The notes beneath the pieces are model-generated. The model searched no databases, was not told where the DNA came from, and worked only from the letters and a program-made list of their open reading frames with translations. A DNA stretch of 64,000 nt, taken from Gammaproteobacteria bacterium (lineage in GTDB: Bacteria > Pseudomonadota > Gammaproteobacteria > S012-40). Position 1 is the stretch's first letter, and every line of letters begins with the position of its first letter. Position numbers and translations under genes: made by a program. The stretch spans positions 1 through 64,000 of the forward strand of contig JAOUMY010000001.1 of NCBI GenBank assembly GCA_029881255.1, written 5' to 3'. This document shows positions 1-64,000 of the stretch, one piece after another.

Positions 1-88
1 CAACCCATATTCCTGACTCATCAGTTCTCTCATTCACACTCGCACATGAACTTAATGCAAGCGAAAGTAGTAATGCTTTTTTTAACAC
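1..88 (-). CDS. Partial lipoprotein cassette gene, cut by left window edge
   Basis: Reading left from a GTG at 88 there is an open frame to the window edge. It begins MLKKALLLSLALSSC, a basic N-terminus, a hydrophobic stretch and the lipobox LSSC, which is the signature of a lipoprotein signal peptide cleaved by signal peptidase II. Only 29 residues are visible, so function is unknown. A stop lies upstream in the same frame and no ATG precedes the GTG, which decides the start. The gene lies directly after the attC at 137-221, as expected for the ninth cassette from attI. The short visible length leaves some risk that this is a chance frame. Confidence 0.6.
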   Translation of the reverse strand, partial: MLKKALLLSLALSSCASVNERTDESGIWV

Positions 89-136
89 TTGTTTCTCACA
101 TCTAAATTTTTAATACACGCAATCTTTAAACTATAA

Positions 137-221
137 AGTTAACGCCTAGCTTTGGGGCTGCCGGAGCGCAGCGTAGGCAGTCCCAGCCGCGATAGCGGCG
201 AACAAGAGCTGATTGTTAAAT
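137..221 (-). other. attC site 8 (distal copy of near-identical pair)
   Basis: An 85 bp site with outer core-like ends (AGTTAAC on the left, GTTAAAT on the right) and internal complementary arms, able to fold into the imperfect hairpin used by IntI. It begins 2 bp beyond the stop codon of the 145-residue cassette gene. It differs from the site at 674-758 at only about four internal positions. Confidence 0.85.
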
Positions 222-223
222 GC

Positions 224-661
224 TTACTCTCGACCAACAAGCTCTACCTTCTTCAAATCACCCATTGCCAAATCTCTTAGCCCTTCGGCGAACTCAAGTG
301 CCAATTGAATATCAACTTTAAGCTCAGACGACACTTTTGATATTTCTTCTACACGGCAATCAGTATAAGGGTATTCCGAAAGAGTTACGTGAACACCCAG
401 AATTCCTGTTTTGGATATTACATAGCACCGTATTCCAAATCGCTCCAAGTACTCCGAACCATCAGATTTTGACTGACTACCTATTAGCTCTGCCTTGCCA
501 TCGACTGTACTGGCAAGAGCTTTAAGCCTTTCACAAAACTCAAAAACATCGTTTGGATTAAACCAGCCCTCTCCAAATCCCGTAAATCCGTTAGCAACAA
601 GATTTCCTTTCAATCCAATTGCATGGTCATCGAGATCTGCGGTAACAGCTAGTTGGTTCAT
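224..661 (-). CDS. Cassette protein of unknown function (145 aa)
   Basis: A complete cassette gene with ATG start and TAA stop two bases before attC site 8. The product is soluble and mixed alpha/beta, with no signal peptide or membrane segment. Its layout (an N-terminal strand-rich part containing GFTGFGEGWF, a middle part GIRCYVIS, and a C-terminal helix DIQLALEFAEGLRDL) loosely recalls WapI-type immunity proteins, which are common in cassettes. That resemblance is by eye only and should not be taken as a family assignment. It is the eighth cassette from attI and is flanked by the two near-identical attC sites, suggesting it and the next cassette were captured together or in succession. Confidence 0.8.
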   Translation of the reverse strand: MNQLAVTADLDDHAIGLKGNLVANGFTGFGEGWFNPNDVFEFCERLKALASTVDGKAELIGSQSKSDGSEYLERFGIRCYVISKTGILGVHVTLSEYPYTDCRVEEISKVSSELKVDIQLALEFAEGLRDLAMGDLKKVELVGRE

Positions 662-673
662 ATTCTTCTATGC

Positions 674-758
674 ATTTAACGCTCAGCTTTGGGGCTGCCG
701 AAGCGCAGCGTAGGCAGTCCCAGCCGCGATAGCGGCGAACAAGAGCTCATTGTTAGTC
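674..758 (-). other. attC site 7 (proximal copy of near-identical pair)
   Basis: An 85 bp attC with left end ATTTAAC (a perfect RYYYAAC core) and right end GTTAGTC. It lies between the start of the 145 aa gene and the stop of the 203 aa gene at 761. Its interior is almost identical to the site at 137-221. Confidence 0.87.
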
Positions 759-760
759 GT

Positions 761-1372
761 TTACTCCCCTGGTTCCTCAAACAATATTGTATTTTCATCG
801 ATTCCTGATTCATCTTTATAGTTTTCTACTAAATACGAAAGAAATTCCTTCGATAAATTTCTCGCATCTTTCAATACGCGACCTTCAGACAACTTTCCTC
901 TCCAAAGCTTTACATTATCTTTTGATGTGTTTGCGAAAGTTGCATGCTCAGTTACCATCAATCTTTGATTGAATTGTTGAACCATATTCCTCCATAAATG
1001 CAAAAAATTGAAAAGCTTTTTGTCTCCTGAATCGATAAAGACTCCTGAGGAAATGGAAGCGTCTACAACGGAGTCAACTAGCCTCGGGAATACTACTGGC
1101 TTTTCCAGCTCCTCGCCTTTTGCAATAAATTTTGCGTCATATAACGTGCCAACATTGAGATATAGCTCATGCGCCAAAGAATATAGTAGCTCTTTCCGTT
1201 TGTCTTTTTGAGCTATCCACCTTTCAACAAACAAACCCATAATGGCGGAAAATATTAATAAGGACGTAATCGCTGGTTCAAACCCGCCTTCTACGCAGAA
1301 CCAGGCAACAGAAACTACATTTGCTGTGATTAGGACTAGGAAACTTATTTTAATGAGTAGTTGTTTGTTCAT
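761..1372 (-). CDS. Cassette membrane protein (203 aa)
   Basis: Two hydrophobic segments near the N-terminus (about residues 7-27 and 32-50) are followed by ERWIAQKDKRKELL and a mostly helical soluble domain of about 145 residues. This suggests a two-pass membrane anchor with a cytoplasmic C-terminal domain, similar in layout to other small unassigned two-TM cassette proteins. No catalytic motif was recognised. The stop codon is two bases from attC site 7, and the start at 1372 is 11 bp from attC site 6, leaving almost no room for an own promoter. Function unknown. Confidence 0.8.
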   Translation of the reverse strand: MNKQLLIKISFLVLITANVVSVAWFCVEGGFEPAITSLLIFSAIMGLFVERWIAQKDKRKELLYSLAHELYLNVGTLYDAKFIAKGEELEKPVVFPRLVDSVVDASISSGVFIDSGDKKLFNFLHLWRNMVQQFNQRLMVTEHATFANTSKDNVKLWRGKLSEGRVLKDARNLSKEFLSYLVENYKDESGIDENTILFEEPGE

Positions 1373-1382
1373 CTTCGTATAC

Positions 1383-1448
1383 GACTAACGTTCAGTTGTG
1401 TGGCAGGCGCGTTGTCCGCGCCTGTCCACCACGAACGGCGTGTTATGT
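1383..1448 (-). other. attC site 6, short divergent type
   Basis: A 66 bp site, GACTAAC on the left and GTTATGT on the right, enclosing an inverted repeat (GGCAGGCGCG / CGCGCCTGTCC). It is shorter than and unrelated in its interior to the other seven sites, but it has the same placement between cassette genes and the same core ends. Confidence 0.75.
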
Positions 1449-1502
1449 GTCTCCGCTCTGTTCATTACTCAATTTTAATAATGCGTCTGACGTATTTCTT
1501 TA

Positions 1503-1820
1503 TCAATGTATATGATTAAATTCCCAAATATAGTGAGAATGGCGTGGATATGGCCTACCATATTCATCATTCCCAATACTTGGGTGATTACCCCAAATTG
1601 GCAAAGAAAGAGCTATTAACAATATTACAACCAGCAACACATTAATTAATAGCTCGAACTTTTTTCCATTTTTCTTCAACACAAGAATCTTTCTAACCGC
1701 AAGCCATAAAAATAGCGCAACAAAAATATATGCGAATGGACCATAAACAATATTTCCCGCAAAGTAGATTAAAACTACGATAAGGGTTAAAAACCAATAT
1801 TCAGAAATAATTCTAGCCAT
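1503..1820 (-). CDS. Cassette membrane protein (105 aa)
   Basis: A small integral membrane protein with three likely transmembrane segments (about residues 8-26, 28-44 and 56-74) and a short polar C-terminal tail rich in His, Pro and Tyr (NHPSIGNDEYGRPYPRHSHY). No family was recognised. About 54 bp separate its stop from attC site 6, and the start is 11 bp from attC site 5. It is typical of small membrane proteins found in chromosomal integron arrays, whose roles are mostly unknown. Confidence 0.75.
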   Translation of the reverse strand: MARIISEYWFLTLIVVLIYFAGNIVYGPFAYIFVALFLWLAVRKILVLKKNGKKFELLINVLLVVILLIALSLPIWGNHPSIGNDEYGRPYPRHSHYIWEFNHIH

Positions 1821-1831
1821 ATTGTTTAGTC

Positions 1832-1903
1832 ACATAACGCCCGCATTTGCGGCCGGTTTGAAGCGCAGCGAAAAACCTGTCCGCCAAGATGCGCTTGTTA
1901 TGC
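1832..1903 (-). other. attC site 5
   Basis: A 72 bp site with ends ACATAAC and GTTATGC and inner complementary arms (GCGGCCGG...CCGCC). The TTA of the right core is the stop codon of the 103 aa cassette gene, so gene and site overlap. Confidence 0.83.
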
Positions 1904-2209
1904 GTCTTCATCTAGATGCCAACCTACAATATCCCCTACATCATCATAGACATTGTAAATAACTTCACAATCACAATGTCCACCATGATCAATTAACCAG
2001 GGTATGATTTTGTTTTTATCTAATTCACGAGATTCAATAAAATCAATCGCCTCTTTAAGAGTATGATCACACTCTGGGGCTGATTCGCGATTCAAATAAC
2101 TTAGAAGATCCTTTAAATCCTCAATACTCATTGGTATTGAGGCCCTTAATGCATCTTCTTCATTCTTCTTGAATTGTTCCTTTAACCTTTTCTTATCTTC
2201 TTTATCCAT
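1898..2209 (-). CDS. Cassette protein, DUF2695-like (103 aa)
   Basis: A small acidic soluble protein. The C-terminal half carries CDHTLKEAIDFIE, then WLIDHGGHCDCEV and a YNVYDD segment; this Cys/His pattern followed by GG-CDCEV-NV matches the short DUF2695 family as I remember it. The N-terminal 25 residues are highly charged and helical. Function is unknown; the conserved Cys-His positions could bind metal, which is inference. The stop codon lies inside attC site 5 and the start is 11 bp from attC site 4. Confidence 0.8.
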   Translation of the reverse strand: MDKEDKKRLKEQFKKNEEDALRASIPMSIEDLKDLLSYLNRESAPECDHTLKEAIDFIESRELDKNKIIPWLIDHGGHCDCEVIYNVYDDVGDIVGWHLDEDA

Positions 2210-2219
2210 ATTCCTTTAC

Positions 2220-2301
2220 GCATAACGCTTAGCCAAGAGGCGCGGCGCAGAGCGACGCGTCCGAGTGAGCGTAGCGAACGCTCTTGGGCTGATTGTTAGA
2301 A
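2220..2301 (-). other. attC site 4
   Basis: An 82 bp site, left end GCATAAC, right end GTTAGAA, with outer arms AGCCAAGAG and CTCTTGGGCT that pair imperfectly. It shares the GAGCGTAGCGAACG-type interior with sites 2 and 3. Confidence 0.87.
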
Positions 2302-2328
2302 GGCTTGTCTTTACAACTAGCACCATTT

Positions 2329-2613
2329 CTATTCACCTAAGTTGATTTTCTTCGCAATGTCATAGCACGCCCCGCACAGCAGCTTTACACCGGCAAATTC
2401 CTCACTATCGTCAGTCCATTCACCGTTTGTCTTCTGCACCATACTTTCACATGCTGAGCACCATGCATCAGGCCTAGAGTTCTCTGGATCATTGGCCCAC
2501 CAAAAACCCCTTGCTTCTCCGTCACTCAATGTCTGAACAATGTGCTGACACACAAAAGTAGCTTGCTGCTTACCATGAGTACAACATTCGATATAGTTTT
2601 CTTCTTCCGTCAT
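2329..2613 (-). CDS. Cassette protein with zinc-ribbon-like cysteines (94 aa)
   Basis: A soluble, acidic protein with paired metal-binding-like residues: C-C-x-H near residue 10, C-x-H near residue 22, C-x2-C (WCSAC) near residue 52 and C-x2-C (CGACYD) near residue 80. Together they could make one or two zinc sites. No DNA-binding or enzymatic motif is visible, and the family was not recognised. About 27 bp separate the stop from attC site 4. It is probably folded around metal; the biological role is unknown. Confidence 0.8.
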   Translation of the reverse strand: MTEEENYIECCTHGKQQATFVCQHIVQTLSDGEARGFWWANDPENSRPDAWCSACESMVQKTNGEWTDDSEEFAGVKLLCGACYDIAKKINLGE

Positions 2614-2628
2614 ATGGTTCGGGCTGCC

Positions 2629-2709
2629 TTCTAACGATAAGGCCAGGGGCGCGAGCAGAGCGAGCGTCCCAGTGAGCGATAGCGAACAATCTGGGCCGCC
2701 TTGTTATGA
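2629..2709 (-). other. attC site 3
   Basis: An 81 bp site with ends TTCTAAC and GTTATGA and the shared interior GAGCGATAGCGAAC. The right core supplies the TAA stop of the 97 aa cassette gene. Confidence 0.85.
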
Positions 2710-2997
2710 GTTTTCATCGATATATGACTTCCATCTGAGCATTAAATTAGCAACATCAAACGCTCTCTCTTTTTCAAACGAGAGGCCCATATTTTCTGAT
2801 TCTGCCCATCGAAGATACTCAACTATGTCTTCAATATTTCCTGATTTCACACGGCCATAGATTGCTGTCATATAGCTATAGTATTCGTCACGCGCTTCTG
2901 GAATACCTCTTACTCCGATAGGATCCCATACATAGTGAACTATCTCCTCTACACGACGAAACAACTCAGCATCTTGAGGTAGCATCTTATCGCTCAT
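2704..2997 (-). CDS. Cassette protein of unknown function (97 aa)
   Basis: A soluble, mostly helical protein with the conserved-looking core VEEIVHYVWDPIGVRGIPEARDEYYSY. I associate this WDPIGV-x2-PEARDEY pattern with a widespread family of small proteins of unknown function that occur in integron cassettes and also alone in chromosomes; the association is from memory. No signal peptide and no membrane segment. The stop lies in attC site 3 and the start is about 7 bp from attC site 2, so expression must come from a promoter further upstream or inside a neighbour. Confidence 0.82.
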   Translation of the reverse strand: MSDKMLPQDAELFRRVEEIVHYVWDPIGVRGIPEARDEYYSYMTAIYGRVKSGNIEDIVEYLRWAESENMGLSFEKERAFDVANLMLRWKSYIDENS

Positions 2998-3003
2998 ATA
3001 TAC

Positions 3004-3085
3004 TCATAACGCCAAGACAAGCGGCGCTGAGCAACGCGAAGCGTCCGAATGAGCGCAGCGAATGCTCTTGGTCTTTTTGTTAAGC
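3004..3085 (-). other. attC site 2
   Basis: An 82 bp site, ends TCATAAC and GTTAAGC (the latter a perfect GTTRRRY core), with outer arms CCAAGACAAG and CTCTTGGTC and shared interior GAGCGCAGCGAATG. Confidence 0.87.
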
Positions 3086-3088
3086 GCT

Positions 3089-3424
3089 TTACTTGCATGT
3101 AGCAGTTCCTGTTGCGTAAGGGTATTTACTGCGTTTATTTGCGCTAAATTGCCCACTACGCATTTTAACTTCCATTTCCGAAATATAAGCATTTGAACCG
3201 CAAAGTTCAGTTGCTCGTCTATGCCAATAACTTTCTACTAATTCTTTTGATGTGTTCGGATTGGCCTCGAACGTTATCAAAAATGTTTTCTCATCGAGTT
3301 TTTCATTACGGTATCCCTCCGGAACAACGCTACCCAGAGGCTTATACGGAGTCGCTAACGAACAACCGGCACAAATAATACACATCAACGCTTGCAAACT
3401 CCGCACAGACAACCAACTTAACAA
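3089..3424 (-). CDS. Cassette lipoprotein, CC0125/CC1285-like (111 aa)
   Basis: The N-terminus ends in a hydrophobic stretch with CIICAGC, a usable lipobox with lipidated Cys at residue 21. The mature part contains GYRNEKLDEKTFLITFEANPNT and ELVESYWHRRATELC, the pattern of small lipoproteins of the CC0125/CC1285 type (GY-x(4-6)-L...F-x-GN/ANP-T...VE-YxLRRAAEL), which is my best match from memory. A second ATG at codon 14 could also serve as start and would still leave a signal peptide. Second cassette from attI. Probably anchored to the outer membrane; role unknown. Confidence 0.82.
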   Translation of the reverse strand: MLSWLSVRSLQALMCIICAGCSLATPYKPLGSVVPEGYRNEKLDEKTFLITFEANPNTSKELVESYWHRRATELCGSNAYISEMEVKMRSGQFSANKRSKYPYATGTATCK

Positions 3425-3477
3425 CTACTTTCTCCGGTTTCTATAAGAACACCCATATCGAAATATTTATCCTGCGC

Positions 3478-3556
3478 GCTTAACGTTTAAGCCAAGAGGC
3501 CGCCGACGTAGGAGGCGGTCCGAGGGAGCATAGCGACCTTAGGCGACTGGTTATAT
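3478..3556 (-). other. attC site 1 (nearest attI)
   Basis: A 79 bp site with left end GCTTAAC (perfect RYYYAAC) and right end GTTATAT. Inner arms CCGCCGACG and AGGCGGTCC pair. The same ATATAAC core appears at 3905-3911 at the start of the first cassette. Confidence 0.85.
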
Positions 3557-3562
3557 GCTATC

Positions 3563-3889
3563 CTAATTTTGCACATGCCAGTATCTATAAGGAAACATAT
3601 GCTCTTGTTTTTCGGCGACTGTATCGAGATCAATTAAGTCAATAATAAACTCAAAAGATACTGTGGCTTGACTACTGTAGCTTTTAACTAAATTAACAAC
3701 CAAGCCTTCTTGAAACTCTATTATTTTGTCATTCTTTGCGTCTAGTATCTTTATTGAACGCTTAAGACTGTAGGGTTCACCGTGGTAAACGGAAAAAACA
3801 TCATATCCTGCGTAATCGACAATAATCAGCAAAGATGCCAGGGATCCAACGAGAAAAGAACTTATTGCAACTACGATATACTTAGTCAT
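3563..3889 (-). CDS. First-cassette membrane-anchored protein (108 aa)
   Basis: The first cassette after attI. The N-terminus (residues 4-25, YIVVAISSFLVGSLASLLIIV) is one hydrophobic segment, either a signal anchor or an uncleaved signal peptide, followed by an 80-residue domain that should lie outside the cytoplasm. That part is beta-rich with alternating Lys/Asp and has no cysteines. No family was recognised. The stop is 6 bp from attC site 1, and the start is 16 bp from the attI-side core at 3905-3911. Position one is usually the best expressed and most recently inserted, but with intI broken the time of capture cannot be inferred. Confidence 0.78.
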   Translation of the reverse strand: MTKYIVVAISSFLVGSLASLLIIVDYAGYDVFSVYHGEPYSLKRSIKILDAKNDKIIEFQEGLVVNLVKSYSSQATVSFEFIIDLIDLDTVAEKQEHMFPYRYWHVQN

Positions 3890-4145
3890 CGACTGCTCTC
3901 ATGCATATAACATTTTTATCAGTAGCCCCTTCTTAAGATATCTCGATCTTTTATCATAATCTGCGAGCAACTTATTGTTTGAACTAGGGATATCCAACAG
4001 AGCACCTTAGTTCCAAAATCAGGATAGCTAGTTTTTCCCCCTATCCCAACACGGTGATCGCCCCCTATCTAGCCGCTTAAATTCCTAACTCCCTCATTTA
4101 ATATAAAAATCCCCAATCAATCAAGGCTAAATCAAGCCGTGGCTA

Positions 4146-4163
4146 GCGCAAAAAATTTTGCGC
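4146..4163. repeat. Perfect 18 bp palindrome upstream of intI promoter
   Basis: GCGCAAAAAATTTTGCGC is a perfect inverted repeat (8 bp arms, 2 bp centre) ending one base before the -35 element of the intI promoter. It could be an operator for a dimeric regulator or a small hairpin; nothing in the sequence identifies the binding protein. Confidence 0.6.
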
Positions 4164-4164
4164 C

Positions 4165-4200
4165 TTGAAATCTGATCCAGATGGCTGTATATACAACCAG
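4165..4200 (+). promoter_or_regulatory. intI promoter with overlapping LexA box
   Basis: TTGAAA at 4165-4170 and TATATA at 4188-4193 are separated by exactly 17 bp, a good sigma70 promoter. CTGTATATACAACCAG at 4185-4200 fits the gammaproteobacterial LexA box CTG-N10-CAG and covers the -10 element, so LexA would block transcription until the SOS response. SOS control of intI is established for many integrons. An AAGGA ribosome-binding site lies at 4216-4220, about 6 bp before the ATG. Confidence 0.8.
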
Positions 4201-4226
4201 TACTTTAAACATCGAAAGGAAAAAGA

Positions 4227-4968
4227 ATGAAAAAGAAAGCTAGCCCATTTATGACAGCTCTGCGTGAAGAAATTCGTTTGCGTGGCTATAGTATAAAAAC
4301 AGAGAAGACTTATCTCGAATGGACTCGTCAATACATACGTTTTATAAAGCACAAACACCCAAGTGAAGTTGGCGCAGCTGGCGTAAAAGCTTTTTTAACG
4401 TTTTTAGCCGTCAAGAAAAACGTGGCGATCAATACGCAGAAATCGGCGTTGAACGCACTCAATTTTTTGTATGCAAAACACCTAAAAATTGAACTCGGTG
4501 ATCTTGGTTTTCAACTGGCGACACGTCAGCGAATTCTGCCAAGTGTTTTGACACCGGTTGAAGTGAAGCAAATTCTCGATCAACTTTCGGGGCGTAATCT
4601 TTTGATTGTTGAATTGCTATACGGTAGCGGTTTGCGCACATCCATACACCGGCGAGCTATGTCGACATCATTTGCACTACACCGTAGTGCGTAAGTTTGT
4701 AAAAATTGCGGTTCGCCAAGCCGGTATCGACTATAAGCGCGTCAACACTCATACCTTTAGACATTCCTTTGCGACCCATATGTTGGCGAACGGAACAGAT
4801 ATCCGCTCTGTCCAGGAGATGCTCGGACACAATGATGTCAAGACGACGCAGATTTATACCCACGTATTAGGGCAACACTTTGCAGGTAGTCAGAGCCCGC
4901 TTGATCAAATTCGCGAGGATCAGGCGCCGTATTTGTCTCGATATGCTTGTACAGCCGCAGCATGCTGA
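4227..4968 (+). pseudogene. intI: Integron integrase, internally deleted and frameshifted
   Basis: Two overlapping frames make up one IntI-type tyrosine recombinase. Frame 1 (4227-4637, about 137 residues) holds the N-terminal core-binding domain (LREEIRLRGYSIKTEKTY) and ends at LLYGSGLR, the first catalytic arginine. Frame 2 resumes at about 4636 with [17 protein letters not shown] and continues through the second catalytic box [10 protein letters not shown], the LGHNDV histidine and the tyrosine in [12 protein letters not shown]. Roughly 80 residues between them, including the conserved lysine hairpin and the IntI-specific insertion, are missing and the join is out of frame, so the protein cannot be made intact. 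The frame closes at 4968 inside the pyrE 3' end; a normal integrase would stop near the SPLD motif, so the original stop may also be lost. Promoter and ribosome-binding site look intact. Confidence 0.92.
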
Positions 4969-5561
4969 GAAAGTTCGGGATGCCCATCAAGATAACTCAA
5001 CAGGTCTTCGAGTTTAACGATACTGGCCACGGGTATGCCCAGGGATTCTTCCACTTCCTGGATGGCGGACTTGTCACCGGTGCCTTTTTCCTGGCGGTTG
5101 AGGGCAATCATCACCCCCGCCGGTGTCGCGCCCTGAGCCTTGATGATGTCGACGGATTCGCGCACGGAGGTACCGGCGGAGATCACGTCGTCGACGATTA
5201 AGACCTTGCCTTTTAGCTCTGCGCCGACGAGGGTGCCGCCTTCGCCGTGGTCTTTGGCTTCTTTGCGGTTGAAGACATAGGGCACGTCGCGGTCGTGGTG
5301 GTCGGCCAGGGCGATGCCAATAGCGGCAACTAGCGGGATGCCTTTATATGCCGGACCGAATAGCACGTCGTATTGCAGGCCTGCGTCGACCATGGCGGCG
5401 GCGTAGAATCTTCCGAGTTTAGCCAGACTGCCACCGGTGTTGAACAGGCCACTGTTGAAGAAATAGGGGCTGGTACGCCCGGATTTGAGCGTGAACTCGC
5501 CAAATTTCAGCACGCCGGTGTGTATGGCAAAGTCGAGAAATTCCCGTTGATAGTCGCGCAT
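4920..5561 (-). CDS. pyrE: Orotate phosphoribosyltransferase
   Basis: A 213-residue enzyme that joins orotate and PRPP to give OMP, the fifth step of de novo pyrimidine synthesis, in the cytoplasm. The PRPP-binding loop [16 protein letters not shown] (around residue 120-135) is intact, and length and the N-terminal pattern [26 protein letters not shown] fit the proteobacterial family. It is divergent from xthA with about 100 bp between starts, the same pairing as pyrE/crc in Pseudomonas. Its last 16 codons are overlapped convergently by the remnant of intI. Confidence 0.97.
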
Positions 5562-5662
5562 GATTGCTCCCGCGTTTGAGTTGGCGCCATTCTAGCGAAT
5601 ATGACCCCTGAGGAAAACTTCGGTATCATAGCCGGCCTTCAATAAGAACCAGGGGTAGTCTC

Positions 5663-6442
5663 ATGCGCATCATCACCGCCAACGTCAACGGCATTCGTTC
5701 TGCGGCCAAAAAAGGCTTTTTTGAGTGGATGCAAAAACAGGATGCGGACGTGGTGTGCATACAGGAGACCAAGGCGCAGGAAGACCAGCTCTCCCAGGCC
5801 GAGCACTATCCCGAGGGCTATCACTGTTATTACTTCGATGCGGAGAAAAAAGGCTATAGCGGTGTTGCGTTGTATTGCCGCCAGAAGCCAAACAAGGTCA
5901 CCAAGGGTCTGGGCGAAGGCTTTGAGGATATGGACGCCGAGGGGCGCTATATTCAGGCCGACTTCGACAATATCAGCGTCATCTCTTTGTATTTACCTTC
6001 CGGCTCGTCCGGTGACGAGCGTCAGCAGGTGAAATACAGCTTTCTTGATCGTTTCGCCGAAACCCTCAAATCCATGCGCAAGAAAAAGCGCGAATTTATT
6101 GTCTGCGGAGACTGGAATATCGTGCACAAGGAAATCGATATCAAAAACTGGAAGGGCAATCAGAAAAACTCCGGCTGTCTGCCCGAGGAGCGCGCGTGGC
6201 TGGATCAGTTATTTGGCCCTATCGGTTTTGTCGATGCCTTTCGCGTGGTGAATCAGGCGCCTGAACAATACACCTGGTGGTCAAATCGCGGTCAGGCCTG
6301 GGCCAAGAACGTCGGGTGGCGTATTGATTACCATGCGATCACGCCGGGGCTAAGAGATAAAGTAAAAGCAGTGGAGATATACAAGGAAGAGCGGTTTTCA
6401 GATCACGCGCCGTTAACCATAGACTACGACAGCGTTCTTTAA
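5663..6442 (+). CDS. xthA: Exodeoxyribonuclease III (Crc-locus homologue)
   Basis: A 259-residue member of the exonuclease III / AP endonuclease family, which repairs abasic sites and trims 3' ends of DNA. The catalytic set is visible: Asn in TANVNG, Glu35 in IQETKAQ, GDWNIVH (Asp and Asn) and the terminal SDHAPL histidine. In Pseudomonas the protein at this place next to pyrE is Crc, a relative that lost these residues and works as an RNA-binding co-repressor with Hfq. Here they are present, so nuclease activity is the likely function; a regulatory role cannot be judged from sequence. The stop overlaps that of the GGDEF/EAL gene by 4 bp in convergent orientation. Confidence 0.92.
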   Translation: MRIITANVNGIRSAAKKGFFEWMQKQDADVVCIQETKAQEDQLSQAEHYPEGYHCYYFDAEKKGYSGVALYCRQKPNKVTKGLGEGFEDMDAEGRYIQADFDNISVISLYLPSGSSGDERQQVKYSFLDRFAETLKSMRKKKREFIVCGDWNIVHKEIDIKNWKGNQKNSGCLPEERAWLDQLFGPIGFVDAFRVVNQAPEQYTWWSNRGQAWAKNVGWRIDYHAITPGLRDKVKAVEIYKEERFSDHAPLTIDYDSVL

Positions 6443-8319
6443 GAGGCGGCGTCCAGATCGTTTTGTTCGTTCTGGAACTGTGTCAGCCAGTTGGTAAAGT
6501 GTTCCACTTCCATCGGCTTGGCAAAGAAGAATCCCTGCCCCATATGACAACCAAGGCGGCGCAGAAAACCCGCTGTTGCTTCGTTCTCGATTCCTTCGGC
6601 AACTATGCCATAGCCAAATGCGCGGCCCACATTCACAGTCGCCTCGATAATCGAGGCGTCTTGCTGATTATTCACCGCGTTATACACAAATGAGCGATCG
6701 ATCTTGATTTCGTCGATCGGTAGTTTCTTGAAATTCACGAACGACGAATAACCTGTTCCAAAATCGTCGATGGAAACTCGGAAGCCCATGTCGCGCAGAC
6801 TCGTCAGAACTTGCGACACGCGCGTAGTGTCGTGCACGATAGCGCTTTCGGTTACTTCCAGGGTAAAGTGACGTGGATTCACGTTTGTCCTTTTCACCAG
6901 TTCGATAACTTGCTCGACAAAACGCGGATCATTCAAGTTTTGTACTGATAAATTCACAGAGAGATGTAACTCGTGTCCGCGCTTATAGAAGTAGGCAAAA
7001 TCACGGAACGCACGCCACAACACCCACATCGTCAAACGCCCCATCAAACCTGTACGTTCCGCCAGCGGAATAAAGCGCATCGGCGGCAAAATACCGCGAC
7101 TCGGATGGTGCCAACGCACCAGTGCCTCGGCACTGACTACGGAACGATGGAGTAAATCATACTTGGGCTGGTAAACAAGAGTCAGTGCGTCATTTTCAAT
7201 CGCATCGCGCAATTCGCCTACCAGCATCAATTCGGTTTGTTCATCGACATTTTCATCAGTGTAGAAAGACAAATTCAGACCGGAAATCTTGGCATGATCC
7301 AGTGCCTTGTCTGCGTGATGAACCAGGGTAACGCTTTCTTTGGCGTCGCGTGGAAACATCGCAATACCGATACATGCCGAGATAAAAAATCGCTCCTTAC
7401 CCACAACCAGTTCGTGTTCCAGTTTGTCGATGATCTTGCGCGCGACAATCTCTGCGCCATAATCGTCCGTATCGTAAAGCAGGATACCAAACTCATCACC
7501 ATCGATTCGCGCCACGGTATCTGAATCACGCACCACGGAAGTCAGCACGCTACTGATCTGCTTTAGTAAATCGTCGCCATAATGATGACCAAGGGCGTCG
7601 TTTACGTCTTTAAAACCATTAAGATCCACCAACAACACGCCATGCTCTCGATCACTACGCTTACCCATGGCAATGGCTTGATCGAGATGATCCAGTAATA
7701 GTTTGCGATTAGGCAAAAGCGTTAAGGAATCGTGCATGGATTGATGCGTTAGCGCATCACGTTGTTGTCCGAGCTTACGCAACAACCCGGCAACATACAT
7801 CGCCAGCCACGCCGACAACCAAACCACCATCAATGTACCAAAAGCCAGCGACACGCCCATTTCCTTCATAAAGGAATAGGCCTCTTTTGCGTCTTCGACA
7901 TACACCGCCGTGATGTAGGAATTCGCAGAAGAAACCGGTGTATTAAACCAGGTGTAGAGTTTGTCGTTGATTACCTGCTGACCGTTTTCCCGTTGGTCAC
8001 CAATAAAGGAATACAGGCTGGGGAATTCATTGGATGGCGACAGTACATAGGTCAAAGTGCCTTCGTTACTGTGGACGTAAAAATAGATATTTTCCGGTTC
8101 CTTGGCCTCGATTCGCTCAATAAGCTCATTGATATCGCCATTTTGCGTGAGCGTGTTGTCGATATCATTCAGGGTGTTGGACAGCAGCCCTCTAAGCACC
8201 GTAAGTTGTTTTTCAACGCCTGATTCGCGGGTAGCATCAAATGAAAGATAGGCGAACGCAACCACCACGGTGGTTGTCACGAGAGAAAAAATGAGGAGCC
8301 ACTTTAGTCGCTGATTCAT
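6439..8319 (-). CDS. Membrane-bound GGDEF/EAL cyclic-di-GMP protein
   Basis: 626 residues: transmembrane segment about 7-25, a periplasmic sensor region about 28-155, a second transmembrane segment about 157-180, a GGDEF domain about 190-350 and an EAL domain about 370-615. The cyclase signature reads DGDEF at 273-277 instead of GGDEF, with an I-site RDSD placed five residues upstream. The phosphodiesterase motifs are complete: EALVRW at 398, DDFGTGYSS, KIDRSFV and AEGIE. The likely net activity is cyclic-di-GMP hydrolysis, with the cyclase domain weak or regulatory, but only enzyme assays would tell. It turns over a second messenger that commonly controls pili and motility, fitting the neighbourhood. 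An inverted repeat overlaps the leader just upstream of the start. Confidence 0.93.
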   Translation of the reverse strand: MNQRLKWLLIFSLVTTTVVVAFAYLSFDATRESGVEKQLTVLRGLLSNTLNDIDNTLTQNGDINELIERIEAKEPENIYFYVHSNEGTLTYVLSPSNEFPSLYSFIGDQRENGQQVINDKLYTWFNTPVSSANSYITAVYVEDAKEAYSFMKEMGVSLAFGTLMVVWLSAWLAMYVAGLLRKLGQQRDALTHQSMHDSLTLLPNRKLLLDHLDQAIAMGKRSDREHGVLLVDLNGFKDVNDALGHHYGDDLLKQISSVLTSVVRDSDTVARIDGDEFGILLYDTDDYGAEIVARKIIDKLEHELVVGKERFFISACIGIAMFPRDAKESVTLVHHADKALDHAKISGLNLSFYTDENVDEQTELMLVGELRDAIENDALTLVYQPKYDLLHRSVVSAEALVRWHHPSRGILPPMRFIPLAERTGLMGRLTMWVLWRAFRDFAYFYKRGHELHLSVNLSVQNLNDPRFVEQVIELVKRTNVNPRHFTLEVTESAIVHDTTRVSQVLTSLRDMGFRVSIDDFGTGYSSFVNFKKLPIDEIKIDRSFVYNAVNNQQDASIIEATVNVGRAFGYGIVAEGIENEATAGFLRRLGCHMGQGFFFAKPMEVEHFTNWLTQFQNEQNDLDAAS

Positions 8320-8325
8320 TACGCC

Positions 8326-8349
8326 TGCATCCCTCTATATAAGGATGCA
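8326..8349 (-). promoter_or_regulatory. Hairpin in the leader of the GGDEF/EAL gene
   Basis: TGCATCC at 8326-8332 and GGATGCA at 8343-8349 form a 7 bp stem with a 10-base loop, ending only 6 bp before the ATG at 8319. On the mRNA it would cover GAGGGATGCA, a purine-rich stretch near the expected ribosome-binding site, so it might limit translation. Confidence 0.4.
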
Positions 8350-8526
8350 AGTAAATGTGAGGCTCTTATAATTAGTCTTGAACTCATTCGAAATTACGCA
8401 AAAATTACCATACTGTAACCCTCGTAATATCGTCCACCGCCGTCGGTTTATTAGCACAAATTGACTATAACCATTCCTGGCCTTATTCAAGCACTTACAA
8501 CTACTGTTCGTTCGGGCGTAAAAATA

Positions 8527-9102
8527 TCAGCTGAGCGACTTCGCGAAATCAAATAATGGCGCGACCACCAGAAAATTCGTCAATTGCAGAAACACCACCA
8601 CAATGAGTGGCGAAAGATCAAAACCAGAAATGGGTGGCAACATACGCCGTGCCGGTCGCAATAGCGGCTCGTTGAGTGCGTATAAAACACCTACCACCGG
8701 ATTATAGGTCTGGGGATTAACCCAACTGAGTATGACCTGAATAATCAGGGAAAACAGGAATATCTTGAGCGTAAAATCGAGTAACTCCACCACGCTCACC
8801 GCCAGTGTAGCCAAGGGCGAGGCTTGTGCACCAAGCAATACCATGGTCAAAAACAGCTCAAGATATTGCAATACGATCAATACCAATACCGACGCCATAT
8901 CGATACCGAACAAACCGGGAATGAAACGACGCAGCGGCCGTAGAACAGGATTGGTAACCTTGACGATAAACTGTGAAACAGGATTATGAAAGTCTGCACG
9001 CACCAGTTGCATCAACAAACGCAACATAAACACCAATAGCAGCAAACCAAATATGGTGTGCACCAAAAAGATGCCCGCATTGCTCACATAAGAATTTCCC
9101 AT
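8527..9102 (-). CDS. yggT: YggT family membrane protein
   Basis: A 191-residue inner-membrane protein made of two YggT repeats, each with membrane segments around a basic loop: FHNPVSQFIVKVTNPVLRPLRRFIPG and the second NPVVGVLYALNEPLLRPARRMLP. The family is conserved next to proC and yggS and has been linked to osmotic tolerance and cell division, but its biochemical role is not settled. The start is the ATG at 9102, preceded by GGAG with good spacing; a TTG one codon earlier is less likely. TGATG joins the proC stop and this start with a 1 bp overlap, so translation is probably coupled. Confidence 0.92.
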   Translation of the reverse strand: MGNSYVSNAGIFLVHTIFGLLLLVFMLRLLMQLVRADFHNPVSQFIVKVTNPVLRPLRRFIPGLFGIDMASVLVLIVLQYLELFLTMVLLGAQASPLATLAVSVVELLDFTLKIFLFSLIIQVILSWVNPQTYNPVVGVLYALNEPLLRPARRMLPPISGFDLSPLIVVVFLQLTNFLVVAPLFDFAKSLS

Positions 9103-9929
9103 CAATCTGCTCCGTACTGTTGCGCCAGTTCCGCTGCGCGATCCGCTGCGGCTTTTAGCGCCTTGCTAAAGATCTCTTCCAGACCGTTTTCACGTAGTGT
9201 TCTAATCGCCTGTTCTGTCGTCCCACCTGGCGAGGTCACACGATTTCGCAAAATTGCTGGCTCATCACTACTTTCCATGGCTAGCTTGGCCGCGCCTAAC
9301 GCTGTCTGTATAGTCAACAACCGTGCCGTTGATTCCGACAATCCCAAGGTATTGGCCGCCCTTTCCATCGCCTCCATCACATAGAAAAAATACGCAGGAC
9401 CACTACCCGACAAGGCAGTGATGATATCCATTTGATATTCATCTTCCACCCACAACGCCACGCCTACGGCGCGCATAATATTTTCCGCTAAAATTCGCTG
9501 TTCGGATTTGACCAGGTGATTGGCAAACAAACCCGTCGCGCCGGTCTGCACCAATGCTGGCGTATTCGGCATAGTGCGCACGATAGCAACATTCTGTCCT
9601 AACCAACGCTGCATGTCTTTAGTGCGTATTCCGGCAGCGACAGAAATCACCAGCGGTTGACTCTTCTCGACTGCACCAGCAATTTGTTTGGCGACATCTT
9701 TAAACACCTGCGGCTTCACCGCCAGCACCACTGCATCGACCTTATCAATGAGTGCCGCATTATCGACAACTGTGCGCACGCCAAAACGAGATTCAAATTT
9801 GTTGAGCTGATTGTTGTCGATATCTGACACCCACAGCTTACCTGGATCAGCGCCATCGGCTATCAATCCACCGAGCAAACTTGCTGACATATTGCCCGCG
9901 CCTATAAAACCGATGTTGTCCTTGTTCAT
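9102..9929 (-). CDS. proC: Pyrroline-5-carboxylate reductase
   Basis: A 275-residue NAD(P)H-dependent enzyme catalysing the last step of proline synthesis. The N-terminal Rossmann motif IGFIGAGNMSASLLGGL is present, as are AVKPQ and the C-terminal signature region (DIITALSGSGPAYFFYVMEAM ... VTSPGGTTEQAI, shown here in two parts). Two ATG codons lie close together; GGGAG is too close to the first and 7 bp from the second, so the start is placed at 9929. It lies in the conserved yggS-proC-yggT run, 75 bp after yggS. Confidence 0.95.
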   Translation of the reverse strand: MNKDNIGFIGAGNMSASLLGGLIADGADPGKLWVSDIDNNQLNKFESRFGVRTVVDNAALIDKVDAVVLAVKPQVFKDVAKQIAGAVEKSQPLVISVAAGIRTKDMQRWLGQNVAIVRTMPNTPALVQTGATGLFANHLVKSEQRILAENIMRAVGVALWVEDEYQMDIITALSGSGPAYFFYVMEAMERAANTLGLSESTARLLTIQTALGAAKLAMESSDEPAILRNRVTSPGGTTEQAIRTLRENGLEEIFSKALKAAADRAAELAQQYGAD

Positions 9930-10004
9930 TTTCATTCTCCCGACTGGTGTGCCACTTTATTAGAATTTCGCTGAAAAATCACTTGCTGTCGATTTACCGC
10001 AGGT

Positions 10005-10703
10005 TTAGCGACGATAATCTCGCTGACCAAAAATGTCGGTGCCGACGCGCACCATGGTCGCACCTTCTGCAATCGCTACGTCCATGTCATCAGACATTCC
10101 CATCGACAAAGTGTCCATTTGTAGTTTGCATTGCTCATTGATGCCAGCAAGTAACTGCCGTAGTTGCGCAAATGGCAGGCCTTGCTTCGAAACATCTTTT
10201 TCCGGCTGTGGAATCGCCATCAATCCGCGCAAGCGCAGACGTGGCAGTAGTGCTATTGCTTCCACCAGTGCAGGTAACTCATCCACTGACACCCCGGATT
10301 TAGTAGACTCGCCGCTAATATTGATCTGCACGCATATATTCAGCGCAGGAAGTTCCTCTGCACGTTGTTCGCTGAGACGTTGCGCAATCTTCAGTCGATC
10401 AACGCTATGCACCCAATTAAACGCATTGGCAATCGCGCGTGTTTTGTTTGACTGTATCGGGCCGATAAAATGCCACTCGATATTCAGCGACGCCAACTGC
10501 GCAATCTTGTCCAGCGCCTCCTGAACATAGCTTTCACCGAATACCCGTTGGCCTGCTTCATATGCGGCACGAATGGCTTCCGCCGGGTGAGTCTTGCTCA
10601 CCGCAATCAGCTGTATCTCGTTTTGCTCGCGCCCGGCCTGTTGCGCTGCTGTTTCAATACGCTGTTTTACCGCCTGCAACTTGCTCGCTATGCTCGAAAC
10701 CAC
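10005..10703 (-). CDS. yggS: Pyridoxal-phosphate homeostasis protein YggS (PLPBP)
   Basis: A 232-residue protein of the YggS/PROSC family, a PLP-binding single-domain TIM barrel without known catalytic activity that keeps free vitamin B6 and amino-acid pools in balance. The PLP lysine sits in LIAVSKTHPAEAI; the C-terminal phosphate-binding region SMGMSDDMDVAIAEGATMVRVG is intact. Start is a GTG at 10703 backed by AAAGGA with good spacing. The gene is divergent from pilT, with 141 bp between the starts for both promoters. Confidence 0.94.
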   Translation of the reverse strand: MVSSIASKLQAVKQRIETAAQQAGREQNEIQLIAVSKTHPAEAIRAAYEAGQRVFGESYVQEALDKIAQLASLNIEWHFIGPIQSNKTRAIANAFNWVHSVDRLKIAQRLSEQRAEELPALNICVQINISGESTKSGVSVDELPALVEAIALLPRLRLRGLMAIPQPEKDVSKQGLPFAQLRQLLAGINEQCKLQMDTLSMGMSDDMDVAIAEGATMVRVGTDIFGQRDYRR

Positions 10704-10844
10704 TTAATTCCTTTCATTTTTCCAGCCCACATCATACCCTTGGACATACTAAAGAAAAACACCGGCCCAGCCGCTAATTTTGTGTGGCGCCGTTTTGTCG
10801 ATATGGTCTTTTCCTTCAGCATTTCAACCCGTTAAGGATTTCAA

Positions 10845-11882
10845 ATGGATATAGCAGAGTTGCTCGCGTTTAGTGTTAAGAACCAGGCATCTGACCTTCA
10901 TCTCTCTGCTGGCGAGCCTCCCATGATCCGTGTCGACGGCGATATCCGCCGCATCAACGTGCCGCCGTTGGATCACAAGGAAGTCCATGCCCTGATTTAC
11001 GACATTATGGACGATAAACAACGTAAAGATTTTGAGGAATTCATGGAGACCGATTTTTCCATCGAGATTCCGAACCTGGCCCGTTTCAGGGTAAACGCCT
11101 TTAATCAGTATCGCGGCGCCAGCGCAGCCTTTCGTACCATACCCACGCGCATCCTCACCCTGGATGAGTTAGGCTGCCCGCCAGTGTTTAAAGATGTCTG
11201 CGAATATTCTCGCGGACTGGTACTGGTGACCGGCCCAACCGGCTCGGGTAAATCGACTTCACTCGCGGCCATGATCGACTATGTCAACGAAACCCGTTAT
11301 GGCCATATTTTAACGATAGAAGACCCGATCGAATTCGTACACACCAGTAAGCGCTGCATCGTCAATCAACGTGAGGTGCACCGTAACACCCTCGGATTCA
11401 GTACTGCATTGCGCTCCGCCCTACGTGAAGACCCGGATGTAGTGCTCGTCGGTGAGATGCGTGACCCGGAAACCATACGCCTCGCTTTGACCGCCTCCGA
11501 AACCGGTCACCTGGTTTTCGGTACCCTGCACACCAGTTCTGCGGCCAAGACCCTCGACCGTATCATCGACGTCTTCCCGGCCGGTGAAAAAGAGATGGTG
11601 CGCTCGATGGTGTCCGAATCCTTGCGCGCGGTCGTCTCGCAAGTGCTGCTGAAAAAAGTCGGTGGGGGACGCGTGGCCGCACATGAAATCATGATCGGTA
11701 CACCAGCCATCCGTAACCTGATACGCGAAAACAAGATCCCGCAGATGTATTCTGCGATCCAGACCGGTAACCAATTGGGCATGCAGACGCTGGATCAGAC
11801 ATTGCATGACATGGTACGCCGCGGCATCGTCGCGCCTTCCGAGGCACGCGCGTCGGCGGCCAATAAAGATCACTTTCAATAA
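10845..11882 (+). CDS. pilT: Type IV pilus retraction ATPase PilT
   Basis: A 345-residue hexameric ATPase that depolymerises pilin fibres and so powers twitching and surface sensing. Visible are the N-terminal domain SDLHLSAGEPP, Walker A GPTGSGKS, the Asp box, Walker B VVLVGEMRDPET, the His box GHLVFGTLHT and the PilT-specific AIRNLIRE motif needed for retraction. A TAAGGA ribosome-binding site precedes the ATG. pilU follows after 53 bp, probably in one transcript. Order and divergence from yggS match Pseudomonas. Confidence 0.98.
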   Translation: MDIAELLAFSVKNQASDLHLSAGEPPMIRVDGDIRRINVPPLDHKEVHALIYDIMDDKQRKDFEEFMETDFSIEIPNLARFRVNAFNQYRGASAAFRTIPTRILTLDELGCPPVFKDVCEYSRGLVLVTGPTGSGKSTSLAAMIDYVNETRYGHILTIEDPIEFVHTSKRCIVNQREVHRNTLGFSTALRSALREDPDVVLVGEMRDPETIRLALTASETGHLVFGTLHTSSAAKTLDRIIDVFPAGEKEMVRSMVSESLRAVVSQVLLKKVGGGRVAAHEIMIGTPAIRNLIRENKIPQMYSAIQTGNQLGMQTLDQTLHDMVRRGIVAPSEARASAANKDHFQ

Positions 11883-11935
11883 AAAATATCGCGCCAGAGC
11901 GCGGAATTCATTGGGGAAAACTCGGGGTATCACCA

Positions 11936-13051
11936 ATGGACTTTATGTCCTTGCTTAAACTTATGAAGGAACGCCGCGCGTCAGATTTATTTATCAGCGC
12001 CGGTTTCCCACCCAGTCTCAAAATTGATGGCAAACTCACGCCGGTCTCGACCACCAGTCTGTCTGCGGAACAAGCACGCGATATTATTCTGCGCACCATG
12101 ACGCCGCTGCAAAAGCGCGATTTCGAACGCACCTCAGAATCGAATTTTGCCCTCAGCCTGCCCGACGCCGGACGTTTTCGTGTGAATGTGTTTCGCCATC
12201 AAACCCAGTTGGGTATGGTTTTGCGCCGCATTGAAACCGAGATCCCGGATCTGCAAAGCCTGGGGCTACCACCGACTATGGCCGAGCTGGCGATGTATCG
12301 ACAGGGTTTGGTGCTCATCGTTGGCGCCACCGGCACCGGTAAAACCACCACCCTGGCGGCGATGATTCAACACCGCAATCGTCATAGTCAGGGGCATATT
12401 ATCGCCATCGAAGACCCTATCGAGTTTATTCACAAGCCCGAGGGGTGCATCATCACCCAACGTGAAATCGGCATCGATACCGAGAGTTATGAATCCGCCT
12501 TGCGCAATACCCTGCGCCAGGCGCCGGATATGATTGTCATCGGTGAAATTCGCAGTCGTGAGACGATGCAACAGGCCATGGAGTTTGCGGAGACCGGGCA
12601 TCTTTGCGTTGCGACGCTACATGCGGCCAACACCACCCAGGCCATCGAACGTATATTGAGTTTCTTTCCTGAGGATAATCGCGCACAGGTATTGCTGGAT
12701 TTGTCTCTGAACCTGCGTGCGATTGCCGCGCAACGTCTGGTCCTGGCCAGCGATCATAAAGGCCGTCACGTCGCCGTGGAAACGCTGATCAACACCCCGC
12801 TGGTGGCAAGCATGTTACGCAAGGGCGAGATTACTTATCTGCGAGAAGCGATACAGAAGTCCACCGAGTTGGGTATGAAGCTAATGGACCATGCCCTGTT
12901 CGAGCTGGTCTGCGCAGACTTGATCAGTCATGAAGAAGCACTTACTCACGCCGATTCGGCGAATGAATTGCGCCTGATGATCAAACTCAACACCCCACAC
13001 AAACCCGCCGCCACAAAGTTTCGACGTATTGCGCTGCTCGAAAAACGCTAG
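11936..13051 (+). CDS. pilU: Type IV pilus accessory retraction ATPase PilU
   Basis: A 371-residue PilT paralogue that assists PilT in retraction under load. Walker A is GATGTGKTT, Walker B MIVIGEIRSRET, and the His box GHLCVATLHA. The AIRNLIRE motif of PilT is absent, as expected of PilU, and the C-terminal tail after RLMIKL is longer and basic. It follows pilT closely; no clear terminator is seen in the 101 bp before the next gene. Confidence 0.97.
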   Translation: MDFMSLLKLMKERRASDLFISAGFPPSLKIDGKLTPVSTTSLSAEQARDIILRTMTPLQKRDFERTSESNFALSLPDAGRFRVNVFRHQTQLGMVLRRIETEIPDLQSLGLPPTMAELAMYRQGLVLIVGATGTGKTTTLAAMIQHRNRHSQGHIIAIEDPIEFIHKPEGCIITQREIGIDTESYESALRNTLRQAPDMIVIGEIRSRETMQQAMEFAETGHLCVATLHAANTTQAIERILSFFPEDNRAQVLLDLSLNLRAIAAQRLVLASDHKGRHVAVETLINTPLVASMLRKGEITYLREAIQKSTELGMKLMDHALFELVCADLISHEEALTHADSANELRLMIKLNTPHKPAATKFRRIALLEKR

Positions 13052-13152
13052 CGTCGCTATTAACAAGGACAAAACACTTCGGTTTTTCACGACATTGTCT
13101 GCCCCTGGGCATGGTGCAATAATGGGCGCTTTCCGCACCCGAGAGAATTCTC

Positions 13153-14838
13153 ATGTCTGTCAAAGTCTGGTCCGTGTTGTCGGGATTCATTTTTGCCACT
13201 AATTCGGCATACGCCGTCGACCAATACACGGTCACAGATCTCGGTCCGCTATTAGAGACCAACGCTAAGCTACAACAGGACGACGAACAGAAACTCAAGT
13301 TTGATATCAATAACAACGGCGTCGTGGTGGGCACTTACCGAGTCCCTACACCGGGTGGTTTCAAGGCCTTTGTTTGGGACAGCAGCAATGGCCGCCAGGA
13401 TTTGAACACGGATTCCACGCGCCAGGATGAGGCGCGGGGCATAAACGATGTCGGGCAAGTCGTCGGTTGGGCCAGGGTTGGGACTAACAATGTCACAGTA
13501 ATGTGGACGCAAAATCCTGATCTCAGCTGGAGCGAAACCTTTCCTGCCATCGTCGGACAAATCAGCGGCAAGGCCACAGCGATCGACAATAGCGGCAATA
13601 TCGTCGGTACTTACACCGATAGCAGTAATCAAAAACACGGCTTTGTCTGGTCCAGTAGTACGAATTCACCTCACGCCCTAAGCGACAGTGTCGCCGAGCT
13701 TGCCGAAGACACGAATAATGGATTTGTTGTCGGCACCTCACTTATCGATTCAATCGACCGTGCCATATTCACCAGAGCAGTAAACGACAATATACCGTTA
13801 GGCAGTTTGAACAACAGCGGTTTTGCAAGCTACGGCACTGCACTCAACGCAAACGGCGACGTCGTCGGCGGGGGATTTACCGATGCAAATTCCTGCACGC
13901 GTTTTTGTTTTGGCGTGGCCCATGCCTATCTCTGGCAACAGGCGACGGGTATTCTAGACCTGATGCCGAACGATCCGGCTACCTCCTGGGCAAATGACAT
14001 TAATGACAGCGGCCAGATCGTCGGCTGGCGTTTGCGCCTGCCTACCAGTATTGCCGTGCTATGGCAGGATAGTATCGCCATCAATCTGAATCCGATCACC
14101 GCAAACCTGGGCGATTGGCATTTGGAAAGAGCCCACGCCATAAACAACGGTGGACAGATCGTTGGTATAGGCAAGAAAAGCGGTATCTTGAGTGCTTTTG
14201 TACTGACGCCGACGGGCATCACCAGCAGTAGCGATCTGGCCGTAGCAATTCTGCCCACGCCATCCGGCAAACCACATAGACGCGCTCAGACGTCAACGCC
14301 CACAACCCGTTTCAGTATTATCAATCGCGGCCCTGACGTTGCGCCCAATATCGTTGTTAACGCCACCATACCGCAGGATATGCGTGTCGATGCGATCAAT
14401 ATTTCCGCTGGTAACTGCGAAATTCAAACTGACGTCCAGTGCACGCTCAACTCACTTGGCGTTGGCGAAAGCCTGACCGTTGACGTAACCCTCGGCGCAA
14501 ACGTCGCCGCAGAATACGAAATCGAGATTAGCGCCAGCGGCGACAACATCGATAGCGGTCCGACGCCGAACAACTCGGCCACGCTAAAGATTAGCCTGCC
14601 GGCCAGCACGCCATCGATCACCAGTAGCGATCCTGAAACAAGTAGCGAAATCTACAGTGGAAATGACTCTGCGGAGGCAGACGCTAGCGGAACAGCGCAA
14701 AGTCCCAGTGGTGGGTTTGGGTGTGCAGCAACAAGAAACGGTGACATCGATCCATTGCTGCCATTTTTACTATTTGCAGGGCTGATTTATTTGAATACCA
14801 ACTCTCGTCGACGCGAAAAAAACGCTATTCGGTCTTGA
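13153..14838 (+). CDS. Secreted HAF-repeat / DUF11 protein with C-terminal sorting-like tail
   Basis: 561 residues. A Sec signal peptide (cleavage after SAYA, about residue 22) is followed by about seven HAF-type repeats, each with a D/A-IN-x-x-G-x-(I/V)VG core (for example [30 protein letters not shown]), to about residue 350. A DUF11/CARDB-like beta domain spans about 360-480 ([16 protein letters not shown]), then a Ser/Ala-rich spacer, and finally GGFGCAA, a hydrophobic segment and the basic tail NSRRREK. That ending resembles tripartite surface-sorting signals of the GlyGly-CTERM, MYXO-CTERM or JDVT-CTERM kinds, so surface attachment after processing is likely. It ends convergently over the last 14 bp of the chemoreceptor gene. 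Binding partner unknown. Confidence 0.85.
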
Positions 14839-16357
14839 AGCGATTCACGAGATTAAGCATCTCTTCGCCCTGAGAATTAAGACGACTAAAGGCATCCTGG
14901 CTGTGCATGGCTGACGACGCAGTTTGCTCGGCGATGTCGCGTATGCTGACCACGTTCTTATTGATTTCTTCCGAAACTGAACTCTGTTCTTCTGCTGCCG
15001 ACGCAATCTGGCGATTCATATCGTTGATACGTATAACCGCAGAAACAATTGCATCAAGTTTAGAACGCGCCGATTCAGTTTCCTCACGCGTATTCTGCAT
15101 CTGGTTTTGACCGGCCTCCATTGCACTGACGGCGTGACGTGTTCCGCTGTGCAATTTTTCGATCATGGTCTGAATTTCACTAGTGGAATCCTGCGTACGA
15201 CTGGCTAGCGTGCGTACTTCGTCAGCAACGACAGCAAAACCGCGCCCCTGCTCACCCGCGCGTGCCGCTTCGATCGCCGCATTCAATGCGAGCAGATTTG
15301 TCTGTTCGGCAATGCCTTTAATAACATCAAGCACCGCTCCAATCTGGTTGCTATCGGCTTCCAATATCTTCATCGCGTCCGAGGCACGTTGTATTTCGCG
15401 ATCCAGCTCAGAAATACGTTGTGATGCGCTACCCATCGCTGAGCTGCCGTCTTTTGCAAGCTTGGCCGCTTCTTCTGCCGCATCGGCAGCATCATTGGTA
15501 CTACGCGCCACTTCTTGTACCGTAGCAGCCATTTCATTTATCGCCGTGGCCGCCAGGTCAACTTCACGATGCTGACGCTTTACCCCTTCCGCTGAGCGAG
15601 TAGACATCTCAGCCGCGTTCTGCGTGACCTCAAGGACATTTTCTGCCGTCGAACGTGCATTACTAATTGTTTCAGCAATCGTGTGTATGTATTCGTTAAA
15701 TCGATTGGCAAAAGCGGTATGGCCGTCAAGGCGAGGAGACAAATCCACCACCCCACCTTTCACCTGTAACATTTCAGCCAGTAAACGCAGTTGTTCGTCC
15801 TGTTGCGCTTCTTTTTGTGACTGATGCGCCAGATAGACCAGTACTGCAGTTTCAAACACCACAAATGCCGCGTGAATCATCACGATGCCAAATCCTGTGT
15901 TCTGTTCGAACACGAAAACACCAAAATCGGCAACCTGTAGATAATTAAATGCCAAGTGATGCACAGCGATGACGCCCGCCGCAACGACAACAGTCAACCA
16001 GTCACGATAGGCGAGCAGAAAAGCAAGCAGGGCAAAGATGATGAAATGGGTTTCGATCATGCCGTGGGCCTGGTGAATAGTCAGACCCGAAAACACCATA
16101 AAACTGGTGGCTATGGACACACGCATGGCCTGACTACCGGGTACCAATATACTCAAAGCTGTTGGCACCAGCGCCGCCGGCAAGCCTATCCAAAGTGCCG
16201 CATTCCAGGTGTCATGCCACGAGGCCAACGCCAGGGAATACAACATCAACACCCAGGTTACGACAACCAGCTGTCGGTCGACCCGAACCTGCGTCTTGTT
16301 CACACTCAAATGTGCCGCCATCTCGCCTGCTGACACGCTGTGACTATTTTTCACCAC
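14825..16357 (-). CDS. Methyl-accepting chemotaxis protein with polytopic membrane sensor
   Basis: 510 residues. The N-terminal 210 residues form about six membrane segments with no large periplasmic domain and contain [20 protein letters not shown]-type and [11 protein letters not shown] motifs, a histidine-bearing membrane sensor found in a class of chemoreceptors. The cytoplasmic part is a standard MCP coiled coil with the hairpin tip [20 protein letters not shown] around residue 355-375. It signals to a CheA/CheW array; whether to flagella or to the pilus system is not visible. The ligand is unknown; a membrane-soluble or redox signal would suit the architecture, but that is inference. 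Confidence 0.93.
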
Positions 16358-16449
16358 GGCTCAATTCCTTATTATACGAAGTAGAATACTTCTAATACCT
16401 GTCAGCAATAAGAATCGGTATTTAAAGGTATAAACTTTATTCTTTGGGC

Positions 16450-16476
16450 AAAAAAAAGCGTCGCATGATGCGACGC
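16450..16476 (-). terminator. Rho-independent terminator after the decaheme gene
   Basis: GCGTCGCA-TGA-TGCGACGC at 16458-16476 is a perfect 8 bp stem; read on the minus strand it is followed by eight T residues (A-run at 16450-16457). It lies 38 bp downstream of the stop of the multiheme lipoprotein gene. Confidence 0.9.
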
Positions 16477-16513
16477 CCGGCAGAAAAGTTTTCAACCCCT
16501 GGATATCGTTAAT

Positions 16514-19500
16514 CTAGAAAGGCAATGTCGCCGAATTGCTGACCCAGATGCTGTACTGGGTATTGGCTTGATCGACTAACATTTGCTTCCAGGCAATATA
16601 GGTTGCGCCCATGGGCGTGACCGCTATATCCGGCGCAACGGTGTATCCATTCACATTCAGTTGATTGACTACCACAGGCTGAGGCGCAGAAGCCCAGCCT
16701 ATTTGTGGCGTGTAGTGTTTGGTGTAAAGAACGCTTTGGCCTGTTACATCACTTACCCATGCAGCGATTGCCTCACCGTTAGGGCGCATTAACAATGTGG
16801 GATCAGACTCGTAATTTTCATTGAGATTACCCAAGCGAGCAGCAGGCTCCCAGTTCCCCAGCATCGGACTGAAGCGACTGGAATACACGTTATAACGCGG
16901 ACCACTCAATCCCTGGCTTTGCCCCTGCACCCACACAGCCATTGCTTCGCCCTGCACGTTGGAAACGATCTTCGGCTTGCCAGACAATGTGTTTGGCAGA
17001 GAAATCAGGTTTTGCCAGCCAAACGGATTGTTTGGCGCATAGGCATAGAGCCCGCTGTCATTAAACCCGACTACACCATTGATACCCGCGATTGCAAACA
17101 CCTGTCCCTGACCAGTGGCAGCGATATCCAGTGAAATCGGTACCGTAACCTGGACCGGTAACTGTGGTAATGCTTTGTCCTGACTCCATCCAGTCGCCTG
17201 AGTGAAATCGTTAACATAAACATACAGAGTCATACCGCCCGAACTGTTATTTAACAACTCCTGGCGCGCGATAAAAACGCGGCCCTGAGCATCGACTACG
17301 GGTCGACTGAACTGTGCCGAGTCGCTGACTTCGAGGGTACGGGTTTCACCCCAGATGGTACCGCTACGATAGACTCGCGCATTGAGATTGATCTGATTTG
17401 GTCCAGACGGTCTGCGCCAAACCGCAGTAAGCACTTCATTATTCAACAACAGATAGTATTGACCGTCGACCGCGCCTACACGCGTTGGCGCCGTCCATGT
17501 ACCTTGATTCGTGCCTTCACTGAAGAACAGCTCGCCCTGCTTGCTCCACAAGGCATAGGTGTTTCCGGTCAACTGCGATACCTGAATCTGCACCATGCTC
17601 GCATTCAACATTTCTGCGCGTGGCGCGGGCAGTTTTTCACGCCAGGCCGTGCCTTCAGAAGAATAATAGACATGGTTTTCGCCCAGCTCGTAGCGCCCGG
17701 TAAATCCGTTAAATTGCGAATGCTTCACCAGCGACAAATAGAGATTGTTATCGGTCACCTTTAGTTGTGGCCCGTGAACATAATCATTGCTGCTGTTAAC
17801 TGTGGTGCTCGACCACACACTGACCGGCATCGACCAGTTACCCGTCGGCCCCGAGTTGATCGGCGTGCCACCTATCGCTGGAAACCATGCCTGTACCGTG
17901 TGGCACTGTTCGCATTGATTGGATGAAGCAATATGATTCGGACTCTTTCCTGTAGACGTTACACCGTTGTGACACTGGAAACATGAACCCAATGCCTGGT
18001 TGTGATCAAACATGATCGCGGGTATCCACATTGTTGTGGAGTGACAGGCTTCGCATACATCCGTGGTTTGTAAATGCGCGATGGATTTACCCATCGCCAC
18101 AAAGTTGTTGTGACAGCTGCTACAGCTACCGATAACTTGCGAGTGATCCACGACTTGTACTGTAGGCGAACCACCAATGTGGCAACTAAAGCATTGGTTG
18201 GTCGCCGGAATATGATTGGCCGGACGAGGCGTGGTTGGCGTAATCACTCCCACAGGTGTGCCCGGTTGCGTGGTTGTCGTAAACCAGTTCAACGTGCTAT
18301 GACACTGCGCGCACTGGTTCGATGACGGAATATGGAAGGCGCTCTTACCTGTTGCCAACACACCGTTATGACAGCTCTCACAGGTACCGACGACTTGTGC
18401 GTGATCGACCTTGATCGCTGGCACCCACGCCGTCGTCATGTGACAGCTGGCGCAGAAACTCGTGGTCGGCAAATGACTGACGCTCTTGAAGTGACAGGAC
18501 TCACACGGACCGATGACTTGCGTGTGATCGACAATCACAGAACCGGTTTGAAAATGACAGGCGTTGCATTGATTTGTCGATGCGATATGTCCAGGTGGTT
18601 TTGGCTGTGTTGGATTGATAGGCGACGGTGTAATAATCGAACCTGGCCCACCGAGTTTGCCCGCGAAAAACATTTCGTATAACACAGCCTGCGCAGTTCG
18701 GTTGGCTTTTCTCCAGGTGATGACCGGCGAGTTGCCGCGCAGAGCAAGATCGGGCTCTTCCGCTACAACAACAGGACCGGGATAAGTGGTTACCAGTTCC
18801 GGAACATTCCAACCGGTGTTAGCCATAAAGTGCGCCGTAAACAATTCGCTGGTCTGCGGCGAGTTCTCTACCCAGGCAAGTGTCATCTCGCCGACGCTAT
18901 CCACCACAGCATCAAGACTGTTTAAATAAGTAGGTATCTGATTTCCAGGCGCGGTACCGATGGGACCACGAAAAACCGGTGCGCTAACCGCTTCCGGTGG
19001 CGTCCATCCCTGCATCGGGATATAACGGCTGACATAAATAAGAGAATAGGTGTTGATATTGTCACGTTGTTCTTCCACCCACGCGACTACCGCATCACCA
19101 CGCGCATTGCTTGCAAGCGCGAAGGGTTCTAATTGGGTACGATCGTTATTGAACAGATTGTCATCAATGTTCTGTCCGGTAGACCAGAAGCTTTGTTGAA
19201 AATCATAAGCGAACAAACCATCACCACTGATCGCGTCTGTCACATGCACAACCATTTGCGCCATGCCCGGCTGACCTGAAGTGACCAACTCCAAACCGGC
19301 AATGAGCTCTGAACCCAATGGCATAGGTGGACGCGCAACAATCACGTTACTCCAGCCAAACGAGGAAAGCGTCGCGCTATAAATACCGCGTGATGCGCTG
19401 ATTTCTTCCTGCCATGCAAGGAGTATCTGGCCACTGGCATCCATTTGCGGACGCGTGGAACTCACGAAACTACCGTTGCGCGTCAAGGTGAACACCTGAG

Positions 19501-20158
19501 ACCAGATATTCGATGTCTGATATCGTTTCGCCTCGATCACAAATTGATTGATTCCAGTCTCTCTCACCCACATGGCGGCTGCGCCACCCTGGGCGTTTCT
19601 GACTATCCAGGCCTGTTTGCCTTGTCCCAGCAAAACAGGTTGGCTCCAGCGTGTGACTGCGGAATAAACGCTGGCATAAATACTTTGATTCTGAACCCAG
19701 ACGGCGTAAGCCTGTCCGGAAACATTGTCTGTTACGATATCAGGCAGCGTGGAAAAAGACTGTTGCAGTGGAGGGACGGGTGACTCCGGTTGCCATGCAC
19801 CAAAACTACCCTTGGTTAGCACGGCGGTAACACCGCCCATGTATTGTCCGGTGAAGGGATTGAGATCGGTATGTGTGCGCCAGCGTACGAAGGTGCTGCC
19901 ATTCGCACTGGTGGAAACCATCGGTCCGTGAAAAAAGCCAGTGGCGGCATTTTGCAAAGAAGCAGTTCCAATTAACTCGGGAATCGTCCACGACTCAATA
20001 GTGCGTGCCCGTATTTTTGCGCGACTTTCCAGCGAGTTGTTTTCGCTTTCTTTCTGGTTTGAATTTCCTGGTGCGACAACTTCTCCGCAACCACTGAACA
20101 AGCTGAACGCCAACAAGAAAGTCAGCACACACGCCAGAGCAGATCTGTTACTCCGCAT
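16514..20158 (-). CDS. Decaheme c-type cytochrome lipoprotein with two beta-rich domains
   Basis: 1214 residues from the ATG at 20158, which has GGAGGGG about 6 bp upstream; a TTG five codons earlier is less likely. The signal peptide ends in FSGC, a lipobox, so the protein is lipid-anchored outside the cytoplasm. Ten CxxCH haem-binding motifs lie between about residues 530 and 755, each preceded by a histidine exactly seven positions before the first Cys (H-x6-C-x2-C-H). The ten units form two A-B-A-B-A modules separated by a Thr/Pro-rich linker, A being H[IL]xxx and B being DHxQxxGxC. On both sides lie related beta-rich domains (about 50-505 and 770-1214) with repeated AVWVE/AVWVQ blades that look like beta-propellers. 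It is probably an extracellular or periplasmic electron carrier or haem-bearing scaffold. No partner porin or oxidase is in the window. Confidence 0.88.
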   Translation of the reverse strand: MRSNRSALACVLTFLLAFSLFSGCGEVVAPGNSNQKESENNSLESRAKIRARTIESWTIPELIGTASLQNAATGFFHGPMVSTSANGSTFVRWRTHTDLNPFTGQYMGGVTAVLTKGSFGAWQPESPVPPLQQSFSTLPDIVTDNVSGQAYAVWVQNQSIYASVYSAVTRWSQPVLLGQGKQAWIVRNAQGGAAAMWVRETGINQFVIEAKRYQTSNIWSQVFTLTRNGSFVSSTRPQMDASGQILLAWQEEISASRGIYSATLSSFGWSNVIVARPPMPLGSELIAGLELVTSGQPGMAQMVVHVTDAISGDGLFAYDFQQSFWSTGQNIDDNLFNNDRTQLEPFALASNARGDAVVAWVEEQRDNINTYSLIYVSRYIPMQGWTPPEAVSAPVFRGPIGTAPGNQIPTYLNSLDAVVDSVGEMTLAWVENSPQTSELFTAHFMANTGWNVPELVTTYPGPVVVAEEPDLALRGNSPVITWRKANRTAQAVLYEMFFAGKLGGPGSIITPSPINPTQPKPPGHIASTNQCNACHFQTGSVIVDHTQVIGPCESCHFKSVSHLPTTSFCASCHMTTAWVPAIKVDHAQVVGTCESCHNGVLATGKSAFHIPSSNQCAQCHSTLNWFTTTTQPGTPVGVITPTTPRPANHIPATNQCFSCHIGGSPTVQVVDHSQVIGSCSSCHNNFVAMGKSIAHLQTTDVCEACHSTTMWIPAIMFDHNQALGSCFQCHNGVTSTGKSPNHIASSNQCEQCHTVQAWFPAIGGTPINSGPTGNWSMPVSVWSSTTVNSSNDYVHGPQLKVTDNNLYLSLVKHSQFNGFTGRYELGENHVYYSSEGTAWREKLPAPRAEMLNASMVQIQVSQLTGNTYALWSKQGELFFSEGTNQGTWTAPTRVGAVDGQYYLLLNNEVLTAVWRRPSGPNQINLNARVYRSGTIWGETRTLEVSDSAQFSRPVVDAQGRVFIARQELLNNSSGGMTLYVYVNDFTQATGWSQDKALPQLPVQVTVPISLDIAATGQGQVFAIAGINGVVGFNDSGLYAYAPNNPFGWQNLISLPNTLSGKPKIVSNVQGEAMAVWVQGQSQGLSGPRYNVYSSRFSPMLGNWEPAARLGNLNENYESDPTLLMRPNGEAIAAWVSDVTGQSVLYTKHYTPQIGWASAPQPVVVNQLNVNGYTVAPDIAVTPMGATYIAWKQMLVDQANTQYSIWVSNSATLPF

Positions 20159-20376
20159 GATTCCCCTCCACAACCCACATACTTATAAATTATTCGAACC
20201 AGACAATATTTTCCCGATCCAATACTGTCCATGCGTGGGGCCATAGTGATGGAGGTCAATGAAATCTTGCTGAACTGAAACAGTTTTTAGTCTGAAATGC
20301 AGTAACTTAGACTGTGTTATTTGACACAAGCGTGAAATGAAAATGAATAATAAGTGTATCTATTTTAAATAGCGCT

Positions 20377-21660
20377 TCATGCTTCGCGACGATAAACAAT
20401 ATTGCCGTTCAATATCGTTAAATCAACCTGTCCCAATAATTCGCGACCCACAAATGGCGAGTTCTTGCCTTCGCTTAACATGCTATTCGCCGTTAACATC
20501 CAGTAGGCATCCGCATCAAATACACAAACATCGGCGGCTTTGCCAATACCCAAGGTGCCTACATCAACACCGATAACACCCGCAGGCTTGTGCGTAACAA
20601 AGGCGATTGCTTCCGATAGCGTCAATACTTTTTCGTCCACCAGTTTCAGCATCAATGGCAATAGCGTTTCAATCGACGAAATTCCCGCAGCAGTTTCCGC
20701 CAGTGGCCCGGTTTTACTATCAAAGTCATGTGGTTGATGATCTGAACACACGGCAGACAAGACGCCATCGGCTAATCCTTTACGCAAACCATCACGATCA
20801 CGCGCACTGCGTAGCGGTGGCATAACATGATAATTGCTGTCGAATCCGCCAACATCAATATCGAGTAAATGCAATTGATGTGCGGCAACATCGGCAGTCA
20901 CTGGCAAACCATCGAATGTCGCGCGTGCAACCATGCGTACGGCATTTGCCGATGAAAGTCGACAGAAGTGCACACGCGCGCCTGTCAATTCAACTAATGC
21001 AAGATCACGCGAAACAGCGATAGTTTCAGCAATTTCAGGAATTCCAATCAAACCCAAACGCGTCGCCACCGGCCCTTCATGTGCAAATCCATTTCCTGTC
21101 AACCAGGGATCAGAGGGCTGTATAAATACGGTAATATCGTGACTGCTCGCATATTCCAGTGCACGCCGCATTACCAGCGTATTTTTGATTGTGCGATTGG
21201 CATTGCTCACGCCCACGCATCCCGCCTCTTTTATCGCGGCCATTTCACTGATTTGCGCACCTTCCAGATTTTTACTCAGGGCGCCAAGACAAAACACTCG
21301 CGCATAACCAGCCTGACGCGCACGCTGAGTAATGGATTCGACAACCGAAGGTGTGTCGATAACCGGATTGGTATCCGGAGGACAACACAATGTGGTCACT
21401 CCACTGCGTGCGGCAGCGAAAGTTTCGCTTTCGATAGTCGCTTTGTATTCGTATCCGGGTTCGCGCAAGGCGACGGCTAAATCCACCAGACCGGGGCAAA
21501 CAATTTTTCCCTTCGCATCAACAGTTTCGTCTGCATGAAAACCTTCGGGTGCATTACCTATCGCAAGAATTTTTCCATCGGCGATAAAAACATCCGCCTG
21601 CTTATCCACCTTGTTTGCCGGATCAATTACCCGGCCAGCGCTGATACGAATCTTACTCAC
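20377..21660 (-). CDS. pyrC': Inactive dihydroorotase homologue PyrC' (ATCase subunit)
   Basis: 427 residues, amidohydrolase fold of type I dihydroorotases. The metal-binding HxH of active enzymes (GLIDMHVHLREPG) reads [13 protein letters not shown] here, both histidines being alanine, although CSDHQPH near the C-terminus is kept. In Pseudomonas such a dead dihydroorotase encoded after pyrB is a structural partner of aspartate transcarbamoylase, and the same role is inferred. The start is the GTG at 21660, because it overlaps the pyrB stop as GTGA and gives the family's usual length; an upstream start inside pyrB would add twelve non-conserved residues. The active dihydroorotase must be elsewhere. 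Confidence 0.93.
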
Positions 21661-22637
21661 GAACCCTCCCGTGTTGCGCTGTAACTTCCCATGCACATCG
21701 ACATCACTGCCATGCGTACGGCAATTCCGTTAGTCACCTGTTCGAGGATAACGGATCGTTCTCCGTCAGCGACCTCGGAGGCAATCTCAACTCCGCGATT
21801 TATCGGCCCGGGATGCATGACGATGGCTTCCGGTTTGGCGCATTGCAATCGTTCATTGGTCAAACCATATTGTTGAAAAAATTCTTTTTCACTCGGGATA
21901 AACGCGCCTTGCATACGTTCTTTCTGCAAGCGCAACATGATGATGGCATCCACACCCTCAAGCCCGCGACAAACATTGTGATAGACATGCACGCCCATGT
22001 CTTCGATACCCGCAGGAATCAATGTCTTTGGTGCAATAACGCGAACTTCGTCGACACCGAGCGTGGTCAGCGCATGTATTTGCGAACGCGCTACGCGTGA
22101 ATGCAAAATATCGCCGACGATGGCCACTTTGAGGCGCGCAAATTCGCCGAAGTGACGGCGCAAGGTAAACATATCGAGCATCGCCTGCGTAGGGTGCGCG
22201 TGATGTCCATCACCGGCGTTAATTACGCTGATATGTTCAGGTGCATGACGCGCAATAAAATGCGCCGCGCCACTTTGCGCATGTCGCACTACAAACATAT
22301 CGCACTGCATGGCTTCGAGATTGCGTAAGGTATCGAGTAGCGACTCGCCTTTGCTTGTCGCGGATACGCTGATATTAAAATTCAACACATCGGCGGTAAG
22401 GCGTTTGGCCGCCAGTTCAAATGTGGTGCGCGTGCGCGTGCTGTTTTCAAAAAAGAGATTTACAATGGTTTTACCGCGCAGGATCGGCACCTTTTTCACC
22501 GCCTGTTGGCCGACGCTACTAAATGTTTCGGCGGTGTCGAGTATATCGACCAGTATCTTGCGTGGCAGGCCTTCGATGCTGATGAAATGTTTGAGCTGCT
22601 TATCTGCCGTCAGTTGTATATTGTCGCGATAACCCAT
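21657..22637 (-). CDS. pyrB: Aspartate carbamoyltransferase catalytic subunit
   Basis: 326 residues catalysing the committed step of pyrimidine synthesis (carbamoyl phosphate plus aspartate). The carbamoyl-phosphate signature [15 protein letters not shown] is intact, as are HPTQAMLD and the later MHPGPINRG. It overlaps pyrC' by 4 bp and follows pyrR after 10 bp, so pyrR-pyrB-pyrC' form one transcript. The product probably forms a mixed dodecamer with PyrC'. Confidence 0.97.
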
Positions 22638-22647
22638 ACCGGTTTTC

Positions 22648-23151
22648 CTAAACTGAAATAATACTCAACTCCAGAGGATCGGCTCCGCTGAGCTTGAGTT
22701 GTTGACCTTCTGCAAGCTCGACCGTCGTCGCGGCGAAATCCGCCTGTATCGGCAACTCGCGCCCGCCTCTGTCGACCAGCACCGCCAGCTTCACGCTGTT
22801 CGGCCGCCCATAATCAAAAATCTCATTTAATGCCGCGCGTATCGTACGCCCGGTATACAGAACATCGTCAACCAGTATGATATCCCTGCCTTCCACATTG
22901 AGCGGGATTTGCGAGGGCTTTACCTGGGGATGCACACCGATACGAGTAAAGTCATCGCGATAAAAAGAAATGTTCAGCGTTCCCATAGGCGAACGACAAG
23001 CCAGTTTTTGATGCAGTTTCTCTGCTATCCATGCGCCCCCGGTATGTATGCCGATGATTACCGGCTCGTCGATGGCCTGGGCGCCAAGATAGGTCTTTAC
23101 CTTTTCTGCCAGCGCATCGATGAGCGCGTCCACATCATAGTGATTAGTCAT
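22648..23151 (-). CDS. pyrR: Bifunctional pyr operon regulator / uracil phosphoribosyltransferase
   Basis: 167 residues, phosphoribosyltransferase fold with the PRPP loop [19 protein letters not shown]. In Bacillus PyrR binds mRNA to attenuate pyr genes; in Pseudomonas-type operons the homologue sits upstream of pyrB, where its regulatory role is less clear. No PyrR-binding hairpin is evident in the short spaces around it. It overlaps the ruvX stop by 8 bp. Confidence 0.94.
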
Positions 23152-23578
23152 TGTTCCTTTTATATTCCTCTAACCAGGATTCCAGGATGAGCGCGGCGGA
23201 TACGCTATCTACGCCATGCTCCTGTCCAACACCTGTTTGTTGCAGGGTTTCTGCTTCGAATGAACTCAGGCGTTCATCCACTTGGTAAACCGGTAAATGA
23301 TACCTGCCATTCAGGCGATTGCCAAAGCGTTGTGCAGCTTGCGTTATCTCATGTGGGCTGCCATCCATAGACAGCGGTCGACCAACGATCAAGGCCTGGG
23401 GATTCCATTCTTCGATGACACGACTGACTTCTTCCCAGCGTGGCGCACCGTTCTGCGCCTTTAACACGCACAGAGGGCGTGCAGTTGCCGTCACGGTCTG
23501 TCCAACCGCAATGCCAATACGTTTCATTCCAAAATCAAAGCCGAGAACTGTTTTGATGACGGGTTCAGGCATGCCCAA
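23144..23578 (-). CDS. ruvX: Putative Holliday junction resolvase / pre-16S rRNA nuclease YqgF
   Basis: 144 residues, RNase H-like fold. The acidic active-site residues are visible: LGFDFGMKRIGIAVG, VDERLSSFEAE and HGVDSVSAALIL. YqgF matures the 5' end of 16S rRNA in E. coli and is also annotated as a Holliday junction resolvase. It overlaps the 3' end of yqgE by 14 bp and pyrR by 8 bp, so it belongs to the same tightly packed operon. Confidence 0.95.
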   Translation of the reverse strand: MGMPEPVIKTVLGFDFGMKRIGIAVGQTVTATARPLCVLKAQNGAPRWEEVSRVIEEWNPQALIVGRPLSMDGSPHEITQAAQRFGNRLNGRYHLPVYQVDERLSSFEAETLQQTGVGQEHGVDSVSAALILESWLEEYKRNND

Positions 23579-24128
23579 CGTCGTTGGATAAAAGATTGAG
23601 ATCCACGCCTACGGAACGGGCGGCCTCTTCCCAGCGCTTTTCATGTGGTGTGTCGAAGATGATGTCGGCTAGCGCCGGAACACTCAACCAGGTGTTGGCG
23701 GCCATTTCCGTTTCTAGCTGTCCTGGGCCCCAACCCGCATATCCCAAAGCAACCAGCATACGATCAGGGCCTTCCCCGCGACCGATCGCCTCAAGTATGT
23801 CACGCGAAGACGATACGCCAATTTCTTCCGTCACTTCCATGGTCGCATTCCACTCACCAATCGGCGTGTGAATAACAAAACCGCGCTCGGTTTCCACCGG
23901 CCCACCCTGCATCACGATTTGATCCGCAATTTCCTGGCTTGGCCACGCAAAACCCAGTTGACTCAACACCTCGCCAACAGAAACAGACATGGGTCGATTT
24001 ATTACCAGCCCCATCGCGCCTTCATCATTGTGTTCACAAATATAGGCAACGCTATGAAAAAAATTGGGATCGTTCAAGGCTGGCATGGCGATGAGGAAGT
24101 GGCCCGTCAGGTAGTGGGATTCAGTCAT
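23565..24128 (-). CDS. yqgE: YqgE/AlgH family protein
   Basis: 187 residues from the ATG at 24128, the exact length of E. coli YqgE; the longer frame upstream adds 20 residues that do not fit the family. Recognisable are GHFLIAMPALNDPNFFHSVAYICEHN and GAMGLVINRPM. The fold is known but function is not; in P. aeruginosa the homologue AlgH was linked to alginate regulation. It sits in the conserved tonB-yqgE-ruvX-pyrR run. Confidence 0.94.
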   Translation of the reverse strand: MTESHYLTGHFLIAMPALNDPNFFHSVAYICEHNDEGAMGLVINRPMSVSVGEVLSQLGFAWPSQEIADQIVMQGGPVETERGFVIHTPIGEWNATMEVTEEIGVSSSRDILEAIGRGEGPDRMLVALGYAGWGPGQLETEMAANTWLSVPALADIIFDTPHEKRWEEAARSVGVDLNLLSNDVGHA

Positions 24129-24242
24129 ATCGATAATTTCACTTTGTGAATGGTGATCTCGCCATCTGGTCTGGCGCATTATACACATACGTTAGACATA
24201 ACGTACAAAACTGTTGGTGCATATCATTCGTTTTGTGCAGCG

Positions 24243-25130
24243 TTAACGCGCCTGCACGCCGCTACTTAAAAACTTCCAGGTTCGAATGATATGTAATACA
24301 TCGGCCTCTTTCTTAATGTCTTCACTAAATGGCGCGTAAGGCGCGGCCAGGTGCACTATCGACAATGCGGCATCGTCCAGCATTTTGTGTCCAGAGCTAC
24401 GCAATATTTCGACGCGACGTATAGTGCCGTCATCATTCAGCGTGACATCCATAGTAACGCTGCCACTAAGCTTGCGGCGTCTTGCCTCGGCGGGATAATG
24501 AAGATTGCCAACCTTTTCCACTTTGCGACGCCAGGCATCCATATAGGCCGCATATTGATATTCCTTGGTGCCTGCCGTTACCACCTTATTGCGCGGTCGT
24601 TTGGCGTAGATTTCCACTGCATTGGAAATCTCCGCTTCAAGACTGGCGATGTCCATGCTTTGACTGATCAGCTCAGCAGCGGTAACTCGCTTGCCCTCTT
24701 TTTTTTCTTCGAGTTTTTCATCGGTGGCGATGGTTTTCTTTGCTGTATCCTGAGTGAGCAATTCTGTCTGCGAAACCGGTTCGCTCGGCGGAGGAATAAA
24801 GACCGGCGGCGACGGATTGGTAACATTCAAGGTTTCGCTCGGCGCCATGGAAGGAAACAGCGTTTCCGGCTTGACTTGATCTTCGCTGGTGCCTCCGCCT
24901 TCCTGGTTACTCTGTGCCAGATAGGCCGCGTTTTCTACGGGTTTACTGGTGCGGGTATTTACGAGGGTAACTTCCAGGGCCTGCGGCAATTGGCTTTTTT
25001 CCGTTTCACCCAGGCCAAATCCGATGAAAAGTATCACGAAGGCGTGCACGACAAGGGCAATAACCAGCGAAATCGCAAAGCGATCGCTGATATTGATAAA
25101 CAACACCTGGGATGACAGGCCATTGTTCAT
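24243..25130 (-). CDS. TonB-family protein (TonB3-like)
   Basis: 295 residues: one N-terminal membrane segment (about 18-40), a Pro/Glu/Lys-rich periplasmic spacer to about 200, and a C-terminal TonB domain (NLHYPAEARRRKLSGSVTM ... ADVLHIIRTWKF). It would pass proton-motive energy from an ExbB/ExbD complex, not encoded here, to the outer membrane. Its place between gshB and yqgE is that of TonB3 of P. aeruginosa, which is needed for twitching motility and normal pilus assembly rather than iron uptake. Start overlaps the stop of the Gx gene by 4 bp. Confidence 0.93.
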   Translation of the reverse strand: MNNGLSSQVLFINISDRFAISLVIALVVHAFVILFIGFGLGETEKSQLPQALEVTLVNTRTSKPVENAAYLAQSNQEGGGTSEDQVKPETLFPSMAPSETLNVTNPSPPVFIPPPSEPVSQTELLTQDTAKKTIATDEKLEEKKEGKRVTAAELISQSMDIASLEAEISNAVEIYAKRPRNKVVTAGTKEYQYAAYMDAWRRKVEKVGNLHYPAEARRRKLSGSVTMDVTLNDDGTIRRVEILRSSGHKMLDDAALSIVHLAAPYAPFSEDIKKEADVLHIIRTWKFLSSGVQAR

Positions 25131-25648
25131 GTCTTTGCCTCGTTACTCAGTCGTTTTAACAGATTGAATGAAACCAGCCCGGTCACCACGCCAAACACCA
25201 CTGCCATTAACAGCAACGGTGGGTATAAAGTAAACACACCGGCATGGGGAATAAACAGCCAATATGCCAGCAAGAATTGGCCCGTAATATGTGACATCGC
25301 GGCCAGCACCGCCGTTCCCAAAGGCCCCAGCCCACACGACTTTAAGGGCTGCAACAGAAATAACATCAGCAAGGTTGCGATGCTTCCCGCCAGGCTTAAA
25401 GCGAAAGTGGGAGTCAGAAAAGTCCCCAGCAGCAGGCTACCGACAAATACCCGTAACAAGCTCACCCACACGGCCGCACGAAAGCCGTACAGAAAATACA
25501 CCGCGATGGTGATGACATTCGCCAATCCGGGTTTGACGCCGGGAAGCGGGCTGGGCAAGGCACTCTCCAGCACATGGATGGCGATCGCCAGTGCTGCCAG
25601 ACGCGCTATGCGAATATCTTCTGCTGTCGGTGTTAATGTCAGTTGCAT
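25127..25648 (-). CDS. Gx transporter family membrane protein
   Basis: 173 residues with about five membrane segments. The signature ESALPSPLPGVKPGLANVITI matches the family often named heptaprenyl diphosphate synthase component I or Gx transporter, which resembles substrate-binding (S) components of ECF vitamin transporters. It is frequently found beside ApbE and NusG-II proteins, as here, suggesting a flavin- or quinone-related substrate; this is inference. It overlaps tonB by 4 bp. Confidence 0.87.
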   Translation of the reverse strand: MQLTLTPTAEDIRIARLAALAIAIHVLESALPSPLPGVKPGLANVITIAVYFLYGFRAAVWVSLLRVFVGSLLLGTFLTPTFALSLAGSIATLLMLFLLQPLKSCGLGPLGTAVLAAMSHITGQFLLAYWLFIPHAGVFTLYPPLLLMAVVFGVVTGLVSFNLLKRLSNEAKT

Positions 25649-25693
25649 CTTGGCTCGTTATCGTCAAACACGGCTTTGAAAATCGACTTCACT

Positions 25694-25743
25694 TTATCGC
25701 TCGCCTAAAAAAACGTTGGCCGTCAATGTAGGCGGAGCGATAA
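25694..25743. repeat. Long imperfect inverted repeat between Gx and NusG-II genes
   Basis: TTATCGCTCGCCTA at 25694-25707 pairs with TAGGCGGAGCGATAA at 25729-25743, a 14 bp stem with one bulged G and a 21-base loop. It stands in the only sizeable gap (177 bp) of an otherwise tightly packed operon. No T-run follows on the minus strand, so it is not a plain terminator; an mRNA structure or protein site is possible. Confidence 0.6.
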
Positions 25744-25825
25744 CAGACAGGTATGGCTTGGTTATCGGCAGCATTAACGGGTCTTTTTTGCGGCGCTTGC
25801 TGGCAAGTAGCCTCAATACCAGAAA

Positions 25826-26191
25826 CTAGAAATTAATTGCGTCATATTGTTGGTTACCGACGAGGCGCAAACTTATGCCATTAGGTATACACACCGCCAT
25901 CTGCCCCGCTCGCTCAAGCCAACCCGCGAGTACACACACTTGCTTGTTACACGATGACCGAAGGAAACGTGTTCGCCCATCCTCAATCACAATTTCGCTC
26001 GAACCATGGCGGGTTTCCACATGGATATGCCTGTCCTGCAATAGTGAGTAGCGCCGCACCTCACCGGGGCTGCGCACTTCCACATATTGCGCCACGCCGT
26101 CACCGCGCCCCTGCCAAAACCAGGCAAACGACACGACACAGGCCCCGACCGCCATCAACACAATCAGCTTGTCGAGAATACCGATTTTCAC
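25826..26191 (-). CDS. NusG domain II-containing protein
   Basis: 121 residues: one N-terminal membrane segment (about 8-26), then a small domain with HGSSEIVIEDGRTRFLRSSC and C-VLAGWLERAGQMAVCIPN, the cysteine-bearing pattern of stand-alone NusG domain II proteins. Despite the name it is exported, not a transcription factor. The family is typically encoded next to ApbE and Gx transporters and is thought to belong to flavin-dependent redox modules. It overlaps apbE by 4 bp. Confidence 0.88.
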   Translation of the reverse strand: MKIGILDKLIVLMAVGACVVSFAWFWQGRGDGVAQYVEVRSPGEVRRYSLLQDRHIHVETRHGSSEIVIEDGRTRFLRSSCNKQVCVLAGWLERAGQMAVCIPNGISLRLVGNQQYDAINF

Positions 26192-27267
26192 TCGTCGTTT
26201 ATTACCTGTATGTTTTCATCCGCGACATCGTAAAACTGGACGCGTTTACGCAAGGCCCGGGTGATAATTACCTTGCCCTGTTGATCAATTAGCATCGCCT
26301 GTTCGACACCCATGTTTTTGGCAATACGCTGCCAGTGTTCAATGCCTGCGACAAACAGCGCTGTCGCCGCAGCGTCTGCAACCGCAGCATTCATATTAAC
26401 CACCGTTACCGATTGAAAATCCGTCGCTGGCATGCCGGTAAAGGGATTCAGTATGTGGTGATAACGCTTGCCTTCTTGCTCAAAAAAGCGTTCGTAATCG
26501 CCAGATGTAAACACACTTTCGTCGCCTTGAATCGCAATACTGGCAACAATACCCTTATTGCGCGGATGTCGTATGCCGATATTCCAGGGCTTACCGCCTT
26601 TGGAACCAATGGCACGCAAATCACCGCCGGCATTGACGATGACATCGTTGACGCCAATCTTTCTTAATTCCTCAATCACGCGATCAATACCGTAGCCTTT
26701 GGCAAAGCCGCCAAAATCAAATTTTACCGCTGAATTCTTGCCACGCAGCGTCAATTGATCCAGGTCGAAGCCTTCCATCGTCGGACGGGAATCCAGCCAT
26801 TGTTGCAATACCGCTTTGTCAGGTGGCCGCATATCTTTGATCTCTTCCATGCGATCAAATCCCCACAGCTGCACTAGCTTGCCAATTGCGGGATTAAAAT
26901 AACCTTCACTCCGCGACGACAGTTCTTTGCCTTTGATAATGAGGGGAAGCACCGATGGCGCGACGGAAAACGGTGCCCCGGTTTCCAGCAAACTGTTCAC
27001 CCGCGCCAACGGCCCTTCTTCATAGGGATGCCAGGCGCGGTGCAAATAGGTGAAATCTTCTTCGACTTTCTGGAGCGCAAGTTCGGCCAGTTTTTCATTA
27101 TCGGTGTAATGGGAGACTTCGATGACAGTGCCAAAGGCAAAGATCTGGTGACTGTGAACGCGGGCGTCATTGCCCAGAGAACAGGAGACCAGCAAGGGTA
27201 TGCTGAACAACAGACTCAGCCACCGAGAGTGATGCGACTTTTCAGGCGAGCCTTCGTTCAATGGCAT
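26188..27267 (-). CDS. apbE: FAD:protein FMN transferase (ApbE), lipoprotein
   Basis: 359 residues. The signal peptide ends in LLVSC, a lipobox. The enzyme transfers FMN from FAD to threonine of target proteins in the periplasm, as in Rnf and Nqr. Motifs present: GTVIEV, KFDFGGFAKGYGID, NAGGDLRAIG, SVFTSGDYERFF and HHILNPFTG. The first 26 bp overlap gshB. With the NusG-II and Gx genes it forms an inserted three-gene unit absent from the P. aeruginosa order; a flavinylated target is not obvious in the window. Confidence 0.95.
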   Translation of the reverse strand: MPLNEGSPEKSHHSRWLSLLFSIPLLVSCSLGNDARVHSHQIFAFGTVIEVSHYTDNEKLAELALQKVEEDFTYLHRAWHPYEEGPLARVNSLLETGAPFSVAPSVLPLIIKGKELSSRSEGYFNPAIGKLVQLWGFDRMEEIKDMRPPDKAVLQQWLDSRPTMEGFDLDQLTLRGKNSAVKFDFGGFAKGYGIDRVIEELRKIGVNDVIVNAGGDLRAIGSKGGKPWNIGIRHPRNKGIVASIAIQGDESVFTSGDYERFFEQEGKRYHHILNPFTGMPATDFQSVTVVNMNAAVADAAATALFVAGIEHWQRIAKNMGVEQAMLIDQQGKVIITRALRKRVQFYDVADENIQVINDE

Positions 27268-28198
27268 CCATTAAATCTCCCGCGATATCGAGATGATATT
27301 GCGCATCCAGTTCACGGATGCAGGTTGGACTGGTGACATTGATCTCGGTGAGGTAATCACCAATCACATCCAGACCAACAAACATCAAACCCTTTTCCAC
27401 CAGCGTTGGCGCGACCTGTTCCACGATCCAGTAATCTCTTTCACTCAAAGGCACACCCACACCGGTACCACCTGCCGCCAGATTGCCACGGGTTTCACCC
27501 GATTTCGGGATTCGTGCCAGAGCATAATCCACTGGTTTGCCATCCACTACCAGAATACGCTTGTCGCCTTTGACGATTTCGGGAATAAAACGCTGCGCCA
27601 TCACGTATTCGCTTTCCATATGGGTAATAGTTTCGAGTATCACACCGAGATTTGGATCGCGTTCGGATACACGAAATATCGATGCACCACCCATCAGGCC
27701 GAGCGGTTTCACGATTACGTCCTGCTGCTCACTGACGAAGGCGCGTAAATCTTCTCGCGAACGGCTGACCAGCGTCGGCACACAACATTGCGGAAACCAG
27801 GCGGTATAGAGTTTTTCATTGGCATCGCGCAGGCTCTGGGGTTTATTGACCACCAGCACGCCTTTTTGCTCCGCCATTTCCAACATGTAAGTCGAGTACA
27901 CATACTCCATATCGAAGGGCGGGTCTTTGCGCATCAGGATGACGTCCATTTTCTCGTCGATCGGGCCGTCACCGCTAGCGCCATATTGAAACCACTTGTC
28001 CTTGTCGTCCTGCACAGTGATTTCGCGCCAACGGGCAAAGGCGCGACCATCACGCAAGCGTAAATCATTTTGTTGCATGTAAAGCAACTGCCAGCCGCGA
28101 CGTTGCGCCGCCAGCATCATGGCAAACGTACTGTCTTTGGCGATCTTAATTTTTTCGATGGGGTCCATCACCACCCCAACACGAACGGGCTTGTTCAT
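27242..28198 (-). CDS. gshB: Glutathione synthetase
   Basis: 318 residues, ATP-grasp enzyme adding glycine to gamma-glutamylcysteine. The start is the ATG at 28198, giving MNKPVRVGVVMDPIEKIKIAKDST-like family beginnings; the longer open frame overlaps gshA without conserved sequence. VVNKPQSLRDANEKLYTAWF and VKPLGLMGGASIFRV mark the substrate and ATP sites. TGATG links the gshA stop and this start (1 bp overlap), so the two glutathione enzymes are translationally coupled. Confidence 0.97.
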   Translation of the reverse strand: MNKPVRVGVVMDPIEKIKIAKDSTFAMMLAAQRRGWQLLYMQQNDLRLRDGRAFARWREITVQDDKDKWFQYGASGDGPIDEKMDVILMRKDPPFDMEYVYSTYMLEMAEQKGVLVVNKPQSLRDANEKLYTAWFPQCCVPTLVSRSREDLRAFVSEQQDVIVKPLGLMGGASIFRVSERDPNLGVILETITHMESEYVMAQRFIPEIVKGDKRILVVDGKPVDYALARIPKSGETRGNLAAGGTGVGVPLSERDYWIVEQVAPTLVEKGLMFVGLDVIGDYLTEINVTSPTCIRELDAQYHLDIAGDLMDAIERRLA

Positions 28199-29484
28199 CA
28201 CCGAGGGCTTCCTGCAATTTCTCGCGCCGCTGCCAATAATGCCAGGCGCGCCACCACACCATAGGCATAAAAACGATTGGGCGCCGCATCCGGAGACTGA
28301 GAGCAATCCGGTACGTTCAAAGGTTCGGCAAATGCCAGTGGTTCGAAATGCATTCCCGGTGAATTGAGATTTTCATTGACGCCTTTGGCGGTGTGTACAC
28401 GATAAAAGCCGCCAACAACATATTGGTCTATCATATACACCACGGGTTCGGCCACCGCTTCGGCCCAGGTTTCAAAGGTGTAAACACCTTCCTGCACCAG
28501 TACTTTGGTAATGGCCTGACCTTCTTTGGCCGTTGTCATTTTCTGACGTTGCTTGCGGTTAAGCTCAGAGATCTGCGCCGGATCAGTCACGGTCATAATG
28601 CCCATGCCATAGGTGCCGGCGTCGGCCTTGACGATGACGAAGGGATCGCGATCCACGCCATAGGCCTCATACTTGCGACGTATATCATTGAGCAATGCCT
28701 CGACATTTTTCTCGACACACTCCTCGCCCTCGCGCTTCTTGAAATTGATTTCGCCACACTTGCGAAACAAGGGGTCGACCAGCCACGGATCGAGATCGAC
28801 GATGTCGGCAAACTCGCGCGCCACGCGGCGGTATTCAGCGAAGTGTTCTGATTTGAGGCGATTACTCCAGCCCAGACTCAAGGGCGGTATCACCTTTTGC
28901 TCCAGACCTTCAAGCATGGGCGGTCGTCCGCCACTAAGATCGTTATTGAGCAGTATCGAACAGGGGTTAAAATCTCCGGCGTGGATACGATTTCCTTTGC
29001 GCTCTATCGGTTCCAGCGTCAGGGTATTACCCGATGGTAATTCGAAAGTTGTGGTCTCGGTAATCTCAGGATTTAGCGTTCCCACTCTGACGGTAAAACC
29101 GGCCCTGGCGATGATCTCGCGCAGATTCGACAGGCTTTCCAGATAAAACTGATTGCGGGTGTGACTTTCGGGGATGATCAATACCCCGGCCGCATCGGGA
29201 CAAACCTTTTCTACAGCGTGCTGCACTGCCTGTATACACAGCGGCATGAACGATGGATTGAGATTATTAAACCCTGCTGGAAAGAGGTTGGTATCTACCG
29301 GCGCAAGCTTGAAACCCGCGTTTCTCAGGTCAACCGAGGCATAAAAAGGTGCTGGCGTCTTGCGCCATTCACTGCGTAACCAGGTCTCGATTTTCGCCTG
29401 TTTATCAATCAGGTGCGTCTCCAATTCAAGGAGAGGTCCGGTTAATGCCGTAGTCAAATGGGGGACAGGACTGTTTTGTGACAT
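28198..29484 (-). CDS. gshA: Glutamate-cysteine ligase, Acidithiobacillus type
   Basis: 428 residues. The sequence (for example VDLRNAGFKLAPVDTNLFPAG, NQFYLESL, IVKADAGTYGMGIMTV) fits the distinct proteobacterial GshA class first seen in Acidithiobacillus ferrooxidans, not the E. coli class. It makes gamma-glutamylcysteine, the first step of glutathione synthesis. Pseudomonas keeps only gshB at this locus, so the gshA-gshB pair is a lineage marker. It heads the long minus-strand gene series and is divergent from pilG. Confidence 0.93.
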   Translation of the reverse strand: MSQNSPVPHLTTALTGPLLELETHLIDKQAKIETWLRSEWRKTPAPFYASVDLRNAGFKLAPVDTNLFPAGFNNLNPSFMPLCIQAVQHAVEKVCPDAAGVLIIPESHTRNQFYLESLSNLREIIARAGFTVRVGTLNPEITETTTFELPSGNTLTLEPIERKGNRIHAGDFNPCSILLNNDLSGGRPPMLEGLEQKVIPPLSLGWSNRLKSEHFAEYRRVAREFADIVDLDPWLVDPLFRKCGEINFKKREGEECVEKNVEALLNDIRRKYEAYGVDRDPFVIVKADAGTYGMGIMTVTDPAQISELNRKQRQKMTTAKEGQAITKVLVQEGVYTFETWAEAVAEPVVYMIDQYVVGGFYRVHTAKGVNENLNSPGMHFEPLAFAEPLNVPDCSQSPDAAPNRFYAYGVVARLALLAAAREIAGSPR

Positions 29485-29744
29485 AGCTTAAGGATTTCAC
29501 TCGCTGGACGATAAATTGGTTGTATTATCACACAGTTAGTCTCGAACTCAGAAAGAGCTACTATGTGGGACTCTGGCCTAGCTGAACGAACGTGCTACCG
29601 TGGCCGCGATTGTAGTTGATTTATCGGCCGCGGAGTACATTAATACCAGGCTATCCAGTATACTTGGGAAGCTTCGTGTTTTTTCAATGACTATAGATGG
29701 GTCAGCGGTCAAATAATTACAAACCACCATAGAGGTATATACAC
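29485..29744. other. Divergent intergenic region gshA / pilG
   Basis: 260 bp that should hold promoters for the glutathione-to-pyr series leftwards and the Pil-Chp operon rightwards. No strong -35/-10 pair was identified with confidence. A short plus-strand open frame (TAG at 29579 to TAA near 29715, reading ERATVAAIVVDLSAAEYINT) has protein-like composition but no good start, and is discussed as a finding. Confidence 0.5.
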
Positions 29745-30158
29745 GTGGAAGCGTATAAATCTGCCGGGGAGGCAAATAACGAAAAACTGAAAGTCATGGT
29801 GATCGACGATAGTAAGACGATACGCCGTACTGCAGAAACCCTGTTATCCAAGGCAGGTTTCGAAGTGATCACCGCTAACGACGGTTTCGAAGCCCTGGCC
29901 AAAGTTGTTGATAATCAGCCTGACATTATTTTCATGGATATTATGATGCCGCGTCTCGATGGCTATCAGACTTGTGCGCTGATCAAAAACAACGATGCGT
30001 TCAAGGACACGCCCGTCATTATGCTTTCCAGTAAAGACGGACTATTTGACCGCGCCCGCGGTCGTATCGTCGGTTCCGACAACTACATCACCAAGCCGTT
30101 TTCTAAGGAAGAGTTGTTAACCGCCGTACACGAATATGCACCCGCCAAAGGCGGCTGA
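29745..30158 (+). CDS. pilG: Twitching motility response regulator PilG
   Basis: 137 residues, a single receiver domain of the CheY type with phospho-acceptor Asp in IIFMDIMMPRLDG (about residue 65). VMVIDDSKTIRRTAETLL and MLSSKDGLFDRARGRIVGSD closely follow P. aeruginosa PilG, which promotes pilus extension and cAMP signalling downstream of ChpA. The start is a GTG with GAGG upstream; the first 13 residues are a variable tail. First gene of the Pil-Chp operon. Confidence 0.96.
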   Translation: MEAYKSAGEANNEKLKVMVIDDSKTIRRTAETLLSKAGFEVITANDGFEALAKVVDNQPDIIFMDIMMPRLDGYQTCALIKNNDAFKDTPVIMLSSKDGLFDRARGRIVGSDNYITKPFSKEELLTAVHEYAPAKGG

Positions 30159-30181
30159 TTTTCACAACCTCGGTCACCTAT

Positions 30182-30547
30182 ATGGCCATTATTCTTCTTG
30201 TTGATGATTCGAATACGGAAATACATGTGTTCAGTCGCATGCTGGAAAAGCACGGACACACCGTACTCATTGCAAAGAATGGCCACGAGGCCCTGACTGT
30301 CGCCGCACAATACCTTCCCGACCTGATACTGATGGACATCGTCATGCCGGAGATGGATGGATTTCAGGCCACGCGCCGACTACGCGGCCAAGCGTCAACG
30401 GCCCATATCCCTATCGCTATGCTTAGCGCCAAAGACCAGCAAACCGACCACATCTGGGCCGAACGCCAGGGGGCGCAGGCCTATATCGTCAAACCTGTGG
30501 AGGAACAGGTCTTAATCGCCGAAATCGAGCGCCTGTTGAATTCCTGA
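30182..30547 (+). CDS. pilH: Twitching motility response regulator PilH
   Basis: 121 residues, the same length as in P. aeruginosa, a single receiver domain with Asp52 in LILMDIVMPEMDG and Lys in YIVKPVEEQ. PilH counteracts PilG in pilus control, either as a phosphate sink or by acting on PilT. Start 23 bp after pilG; its stop overlaps the pilI start. Confidence 0.95.
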   Translation: MAIILLVDDSNTEIHVFSRMLEKHGHTVLIAKNGHEALTVAAQYLPDLILMDIVMPEMDGFQATRRLRGQASTAHIPIAMLSAKDQQTDHIWAERQGAQAYIVKPVEEQVLIAEIERLLNS

Positions 30548-31092
30548 TGGCTGGCCCTATCCTCAACCCCCTGCAATTACTAAAGGAAATAGACTTGCGC
30601 TGCCGCCGCTTTCTGAAGCAGACGACCACGGGTCAGGCGCGCCAGGCAAGCCTGCTGGCTATTCATGTCGGAGACTACAATCTCTGCATCGAAAGTCGTT
30701 TTATCGAAGAGATCCTGTCCTTTAGTCGCCAGACCCGGCTGTCCGCCATTCCGAACGCCAAACCCTGGCATAAAGGCTTGACCAGCATCCGCGGCCAACT
30801 CCTGAACGTCATTGATCTCAAAACCTATCTGCTCGAAAAAACTACAGAAATCTCCCCTGGAACCCGACTCATATTGATACGCACCGGGGATTTCCGTAGT
30901 GGCATTATTGTCGATAGCGCCCAGGGCTTATTCCCGGCAACCGAAACCAGCCAAAACGGGAATATCGCGCTGTCGCCTACTTTAAAGGACATCTGCCGCG
31001 CGACTATGACTATAGAAGGGCAATTGTGGATGCAACTAGATATCGAACGACTTTTCTCTGATCCCTATTTTGTCCAGGCTACCCAGGGATAA
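30547..31092 (+). CDS. pilI: CheW-like coupling protein PilI
   Basis: 181 residues with a CheW domain (LAIHVGDYNLCIESRFIEEIL ... GLTSIRGQLLNVIDLKTYL). It should link the receptor PilJ to the kinase ChpA at the cell pole. It overlaps pilH by one base and precedes pilJ by 13 bp, all in one operon. Confidence 0.93.
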   Translation: MAGPILNPLQLLKEIDLRCRRFLKQTTTGQARQASLLAIHVGDYNLCIESRFIEEILSFSRQTRLSAIPNAKPWHKGLTSIRGQLLNVIDLKTYLLEKTTEISPGTRLILIRTGDFRSGIIVDSAQGLFPATETSQNGNIALSPTLKDICRATMTIEGQLWMQLDIERLFSDPYFVQATQG

Positions 31093-31105
31093 ATAGCAGG
31101 GGTCT

Positions 31106-33148
31106 ATGTACGCGCAACGTCTGCCTCAGACCACGTTTTCCAGACTACCCGTGCCCTTGTTGGCAGGATTGTCTGTGAGCGTATTAATCATGGCGTTGAT
31201 TTTTTCCTATACCGCTTCGCAGGCCACCAACTACATCCACTACGCCAACCTCACCAAAGAATTGCAGACGCTGACGCTGCAAATGTTGCGTTCCAGCACC
31301 GACGCCAGCAAGGGTAAGAGCAGTGCATTTACCTTTTTGCAGGATGCCCACGATCGCTTTCAGCAAAACCTGGATTTACTGCAAAAAGGCAGTAGCAACC
31401 TCCCCCCCTCGCCGATGGAAGTACAGCCATCGCTGCAGGCGATGTATGTTTTATGGCTGGAGTTTTCCGGCCAGGCGCGACAGATTCAGCGTTCCGAAGG
31501 CACTATTCGCCTGCTGAATGAGTTTGTCACCGCAGTAAATGACGTGATTCCCGGCCTCAATGAACACTCGGAAATCGCAGCCCAGGGTCTGATTAACAAG
31601 GGCGCGCAAAAACGCCAGATCTATCTCGCCAGTCGCCAGCTGATGTTGGGCCAGCGCATCGCCACCAATATCAACCGCCTGTTGAGTGGTGTCCAGTTCG
31701 CGGAACCGAGCGCCATGCGCCTGGAGTCTGACACCCGGGAATATGGCGACGTTCTCCTCGGCCTGTTGTCAGGCAACAAACAGCTTGGGCTGGAGCAGGT
31801 GCGTGACACGGGTATTCGACAGGAGCTGGACCAACTGCTGCAGATTTACGAAGCCATCCAGGTGCTGGTGCAACGTATCATGGAGAAAGCGCCGGAGCTG
31901 TTTAAAATCCAACAGGCGCAGAGTGATCTGGCCTCTCAGTCGGAGGCGATTGCCGCCCACATTGGCGTCATTGATGGGCAATACCAAACCTTGCAACAAC
32001 AGCTGGGGTCAATGCGGCTCGGTGGATTCGCCATGGGTATGGTCAGCATGGTCTTCCTCGCCATGTTAATCCTGCGCCTCAATTCCGGCACCAAGGAGCA
32101 ACTCCTCCGTGAAGAACACAAGAATCGTCGGGTACAAAACGCCATCCTCAAACTACTGGATGAAATTGCGCCGGTCGCCGAGGGTGATTTGCGTGCCCAC
32201 GCCACGGTAAGTGAGGAGGTTACCGGCGCGATTGCCGACGCCATCAACTTTACTATCGAGGCGCTGCGTGAGCTGGTCACCACCATCAATCTGATGGCTG
32301 CCGAGGTCGAAAGCAGCGCCGACGACACCCAGCTAATGGCCCTGCAACTGAATCGCGCCAATGATCTGCAAACACAACAGATCGACCAGGTTAACATCCA
32401 TATCCACACCATAGGCGACAAGATCGACCAGGTTACCACCAGCGCCAGTGATACGGTAACGATCGCCCGGCAAACCATGCAATCGGTGGAAGTCGGTAGC
32501 CAGGCAGTGCAGGAAACCATCAAGGGTATGCACATCATCGTCGACGATATCCGTGAAAGCTCGATCCGTATCAAGCGACTGGGTGAGACCTCACAGGAGA
32601 TCGGTGACATCGTGGAATTGATTAATGACATCGCCGAACAGACCAATATCCTGGCCTTGAACGCCGCGATCAAGGCATCAAACTCCGGCGACGGCGGGGT
32701 GGCGTTTGCCGGGGTTGCCGATGAAGTCCAGCAACTGGCCGACCGTGTCACCCAGGCAACCGGAAAAATCGAGTCTCTCGTACGGAATATTCAACAGGAT
32801 ACCGCCAAGGCGGTGGAGGCCATGGAACAAAGTACCGGCGACGTTATCTACGGTGCCAAGTTAGCGGAAACTGCCGGTGATGCCCTGTCACAGATGCAAA
32901 CTGTGTCTGCACATCTGGCGAATTTCATTCATAATGTCGCTCAAGCTGCAACCGAGCTTAGGCAACTCTCGCAACAGACCCGCGAAAGCATGGAAATGAT
33001 CAAGCAGGTCACCCGCCAAACCCAGGCCGGTACACGGGAAACCGCCCGTATGGCGGCGGATCTGGCGAACAAAGCCGCGGAACAAAACCGTCGTCTTCAG
33101 GCATTTACCTTACCGGATGACGGAAATCAGGACAGGGAAGGGGCTTAA
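31106..33148 (+). CDS. pilJ: Type IV pilus chemoreceptor PilJ
   Basis: 680 residues (682 in P. aeruginosa). TM1 about 18-38, periplasmic tandem helical PilJ-type domains about 40-300, TM2 about 305-325, HAMP-like linker, then an MCP signalling region with the tip LNAAIKASNSGDGGVAFAGVADEV; the usual EAARAGE of MCPs is replaced by KASNSGD, as is typical of PilJ. It senses pilus tension or pilin subunits and controls ChpA autophosphorylation. No pilK or chpB adaptation gene follows. Confidence 0.96.
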   Translation: MYAQRLPQTTFSRLPVPLLAGLSVSVLIMALIFSYTASQATNYIHYANLTKELQTLTLQMLRSSTDASKGKSSAFTFLQDAHDRFQQNLDLLQKGSSNLPPSPMEVQPSLQAMYVLWLEFSGQARQIQRSEGTIRLLNEFVTAVNDVIPGLNEHSEIAAQGLINKGAQKRQIYLASRQLMLGQRIATNINRLLSGVQFAEPSAMRLESDTREYGDVLLGLLSGNKQLGLEQVRDTGIRQELDQLLQIYEAIQVLVQRIMEKAPELFKIQQAQSDLASQSEAIAAHIGVIDGQYQTLQQQLGSMRLGGFAMGMVSMVFLAMLILRLNSGTKEQLLREEHKNRRVQNAILKLLDEIAPVAEGDLRAHATVSEEVTGAIADAINFTIEALRELVTTINLMAAEVESSADDTQLMALQLNRANDLQTQQIDQVNIHIHTIGDKIDQVTTSASDTVTIARQTMQSVEVGSQAVQETIKGMHIIVDDIRESSIRIKRLGETSQEIGDIVELINDIAEQTNILALNAAIKASNSGDGGVAFAGVADEVQQLADRVTQATGKIESLVRNIQQDTAKAVEAMEQSTGDVIYGAKLAETAGDALSQMQTVSAHLANFIHNVAQAATELRQLSQQTRESMEMIKQVTRQTQAGTRETARMAADLANKAAEQNRRLQAFTLPDDGNQDREGA

Positions 33149-33243
33149 GCAATTGAATGTTAATCTTAAAATAATATGTAAAGGGTTAAATATGCAGCGG
33201 AAATCTAGTCTTGTGCTGAAGGCGTATTACGGGGAGCTTTAGC

Positions 33244-36200
33244 GTGACAATTGCAGCCGATAGGAAAGAACACCAGCAGCCTATTTCCTGGGTAAAACCA
33301 GAGCTGGACAAAACAATACAAGAAATCAAGAACTGCCTTGAGGCCTATGGTCACAGCCTGACCAATTTCGAGCCATTACTGCCGATTCTTGAACAATTGA
33401 AACTGGCGCGCGGCGCATTTCACATGCTTGAATTATATGGGGCTTCGCTCCTGATTGAGGACATGGAGCGCACCGTTCGCAGCCTCTTGGCGAGACTGAC
33501 CAACAAGCCCGAAGACGCCTATGAATCCCTGGTTCAGGCATGCATCGCTCTGGAAGGCTATCTCGACCGACTGAGCCGTACCCCGAATGACTCGCCACAG
33601 GCCCTGCTACCGATCATCAATGACTTGCGCGCCGCACGTAACGAGCCATTATTAACTGAAAGCTCTTTGTTTTTACCCAATCTGTCCATCGTTCCCCGCG
33701 TTCCCGATGACGTCTTGATGGACGAAGCCAAACAGGAATCACTTGCCCACACGGCCAAATCATTGCGCCCGTATTTCCACGCCGCCTTATTAACGTGGTT
33801 CCGCAATTCCAAAGACACCTTGAGTCTGCAGCAGATTAAACTCGTCATCCGTAATCTCGAATCAACGGCGATGACGCCGCGCTTACGCCAACTGTGGTGG
33901 ATCGCCGGTGGCCTGGTAGAGGCACTGGTCGACAAGGGTTTGCGCACCAATGTTTCTATACGTCTGTTGCTCGGCCAATATGATCGTTTTATCAAACTGG
34001 TTGCCAACGGTGAATTTGAATACATCGAGAAAAATCCGCCCACGGAATTGTTAAAAAATATTCTTTTTTACATTGCGCATGCAAGCAGTCGTGGGGAAAG
34101 AGTTAGCACCTTGAAAAAGGCCTATAGCCTTAGCCAGATCACTCTCGACGAATCCGATTTAAAAAACCTGCGTGACAATATTCGAGCCCCGCGTACTGAG
34201 ACTTTTGCGGCCATCGCCCGCGAACTCAACAAAAATCTCAGCAACATCAAAACGGTCGTTGACTCATACGTTCGAGGACAAAATAAGTCCATCCTCAGTG
34301 GCGCTGAAAATAGTGTGGAATTAAACAGCATCGTTCAGCCACTGCGACATATTGCCGATACCTTGAGTTTGATGAGCCTGGGCAAGGAACGACAAACACT
34401 TGCCACTCACATATCAGTTTTCGAATCGAAGCTAAAACAAAACGGCGTTACCCGTGATGACATCATGTCACTCGCATCGACGATCCTGCATATCGAGTCG
34501 GTCATCAACAACATTGGCAATGAACGACGTGTGCGAAACCAGCCGGGCAAATTCAACGAACGTCGCCGACAGCGTAGTCACGCGGAGGAAAATATGGATA
34601 CCGCCAGCAATCAGCCGATCAATCGTCTGCCTGGAACCGAGTATCGCCTCTTCATCCAAAAGGCTGCACACCAGGCCCGCGAAAACCTGGGGCAGGTCAA
34701 GAAAGACATAACCGCTTTTCTTGCGAGTAATTCACGACACGCGCTGGTACAGAATATTCCCCAGTTACTCAATGAAGTTCACGGATGTCTGGTGATAATT
34801 TCACAGCCTTTTGCCGCCCGACTGACTCAGGCCCTGATCTCGTTCGCACAAAAAAATCTTTTGGATGAAACCGCCACTCCCGATGAAATAACCCTGGACC
34901 GCTTTGCCGAGGCGATTGTTGGTCTGGAGTATTTTCTAGAAGGTGTTACAGAGGGGCGTTCACAGCTGCATACCATACTCGCCATCACCCGCGAAAATCT
35001 CGCGGCTATCGGCTATGCGGTTCAGGAACCCAAGCAATCCGAACGCAAGCATCCTTCTCTTGAAAGTGTGGTGACCAATATTACGAAGGCGAAAGCCTCA
35101 CGTTCTGGTGATAATAAATCGCAGGTATACATCCCTGTCGATGTGGATCAAACAGATGATGAAGTCGCTGAGATTTTTGCCGAAGAGGCCGAAGAAGAAA
35201 CCCAAAAGCTGGCGCGTTATCTGGAAACCCTCAAGGGTGACATCAATAATCGTGACGCGCTGAATTATATTCGTCACATCTATCACACGCTCAAAGGCAG
35301 CGGTCGTATTGCCGGCGCAACCGATATCAGCGAGTTCGCGGCTGCCATTGAAGAATACATCAATCGCGTTTCTACCGGCGCGATCCAGTTAGAACAACGT
35401 GGGTTGAAATTACTCGTAGATGCCTACGAAATTTTGCACCTCTTATTAAGTAACTTCCAGCGCAAAGCTCCTCCCCCGCTGAAAGCCAACACCATTATTC
35501 AAGAGGCCATCTCACTTTCAGAAGAGATTAACCAGGCCGCCAGACACGTCTCGCAACCCGTTGACGCCTTGACTCAAGCCAATATGGGAATCACCGAGGA
35601 GGCACGCGCAAGTCAGATCACTGTGCAGGGCGCGACCGGCGTCGTTCTCGACCTGATCGATCAACTCGACTCGTGCATTCGTTACTACCACGAAAGTCGC
35701 GACTCGGACCCCAATGCGCGTCCACTGTCAAAAGTCATTGCAGATTTACAGCGCATCACGATTTCCGAAGACGAGCCCAGTGAATTCGCTGAGACTACTG
35801 GCTTACTGCTGCGCTATATGAAGAATCTGGTCGAGGGTAATGGCCTCATCACTCTGGACACCCTCGACATATTAGAAGAGTACAGCGCAACCACCCGCGA
35901 GCTGTTTACCCGTCCATTACTCGACAAAGAGCCGCAGCAAGCCGAGAAAGCGGCTGCTACTCCGAGCAGCGAAAAGCAAGTTGAGTCCGACGCAACGGAA
36001 CAAGCGACGATAACAACGGAAGCGGAAATTGAAACAAGTCCTGAAGCAATAGAAGAAATTCCGGAAGAGGTGAAAGAACCGCAGGCCGCCGAAACCGTTC
36101 AAGAGGAAGTGGTCGCACCAAAAACCGCTGAGCCTGCAACCACTATGGTCGAATTTGATGACGCGCCATCCACCGCGGAAAAATATGCATTCGATTCAGA

Positions 36201-38766
36201 GGAAGACTCTACGCTCATCGATATATTTATCGAAGAAGCGCAACAATTGGTACACGAGTCTAATAATTTGCTCGCCAAGTGGGTGCATGACATACCCGAT
36301 GAGGCAAACATCGACGCCCTCAAGCGCTTGCTGCACACCTTGAAAGGTGGCGCGCGCATGGCAGGAATAACAGCGATTGGTAACATCGCTCACGCAACAG
36401 AATCCTTACTGGAACGACTTGCAGGAAACCTGCACGTCATTACGCCAGAGCTACTCGGCATGATGCACAATGTGTTCGATAGCGTGACGGAAATCGTCGA
36501 AGCATTGCAACATGGCAGCGACTTCAGCATTCCTTTTGAATTGATGGACCAGATCAACCACTTTACGACGCCTGTGGCTGACAACACCCAAGACTCGCAA
36601 ATCGAAGATGCTGCAATAGCTGAAATCGCGGAGCTCGTCGAAAACGAAGCGCATAGTGAAAGCATAGATGCCGAAGACGAACTCTTTCAGGATACCGTTA
36701 CTACCGACATTAGCAGCGATGTTTCTAGCGAAACAAGTATCGATGACAGCGACGAGGCCGCGCGCGAGTTCGCGGCCATTGTAGAAGATTCAGGTTCGGA
36801 AGAAGACATTGTTGCTGAGCTGGAAAAAGCACTCAATACCGAGGACAGTCCGCCAGTTTTAACCGAAATCGTCGAAGAGGCACCGGTAAGCGTGGCGCCT
36901 GTCAGCAAAGCACCAGTCGTTGAAAAGCCGATTGTTGCCATCCGCAAGCCTGTCGAAGCCAAACCTGGCAGCAAGGCTGAACCCATGCGTATCGCGGCGG
37001 AAACCGTCGACAGTCTGGTCGAAAAAACCAAAGCAGAAAGCACGCTCATCAATGATACCGCTCGCCATATCTCAGATATGCTCAACTATCTGTCGGAAAT
37101 GGATGCGGCAATCAGTCGCCTTCAATCGCAGTTGCGAGACATTGAATTCGGGCACGGTGGCGCGAGCAATAGCAATGATGAACTGGACATGGCAGAGTTC
37201 AGCGAATCCCAGCAGGCCGCTCAGCGACTCATGGAAAATGTTGGCGATATCGAGAACCTGCACAATGCCATGACGCGTGTCGCTATCGAGTCAGACACAC
37301 TTATACAGCAACAAAGCCGTTTGCACTCAGAACTCAGCGATGAATTAATCCACTCTCGCATGACGGTGTTTGCCGACCAGACCCATCGTATGAATATGAT
37401 TGTGCGTCAGGCATGTCGTGAAACCGGCAAGCAAGCCGTACTACATTTACACGGCCTGGAAGGCGCTGTTGATCGTGCAATGATGGATCATTTGATCAGC
37501 CCGTTCGAACATTTGTTACGTAACGCCATTGCCCACGGTATCGAAGCACCCGAGCAACGCGCACAGAAAGGCAAACCAGAAATTGGCAAGATCGATTTCA
37601 CCTTCGATCGCGATGGCAACGATCTTGTCTTCAATATTTCCGACGACGGCGCCGGTATCAATATCCGTCGCATATTCGAGAAAGCCGTGGCCAGAGAACT
37701 GATACGTGAGAACGACAAGCTGAGTGATGATGAATTAACACAGTTCATTTTCGAACCGGGTTTTAGTACCACCAATGACATCAGCCAATTGGCCGGTCGC
37801 GGTATTGGTATGGATGTAGTCAACAGTGAAATACAAAGACTGGGTGGCGAGATTCTGGTACACACCGAAGCAGACAAAGGTACGACGTTCACGGTACGTG
37901 TACCTTTTACCTCGACGCTAAACAAAACTCTATTGTGCCGCTGTGGTGAGACCTTGTACGCGGTTTCACAAAACCTCGTGGAAGGTACGCGCCCTATAGA
38001 TCTCGAGAGTCTGGTGCGCACCTACTGCCAGCCCAAGCCGGTATTAAATGTCGAAGGACAGGAATATCCGATCTGGTATCTGGGTACCTTACTCAACGAT
38101 TCCCCGCCTGTATTGCCGGAGAGCAATAAAGTTGCATCGGTGATACTGCTGCGCAGCAATCGTATTCGACTGGCGCTACAAGTAGATGAAATTCTCGACA
38201 TCAAAGACGCCATGATCAATCCGACCGGGCCACAACTCGGGAAGATTAACGGCATAAGCGGTGCGAGCATATTGAACGACGGTGAAGTTGCATTGATACT
38301 CGACGTACCTGCCCTGGTACGGATGGCTATCATGAAAGTCGCCAAGCCGATCGCCGATGACTCCATCGAAGAGAAAACAAACCAACGCCCGCATATTATG
38401 GTTGTCGATGACTCTATTACCGTGAGAAAAGTCACCGAGCGTTTTCTCAAGCGTAATAGCTTCGAGCCGGTTTTGGCGAAAGACGGCGTAGAAGCCCTGG
38501 AGATACTCGAACACACCCGCCCGAATCTCTTCCTGCTGGATATTGAGATGCCGCGCATGGATGGATTGGAACTGGCAAGGGAAATTCGTAAGCACCCGGC
38601 ACATGCCGATACGCCAATTATCATGATCACCTCGCGCACCAGCAAGGCACACAAGCAGGCTGCAGATGAAGCCGGTGTGGATATTTTTCTCGGCAAGCCA
38701 TATCAGGAAAATCAGCTATTGAGTTACATCCACCGTCTGTTGGAGGACGAAACAGGAAACGCGTAA
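33244..38766 (+). CDS. chpA: Chemotaxis-type hybrid histidine kinase ChpA/PilL
   Basis: 1840 residues from a GTG with GGGGAG upstream. The N-terminal 650 residues are helical bundles resembling degenerate HPt domains. Two canonical HPt domains follow, with His681 (HTLKGSG) and His1031 (HTLKGGA). Then come an acidic low-complexity linker, a dimerisation region, an ATP-binding domain (about 1415-1555: HLLRNAIAHGIE, DDGAGI, GRGIGMDVV), a CheW domain and a C-terminal receiver with Asp1766 (LLDIEMPRMDG). This is the ChpA design, but P. aeruginosa ChpA is about 2470 residues with eight phosphotransfer-like domains, so this version is reduced. It phosphorylates PilG and PilH to steer twitching and surface responses. 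Confidence 0.95.
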   Translation: MTIAADRKEHQQPISWVKPELDKTIQEIKNCLEAYGHSLTNFEPLLPILEQLKLARGAFHMLELYGASLLIEDMERTVRSLLARLTNKPEDAYESLVQACIALEGYLDRLSRTPNDSPQALLPIINDLRAARNEPLLTESSLFLPNLSIVPRVPDDVLMDEAKQESLAHTAKSLRPYFHAALLTWFRNSKDTLSLQQIKLVIRNLESTAMTPRLRQLWWIAGGLVEALVDKGLRTNVSIRLLLGQYDRFIKLVANGEFEYIEKNPPTELLKNILFYIAHASSRGERVSTLKKAYSLSQITLDESDLKNLRDNIRAPRTETFAAIARELNKNLSNIKTVVDSYVRGQNKSILSGAENSVELNSIVQPLRHIADTLSLMSLGKERQTLATHISVFESKLKQNGVTRDDIMSLASTILHIESVINNIGNERRVRNQPGKFNERRRQRSHAEENMDTASNQPINRLPGTEYRLFIQKAAHQARENLGQVKKDITAFLASNSRHALVQNIPQLLNEVHGCLVIISQPFAARLTQALISFAQKNLLDETATPDEITLDRFAEAIVGLEYFLEGVTEGRSQLHTILAITRENLAAIGYAVQEPKQSERKHPSLESVVTNITKAKASRSGDNKSQVYIPVDVDQTDDEVAEIFAEEAEEETQKLARYLETLKGDINNRDALNYIRHIYHTLKGSGRIAGATDISEFAAAIEEYINRVSTGAIQLEQRGLKLLVDAYEILHLLLSNFQRKAPPPLKANTIIQEAISLSEEINQAARHVSQPVDALTQANMGITEEARASQITVQGATGVVLDLIDQLDSCIRYYHESRDSDPNARPLSKVIADLQRITISEDEPSEFAETTGLLLRYMKNLVEGNGLITLDTLDILEEYSATTRELFTRPLLDKEPQQAEKAAATPSSEKQVESDATEQATITTEAEIETSPEAIEEIPEEVKEPQAAETVQEEVVAPKTAEPATTMVEFDDAPSTAEKYAFDSEEDSTLIDIFIEEAQQLVHESNNLLAKWVHDIPDEANIDALKRLLHTLKGGARMAGITAIGNIAHATESLLERLAGNLHVITPELLGMMHNVFDSVTEIVEALQHGSDFSIPFELMDQINHFTTPVADNTQDSQIEDAAIAEIAELVENEAHSESIDAEDELFQDTVTTDISSDVSSETSIDDSDEAAREFAAIVEDSGSEEDIVAELEKALNTEDSPPVLTEIVEEAPVSVAPVSKAPVVEKPIVAIRKPVEAKPGSKAEPMRIAAETVDSLVEKTKAESTLINDTARHISDMLNYLSEMDAAISRLQSQLRDIEFGHGGASNSNDELDMAEFSESQQAAQRLMENVGDIENLHNAMTRVAIESDTLIQQQSRLHSELSDELIHSRMTVFADQTHRMNMIVRQACRETGKQAVLHLHGLEGAVDRAMMDHLISPFEHLLRNAIAHGIEAPEQRAQKGKPEIGKIDFTFDRDGNDLVFNISDDGAGINIRRIFEKAVARELIRENDKLSDDELTQFIFEPGFSTTNDISQLAGRGIGMDVVNSEIQRLGGEILVHTEADKGTTFTVRVPFTSTLNKTLLCRCGETLYAVSQNLVEGTRPIDLESLVRTYCQPKPVLNVEGQEYPIWYLGTLLNDSPPVLPESNKVASVILLRSNRIRLALQVDEILDIKDAMINPTGPQLGKINGISGASILNDGEVALILDVPALVRMAIMKVAKPIADDSIEEKTNQRPHIMVVDDSITVRKVTERFLKRNSFEPVLAKDGVEALEILEHTRPNLFLLDIEMPRMDGLELAREIRKHPAHADTPIIMITSRTSKAHKQAADEAGVDIFLGKPYQENQLLSYIHRLLEDETGNA

Positions 38767-39177
38767 ATGGACCACGCATTGAAAGTCCCTTGCAGTCTGG
38801 TGACGCAGGGGAAAACCCATCTGCTGATACCAAACAGCGCCATCGTCGAAGTGGTCAAAACTAGCGTTCTACTCTCGGACGACGGCCGAGAATTCGTCCA
38901 CTGGTCAAACAGGGATCTACCCGTATACGACGAGCGACGCCGGGCGCATACCGGCGACAACACTACTATTACCGTGATTGTTCGCACCCCTGAAGACAAT
39001 CAACTGTTCGCGATTCCCGCATCACAATTTCCACGTAGTATTCAGGCAAACATGCACAACGTAACGGAAGATACCCGCCCACCCAACACTCACGCCATTG
39101 CTATCGCCTACATCCTGGTCGACGGACAACACGCCATCATCCCCAATCTGGATCTTTGCAAAAAGAAAATTTCCTGA
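38767..39177 (+). CDS. chpC: CheW-like protein ChpC
   Basis: 136 residues beginning immediately after the chpA stop. The pattern VPCSLVTQGKTHLLIPNSAIVEVV and AIAIAYILVDGQHAIIPNLDLCK is that of a small CheW-like domain. In P. aeruginosa chpC comes after pilK-chpA-chpB; here the methylesterase gene chpB between chpA and chpC is missing. It may couple other receptors to ChpA. Confidence 0.85.
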   Translation: MDHALKVPCSLVTQGKTHLLIPNSAIVEVVKTSVLLSDDGREFVHWSNRDLPVYDERRRAHTGDNTTITVIVRTPEDNQLFAIPASQFPRSIQANMHNVTEDTRPPNTHAIAIAYILVDGQHAIIPNLDLCKKKIS

Positions 39178-39359
39178 TTTTTCATCATTTAGCAATCGTA
39201 TTACATGCATTTTCTTTAAGCTACCGTTTTTCAAGCATATTTCTTTCAGTATTTTCTTGAAAAAAAAACCTAAAGCTTTTCGCCAGACTGTCGACAATCG
39301 TTATAGACGTAAGGACTTTAGTCATTTTTTCTGAGAACTAGGCGACAGTTTCGAGAATT

Positions 39360-40469
39360 ATGAAAATTTATAACTCTCCGGTATTGGACACGGAAATCCA
39401 AAGACAGGCCAGACAATCGGCTGACAGTCTGCAGACTCGCGCAGATGTCAATCGCGAAGGCGGCTCACAGAGCACGCCGCATTTGGACAAGTTGTTTCTA
39501 AACACCTTGCGCCCGTCGCAAGCCACCGAGTTTCTTGCTCAACATATGGGCAAACGTATAAATGAAAACTACCAGTTAACGCCAGCGCTAAATGAACAAC
39601 GCTTTGGTCATGAGACCAGCGGTGCGGCAGGCGTCGTTAATAAAATCATTCAACTGGCCAATCATGCCATGCGCAAGCTGGCGCCCGAAATGGGTATCCC
39701 TGCTGCCGCATATGATATCCGCAAACAAATTGATAGCGGATACAGCGACGCGCTCGACATCTTTGGTGTATTTGGTCAACTCGACGAAGACACTCAATCA
39801 AGTATACGGGATGTTCGCGATTTGCTTGACCGCGCGTATCAACATGCACCGCTGAACGGTCACCCGGATAACACATCGGCACTACTATTTCAGGGTGAAC
39901 GTATTAGCACCTCAGTTTCAACGCAATTTGAAATTGAAACCGCCGATGGCGATAGAGTTACCATCTCCTTGGAACAGTTAAATGAGCAAACAAACAGCAG
40001 CGTATCGTATGGCGAAGGCTTGTCTCAGGTTAACGTACGCAGTGGCGAGAATACCCAAAGCATAGACGTAAAAATCACTGTTGAGGGCGACCTGAGCGAC
40101 GAAGAGAAGGCATCTATTTCCAAACTCGTTGGCCAGCTAACCGACGCCAGTGATCGTTTTGACAACGGTGAAAGCGCCGAGGAAATAGCCGCCAGCTTGA
40201 ATCTCGGCGATGAATTAATTAAGAATTTCAACTTCAGTCATTTTACGGATCAGCAGATTGAGAACGTAAAAGGATTTAGTGAAAGCAGTTCTACTCCGGT
40301 ACAGACTGCCGAAATAGAACCTGTTTTGCCTGACGAATACGGAAACATTCCGGTAAATGATTTACAAAGAACCGTGCTTTCGATTCTGTCACGGATCACC
40401 GAGTTTCGTGAAGCTTTGGAAAAATCCCTAGAGGATGACCAGAAGATTTTTGTAGAGCAGCAGGTGTAA
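39360..40469 (+). CDS. Uncharacterised protein, DUF5610-like (369 aa)
   Basis: A soluble, acidic protein without signal peptide or membrane segment. The N-terminal part is helical (LANHAMRKLAPEMGIPAAAYDI), the middle contains FEIETADGDRVTISLEQL, and the part after it (KITVEGDLSDEEKASISKLV ... FDNGESAEEIAASL) is repeated-helix-like. The TADGDRVTISL motif and this order recall gammaproteobacterial proteins with a DUF5610 domain, a tentative match by eye. Placed 182 bp downstream of chpC on the same strand; a link to pilus control is possible but not shown. Confidence 0.8.
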   Translation: MKIYNSPVLDTEIQRQARQSADSLQTRADVNREGGSQSTPHLDKLFLNTLRPSQATEFLAQHMGKRINENYQLTPALNEQRFGHETSGAAGVVNKIIQLANHAMRKLAPEMGIPAAAYDIRKQIDSGYSDALDIFGVFGQLDEDTQSSIRDVRDLLDRAYQHAPLNGHPDNTSALLFQGERISTSVSTQFEIETADGDRVTISLEQLNEQTNSSVSYGEGLSQVNVRSGENTQSIDVKITVEGDLSDEEKASISKLVGQLTDASDRFDNGESAEEIAASLNLGDELIKNFNFSHFTDQQIENVKGFSESSSTPVQTAEIEPVLPDEYGNIPVNDLQRTVLSILSRITEFREALEKSLEDDQKIFVEQQV

Positions 40470-40572
40470 AGTTTACTCAAGGAAGCGCTATCACAGGGAC
40501 GTGATATTTACCTTGGCCCAGGCAAAATATATTCAACACCGGTACTCGCGGCTCATGCTCAAAGTTGCTTGG

Positions 40573-41310
40573 TTAGTTTCCAATTCCTGCCGCATCAATA
40601 TAAATCTTTTTGCCACATCCCCGATTCGCGCCTTTAAAACCAGCGTTGTAGGTATATTTTAAGGACGCATTCGATTCTATCTCGCGTGACAGAGCGATGC
40701 GAACCTCCAGCAAATACGCCTTACCATTGTGACGACGACACACCAGCTCTATCGCACCATCAGATTGTTTATTATTTTCATTCCAACGTTGTAATAGCAA
40801 TTCAGAACTAACCACTTTACCTATATTTCGCCGAATTTCCTGCGCTATAGCGGTCGTAGCGAAGTCCTGAACCAGCGTTATTGAGGTTTCAAAATAGTCC
40901 TGAACCGTGAGTCCGCTACAACTACCGTGCTTACGCCACTGATAGTTTTGCAGACACGAAGCGACGCCAGGCATGTACTTTTCCAGCTTGGCATGATCAA
41001 CCGCGATTTTGTCCTCACACCAGTCGCCTTTAGCCTTTTTACCCGCGCAATACGCGTAGCGATGTTTGGGATCATTGAGGCGATTCGGCCACAAACCATG
41101 AAGCGCAGGCTGTTCAGCACTGAAAACATCGGTCGAGCTTCCCTGACATTCTTTCTTCTGTGGATGAAATTCACAAAACGCTGGCTGCCAGGATAAGGCC
41201 AGCACATAGTAATCGAAGGACGCGATCGGCTTAGCCGCGAAAAGCGATCCCGGAGTAAACAGAAGCCAGACAACGAGGGCAACCCGACACTTAAACAAAG
41301 AAAGACGCAT
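40573..41310 (-). CDS. Ribonuclease T2 family protein, altered catalytic motif
   Basis: 245 residues with a Sec signal peptide (cleavage after SLFA, about residue 25). YYVLALSWQPAFC and HGLWPN (first catalytic histidine) are normal. The second active-site segment reads YQWRKHGSC; the usual acidic residue before the aromatic position (YEYAKHG in E. coli RNase I, HEWxKHG in others) is Gln. The C-terminal disulphide region GCGKKIYIDAAG is typical. It is exported to the periplasm or beyond and would degrade RNA for nutrients, with possibly reduced activity. Confidence 0.9.
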   Translation of the reverse strand: MRLSLFKCRVALVVWLLFTPGSLFAAKPIASFDYYVLALSWQPAFCEFHPQKKECQGSSTDVFSAEQPALHGLWPNRLNDPKHRYAYCAGKKAKGDWCEDKIAVDHAKLEKYMPGVASCLQNYQWRKHGSCSGLTVQDYFETSITLVQDFATTAIAQEIRRNIGKVVSSELLLQRWNENNKQSDGAIELVCRRHNGKAYLLEVRIALSREIESNASLKYTYNAGFKGANRGCGKKIYIDAAGIGN

Positions 41311-41481
41311 TTTTCTATCATTTTTTCCGTGGTATTAAACGCAATTTTACGTACAAATGAATAAACTGAGAACCCTATCACAATTTCTACCTTCATTGAC
41401 GCCAATTACCCCTTGAGTTTAGTGCGTTGCAGGACGACATCAGGGGTATATAAGGAAAACTCGAAACAGGCGGAGTCTACA

Positions 41482-41655
41482 ATGAAACAATTTGTCTTTT
41501 ATGCAGCTGTAGTATTGATTATCGGTGGCGTCGTGGTCTTATCGACTAAGTTCTATGACGATGGCGGAGTATCATACTCATCAACCGGCACTAAGAGTAA
41601 AGTCAAACAAGAAGCCAGCCGTTTGGGCATCAATAACGACTGGGCGAATCGATAA
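41482..41655 (+). CDS. Small membrane or exported protein (57 aa)
   Basis: MKQFVFYAAVVLIIGGVVVLSTKF is followed by a short polar tail (GTKSKVKQEASRLGINNDWANR). One hydrophobic segment makes it a single-pass membrane protein or an uncleaved exported peptide. The ATG at 41482 has GGCGGAG upstream; the frame upstream of it is not convincing. A strong terminator 25 bp after the stop supports a real monocistronic gene. Function unknown. Confidence 0.7.
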   Translation: MKQFVFYAAVVLIIGGVVVLSTKFYDDGGVSYSSTGTKSKVKQEASRLGINNDWANR

Positions 41656-41679
41656 GATCTCCTCTCCCTGTCAAAATTA

Positions 41680-41715
41680 CCAGAGAACTCGCTTTATAGC
41701 TTCTCTGGTTTTTTT
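41680..41715 (+). terminator. Rho-independent terminator after the 57 aa gene
   Basis: CCAGAGAA at 41680-41687 pairs perfectly with TTCTCTGG at 41701-41708 and is followed directly by seven T residues. Loop of 13 bases. Confidence 0.93.
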
Positions 41716-41818
41716 CGTCTCATGATTTAACCACTCGAATTGCGGTTACTTCGCTATCTCGCCGTCGGTAACGACTGTTATAATCCCTCGTGTCGACTAA
41801 CTACATAAGATTTTTTCG

Positions 41819-42799
41819 GTGGCGATTATTCTGAAGACATTTCTCTCTATGCTATGCATAGCGTATTCAACTATCACGCTGGCCACGCAGGAAGCATCGA
41901 CACAACATTACCCGCCCTCTCCTTCGTTTAGCCAATTGGCGGGAAATATCTGGGATGATCTTGGTCAGTTTACAACTGAAATCAATCCCGTCGACAACGC
42001 CTTGCCACTGCTTGGTTTGACCGCAACAACACTTTTGTTGGTTGCTCATGATGAAGCCATTACTCAACATGTCCAGCGTCTTGCGCATAAATGGGGAATT
42101 CTGTCCGACACGCAACACGGACGCGAGGCACGCATCGTATTTGATCCATCTGTCGGCGGCTTTGATATTCCGTTTCGGATTCCACAAAACCTGGTATCGT
42201 CTTTGTACTTCATGGGTGATGCACCGATGCATATCGCCATCTATTCCGGGCTAGCAACATATGGCGCAATATATGACAACAATCGCGCACGCAATGCCGC
42301 CAGCCAGGTGGCCGAAGGCGTGTTGGCTACCGGTATACTCATTCAGATTATGAAGCGCTGTTTTGGACGCGAATCACCTTTTCAAAGAACAGAAGCAGGC
42401 GGTGCCTGGGATTTATTTCCAAACCAGATTGACTATGCCTATAACGTAGCAAAATATGACGCTATGCCTGCGGGTCATATGGCGACGGCCATGGCCACAA
42501 CCCACATACTCGCAGGCAACTACCCTGAATACAAATACATCAAGCCAGTCGGCTACACCTTAACCTCCATGATAGGCCTGGCAATGATAATCAACGGCGT
42601 GCATTGGGCCGGAGATTATCCCCTGGGGCTGGCGACCGGCTATCTGGTCGCGAATATCGTGCTGAAACGTGGAAAAGAATACCGGGAGCGTTTCGACAGC
42701 ACGCATTCGCTTCGTCACTCAAGAAAAATCCGCGCGCAATTTCTACCCTATATCCATTCATCAAACAACATGGGGCTGTGGTTATCGGTCTCGATGTAG
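41819..42799 (+). CDS. PAP2 family phosphatase
   Basis: 326 residues from a GTG; an ATG ten codons later would also give a signal peptide. An N-terminal signal segment ends around LATQEAS. The three phosphatase motifs are present in relaxed form: KRCFGRESPF, MPAGHMATAMA and NGVHWAGDYPLG (catalytic histidines in the last two). Several membrane segments surround them. It probably dephosphorylates a lipid phosphate such as phosphatidic acid or undecaprenyl pyrophosphate at the membrane. It runs convergently towards the patatin-like gene, with only 15 bp between the stops. Confidence 0.9.
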   Translation: MAIILKTFLSMLCIAYSTITLATQEASTQHYPPSPSFSQLAGNIWDDLGQFTTEINPVDNALPLLGLTATTLLLVAHDEAITQHVQRLAHKWGILSDTQHGREARIVFDPSVGGFDIPFRIPQNLVSSLYFMGDAPMHIAIYSGLATYGAIYDNNRARNAASQVAEGVLATGILIQIMKRCFGRESPFQRTEAGGAWDLFPNQIDYAYNVAKYDAMPAGHMATAMATTHILAGNYPEYKYIKPVGYTLTSMIGLAMIINGVHWAGDYPLGLATGYLVANIVLKRGKEYRERFDSTHSLRHSRKIRAQFLPYIHSSNNMGLWLSVSM

Positions 42800-42814
42800 G
42801 CAATCTGGTCGCGT

Positions 42815-45800
42815 TTAAAAAACCACGCGCCACAACTGTTTCGCTAGTGATCTGGTATTGATATAACCTGCCCTCACCGCCCAATACGTCGTTCCCGGTA
42901 AATCAATCAAACCAACGTTTATATAGGCATCGTCACCAAACCAGTCACCGCCAAAGTTACGCTGCCCATAACTCACGCGGATCTTATTTGCGAGCAAATT
43001 GGCGTAGACGCGAAAACCCACATTTTTATCGCCATGAGGTAACCATTCGGATTCTGACCGTTGCATATTAAAGGTCAAGCCCGCACCCATCGACCCAAGC
43101 ATTACGCTGTAACGCCGAAAATCGTAATTCGCACTGGCCTGGTAATATGGTTCCCAGGCACCGTTGACACGTCGACCAGCAAGCGGCGTAAACCTCAGAT
43201 TAATATGATGCTGCCCGGTCAGACGATAGCTAGGCTCCCAGCTAAACTCGTATCCACCACTCAAGATGTTGTAGTTCGCCTCATATGGTAGAACCAGGTG
43301 CATGGGATTGTAGTTAGCGTACGGCGCGGTAGATTGCGTCCACGACCGTTTCTTATTATTTCCCGCCAGTGAGTTACCCATGAGTATGGCCAGAAATGAA
43401 ATCGTATCCACTGTCTTAACGATCTGCTCTCCAGCAACCCCTTTCTTTTTGTCCCGTCGCGCCTGGGCAAGAACCTCGGCTTCTCTATCCTGAATATCGA
43501 TAATCCTGTCGCTGATTTTTTTCAACAGTGGTTGATACCAGGTCAGTACATAACCATCACTGTTATTGATAATAGTTCGAATTTCCGAATCGGTTCTGTC
43601 ATCGACAAACCCACGCTTCTTCAGCCTGGCAAGAAAAGGCTTGAAATCGGCCGCACCTTTATAATTTCCCTGATCGTCAAGATCAATCAGCGCCGAGAAA
43701 ATCAGGTCGAGTTTGCGATACTGATCATCGCTATGATCATCCACTGAACACGTCGCAGCCGAAGTCGTGTCCACAAAAATTGCAACTCCGTGAGACGCAA
43801 GATTATTGCCTTGCGCGAGACCATCGTAGACACGGGTTTCGAGATCCTGGCGTGCCTGTGTTTCGCAAGATTTACGTTTTGGTCCAGCCTTGATGCCTTT
43901 ACACCGTTGATCGATGCTCGCCTGGAAGGCGTCAACTAATGTACTGTGACAGTTACCTAGACCTCGCTCCTGTAGCCAACGCCAACTGGCTTGCTGAGCA
44001 CCGGTATTGAGTCTCTCAAGCCTAACAAAGCGCTGGAACAGAAATGACGCCTTTCTTACATCGACGAAGCCGAGCATATCAAAGTACGCGCGAAAAAAAG
44101 CGGGGGTACAGGCTTCCGTGCGCCCGCCTTTTTCAAATCCCGATAACAACTGACTCTGCATTTCACTACCGGATTTCGAACAATAGTATTGCGACAGATT
44201 CAATAAGGCATCGAATACACCCACATAGTAGTCAAACTCCCTAAAATACGGGTCAAGAAAGGCAGCAAAATGACCAAGAAAACTTCCAGTCAATGGTACA
44301 TAACGATCGGAACGAAACAAGACGCGATCGGAAAACTTGTTTTCATTGAGACGTGCAACACGCAATTTCAACGAATCTTCACCGAGCTTGTCTGCGACTT
44401 TTTCCAACATGCAGATAACACGCTGGCGTTGTTTCATCACGATATCTGACGAGATGCGATGTGTTGAATTCATGAGGTAGCCGGGACAGTTGCCAAAAAT
44501 AGGCGATCTGTCCGGCTCGATATTGACACGGAATCCCCGGTACATGGACTCAAGCACGGCACTTTCAAAGGCGAGACAGTATGCGGTCAGCGAATGCACA
44601 TCATTATCCAGCGCTATACGACAGGCATTCATCAATCCGGTGTTGCTCAATGTTTGGAACAGGGCGTCAAAATCAATTTCACCAAAGCTGGCGCCTGTAC
44701 TCTCCAGCTTGGCCAATGTCGCTTCCACTGCGCTTTGGGTATTGGCTGACCAGTCACCGCGACGATAGAGATTAAATAACTCCTGATCTCCCGCAGACGC
44801 CGTCGTCCCTACCATATATTGAGCCAGCCCGATCAGACCATCAGAGACTATTCCCGCATGTTCGTTACTTTGGCGTTGGTTTTCCTCACCACGCAGATTG
44901 GAATGCTCCATATAAATATAGTTATAGCGCCGTCCTTCCTGTTCGTAACGGCTGCGCGTATCGACATCATATTGCCAGGGCTCGGCAATCGCGCTGGCAA
45001 GGCCTAGCGGTTTGTTATCGAATGAACCGCCATCTTTGAAGCTTCCGCTGCGCACCTGCATATGCGCGGCTGGACAACGTGGATCATCGACACCAGATGA
45101 GCTGGCATTTTCATCCGGCAAACAGTAGTCGAGATGAATCGCGGAAAAGGCGCCGGGCACAGAGCTGGAGGCCTTTGCAAATTCAACAATGGTTTCGACT
45201 GGAATATTGTGTCCATCGCGCGTCCTTACACCTACCGGATATACCACGCGCCCTATCAAGGGATGTGTTGTATTTTTGGTATTCGATAGAAATACGGCGC
45301 GTGACTTGCCCTTTTCACGCAGCGTCTTTAGCCGAAAACTAACGGCAACGCGGGAGACACTGAGCGAAATACCTTTTAGCTCGACTTTATCCGGATTGAC
45401 CCTGGTCATGACAAATGCCAGGGGCACTTCACAGCCATCCTGCCAGATATCCTTATCCATATGCGTCTGCAGGAGTTCAAGAACGCGATTCAGAAATTTC
45501 CGCGACAGCAGAAATTCGTCTTCCTCATATTGATCATTCTCTGGCATCAACTCCCTGATACCGGTTTTCAACCATAACGCTTCAAATAGATTCTGCTTGT
45601 CGACATTCGAAAGTACGCCAGGCAATGCAGCCAGTTTACTCTCGTCCATACACCACACCATGGCACTGAACAAAGCATTTACACTCCCGGCGGACGTGCC
45701 CGACACACCTTTTAACTCGGGATAATTACGATTTTGGAAACCTTGCTGCTTTATCTTCTTCAATATATTGATGAGCGCCCAGTTGTATCCGGCTTCATAG

Positions 45801-45958
45801 GCACCGAGACTGATCGCGCCACTGATAGCGAGCGCTATGGGCACTTCTTGCTGGGAACTGGTATCGGCGTCAGCGCTGAGACTCGATGTTGAAATGAGAA
45901 AACAGGCAAAAAGCATACATAGCAGGCCACACTTTCTAAATCTACTATTCAATGTCAT
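42815..45958 (-). CDS. Patatin-like phospholipase, large exported form
   Basis: 1047 residues from the ATG at 45958 (AAAGGGA upstream), giving a signal peptide ending at SSLSA; a longer frame upstream adds 56 unlikely residues. The patatin domain has ISGAISLGAYEAG (oxyanion loop), GTSAG with Ser89 and KDGGSFDN with Asp309 as catalytic dyad. A helical middle region of about 550 residues has no recognised match. The last 150 residues alternate polar and aromatic residues (WEPYYQASANYDFRRYSVML ... IRVSYGQRNFGG) and end in Phe, suggesting a beta-barrel or membrane-inserting end, as in type Vd-like patatin proteins, though no POTRA domain was recognised. Likely an outer-membrane or secreted lipase. 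Confidence 0.88.
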   Translation of the reverse strand: MTLNSRFRKCGLLCMLFACFLISTSSLSADADTSSQQEVPIALAISGAISLGAYEAGYNWALINILKKIKQQGFQNRNYPELKGVSGTSAGSVNALFSAMVWCMDESKLAALPGVLSNVDKQNLFEALWLKTGIRELMPENDQYEEDEFLLSRKFLNRVLELLQTHMDKDIWQDGCEVPLAFVMTRVNPDKVELKGISLSVSRVAVSFRLKTLREKGKSRAVFLSNTKNTTHPLIGRVVYPVGVRTRDGHNIPVETIVEFAKASSSVPGAFSAIHLDYCLPDENASSSGVDDPRCPAAHMQVRSGSFKDGGSFDNKPLGLASAIAEPWQYDVDTRSRYEQEGRRYNYIYMEHSNLRGEENQRQSNEHAGIVSDGLIGLAQYMVGTTASAGDQELFNLYRRGDWSANTQSAVEATLAKLESTGASFGEIDFDALFQTLSNTGLMNACRIALDNDVHSLTAYCLAFESAVLESMYRGFRVNIEPDRSPIFGNCPGYLMNSTHRISSDIVMKQRQRVICMLEKVADKLGEDSLKLRVARLNENKFSDRVLFRSDRYVPLTGSFLGHFAAFLDPYFREFDYYVGVFDALLNLSQYYCSKSGSEMQSQLLSGFEKGGRTEACTPAFFRAYFDMLGFVDVRKASFLFQRFVRLERLNTGAQQASWRWLQERGLGNCHSTLVDAFQASIDQRCKGIKAGPKRKSCETQARQDLETRVYDGLAQGNNLASHGVAIFVDTTSAATCSVDDHSDDQYRKLDLIFSALIDLDDQGNYKGAADFKPFLARLKKRGFVDDRTDSEIRTIINNSDGYVLTWYQPLLKKISDRIIDIQDREAEVLAQARRDKKKGVAGEQIVKTVDTISFLAILMGNSLAGNNKKRSWTQSTAPYANYNPMHLVLPYEANYNILSGGYEFSWEPSYRLTGQHHINLRFTPLAGRRVNGAWEPYYQASANYDFRRYSVMLGSMGAGLTFNMQRSESEWLPHGDKNVGFRVYANLLANKIRVSYGQRNFGGDWFGDDAYINVGLIDLPGTTYWAVRAGYINTRSLAKQLWRVVF

Positions 45959-46176
45959 AACATCCCTTTTAAGTTGATCGTCGCGCTCCCCGTGACGGTT
46001 GTAAAAGCCATGCGCAGTCGTTACCGTACTTTTTCCCTGAATTATAACGTCGTTTCTAAGCGACACTCCAGAGCAGATATGTCTAGTGAGCCATGAGGAT
46101 GGCGAGTATTGAATGAGAAATAACATTTGAGAAACGAAACAAATTCAGACATTATTTGAATTTTTTGGAAGAAAAG

Positions 46177-46596
46177 ATGTTCTGGCTGATTACAATTGCC
46201 CTGTCCGCATGGACGCTCAATATCAGCGGCCATATTAGCAGCGGTGCCTGGGATGCGTTCATACTGATGTGCTGGATTACCTGGCCACTGCTGCTTTGCA
46301 CCTTGCTCATCACGCTTAAGCACCGGGGACAACAGACGCCTTTCTGGCGCTTACAATATTTCAGCGACTACTTGTTGACGGGAGCACTGATTCCGCAAAT
46401 CGTAGGCGTCATACTTTTTAATATCACCTTACAGGAAAATATCGAGAATGACTCCCGGTCATTTTCTGAGAATTTACTATTCGTGGGCTACTACACCGTT
46501 AAGCTATGGCTGGCAACGGCGTTAAGCGTCGTCGTATTCTATTTTGCTGCAAAGTTGCGTACCAAGAAGCCTCGCATCGACAAAGATATCGTCTGA
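46177..46596 (+). CDS. Small integral membrane protein (139 aa)
   Basis: Begins MFWLITIALSAWTLN at the ATG with GGAAG about 5 bp upstream; a TTG seven codons earlier is a weaker start. Four hydrophobic segments (about 3-18, 28-45, 66-85 and 105-127) and a basic C-terminus (RTKKPRIDKD) give a four-pass membrane protein with cytoplasmic tail. No family recognised. It is divergent from the patatin-like gene, with about 220 bp between the starts. Confidence 0.75.
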   Translation: MFWLITIALSAWTLNISGHISSGAWDAFILMCWITWPLLLCTLLITLKHRGQQTPFWRLQYFSDYLLTGALIPQIVGVILFNITLQENIENDSRSFSENLLFVGYYTVKLWLATALSVVVFYFAAKLRTKKPRIDKDIV

Positions 46597-46880
46597 CACA
46601 GCCTAATTTCCGCCATTTCACACTCCTGATGCCGTAATTTGTAAATATTTGTTAAATACGATGCTTTTTTAACGACTGAACACACCCTCTAGTATATATC
46701 TATTGGCGTTTAACGCTGTGGTCTCGCCGATATGACTTTCTGGCTTGAACATAACTTGTAAACCTATAACAACACTCCAACTTATGGTTTTTGTGGGGAC
46801 ATACACAATAATACTTATTTGCTTGCATCTGTAACCGCAGGATCGGGCACTTTCTATTTCATCATAAAAGGAGCTTGTGC

Positions 46881-47843
46881 ATGAAACCCACCCCCTTTCC
46901 AGTTGGCGATAGTTACAACGATTTCTCAAATAAACATCGCAGTGTAATTTTTTTTGCCATGCTTATACTTGCCTTACTTGGCTGTAATAATCAACAGACT
47001 GGAACCGAAGGCCCACAATACGCCAACGAAGCCCTCAAAAGCGAAATCCTTACTTATCGATTTGCGATTCACCCCTTACACAATCCCAAAAAGCTAACCG
47101 AATCCTATCAACCGCTCATCGACTATCTAAATGAACATGTAAAGACCGTACGTTTTCAGGTCGAAGCATCCCGTGATTATCAGGCCTATGAAGCGAAGTT
47201 CCGCAATAAGGAAGCAGAGTTTTTGCTGCCTAATCCGTGGCAAACATTAGAGGCTATGAAAGTTGGCTACTCCGTTATGGCCATGGCAGGTGACGCCGAG
47301 GACTTTAAAGGTATTTACATCGTACGTAAGGATGGAAATATTCATCAACCTCGCGACCTCAAGGGCAAAGCCGTCAGTTATCCCTCACCTACAGCATTAG
47401 CAGCGTGCATCATGCCGCAGCAATTTCTTCACGACAACGGACTCAACGCCACCCGAGATGTCATTAATCATTATGTCGGCTCGCAAGAGTCATCCATCAT
47501 GAATGTCTATTTGAAAGAGACTGCCGCGGGCGCCACCTGGCCACCACCCTGGCGAGCGTTTCAAAAAGATCACCCAGAAGAAGCTGCGCAATTACAGGTC
47601 ATATGGGAAACACCACCACTCATCAATAACTCTGTAATGGCGCGCAACGATATACCTTCGGAAATTCGCATGCGGGTAAGAGAGTTGCTGACCTCCCTGG
47701 AAAAAACAGATGAAGGGCTACGCATCCTTAAGGGGATGGAAACTGCACGTTTTCATGCCGCCAACGATGACAGCTACGACAAGGTCCGACAGTTTGTTGA
47801 AAGTTTTGAAAAGAACGTCAGACTCGTAGAGGAAAAAATCTAA
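46881..47843 (+). CDS. PhnD-like periplasmic binding lipoprotein
   Basis: 320 residues. Signal peptide with lipobox ALLGC at about residue 36; the N-terminal 18 residues before the hydrophobic part are unusually long. The rest is a type II binding protein of the phosphate/phosphonate (PhnD) family: YRFAIHPLHNPKKLTESYQPLIDYL, LNPWQTLEAMK-like (LPNPWQTLEAM) and DLKGKAVSYPSPTA. AAGGAG precedes the ATG by 7 bp. TAATG couples it to the following hybrid kinase, so it probably serves as that kinase's periplasmic sensor subunit rather than as part of an importer; no ABC permease is nearby. Confidence 0.9.
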   Translation: MKPTPFPVGDSYNDFSNKHRSVIFFAMLILALLGCNNQQTGTEGPQYANEALKSEILTYRFAIHPLHNPKKLTESYQPLIDYLNEHVKTVRFQVEASRDYQAYEAKFRNKEAEFLLPNPWQTLEAMKVGYSVMAMAGDAEDFKGIYIVRKDGNIHQPRDLKGKAVSYPSPTALAACIMPQQFLHDNGLNATRDVINHYVGSQESSIMNVYLKETAAGATWPPPWRAFQKDHPEEAAQLQVIWETPPLINNSVMARNDIPSEIRMRVRELLTSLEKTDEGLRILKGMETARFHAANDDSYDKVRQFVESFEKNVRLVEEKI

Positions 47844-50800
47844 TGTGGCATGCTATACAAAAGGCACTAGCAGGAAATCTGCGGCGAAGACTACTTTTCA
47901 GCGTTGCCGCGATACATGCGGTTATGATGAGTCTTTTTATCTGGGATTTAACTGTACGACAGCAGGAAATGATACTAAGCCAGCAAACACGTCTGGCGTC
48001 AGCATTGTCACAAAGCGTGGCGACTTCGGTAGCCATATGGGTACAGGCGCGGGACTTTGCCGGCATACAAGAAATTGTTGATGCCCAGAAGCGTTATCCC
48101 GAACTGAAATTCGCCATGGTGACCGGGCTGGATGGCGAAGTCTTTGCGCACACAGATCCAACGCGCCGCGGACAGGCGGTTCTTGATCTCCCACTGAATC
48201 CTACTAAGGCGATACTCAGTCGCAGCCGTGATCTGGTTGATATCGCAACGCCCGCCATTCTGGCAGATCAGCAAGTTGGCTGGGTACGCATTGGCATTGG
48301 CCAGGAGATCACCGACGCCGAACTCAACGCGATCATTCGCGACGGTCTTTACTATACCCTGGCGGCTATTTTGATAGGGTCTTTATTAGCGGCATTAATG
48401 GCAAAAAAAATGACCAACCGCCTATACGCTATTCAAACAACGGCAGACGCAGTGCACGAGGGTAAGGCGGACAAGCGTGCCGCAGTGGAGGGTGACGACG
48501 AGGCGGCAACATTGGCCCGGCAATTCAATCGCATGCTCGATCGTCTGTCAGAACGTGAGCATCAACTACTTAACTCCCATGAGGCTCTATCACAAAAGGA
48601 AAACAGTCTTGCAGAAGCACAGCGCATCGCAAAACTTGGGGACTGGGAAATGCGCTATCCAAGTCGCACCTTGTTCTGGTCGGATCAAGCACTACGTATC
48701 ATCGAAATCAAACGCGAAAACAAACAATCCATTAGCTATGACAAATTTCTCGAAATCGTTCATCCAGATGAACGAGACTATGTCCGAGAAGTCTATGCAC
48801 GCTCCATAAGCAATAAGGCGGTGTTCAATATTGATCATCGTCTGCTTATGCCTGACGGACGCATAAAGTATGTACATCAGTATTGCGAAACCTATTACGA
48901 TGATGAAGGTTTACCTTTACGCTCGGTGGGCACGATACAAGACATCACCGAACGCCGACTGGTCGAAATTGAACTTGAACAACACCGCTATCATCTCGAA
49001 AAACTGGTTGAAGAACGAACGAATGATATCGCAACCAAGAATCGTCTTTTTGAAGCCATTAGTCGCATGCAGGCGCAATTCATACGTGAGCCCAACCCTG
49101 CTGAACTGTTTAGACAGATAGTCAAAGAGTTTGTTGAACTAACCGATAGCGACCTGGGATTCATTGGCGATGTCCAACAGGATTATGAACATCGCGAATT
49201 CCTTCAGGATTACGCCTTTTACAATATTCCGCAAGATGAGAACACATTGGCATTCTTTGAAAAACATCGCAGCACAGGATTTATGTTTCGTCGCGATGCC
49301 GGAGATAATTTATTTAACCATGTGATAAAACATCGGGAACCTGTTATCTCCAATGACATTGCCAATGACCCACGTCAGGGTGGCACACCAACAGGCCACC
49401 CTGTGCTGAATAATTTTCTTGGCATACCTGTCTGGTATGGCGAGAAAATGGTCGGCGAAATCGGGCTTGCCAATCGTGTGCATGGTTATGACGAGACCAT
49501 GCTAATAACCTTGCAACCGGTAATTGAGGCAGTTGGCCGCATTATTGTCGCGCGTTGGGACCAGCTCGCAAAAGAACAGGCGGAACAAGCATTAGTCGAG
49601 GCAAAGAATATTGCCGAATCTGCCAGTGAAGCAAAGAGCAATTTTCTCGCAAACATGAGTCACGAGCTGCGCACTCCATTGAATGCCATTCTAGGCATGC
49701 TTTACCTGGCGCTGCGTAACGAACTTCCCCCCAATCTGCGCAATCAGCTTGGTAAAGCACGCACCTCAGCGCATTCACTGTTAAGTATTATTAATGACAT
49801 ATTAGATCTATCGAAAATAGAAGCCGGAAAACTCGATATCGAGCGTATTGAATTCGGCCTGGATCATGTGCTGGAGCGGGTAACCGACATCATCGCGCCG
49901 CAAGCAACGGAGAAGGAGATTGAGTTTCTTATTCGATACGATACGCATATTCCGCCGACACTTATTGGCGATCCACTCCGTATTGGGCAGGTCTTAATCA
50001 ATTTGTGTAGCAACGCGGTTAAGTTTACAGAGAAGGGACAGGTCACCCTGTATTTTCACGCCGACAGTGCCGATGAATCTCAGTTGACGCTACGCGCATG
50101 CGTGGAGGACAGCGGAATCGGAATGTCTAAAGAACTGCAATCACGTCTGTTTACAAAATTTACGCAGGCGGACCAGTCAAGCACGCGTCGATTTGGTGGA
50201 ACCGGACTGGGTCTGGCCATTAGCAAAAGTCTTGTTGAAATGATGAACGGGCGTATTTGGGTTGAACGCTCAGAGACTAATCATGGCACAACGTTTTGTT
50301 TCATGATGCCTCTGGGTATTGCGCCACAGGCACAAAACAGCCATCGTCAGGCCGTTGCCAACCAGGCAGGTCCTCTGCTCAAAGACATGCGTGCGCTAGT
50401 CGTCGATGATAATGAAGTCTCAAGCGAGATCCTCGCTGAAATGTTACGTGAGTTTAAGATGGAAATTGATATTGAGCGGAGTGGCGCGGCAACTCTGGCG
50501 CGTCTGGAAACTCAGCAACCCTATGATTTGGTCTTGCTTGACTGGCACATGCCCGGCATGAACGGAGACGAGGTCATGAACAAATTTCGTCGGCAAAATC
50601 CAGGCGGCAAGATTCCCAAGTTTATCATGGTGACAGCGTATGGTAGAGAAGACGTCTTACTCGGGGCCGAACGCGCCGGTGCTAACGGCTTTCTGGTCAA
50701 ACCTGTCTCTCCGTCGTCTTTACTCGACGCGACATTGACGGCGCTAGGGCGTGAACGAGTCTGGGAAAACCATGACAAGTCGTATACGACCCGCCGCATA

Positions 50801-51868
50801 CAACGCAGTCATGACTTCGCTGGAATCAAACTATTACTGGTAGAAGATAACGAAATAAATCGTGAATTCGCCGGCGAACTTTTGCGTAGCGAAAACATTG
50901 AGGTTGACGAGGCGCGGGACGGAAAAGAAGCAGTTCGCATGATACAGGAGCGAAACTATGACTGCGTTTTAATGGACATACAAATGCCCGTCATGGACGG
51001 TATGACGGCCACACGTCAGATACGCGCTTTGGGTCAGACGCCTAACTTTTCACATCTCGCGCAACTTCCGATTATTGCCATGACGGCCTTGGCGATGCTG
51101 AATGATGCTGAACGCAGTTTCGATGCCGGCATGAATGACTATGTCACTAAGCCCGTTGAACCGGAAAGACTGATGGACGTTCTTGCAAAGTGGCTACCTC
51201 GCAACAATAAAACCAACGCGAAACGGGTCGACGTACCTCATGATAACAACATCTCTCAAGATCTGCTCGCCCTCAAACACCTTGATGCTATCGGAGGCGT
51301 ACACCGCATAGGTGGAAAAAGCGATGCTTACAGACGGCAGTTGCTACGCTTTCGCGAGCGCTATGTGAATGCGGTAACAGAGTTGCGTCGACTCATTGAA
51401 GAAGAAGGCGCACAGGAGGCCGAGCTGTATTGTCATGCACTTAAAGGTGTTTCGGGAAACATAGGCGCGACGCGACTACACCAGGTGCTAAGTGAAGCTG
51501 ACGCGCTATTGAAGCGACTGCGCGTACCTGACGAGAACTTGTTGAACAATCTTGAACAGCGATTTCAGGAAGTGATAGCTGATATTGACTCTCTTTCACC
51601 ATCCCCTGAACCTACTATGGCCATACAGGCATTGAAGCCCGATGAAATCCAGGACTTATTGCGAGAACTGAGTTTTGTATTGTCCAATGATTTGGGCGCT
51701 GTGGAAAACCTGCTTTCACGTCTACGTTCTGGCATCGATCATGCGCAATGGACAACTGCGGTAAACGAGATCGCGCAACTCATAGACACCTTTGATCTGG
51801 ATGAAGCAGAAACACTCATAACGAATTTTCAACACCAACTCAATGCGCAAGCGGAGGAGTACGCGTAA
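47843..51868 (+). CDS. Hybrid histidine kinase with PAS, GAF, two receivers and HPt
   Basis: 1341 residues: TM1 about 15-33, periplasmic domain to about 165, TM2 about 170-190, HAMP, PAS about 260-375 ([17 protein letters not shown]), GAF about 405-575, HisKA with His607 ([12 protein letters not shown]), HATPase ([15 protein letters not shown]), receiver 1 with Asp900 ([11 protein letters not shown]), receiver 2 with Asp1045 ([11 protein letters not shown]) and a C-terminal HPt with His1198 (CHALKGVSG). The BarA/TorS-like relay can pass phosphate within the protein and on to a partner. It overlaps the binding-protein gene and the next kinase gene by one base each (TAATG), so the three are translated together. 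Confidence 0.95.
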
Positions 51869-54324
51869 TGAAGCATCGTTTTCATCGTCCAAACATTCTA
51901 ATTATTGATGACGTAGCTGAAAACATACATTCACTGATGGGCGTGCTACGGGATGAGTACACGATTACCGCAGCGACCTCTGGCGAAAAAGGCCTGGAAA
52001 TGGCCCGTCGAAAACCACACCCTGATTTGATATTGCTAGATATCAAAATGCCACACATGGACGGCTATAGCGTTCTCGATCAGTTGCAGAATAATGAAGA
52101 GACGACAGACATTCCCGTCGTCTTTGTCACTGCCTTAAGTGAAAACGAAGATGTTGCGCGAGGCCTTAAACTCGGCGTCGTCGACTATATCATCAAGCCG
52201 GTGGAGCCTGATATTCTACGACTACGCGTCAGGACACAGCTAAATTTGCGTGATGTTCAACGTCAACTCACCCATCAACAGGCTCGATTGCCGGACAAAC
52301 ACACGAATCTACCCAAAGTATTGTTGGTAGACGACGTTCCGGAAAACCTGCACGAACTTATCGAAGCGCTTAAAGCTGATTACCAGATCCAGGTTGCGGG
52401 TAATGGCGCCAAGGCTTTGGAGATCGTCAATTCCGACTCACCGCCGGACATTGTTCTGCTCGATGTCGTCATGCCAGGCATGGATGGATATGAAGTTTGT
52501 AGACGAATTAAATCAAGCACATTAGGTAACGCTATCCCTGTCATCTTTATTTCTGTCGCCAACGCCCTCGAACACAAGATTTCCGGGTTCAGAATAGGTG
52601 CCGCCGACTACATTACCAAACCCTATGACATTGATGAAGTACGTGCCCGAGTACGTACCCATCTTGAACTCGCTCAACTACGCTACTACCTTGAATCGCA
52701 AGTGGCGCAGCGCACAGAACAGTTACGTCGCGAGGAAGAGAAATATCGCACAGTTGCCAACTTTACGCATGATTGGGAATACTGGGTCGGGCCCGGCGGC
52801 GAAATGCGCTATGTTTCACCATCCTGCGAACGCTTGACCGGATATACAGCGAACGAATTTGTCGAGAACCCGAATTTGATTTACCAAATCATGCATTCTG
52901 ATGACCGGCAGAAGTTTTTACAAACGAGCAATAAATCACAGTATTGTCCGGTTGGCAGTGGCTTCGACTTTCGCATTACCACGAAAAGCGGTGAACAACG
53001 CTGGTTAGAACATAATTGCCTGACTGTTTATAACGAGGATGGTGAATATCTCGGTTGCAGAGCCAGTAATCGTGACGTTACTCTGCGTAAGCTCGCCGAA
53101 GCAGAAATACTCAAACTGAATTCCCAACTGGAAGAGCGCGTAAGAGAACGAACGCTGGAGTTGGAAGATGCGAACAACAGTCTTGCCAGCGCGCGTGATT
53201 CGGCGGAAGCGGCATCTCATGCCAAGGGCGTGTTTCTCGCCAATATGAGTCATGAAATTCGCACGCCATTAAATGCCATACTCGGCCTGTCACGTTTAGG
53301 TACAAAACCTGAAAACGAACTCGATGACAAACAACTATTTGGCCAAATTCAGGACGCCGGCAATCACTTGCTCGCCATCATTAACGATATTCTCGACTTC
53401 TCCAAGATCGAGGCTGGAAAATTGAAGATTGAGCTTGCGCCATTTTCTCTACAGCAGACTATCGAAAATATCCGCGCTGTAGTAGACCGTGACGCAAAGG
53501 AGAAGGGCCTTGATTTTACCATTGCGATAGATGAGCACGTTTCACCCTGGGTAATAGGCGACAAATTACGCGTTTCTCAGATCGTGCTTAACCTAGTCAG
53601 CAATGCCATTAAATTTACGCCGCGCGGAAAGGTGACATTAGACGTATCTCGCGATGGTGAAAACATCGTGTTCAAGGTCAGCGATACCGGCATTGGCATC
53701 GGCGCAGAAATGCTCAGCCGCCTGTTTCAAGCCTTCGAACAGGAGGAGGGTTTAACCACTCGACAATACGGTGGCACAGGACTGGGCCTGGCAATTAGTA
53801 AAAACCTGGCGGAGTTGATGCGTGGAAATATAGACGTCAACAGCACAGAGAATGTGGGAAGCACTTTTCGCGTGAGTCTGCCGTTGTCTGTAACTGACGC
53901 GCCTGCGCAGATTTCTCAACCCAGGACAGGCTCGAAGCGACTTGCCGGTTTAAAGATTTTAGCTGTTGAAGACATTGCCGTTAATCGCTTTCTTCTCAAA
54001 GAGATTTTGCAGAATGAAGGTGCCCGAATAGTCGAAGCCGAAAACGGTGTAGAGGCCATCAAGTTGTTTGTTCAAGGCGAGGCGGAAGACATTGATATTG
54101 TGTTGATGGATATTCAGATGCCCGAATTGGATGGCTTCGAATGTACCCGCCAAATTTTGCGCATAAAACCGGAACAAACCATTATCGGACTAACCGCCTA
54201 TGCACTACCAGAGGAAAAACGCCGATGCGTAGAAGCCGGCATGGTCGATCGGGTAAGCAAGCCATACCAGATCGAAGAAATCATTAGTGCCATACTCACG
54301 CATACCGCGACCGTCGCCGCGTAA
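51868..54324 (+). CDS. Soluble hybrid kinase: receiver-receiver-PAS-kinase-receiver
   Basis: 818 residues with no membrane segment. Two N-terminal receivers with Asp58 ([11 protein letters not shown]) and Asp199 ([11 protein letters not shown]), a coiled coil, PAS about 290-410, HisKA with His462 ([12 protein letters not shown]), HATPase ([15 protein letters not shown]) and a third receiver with Asp748 ([11 protein letters not shown]). It probably accepts phosphate from the HPt of the upstream kinase and changes its own kinase output. No DNA-binding or GGDEF output domain is present in the operon, so the final target is unknown. Confidence 0.95.
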
Positions 54325-54416
54325 AGTGGAAGCCATGGCATACTTGCGAATACAGGCGCGCCACCCCAGAGTATGCTCACGACGATGATAGTAAGATAGA
54401 AAACTGCGCGATTCAT
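54198..54416 (-). CDS. Possible small membrane protein antisense to kinase 3' end (72 aa)
   Basis: An ATG at 54416 is preceded by GAGGAGG with 5-6 bp spacing, one of the strongest ribosome-binding sites in the window. The product begins [19 protein letters not shown], a good signal anchor, followed by a second hydrophobic stretch ([20 protein letters not shown]). The last 127 bp lie antisense to the end of the kinase gene, where the frame may be open only by chance. Either a real small protein or a leader; uncertain. Confidence 0.4.
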
Positions 54417-54511
54417 AGCATCCTCCTCGGCGAGGTTACCTTGAAAAAAATTATAGGGTAACAATACTGCCTGGCAGCAAGATGATCAGTGTGAAAGCTC
54501 ACACCTTGACG

Positions 54512-55219
54512 CTATTTTTTCTGTTGCAGAAACCGCATCATCCACTGCGCCATGCGCAGGGAATCGGTATCCTTTGACAGCGAGTCGACGCCATGCTCAA
54601 ACACTGACTCACCCAGTTTGGCGCGACGATGATTCATCATCGTTTCTGAATAAGACTTACTGAATTCCGGATGCCCCTGAAAAGTCAGTATGTGCTCACC
54701 GATTTGAAAGGCCGCATTTTCACAGAATTCACTACGCAATATTGGCTCAGCATCGGGAGGAAGACGCATCACCTGGTCCTGGTGGCTGGCAACGATAGAC
54801 ACACTCTCCAACGGAGGTTGCTGCCAGGCTTTGTGATCGACTACTTCGTAAGACTGTACGCCTACGCCCCAGCCTTTGGGTGATTTTTTCGTCTCACCTC
54901 CCAGGGCCTGGGCAATCAATTGATGGCCGAAGCAAATGCCCACTAACGGCTTCTTGTGTTCATGCAGGCGAATCAGAAAATCCGAAAACACCCGTATCCA
55001 TTCCTCGTCGTCATAGACGCTGGCCTTGCTGCCGGTGATGACATAGGCATCACACTCGTCGATCTGCACCGGGTATTCGCCATGCTCAACATCATAAGTC
55101 TTGAACAAAACCGCAGGTGCGGCCGTGGACAATAGCGTTTTGAACATTTCAGGATAGTTTTCATATTGGTCGCGATACTGATCCAGTATGGAATCGCACT
55201 GCAAGATACCGATTTTCAT
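54512..55219 (-). CDS. Class I glutamine amidotransferase-like hydrolase
   Basis: 235 residues, GATase class I fold. The triad is visible: Cys96 in VGICFGHQLIAQALGG, His and Glu in FQGHPEFS. No synthase domain is attached. Its divergent neighbour is a glutamine synthetase-like ligase with aldehyde and alcohol dehydrogenases, so the protein may hydrolyse a gamma-glutamyl amide, as PuuD and PauD do in polyamine pathways. It differs from PuuD in sequence class, so that role is inference. About 165 bp separates its start from the ligase start. Confidence 0.88.
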   Translation of the reverse strand: MKIGILQCDSILDQYRDQYENYPEMFKTLLSTAAPAVLFKTYDVEHGEYPVQIDECDAYVITGSKASVYDDEEWIRVFSDFLIRLHEHKKPLVGICFGHQLIAQALGGETKKSPKGWGVGVQSYEVVDHKAWQQPPLESVSIVASHQDQVMRLPPDAEPILRSEFCENAAFQIGEHILTFQGHPEFSKSYSETMMNHRRAKLGESVFEHGVDSLSKDTDSLRMAQWMMRFLQQKK

Positions 55220-55383
55220 ATACGCCTATTCCTGTTGCCGTCGAATTGTTCCATTATAAGGTGGCTCACTACAGGAACACAGTGAATTGGTCGTTATGGT
55301 TTGGTCGGCAAAGGAGTAGACCGTCAGTCTGTTTTTGCCGCACACCGGTTCAAAACGTCAGCACGCAGGATGACAGGATGCCT

Positions 55384-56751
55384 ATGAACGCCAGAGAGAT
55401 CAAAACCGTTGCCCAGGCCAAGCAAATCGTTGAGCAACGTCAGCTAGCACACGTCAAGGTAGGCGTATTCGACGCCGACGGCATTTTACGCGGCAAGTAT
55501 ATGTCGAAGGAAAAATTCTTCTCCGCCCTGGATAAGGGTTTTGGTTTTTGCGACGTGGTCCTGGGTTGGGATTCAAAAGACCAGCTCTATGACAACGTCA
55601 ACTATACCGGCTGGCACACCGGTTATCCCGATGCGCCGACACGCATCCTGCCCGACACCTGCCGCGATTTACCCTACGAAGAAAACGGCCTGTTCTTTCT
55701 GGCCGAGTTCGCGGATAAAGCCGAGCCTATTTGCCCGCGTGGCACCTTGAGACGCGTTATCGAACGCGCAGCCGATATGGGTATCAAGGCCTACTCTGCC
55801 TTTGAATATGAATTCTTCGTCTTTCAGGAAACCCGCGAAAGCATACGCGAAAAACACTATCGCAATCTCACGCCACTGGCGCCGGGATTTTTTGGCTATT
55901 CCGTGCTACGCAATTCGGTAGACGTGGAAATCTATCAGGAGATACTCGACCTCGGTGAGGCAATGGACTTCGGCATTGAGGGCTTACACGAGGAAACCGG
56001 TCCAGGTGTCATGGAAGCGGCGATACAAGTCGACAGCGCGCTCAATTCTGCCGACAAAGCATCTCTGTTTAAAACCTTCGCCAAAGTCGCCTGCCAACGC
56101 AAAAACCTGATGGCAACCTTCATGGCCAAGTGGTCGCCGGACTGGCCCGGTCAATCGGGTCACATCCATATTTCGTTACAGGACAAGAAAGGCGCATCGC
56201 TTTTCTATGACGCGAAGGACAAACATGGCATGAGCGAAACCATGCGACACTTCGTAGGCGGACAACAACAGTTAATGCCCGAGTTACTGGCCATGGTCGC
56301 GCCAACCGTCAATTCCTACTCGCGCCTGATACCCGGCTTCTGGGCACCGACACATAGCACCTGGGGAGTGGAAAACCGCACCTGCGCGCTGCGCGTGATT
56401 CCTGGTAGTGAAACATCTCAGCGCGTGGAGTATCGCGTCGCCGCTGCCGATGCCAATCCGTATATCATTTTATCGGCGGCCCTGGCCTCGGGATTGTATG
56501 GCATCGAACGTCGCATCGAGCCGCAAGCCATGGTCGAAGGCAATGCCTACGATCAACACTTTGACGACAAGTTGCGACTACCCGCCAATCTGTGGGAGTC
56601 AGCACAAAGACTCAAGGCATCTGAGATGGCGCGGGAATGGTTTGGCGACGCCTTTGTGGAACACTTCGCCGCCAGTCGCGAATGGGAGGAACGGGAGTTC
56701 CGCCGCGCAATTACCGATTGGGAACTGGATCGTTACTTCGAGATAATTTAA
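55384..56751 (+). CDS. Glutamine synthetase-like gamma-glutamyl ligase
   Basis: 455 residues from the second of two close ATGs (AGG with proper spacing); the longer upstream frame is not conserved. GS fold with GVFDADGILRGKYM, EYEFFVF, IEGLHEETGPGVMEAAI, GQSGHIHIS and NRTCALRV. It is related to PuuA/IpuC-type gamma-glutamyl-amine ligases rather than to housekeeping GlnA, since it lacks the adenylylation-loop pattern and forms an operon with dehydrogenases. It would join glutamate to an amine with ATP. The gene ends TAATG into the aldehyde dehydrogenase. Confidence 0.9.
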   Translation: MNAREIKTVAQAKQIVEQRQLAHVKVGVFDADGILRGKYMSKEKFFSALDKGFGFCDVVLGWDSKDQLYDNVNYTGWHTGYPDAPTRILPDTCRDLPYEENGLFFLAEFADKAEPICPRGTLRRVIERAADMGIKAYSAFEYEFFVFQETRESIREKHYRNLTPLAPGFFGYSVLRNSVDVEIYQEILDLGEAMDFGIEGLHEETGPGVMEAAIQVDSALNSADKASLFKTFAKVACQRKNLMATFMAKWSPDWPGQSGHIHISLQDKKGASLFYDAKDKHGMSETMRHFVGGQQQLMPELLAMVAPTVNSYSRLIPGFWAPTHSTWGVENRTCALRVIPGSETSQRVEYRVAAADANPYIILSAALASGLYGIERRIEPQAMVEGNAYDQHFDDKLRLPANLWESAQRLKASEMAREWFGDAFVEHFAASREWEEREFRRAITDWELDRYFEII

Positions 56752-58142
56752 TGACTACTGCAAAAACCTTTTCCGTTATTTCGCCGATTGATGGTTCAGT
56801 TTATCTGGAACGTCCTTACGCCAGTAGCACCGACATCGACAAAACATTTGCGCAGGCAAATACCGCGTTTTCCCACTGGCGCGAAACGCCCTTGGCCAAA
56901 CGCATCGAGATTTGTACCGCGCTCGTGGATTACTTTCAGGCCAACCAGGATTCCATAGCCAAATCGATTACCTGGCAAATGGGTAGGCCGATTGCCTATT
57001 CTGCGGGTGAAGCCCGTGGCACTGCGGACCGGGCAAAGGTAATGACTGAAATCGCCGCACGCAAATTACAAAATGTCGACGTCCCGGCCCAGGAAGGGTT
57101 TAAGCGTTACATGCAGCGCGTTCCCCTCGGCGTGGTGTTTTCCATGACACCGTGGAATTATCCGTTTCTTACTGCGGTAAACGTGGTGGTTCCGGCAATA
57201 TTGGCGGGCAATGTCGTGGTGATGAAGGCCTCAGCACAAACACCACAAACCGCAGAAATCTTTGCCGATGCATTTAATGCCGCTAAATTACCGCAACACG
57301 TGTTTCAGTTTTTACACCTGGATCACGCAGCAACCGAATCGATTTTGAAAAAGGCGCCGATTAACTACGTTGGCTTTACCGGTTCTGTCTCTGGCGGTGC
57401 GGCGGTTGAACGTGCACTCGCAGGTCGTTTTATCGGCCTGGGACTGGAACTCGGTGGCAAAGATCCCGCCTATGTGCGTGCCGACGCGCCGGTAGAACAG
57501 ACGGTGGTCAATCTGGTCGATGGCGCGTTTTTCAATTCCGGACAGTCCTGTTGCGGTATCGAACGCATATACGTGCAACGCGCCATATTTAAAGACTTCG
57601 TCGATGCCTTTGTCGCCGAGGTAAACAAATACAAACTCGATGATCCCAGCAAGCCAGACACCACGCTTGGTCCGATGGTACGCGCCTCTGCGGCAGAACA
57701 CGTGCGTAAACAAATCGACGATGCACTGGCCAAAGGCGCGAAGGCATTGATAGACGAAAAACATTTTCCGAAATCGGGCAAGGGCACGCCTTATCTTGCG
57801 CCGCAGGTATTGATCGACGTGGATCATTCCATGGACGTAATGCGCGAGGAAAGCTTCGGCCCGGTGATCGGTATCATGCCCGTCGACAACGACGAACAGG
57901 CCGTAGAATTAATGAACGACAGCCACTACGGATTGACGGCCTCGATATGGACGCAAGACATGGACGTCGCTGAACGTCTCGGACAACAGTTGGAGACTGG
58001 CACCGTATTCATGAATCGCTGTGACTATCTCGATCCCTATCTTTGCTGGAATGGCGTGAAAGACACCGGACGCGGCGGCACGCTTTCAGAGATTGGTTTC
58101 GAACACCTGACACGTCCCAAATCGTTTCACCTCAAGCGCTGA
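56751..58142 (+). CDS. Aldehyde dehydrogenase family protein
   Basis: 463 residues, NAD(P)-dependent. Catalytic Cys267 in NSGQSCCGIERIYV and the general-base region LGLELGGKDPAYV are intact, as are TPWNYPFLTAVNVVVPA and GFTGSVSGGAAV. The start is the ATG overlapping the ligase stop; the longer frame upstream is a shadow. In the operon it most likely oxidises an aldehyde produced by the following alcohol dehydrogenase, while the amino group is protected as a gamma-glutamyl amide. Confidence 0.94.
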   Translation: MTTAKTFSVISPIDGSVYLERPYASSTDIDKTFAQANTAFSHWRETPLAKRIEICTALVDYFQANQDSIAKSITWQMGRPIAYSAGEARGTADRAKVMTEIAARKLQNVDVPAQEGFKRYMQRVPLGVVFSMTPWNYPFLTAVNVVVPAILAGNVVVMKASAQTPQTAEIFADAFNAAKLPQHVFQFLHLDHAATESILKKAPINYVGFTGSVSGGAAVERALAGRFIGLGLELGGKDPAYVRADAPVEQTVVNLVDGAFFNSGQSCCGIERIYVQRAIFKDFVDAFVAEVNKYKLDDPSKPDTTLGPMVRASAAEHVRKQIDDALAKGAKALIDEKHFPKSGKGTPYLAPQVLIDVDHSMDVMREESFGPVIGIMPVDNDEQAVELMNDSHYGLTASIWTQDMDVAERLGQQLETGTVFMNRCDYLDPYLCWNGVKDTGRGGTLSEIGFEHLTRPKSFHLKR

Positions 58143-58153
58143 AAGGAAAAGCT

Positions 58154-59314
58154 ATGAGCGGCCAATTTATTGCCAACTGGAATTATCCCACCACCATACG
58201 TTTCGGTGTTGGACGCATTAACGATCTGGCCAAGGAAGTGGGCAAACTCGGCATGAGTCGACCACTACTGGTAACGGATAAAGGTCTGGTCGCGCTACCG
58301 GTTTACGCACGGGTGAAAAAAATACTCGACGATAATGGCATTCAGTACGAGGAATTTTCCGACATCAAACCCAATCCTACGGGTAGCAATGTGGATGAAG
58401 GCGTGCGTTGTCTACGCCAATCCAGTTGTGACGGCGTGATTGCCTTTGGTGGTGGCAGTGCGATGGATGCAGCCAAAGCGATCGCCTTAATGGCAGGACA
58501 GACACGCGCGCTATGGGACTTCGAAGACGTTGGCGATAACTGGACGCGTGTGATCGAGAACGGCATGGTACCGTGTATCGCCATTCCTACCACAGCAGGT
58601 ACAGGCTCTGAAGTCGGAAGGGCATCAGTGATTACCGAAGAATCACAACACCGCAAGGTTATTATTTTTCATCCACGCATGTTGCCACCAGTCGTGATTG
58701 CCGATCCAGAACTCACCTGCGCCTTGCCTGCGGCGATTACTGCGGCCACAGGCATGGACGCCTTATCGCACAATCTTGAGGCCTTGTGTTCACCTGGTTT
58801 TCATCCTATGGCCGAAGGCATTGCTATCGAAGGCATACGTTTGATTAAGGAATATCTTCCCGCTGCATACAAAGACGGAAACGATATGACGGCGAGGGCA
58901 AATATGTTAGTGGCCTCAAGCATGGGTGCTACCGCGTTTCAAAAAGGTCTGGGCGCCATGCATGCGCTTGCGCATCCGCTTGGCGCCAATTACGACGCCC
59001 ATCACGGCATGCTCAACGCGATCGTGATGCCCTATGTGCTCGAAGCCAACGCAAAGGCGATACAGGACAAAATGGCGCGTCTCGCCGCCTGTCTCGATTT
59101 ACCGGGACGCGATACGAAAGCCGTGATTGACTGGGTGTTGTCTTTGCGTAAGACCTTAGGTATACCGCACACGCTTGCAGCAATCGGTATAGATGATAGC
59201 AAGGCTAGCTATATTGCACAGGAAGCGGAGAAAGATCCTTCGGCAGGAGGTAACCCGATTTCGTTTTCAGTGAACGAATACGAAACTCTACTGCGAAAGG
59301 CGATCAACGGCTAA
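58154..59314 (+). CDS. Iron-containing alcohol dehydrogenase
   Basis: 386 residues from the ATG at 58154 with AAAGGA upstream. The group III fold is marked by FGGGSAMDAAKAIALMA (NAD binding), TAGTGSEVG, and metal ligands in GMDALSHNLEA, ALAHPLGANYDAHHG. It interconverts an alcohol and an aldehyde. Third gene of the ligase operon, 12 bp after the aldehyde dehydrogenase. Its stop overlaps the peroxiredoxin-like gene by 4 bp, convergent. Confidence 0.95.
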   Translation: MSGQFIANWNYPTTIRFGVGRINDLAKEVGKLGMSRPLLVTDKGLVALPVYARVKKILDDNGIQYEEFSDIKPNPTGSNVDEGVRCLRQSSCDGVIAFGGGSAMDAAKAIALMAGQTRALWDFEDVGDNWTRVIENGMVPCIAIPTTAGTGSEVGRASVITEESQHRKVIIFHPRMLPPVVIADPELTCALPAAITAATGMDALSHNLEALCSPGFHPMAEGIAIEGIRLIKEYLPAAYKDGNDMTARANMLVASSMGATAFQKGLGAMHALAHPLGANYDAHHGMLNAIVMPYVLEANAKAIQDKMARLAACLDLPGRDTKAVIDWVLSLRKTLGIPHTLAAIGIDDSKASYIAQEAEKDPSAGGNPISFSVNEYETLLRKAING

Positions 59315-59985
59315 CCGTTCTGAACTCTCGGTGCAGGTTGGCTAAGCTTGTCTAGCTCAGCAAGTATGTCGTCTGGTTCCATACGTTTGGTGTAATCCGC
59401 GTTGACAAAGGTAGACGCGATCGTACCGTTCTTGTCAACGATGAATGTCGCAGGCATGGGCAATAGCCAACTGTTTTCGCCATTTCTCTTCTCTAAGTCA
59501 AGCGAAACCTGAAGGAAGACTTCACGCAGGGACACTGGCAACTGAAACACCAGGCCAAATAGCTTTGCCGCCTCGTTGTTAAGATCGGTCATGACTAGAT
59601 AGTCAAGATGATGGTCCTTGATATGCTTTTCTGTGAAAGTAAATAACTCTGGCGAGGCCGCGATCAACAGCGCTCCTCTAGCAGAAATCTCCTTGTGAAC
59701 ATCGCCCAGTGCTTTGAGTTCCAGATTACAGTAGGGACACCAGGTACCACGAAAAAAACTGATCACAAGATGTTTATCTCTGTTCAACTCGCGTAATTTT
59801 ACTTTTCTCATATTGCCGTCAAAAAAGAAGGCATCGGGAAGGGTATCACCTCTTTTCAACGCCTTATCTTCAAGAAACATCATAAGCGTTTCTTTTTCGA
59901 AATCCGAGACTACTTTCGAAAGTTCCGGCGGATACTGGCTGGAAAGTCTGACTTTTAAGGCATCGAGCTTTTCTTGCAGTGACAT
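59311..59985 (-). CDS. Peroxiredoxin-like AhpC/TSA family protein
   Basis: 224 residues, thioredoxin fold. The catalytic site is SFFRGTWCPYCNLEL, a C-x2-C pair at about residues 83 and 86. A helical N-terminal extension of about 45 residues precedes the domain. The family reduces peroxides with thiols; the C-x2-C arrangement is that of the AhpC/TSA subgroup often found as free-standing peroxiredoxin-like proteins. No signal peptide. Regulation not visible. Confidence 0.9.
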   Translation of the reverse strand: MSLQEKLDALKVRLSSQYPPELSKVVSDFEKETLMMFLEDKALKRGDTLPDAFFFDGNMRKVKLRELNRDKHLVISFFRGTWCPYCNLELKALGDVHKEISARGALLIAASPELFTFTEKHIKDHHLDYLVMTDLNNEAAKLFGLVFQLPVSLREVFLQVSLDLEKRNGENSWLLPMPATFIVDKNGTIASTFVNADYTKRMEPDDILAELDKLSQPAPRVQNG

Positions 59986-60329
59986 CTACAAACCTACTAT
60001 TTCTCACGTCTCGTAGATTTATCGGTCCGTCTCGCTAGCATAATAAGAAGACATTGTTAACATTTGTATCGCTACTACTTAGGAACTAGGCGCCCATAGC
60101 GCAAATCAGACAGTCACGTCCCCATAAATTTTCGGTCGCGCGCGCTTCATGAAAGACTTTCCCAACAAATACCTGGACTCAATTTTGAGCATTTTATTCA
60201 GTTAAAGTAAGCAAGATTCCTCCCCGATAACAAGGAAAGCCATGACTCATTATGTGGTAAGAAACAGTCCGAACAAATAGTCGGAGTCTGTCTTAAATTT
60301 GGTCATACAACCAGACAGGTATATGTGCA
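59986..60329 (+). other. Intergenic region with possible leader peptide and hairpin
   Basis: A 344 bp gap. A 12-codon frame at 60242-60280 (MTHYVVRNSPNK) has AAGGAAA properly placed before its ATG. Its stop lies in the loop of a bulged hairpin formed by ACAGTCCGA (60264-60272) and TCGGAGTCTGT (60281-60291). This is 39 bp before the binding-protein start. No T-run follows the stem. The rest of the gap holds nothing recognisable. Confidence 0.45.
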
Positions 60330-61199
60330 ATGAAAGACTTTTGGAAAACAAATATAAAAATTGGAATAAGCACACTTTTAGCCGTGTTCTGTACCGCCTC
60401 GTGGAGCGCAGAAAAACCGCTTAATCTCGCCATACTTATGCCAGCGCCAGCCAAGATTATTCACAAGAACTGGCAACCGCTGGCTGATTACCTAAGCACG
60501 GCCTTAGGCAAAACGGTGCATATTTCGACACCCAGAAACCTGGAGCAAGCCAGAACCTCTCTGGGAGACGCAGACTTTGTCTACGCCAACGCCTATCTCT
60601 ACGCAATACTTGCCGATGAGTTTCAAATTACACCCATAGCGCAGATGCGCAACACCGGCAATAGCGTCTTGAGTCGCGGCCGATTTCTGGTAAGAAACGA
60701 CAGCAACATCACTAGCATAAAAGATCTCAAGGGCAAGAAGATTGCCCTGATCAGTCGCTTTGGTGCCGGCTCGTATCTGGCGCCACGCGCCAGTCTTGCG
60801 CGAGAGGGATTGGATATAGAAAAAGATGTCACTGTCGAATTTACCAACAACCTCAAAAAAGCGGCCTATATGGTCATGCTTGGCGAGGCTGACACCGCCG
60901 TCATGTGCGAAGTCAATTACGAGATTCTTTCGAAACGGATTGATACCGGCGATTTAAAATTTTTTGATACGACAGAGCAGTTTCCAGAAGCGATTATGTT
61001 TACACCGCACAAGCAGGACTCTGAAATCGCAAAACTCTTTAAGAAAGCCATACTCGCCGATAGTGCCCGTAAGAACGAGGCTTTACGATCGTTAAACGAA
61101 ATGAAGATAGGTAATTTCATCGAATTTGATCCTGCCATTATGATTCAACTGAACAAACTCATTCGTCAGGCCGGGCTGACGAAAATCGACGGCACATAA
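60330..61199 (+). CDS. PhnD-like periplasmic binding protein
   Basis: 289 residues with a Sec signal peptide (cleavage after SWSA, about residue 26). The mature protein is a type II periplasmic binding protein of the phosphate/phosphonate family: PLNLAILMPAPAKIIHKNWQ, LGDADFVYANAYLYAIL, DLKGKKIALISRFGAGSYLAPRA (given in part). No ABC importer is adjacent; instead a sensor kinase starts 15 bp downstream, so the protein is likely its ligand-sensing partner. It is a distant relative of the lipoprotein at 46881, with a similar genetic setting. Confidence 0.9.
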   Translation: MKDFWKTNIKIGISTLLAVFCTASWSAEKPLNLAILMPAPAKIIHKNWQPLADYLSTALGKTVHISTPRNLEQARTSLGDADFVYANAYLYAILADEFQITPIAQMRNTGNSVLSRGRFLVRNDSNITSIKDLKGKKIALISRFGAGSYLAPRASLAREGLDIEKDVTVEFTNNLKKAAYMVMLGEADTAVMCEVNYEILSKRIDTGDLKFFDTTEQFPEAIMFTPHKQDSEIAKLFKKAILADSARKNEALRSLNEMKIGNFIEFDPAIMIQLNKLIRQAGLTKIDGT

Positions 61200-61214
61200 A
61201 AAAGAATCACCGCC

Positions 61215-62693
61215 ATGCTCATGCGCGTTCAACTCAACCTGCACACCAAGGTACTCGCCAGCCTGATTGCTTTGTTTGTAATTTCTCTCGCCAGTCTAGG
61301 CATAGTGTTACTACGCGACGCCAATCTACGCATGAATGAGTTTCGCTTGTTACAGGCAAACGCTCAGGCGCGAACTCTCGCAGGCAATGCTGAAGAACCT
61401 CTATTAGTAAGAGATTACCCGGCCTTGGAAAACCTGGTGAACGTAGCAAAGTCTGAACAACAATATGCTTATGCCGCTATTGTTCGCCCCGATGGATTAG
61501 TATTTAGCCATTCAGACATGAGTCTTGTTGGTAGTCATATTGCTACGGTGTCGAACAATGAAGGCGTCAGAGTTCTTGATATAGAAAAGAATCAGCGTAA
61601 ATTGAAAGAAATTGTGTTTCCCCTGGATACCACCGGGCAACACATCGCCAATGCTCATCTCGCATATTACACCGACACAAGCTATAGCATATCTAACGAA
61701 ACACAGAAGTATTTGGCCGAGATCATTATAGGCACGCTACTGGTGCTTTCGCTAGGCAGCTTGCTTATTACGCGACACTTTACCAATCACCTGGTCAAGC
61801 TGACGCAATTGGTAAATAGCAATGGTGTAGATATGCACCTGGTGCTAGACAACAAGATTCTCAACCGCGGCGACGAAGTGGGAGACCTGGCGCGTTCGTT
61901 CAAGGACATGTCGGACAAACTGGTTGATCGGTTACAGGAGCTGGAGATACAGATACGTGAAAGAGACAATGCCCGCGCCGCAAACGAAACCAAAAGCGCC
62001 TTTCTTGCCAATGTCAGTCACGAGTTAAGAACACCGCTAAATGCCATCATAGGCTATAGTGAAATTCTGATAGAAGATGCCGTGGATACCCATGCGCAAC
62101 AGAATCTCAAAGACTTGGATCGGATTAAAAATTCCGCCAAATACCTCAATTCCTTGATCGACGACATGCTTGATTTGTCAAAAATTGAGGCTGGCAAACT
62201 GGAACTGACACCACATTTGATCGATGTTTCGTGGCTGGTAAAGGAAGTCGGCGCCTCGATAACGCCTCTAGTGGAAAAAAATCACAATGCCTTAACTATC
62301 AACATCGCCACGGGAACTGAAAAGGTATACGCGGATCCCTTGCGCCTGAAGCAGGTCTTGTTTAATTTGCTCAGCAACTCAGCGAAGTTTACCAAAGATG
62401 GCAATATACAAATCCATGTAGAGCCCGTTGCAAATAGTGTTCGATTCGCGGTTAGCGATACCGGTATAGGCATGAACGACGAACAGCTGAATAAAGTTTT
62501 CGACGCCTTTACTCAGGCCGACGCGAAGATCGCGCAAAAATACGGAGGAACCGGTCTGGGCCTGGCCATATCAAGACGACTGTGCGAAATGATGGGAGGC
62601 AGTCTCAACGCAACGAGCACGCCAGGATTGGGATCGACTTTTGTGGTTATGATGCCGGCAGTTGAGCCATCGCAACAACAGGCTACAGCTTAA
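61215..62693 (+). CDS. Membrane sensor histidine kinase
   Basis: 492 residues: TM1 about 13-33, a periplasmic domain to about 165, TM2 about 168-188, HAMP, coiled coil, HisKA with His269 ([15 protein letters not shown]) and HATPase with SNSAKF and [12 protein letters not shown]. No receiver domain, and no response regulator gene follows, so its partner is encoded elsewhere. Pairing with the upstream binding protein suggests ligand sensing through the periplasmic domain. Confidence 0.94.
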
Positions 62694-62715
62694 TAAAAAA
62701 TCACACGTCACACGG

Positions 62716-63780
62716 TTACTTTCTCAATTGCTGTAGCGTGTCTTCCAACGATTTATTTCTAAGCCGCAGATAATCCAGCTTGTAACTGTCTCCCTGTTTC
62801 ACAACCAATACCGCATCTCCTGAGGACACGGGGAGGATTTCTCTGTCGAATAAATAAATACGTCGATGTCCTTCGTCAATTTTTGCAATAACTTTTGCCT
62901 GCGCAATTTGCATCTGTATATGCGACCATTGTTTGTCTGATTGAATCAAGTCACCCACTACGGCTTGCGCAAACTTGGACCACAGCCACAACCAGTCTTC
63001 CCTACGCTTGCTACTTCGTTCAATAAAGGCACTCAAAAGCTCTCTTTCGTCGCCAACAGGCAGACCCGCTACGAGTTGAGCGAAATCGAGTGGCGGCGCA
63101 TAGGTTCTGGGTAATATTCTGGCGGGTTTTTGTATCATTCGCGCACGCGGCGCTGCCGGTGTGGCTGCCGACGCAGGTGCCGCGTCTGATTCCGCCGTCG
63201 ATCGCTGCCCAAACGATGCTATCTCTTCCATACGTTCTGGCATCGCTTCACTTTCAAGCGATAAGCCAGACGCTGCCATAGACGGCTCTGACATTTCTGA
63301 TGCAGCCTCAAGCTCTATTGCCTTGGGCTTGTTTGAAACAGGCGCAGAAAGGCTTTTTTCAAGGGGAGCAGCTGGTGGCGCTTGCTTCACGTGCGCAGGA
63401 ACTTCTGCTTTTGACTCAGCACCACCCGAGGAGTTGCGCTCAAACGGTGCCTGCACATCTGATGCTTGCCTTTTGTTAATTGGCGCACGTTCTTCCAGTG
63501 CGATCTCAGTTTCACCAAGACGTATCTCCTTAGGGGCCTCCCGTTGTAAAACCAATACAACACTGACGCTTAAAACAATGGTTGCCGCCAGCGATAAACT
63601 CGCTATACGACTTGAGGAAATTCGATGCGTATGCGCTAAGGGAGCCGTTGCCTCAGCTTTTTCGCGAGCGATTTGCATAATCGCCGCGTCCAGGTTTTTA
63701 CCCGGTTCGGACTTGTTAGACGCATGATAGGCGTCGACAACAGCCTTTTCGCGGGTTTCAAATGTTTGCTCCTGGCTCAT
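62716..63780 (-). CDS. Membrane protein, likely anti-sigma factor
   Basis: 354 residues. A cytoplasmic N-terminus of about 55 residues (AVVDAYHASNKSEPGKNLDAAIM) precedes one membrane segment (about 59-77), then an Ala/Pro/Glu-rich periplasmic spacer to about 215 and a C-terminal domain (LPVGDERELLSAFIERSSKRREDWLW). The gene begins 1 bp after the stop of a sigma-factor gene, the usual place for a regulator, but no zinc anti-sigma motif (HxxxCxxC) is present, so the role rests mainly on context and layout. Confidence 0.7.
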   Translation of the reverse strand: MSQEQTFETREKAVVDAYHASNKSEPGKNLDAAIMQIAREKAEATAPLAHTHRISSSRIASLSLAATIVLSVSVVLVLQREAPKEIRLGETEIALEERAPINKRQASDVQAPFERNSSGGAESKAEVPAHVKQAPPAAPLEKSLSAPVSNKPKAIELEAASEMSEPSMAASGLSLESEAMPERMEEIASFGQRSTAESDAAPASAATPAAPRARMIQKPARILPRTYAPPLDFAQLVAGLPVGDERELLSAFIERSSKRREDWLWLWSKFAQAVVGDLIQSDKQWSHIQMQIAQAKVIAKIDEGHRRIYLFDREILPVSSGDAVLVVKQGDSYKLDYLRLRNKSLEDTLQQLRK

Positions 63781-63781
63781 A

Positions 63782-64000
63782 TCAATCTTCCAGTAACTGA
63801 GAAAGTTTGTTCACTGCATAACGGTAGCGACTTTTAATCGTATCCAGATTTTCGCCACACACCTGGGCAATTTCCTGCAAACTTAGCCCGGATTCCACTT
63901 TCAACAAAAAGACATCAAGCTGACGTGGCGGTAGCTGCTCCACGAGACGTTGAAAGGCCTTGCTCTCCTGCTTGTGCGCCAATTGGATATCGGGACTTTC
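63782..64000 (-). CDS. ECF-type sigma factor, C-terminal part, cut by right edge
   Basis: The visible 72 codons are open to the edge. They encode sigma region 4: FQRLVEQLPPRQLDVFLLKV followed by the helix-turn-helix GLSLQEIAQVCGENLDTIKS and RYRYAVNKLSQLL, which recognises the -35 element. The TTG-started short version is not the true gene because the frame continues upstream (ESPDIQLAHKQES). A TGA-T-ATG junction links it to the putative anti-sigma gene. Confidence 0.88.
   Translation of the reverse strand, partial: ESPDIQLAHKQESKAFQRLVEQLPPRQLDVFLLKVESGLSLQEIAQVCGENLDTIKSRYRYAVNKLSQLLED

Follow-up and report, generated by a model that had tools for sequence, protein, structure and literature searches.

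The window analysed here, a stretch of 64,000 nucleotides at positions 1 to 64,000 of contig JAOUMY010000001.1, carries on its minus strand a gene for a predicted lipoprotein whose middle third is a decahaem region set between two divergent copies of one domain. An earlier note on this DNA had described the haem motifs; the architecture around them, with a propeller-like domain on either side, was absent from it. The features of the locus are these:

16456..16478, minus strand: terminator-like hairpin of 10 pairs with a T tail, about 36 bases past the stop (sequence)
16514..20158, minus strand: coding sequence of 1,214 amino acids, with an ATG at 20158 and a GGAGGGG ribosome site just 5' of it
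16517..17863, minus strand: C-terminal domain, a homologue of the N-terminal propeller at 24% identity (fold predicted from homology)
17900..18214, minus strand: second pentahaem module A-B-A-B-A, five H-x6-CxxCH motifs, residues 654-758 (sequence, unit alignment)
18218..18283, minus strand: Thr/Pro-rich linker, in place of a B unit (unit spacing)
18299..18589, minus strand: first pentahaem module A-B-A-B-A, five H-x6-CxxCH motifs, residues 529-625 (sequence, unit alignment)
18629..20053, minus strand: N-terminal beta-propeller domain, probably of 8 blades (AlphaFold2, VIA-align)
20087..20158, minus strand: signal peptide with lipobox LFSG-C, Cys29 in the numbering of the 1219-aa frame (sequence)

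The mechanical open reading frame runs from 16514 to 20173 (TTG start at 20173; 1219 aa) and supplies the residue numbers used throughout, and translation likely starts at the ATG at 20158 rather than at the TTG. A glycine at +2 makes sorting to the outer membrane likely, and the product is probably an outer-membrane lipoprotein; comparable lipoboxes (ISGC, IVAC, WTSC, LSAC) are present in nearly all of its propeller-haem relatives. The gene lies between pyrC on one side and a chemoreceptor gene on the other, with no electron-transfer gene adjoining it among these immediate neighbours, and is probably a single transcription unit.

The ten CxxCH motifs stand at residues 536, 557, 574, 598, 621, 661, 684, 707, 731 and 754, spaced by 21, 17, 24 and 23 residues, then by 40 over the linker, then by 23, 23, 24 and 23. 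All ten have a histidine exactly seven residues before the first cysteine (H-x6-CxxCH), and these H(-7) residues are the only free histidines between residues 526 and 770, confirming the fixed-distance upstream histidine that had been proposed for every motif; when ten histidines were placed at random in 200,000 trials, no more than five haems had one at a common offset. Over 57 aligned relatives, nine of the ten never vary and the remaining one hardly does. The ten units span 17900-18589: the interval first assigned to them, 17899-18567, left out the first histidine and covers only part of a far longer gene.

Two unit types alternate, A with the consensus HIxxxNxCxxCH...W.PA and B with DHxxVxGxCxxCHNGxxATGK, in the order A-B-A-B-A, Thr/Pro linker, A-B-A-B-A. 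The alternation noted previously is thus seen twice, with the qualifications that unit 2 lacks the NGxxATGK stretch and that A1 and A6 lack the usual tryptophan. The Thr/Pro linker between the pentads is about 20 residues long, splits the haem chain and takes the place of a B unit, the distance from A to A across it being 40 residues as against the usual 47 or so. As for the duplication of the pentad claimed in the earlier note, the two copies are identical in 64 of 121 aligned columns, and the in-register pairing ranks first among 12 type-preserving pairings (339 against 326 for the next); it is no rule, however, as relatives carry 7+7, 9+3, 7+3 or 11+3 haems or have no long linker, and we reject '5+5' as a conserved two-pentahaem design. 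A recent duplication was not supported, the units scoring higher against some relative's unit than against their counterpart in the other pentad, in a comparison where the set of relatives' units is large.

The window protein fits a family of H-x6-CxxCH arrays, built from alternating A-B units with a period of about 47 residues and a histidine at -7 in each unit. Our array set comprises 98 proteins, mostly from Gammaproteobacteria, with 3,656 haem motifs and 3,258 internal units. H(-7) is found in 89% of all 3,656 motifs, and not one of the 3,258 internal haems lacks a free histidine between it and the previous CxxCH; the spacing is exactly x6 in 3,154 of the internal units (96.8%), nearly all of the rest being x7 or x8. 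Measured back from the free histidine, the gap to the preceding CxxCH is looser, at 5 to 28. With one distance fixed and the other loose, the histidine travels with the CxxCH downstream of it, and the suggestion that ten haems here have ten possible distal ligands is strongly supported. Many long arrays have first and last units that lack H(-7). Two 21-haem cytochromes of another type in the window's own genome have H(-7) at only 1 or 2 of 21 motifs, showing that multihaem proteins do not follow the rule as a matter of course.

Haem copy number across the array proteins ranges from 10 to 129 and changes by whole units, for which an open, extensible haem chain is the simplest explanation; the linear haem wire of the earlier note may fairly be inferred from this extensibility. 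Of 274 genomes sampled from the class, 29 contain array relatives (E <= 1e-20), and a scan of GTDB genomes returned 77 loci, mainly in gammaproteobacterial metagenome-assembled genomes (MAGs) and including Woeseiaceae, Amphritea, Thiodiazotropha and others. Within this gammaproteobacterial haem-array family, which is widespread, the window protein is a small member with an unusual fusion.

The reading frame with 129 CxxCH motifs (L095:1288-11112, plus strand; 3,274 aa), from the MAG Gammaproteobacteria bacterium Ww183, has a histidine at -7 in 119 of them, a signal peptide and a Gly/Met-rich tail, and contains no exact 60-base repeats. It is one of four frames, with L012:9439-12774, L017:8269-11817 and L130:1357-7572, that end in a Pro/Ala-rich and then Gly-rich tail with a terminal HM or GM, possibly an attachment or assembly signal of long arrays.

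The window's own genome (4.97 Mb) encodes Ccm-type assembly proteins and at least 13 further genes with the same haem unit. It holds four propeller-haem lipoproteins without a second propeller (L009, with 12 haems, and a tandem trio at L014 with 14, 10 and 10), arrays of 26, 27, 32, 42, 47, 63 and 66 haems, and two shorter fusions of another type with 10 and 11 haems. The giant arrays lie at L018:5914-10911 (66 haems), L016:6990-11645 (63), L017:8269-11817 (47) and L012:9439-12774 (42); N-terminal beta/PKD-like repeats precede array haem units at L011:10938-12701 (10 haems), L013:7988-10816 (32) and L017:18383-19702 (11). A conserved gene order was seen at L016:4963-15667 and L055:5220-18291, and partly at L017:2702-11817, consisting of an Fe-S flavoprotein (Fer4 plus Pyr_redox), a protein of about 290 aa, a 21-haem cytochrome of the other type, one or two giant arrays and a TPR-containing protein; the arrangement looks like an electron-transfer operon.

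We turn to the domains that flank the haems. AlphaFold2, given only four sequences, predicted an all-beta propeller for the N-terminal domain (mean pLDDT 77, pTM 0.80), and VIA-align matched the model to a WD40 propeller with Z 23.6 over 325 residues at 3.2 A and to PLL/PHL lectins with Z of about 18-19, placing it among beta-propellers of the PLL-type lectin or WD40-like kind, at about 12% identity to the PLL-type lectins. The model's approximately 31 strands, together with the best-matching propellers, indicate that the blades probably number eight, and the C-terminal domain is predicted to share the fold from its homology to the N-terminal copy. No Pfam family covers either domain. Only W, G, P and A residues are invariant in them, to the exclusion of any catalytic His, Asp, Glu or Cys, which suggests that the propellers serve structure or binding and argues against catalysis.

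Fusions of propeller and haem units were found only in the window's own order (13 genomes of the order); outside it, among 369 genomes sampled across the class, the propeller matches all lack haems. The full propeller-haem-propeller arrangement occurs in three genera of that one order, represented by the window, by L047 with 10 haems and by L048 with 7+7 around a linker. The C-terminal propellers group together in a single clade (94% bootstrap), so the three-part protein was probably in place before the three genera diverged; the genera differ in haem number and in where the linker lies, which makes '5+5' a variant and not the design. In a 1,559-aa frame at L049:2-4681 the propeller domain occurs in tandem, in three copies or more, and haem motifs are absent.

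The haem domain itself yielded a weak AlphaFold2 model (57 sequences; mean pLDDT 67, pTM 0.33), and this model found no matches in the PDB with Foldseek and VIA. OmcS and OmcE likewise have no Foldseek relatives beyond themselves and close homologues (PMC9473688), so the missing fold match says little and we treat it as neutral. Searched by sequence against the PDB, the decahaem domain returned nothing below E 0.1; a profile search finds MtrC and MtrA weakly, in loose alignments where the register between histidine and CxxCH is lost, and OmcS, OmcE and OmcZ are absent among its matches.

The window protein scores 36.4 bits against Cytochrome_C7 (PF14522; cut-off 24.8) and also exceeds the cut-off of PF14537; like the cytochrome c7 and class III proteins that these profiles describe, it is made of CxxCH units with an upstream histidine, and on profile evidence the array building block belongs with that group. 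Classic members have three to four haems in a compact domain, whereas the window protein has two A-B-A-B-A chains between propellers. Scores for the decahaem families are far below their cut-offs, at 29.9 bits against 192.2 for DmsE/MtrA (TIGR03508) and 17.7 against 209.3 for the outer-surface OmcA/MtrC (TIGR03507). MtrA has no propellers and is not known to have a uniform one-His-per-unit spacing in its sequence. The MtrB/PioB-type porin family PF11854 has no match in the window's own genome (99.45% complete), which makes porin-cytochrome wiring of the MtrAB kind unlikely. MtrA has been described as a likely product of gene duplication, related to the pentahaem chain of NrfB and with its haems in a line (PMC7198977).

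With the OmcS, OmcE and OmcZ filaments the window protein would have in common bis-His haem chains and little secondary structure; window-type arrays differ in that they increase haem number inside one chain. Very long single-polypeptide arrays have been quoted as records in Methanoperedens (113 haems) and Desulfuromonas acetexigens (86) (PMC7082337, PMC12133095), with 113 called the highest recorded in 2020 (PMC7082337), whereas among the array relatives of the window gene the count goes up to 129, in a MAG from Gammaproteobacteria. In a cytochrome island of Desulfovibrio ferrophilus, propeller lipoproteins are encoded beside multihaem cytochromes (PMC8322314), but there propeller and cytochrome are separate proteins and here they are one polypeptide. 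Long haem arrays as such are already known in other lineages (PMC7082337, PMC12133095); for a one-His-per-haem array or a propeller-haem-propeller lipoprotein we found no description in the open-access full-text literature, whose coverage is incomplete, and both are apparently undescribed there.

Taken together, we think it reasonably probable that the window gene encodes an exported decahaem protein, anchored by lipid, that relays electrons and carries propellers as docking heads, its haems bis-His-ligated through H(-7). The N-terminal cysteine would be lipidated, as the lipobox predicts, and the genome's Ccm system would attach ten haems c. Histidine conservation across the arrays suggests that both ligands of a haem come from the unit to which it belongs, namely the histidine of the CxxCH and the one seven residues upstream, which would give ten bis-His low-spin haems in two five-haem chains with a flexible linker between them. 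Electrons could hop along both chains, and the propeller ends may act as docking or binding heads that set the chain against a partner, possibly a surface glycan, a mineral or a giant haem array made by the same cell; the giant arrays of the window's own genome, some of which share the putative operon with genes for a TPR-containing protein and an Fe-S flavoprotein, are candidates for this role. Nothing in the window protein itself points to a catalytic site.

The same bis-His chain could be wired differently, with each upstream histidine binding a neighbouring haem or with pairs swapped within an A-B dihaem. Known filament cytochromes offer a precedent, as their distal histidines need not be local and in OmcS and OmcE may even be supplied by another subunit (PMC9473688), and the first and last units of many long arrays, which lack H(-7), would suit such an arrangement. 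We nevertheless regard it as unlikely: the x6 spacing is fixed in 96.8% of internal units while the distance to the previous haem ranges from 5 to 28, and with five histidines per five-haem module in the window protein, moving every histidine over by one haem would leave the haem at one end without a distal ligand.

A different doubt concerns conduction itself, for the decahaem region might be an electron store or redox buffer whose chains need touch neither each other nor the outside. The flexible Thr/Pro linker of about 20 residues that splits the chain and the absence of a partner gene beside the window gene both favour a store; the paired propeller ends, however, suggest docking, and short, regular chains of close haems in multihaem cytochromes generally conduct, so that we consider storage a rather poor prospect. 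Very improbable, in our estimation, is a propeller enzyme of the polysaccharide lyase or sialidase kind with the haem chain as its electron outlet. Sialidases and polysaccharide lyases do appear among the Foldseek matches, but such matches can reflect the common propeller shape alone, and the propellers have neither a conserved catalytic residue nor a Pfam enzyme family.

Beyond the relay proposed for the window gene, we advance more tentatively, at somewhat less than even chances, a general picture in which the A-B unit is a self-contained, linearly extensible bis-His block, each unit holding both ligands, from which cells build single-chain wires of any length, up to 129 haems; one order would have set a short stretch of such a wire between a pair of propellers, giving an electron connector shaped like a dumbbell. 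If true, a fixed ligand rule per unit combined with free copy number would amount to a modular electrical wire of natural origin. Compared with irregular multihaem folds, such an array would lend itself better to understanding and to construction, and whether both ligands lie in each unit becomes a directly testable question. The propeller-haem-propeller fusion would be a new way to mount a haem wire on the cell surface.

Elsewhere in the window, a short reading frame at 4227-4694 (plus strand) resembles by eye the N-terminal half of an integron-type tyrosine recombinase and stops early, possibly a broken integrase. A 1,103-aa exported protein at 42815-46126 (minus strand) has, also by eye, a patatin-like start (GAISLGAYEAG...GTSAGS), and a patatin-like start was seen as well beside the 32-haem array, at L013:5073-7505.

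Follow-up and report, generated by a model that had tools for sequence, protein, structure and literature searches.

A lipoprotein with ten haems between two beta-propellers, probably an outer-membrane electron-transfer protein, in a gammaproteobacterial genome

The window analysed here, i.e., the first 64,000 nucleotides of contig JAOUMY010000001.1 of a gammaproteobacterial assembly (GCA_029881255.1), contains on its reverse strand an open reading frame (16514..20158) that can be aligned with its orthologues and codes for a lipoprotein of 1,214 amino acids with a propeller-decahaem-propeller layout. Its ATG codon, at 20158, is preceded by a Shine-Dalgarno sequence, GGAGGGG (20163..20169, reverse strand). 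Residues 1-24 (20087..20158, reverse strand) form a signal peptide ending in the lipobox LFSGC, as judged from the sequence, its orthologues and its paralogues; Cys24 is the predicted lipidated residue and is followed by Gly at position +2. The lipobox cysteine is kept in both orthologues, and all the propeller-haem paralogues described below have a lipobox of their own. Bacterial lipoproteins are expected to have such a signal peptide, in which the lipobox ends in Cys, and the first-pass annotation, which had described the protein as one of them, is borne out on this point. Besides Cys24, the only cysteines are Cys10, in the signal peptide, and those of the haem motifs.

A strong intrinsic terminator, GGGCGTCGCATCATGCGACGC, followed by a T run, is found 3′ of the gene (16456..16478, reverse strand), and 218 bases separate the gene from pyrC, the gene upstream. 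Because of this gap and of the terminator, the gene is likely monocistronic, as had been proposed together with the terminator; in the region 5′ of the gene, no promoter site scored above shuffled expectation. The neighbours of the gene are pyrC and an MCP gene, while the orthologues sit in other contexts, so the neighbourhood is not conserved, a point against the functional reading that we prefer below. Elsewhere in the window (13153-14838, forward strand), there is a 561-residue secreted protein with repeated G-x-x-AF-W units, whose C-terminal tail of Gly, hydrophobic and Arg residues resembles a sorting signal.

The ten CXXCH motifs lie between residues 531 and 749, distributed in two pentahaem modules. 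Module 1 (residues 524-630; 18269..18589, reverse strand) has its motifs at residues 531, 552, 569, 593 and 616, and is also recognised by Pfam Cytochrome_C7 (PF14522), with 36.3 bits against a gathering cut-off of 24.8. Module 2 (residues 649-762; 17873..18214, reverse strand; motifs at 656, 679, 702, 726 and 749) was delimited by alignment with module 1, from which it is separated by a Thr/Pro/Gly-rich linker (residues 631-646; 18221..18268, reverse strand). The modules can be aligned over all five haems, with 60 of 104 residues identical, and most haems of module 1 (haem n) have their closest, or almost closest, match in haem n+5 of module 2. Similarly, in an orthologue with 14 haems, haem n tends to pair with haem n+7, including an odd 17-residue unit found at position 4 of each module. 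These pairings indicate a block duplication of the haem module, in agreement with the duplicated pentahaem modules that had been described at first. The haem region contains exactly 20 histidines, 10 of them in CXXCH motifs, a count that is consistent with bis-His coordination of all ten haems; the orthologue with ten haems likewise has 20, and the others have two His per haem (within one). The haem repeat is the same as that of the giant cytochromes of this genome, but its spacing of about 24 residues per haem is observed inside the modules only, against about 119 over the mature protein.

The haem modules are flanked by two large beta-rich domains. The N-terminal one (residues about 57-505; 18644..19990, reverse strand) is a beta-propeller according to AlphaFold2 and Foldseek, and has eight W-x-x-P/AWV units. 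The C-terminal one (residues 775-1214; 16517..17836, reverse strand) is assigned to the same fold by sequence homology, and is beta-rich in a low-confidence model of the whole protein. Self-alignment, which had been suggested as a check, leaves little doubt about their relationship: BLASTP aligns the halves over 450 residues (134 bits, E 7e-39, 25% identity), Smith-Waterman alignment scores 356 against 44 ± 6 for shuffled sequences (n=300, maximum 72) and 42 for the reversed one, and hhalign, with profiles made from the three orthologues for each propeller, gives a probability of 99.9 (E 1.5e-32) over 426 columns. Furthermore, the motif pairs that had been named at first align column for column. 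Consequently, the initial description of a cytochrome embedded between two related beta-rich halves, with shared motifs in the same order, has stood well.

The model of the N-terminal half, built from six propeller rows (from the window and loci L046 and L047), has a pLDDT of 84.9 and a pTM of 0.85, and is almost wholly beta, with four-strand repeats. This model and its Foldseek matches, which are propellers (PHL lectin, PL24 lyases, sialidases and fungal fucose lectins), agree with the radial four-stranded blades that characterise the fold. The TM-scores of these matches are modest, which may be due to differences in the number of blades. The best match, the PHL lectin of Photorhabdus asymbiotica (6fhx; E 1.3e-9), shares with our domain the beta-propeller fold, but the identity is 12% and the TM-scores are 0.45/0.58, and nothing in the comparison is evidence of sugar binding. 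As each half has eight W-x-x-P type motifs, each propeller would probably have eight blades. The full-length model, calculated from a three-row alignment without haem, is poor (pLDDT 54, pTM 0.41), as expected under those conditions; the haem region and the relative positions of the propellers cannot be placed, and the model was left out of the fold search for this reason. Searches of Pfam, NCBIfam and PDB sequences with the propeller identified no family: at the curated cut-offs of Pfam (NHL, BNR, WD40, PQQ and others) there was no match, and the best Pfam match over 11 propeller members had an E value of 0.0019, in one member each. Judged by these libraries, the propeller is thus an undescribed sequence family.

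Some enzymes combine propellers and cytochromes, such as cd1 nitrite reductase and the quinohaemoprotein dehydrogenases, and the top fold matches include sialidases and lyases; the protein might then be a redox enzyme, with an active site in one or both propellers, as in those enzymes or in lyase-like propellers, and with haems that carry electrons to or from it. The conservation of the propellers makes this improbable. Over 11 aligned propellers, the invariant residues are Trp and one Ala, with no cluster of catalytic type; the HGP motif is family wide but not invariant, its His being lost in several members; and no cofactor-binding family was matched. Another motif, TG-x-Y/F, is present in the propellers of all three two-propeller haem proteins (as SGQY in one) and missing from the propeller-haem paralogues.

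The search for relatives covered 56 relatives, a 13-genome family scan and two wider samples, of 369 genomes from the class and 398 from the phylum. Among all the sampled genomes, orthologues with the propeller-haem-propeller order were found in two MAGs only, both of other genera of the same family: the gammaproteobacterial MAG JAOUJM (1,322 residues, 7+7 haems) and the Hainich groundwater MAG H32-bin001-1 (CAKKRP; 1,275 residues, 10 haems). Outside the family, the architecture was seen in none of roughly 800 sampled genomes, and a single-sequence pattern scan of GTDB contigs gave no match; its absence elsewhere is unproven, as taxa were only sampled and the propeller diverges fast. The earlier statement that no family with this arrangement has been described holds for the libraries and open-access papers searched, but the arrangement is not unique to this protein, as both orthologues keep it.

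The other haem-bearing propellers of the same family belong to four propeller-haem lipoproteins, all in the same genome as our protein. One has 12 haems (9+3; L030, 7456-9912) and the others, with 14, 10 and 10 haems (11+3, 7+3 and 7+3), are encoded in tandem at L031 (6673-13933, reverse strand), a likely site of gene amplification. Their N-terminal propeller and haem modules are homologous to those described above (hhalign 99.8%), but they have no C-terminal propeller. In other members of the class, the propeller has distant relatives that are free of haem, many of them with a lipobox. This genome codes for haem-free lipoproteins with one propeller (L039), two (L129, 1034-4075, forward strand, with a lipobox) and three (L128, 1951-6534, forward strand, with a lipobox), and in the JAOUJM genome there is a haem-free protein of concatenated propellers of this family (two or three or more; L125, 2-4681, forward strand). 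As lipoproteins may carry one, two or three copies in the absence of haem, the propeller is a mix-and-match module and not an accessory of haem domains. The dominance of haem-free members in the class could suggest that the protein is mainly an adhesin or matrix protein, with structural or peroxide-protective haems. We consider this very improbable, since two genera show in-register duplication of the modules and have retained both the haem spacing and the putative bis-His ligands, and since the haem repeat is the one seen in the giant cytochromes.

Although both the propeller and the pentahaem module were duplicated, the first-pass proposal that the whole protein is a duplicated propeller-plus-pentahaem unit does not hold. 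A single tandem duplication of such a unit would produce the order propeller-haem-propeller-haem, and the observed propeller-haem-haem-propeller order cannot be obtained in this way. As the genome also codes for four propeller-haem paralogues and for propeller lipoproteins without haem, we favour instead an internal block duplication of the haem module together with a fusion that added the second propeller. In the propeller tree, the three C-terminal propellers cluster (94/96, not starred). A recent duplication of the propeller in this genome was rejected by forcing its own two propellers together (AU p 0.005); the same grouping is more weakly rejected for the JAOUJM orthologue (0.026) and not rejected for the Hainich one (0.073). 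From the cluster and from this rejection, the second propeller probably predates the split of the genera, although the branches of the tree are long and what they provide is support for an old layout, not proof.

The protein resembles, but does not belong to, several known systems. With MtrC/OmcA (TIGR03507) it shares the lipoprotein anchor, ten haems in a 5+5 distribution (bis-His in the known family and, here, predicted from 10 CXXCH motifs and 10 further His), two duplicated beta domains and an internal duplication. However, its beta domains are propellers, much larger than the split barrels of that family, and its order is propeller-5-5-propeller, while that of MtrC is beta-barrel-5 haem-beta-barrel-5 haem (PMC12304082). 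Membership was consequently rejected: the NCBIfam score is 17.6 bits against a cut-off of 209.3, the order differs, and the expected porin partner, MtrB/PioB (PF11854), is absent from the genome. The extracellular multihaem cytochromes of PCC3 systems (He et al. 2017, PMC5566968) have the same type of dihaem repeat, of roughly 47 residues. They differ from our protein, which has a lipobox and propellers, no adjoining porin, and 10 haems in about 1,190 residues, whereas they have whole-chain repeats at about 25 residues per haem. This candidate assignment was rejected too, on that spacing and because the gene, which in a PCC3 system would adjoin those of a porin, a periplasmic multihaem cytochrome and an inner-membrane protein, lies between the MCP gene and pyrC while the PCC3 cluster is on another contig (C8). 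Finally, propeller proteins and multihaem cytochromes are co-encoded in outer-membrane electron-transfer clusters in the Uet pathway of Tenderiales and Gallionella, where the undecahaem UetJ occurs with the NHL proteins UetHI (PMC10734462), and in the NHL/cytochrome clusters of Desulfovibrio ferrophilus (PMC9769857). In those systems, propeller and cytochrome are separate chains and, in ours, they are fused, with a propeller of a different family (no NHL match). Their union in one chain suggests a role for the propeller at the haem wire itself. No precedent for a propeller-fused multihaem cytochrome was found in the open-access literature searched.

The host genome offers a rich electron-transfer setting. 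Its PCC3-type porin-cytochrome cluster (L033, 3963-13153, contig C8) codes for a porin-like protein of 675 residues, cytochromes with 63 and 21 haems, and an inner-membrane protein of 296 residues in which HX13H occurs twice and SGxxG is also present, matching the published description (PMC5566968); the first HX13H is without the W of the published WX3HX13H. Over the loci examined, 16 multihaem cytochromes with 413 CXXCH motifs were counted, and single cytochromes have 66, 47, 42, 32, 27 and 26 haems. That with 66 is encoded by one open reading frame and has 1,665 residues (L032, 5414-10411, reverse strand) with no obvious porin adjoining. Another fusion of beta domains with multihaem regions is seen in two lipoproteins (L038, 6938-8701, and L034, 13883-15697, both on the reverse strand), with N-terminal PKD-like domains and 10 or 11 C-terminal haems. 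GspD (the type II secretin), CcmF and RuBisCO are also encoded.

With two duplicated pentahaem modules, two His per haem and a lipobox, an electron-transfer protein, as first proposed, is likely. Beyond this, we consider it probable that the protein is a decahaem lipoprotein of the outer membrane and that its propellers serve to dock the haem wire to a partner, docking or substrate binding being the best reading of these modules. In favour of this are the confident propeller model with its matches to lectins, sialidases and polysaccharide lyases, the haem-free occurrence of the propeller on other lipoproteins, and the PCC3 locus, multihaem cytochromes, GspD, CcmF and RuBisCO of the host. From its sequence, it would be exported by Sec, lipidated at Cys24 and, as there is Gly and no Asp at position +2, sorted to the outer membrane; haem would be loaded by the Ccm system, and type II secretion might then move it to the cell surface. 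A location on the inner leaflet, facing the periplasm, would fit the same sequence. The periplasmic side is the default one for lipoproteins of the outer membrane, and small decahaem modules suit a relay, so that the protein could store electrons or relay them between the inner membrane and the PCC3 periplasmic cytochrome, with propellers that bind envelope proteins or peptidoglycan. This relay seems rather unlikely to us, given the type II secretin and the surface-type cytochromes of this genome, and because the haem-free lipoproteins with two or three propellers look like surface binding proteins, although neither point is decisive.

Under the preferred reading, that of an outer-membrane protein docked by its propellers, the ten putative bis-His haems would act as a short wire or as a store of electrons, with one propeller near the lipid anchor and the other at the far end. 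The propellers would keep the wire in contact with a partner, which could be a giant cytochrome (of PCC3 or another), a mineral or a polymer of the matrix, and electrons would hop between outer-membrane conduits and this partner. Electron uptake, as in lithoautotrophy, is plausible, as RuBisCO is encoded. More tentatively, and with considerable doubt on our part, the protein could be a symmetric dumbbell, i.e., a distinct class of electron-transfer lipoprotein in which two docking heads and a haem wire bridge two partners, which may be cell and cell, cell and mineral or matrix, or two giant cytochromes.

If the dumbbell reading is true, the protein would be part of a larger family built by combination, where a single propeller module, as yet undescribed, is joined to haem modules or to other propellers. 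An organism that has a PCC3 conduit and no MtrB has seemingly arrived at the plan of MtrC/OmcA (an anchor, 5+5 haems and two related beta domains) by way of an unrelated beta fold and another domain order. In any case, the set found in this one genome (propeller, propeller-haem, propeller-haem-propeller, and two or three propellers) provides ready comparisons for assessing the part that these beta domains play in extracellular electron transfer.
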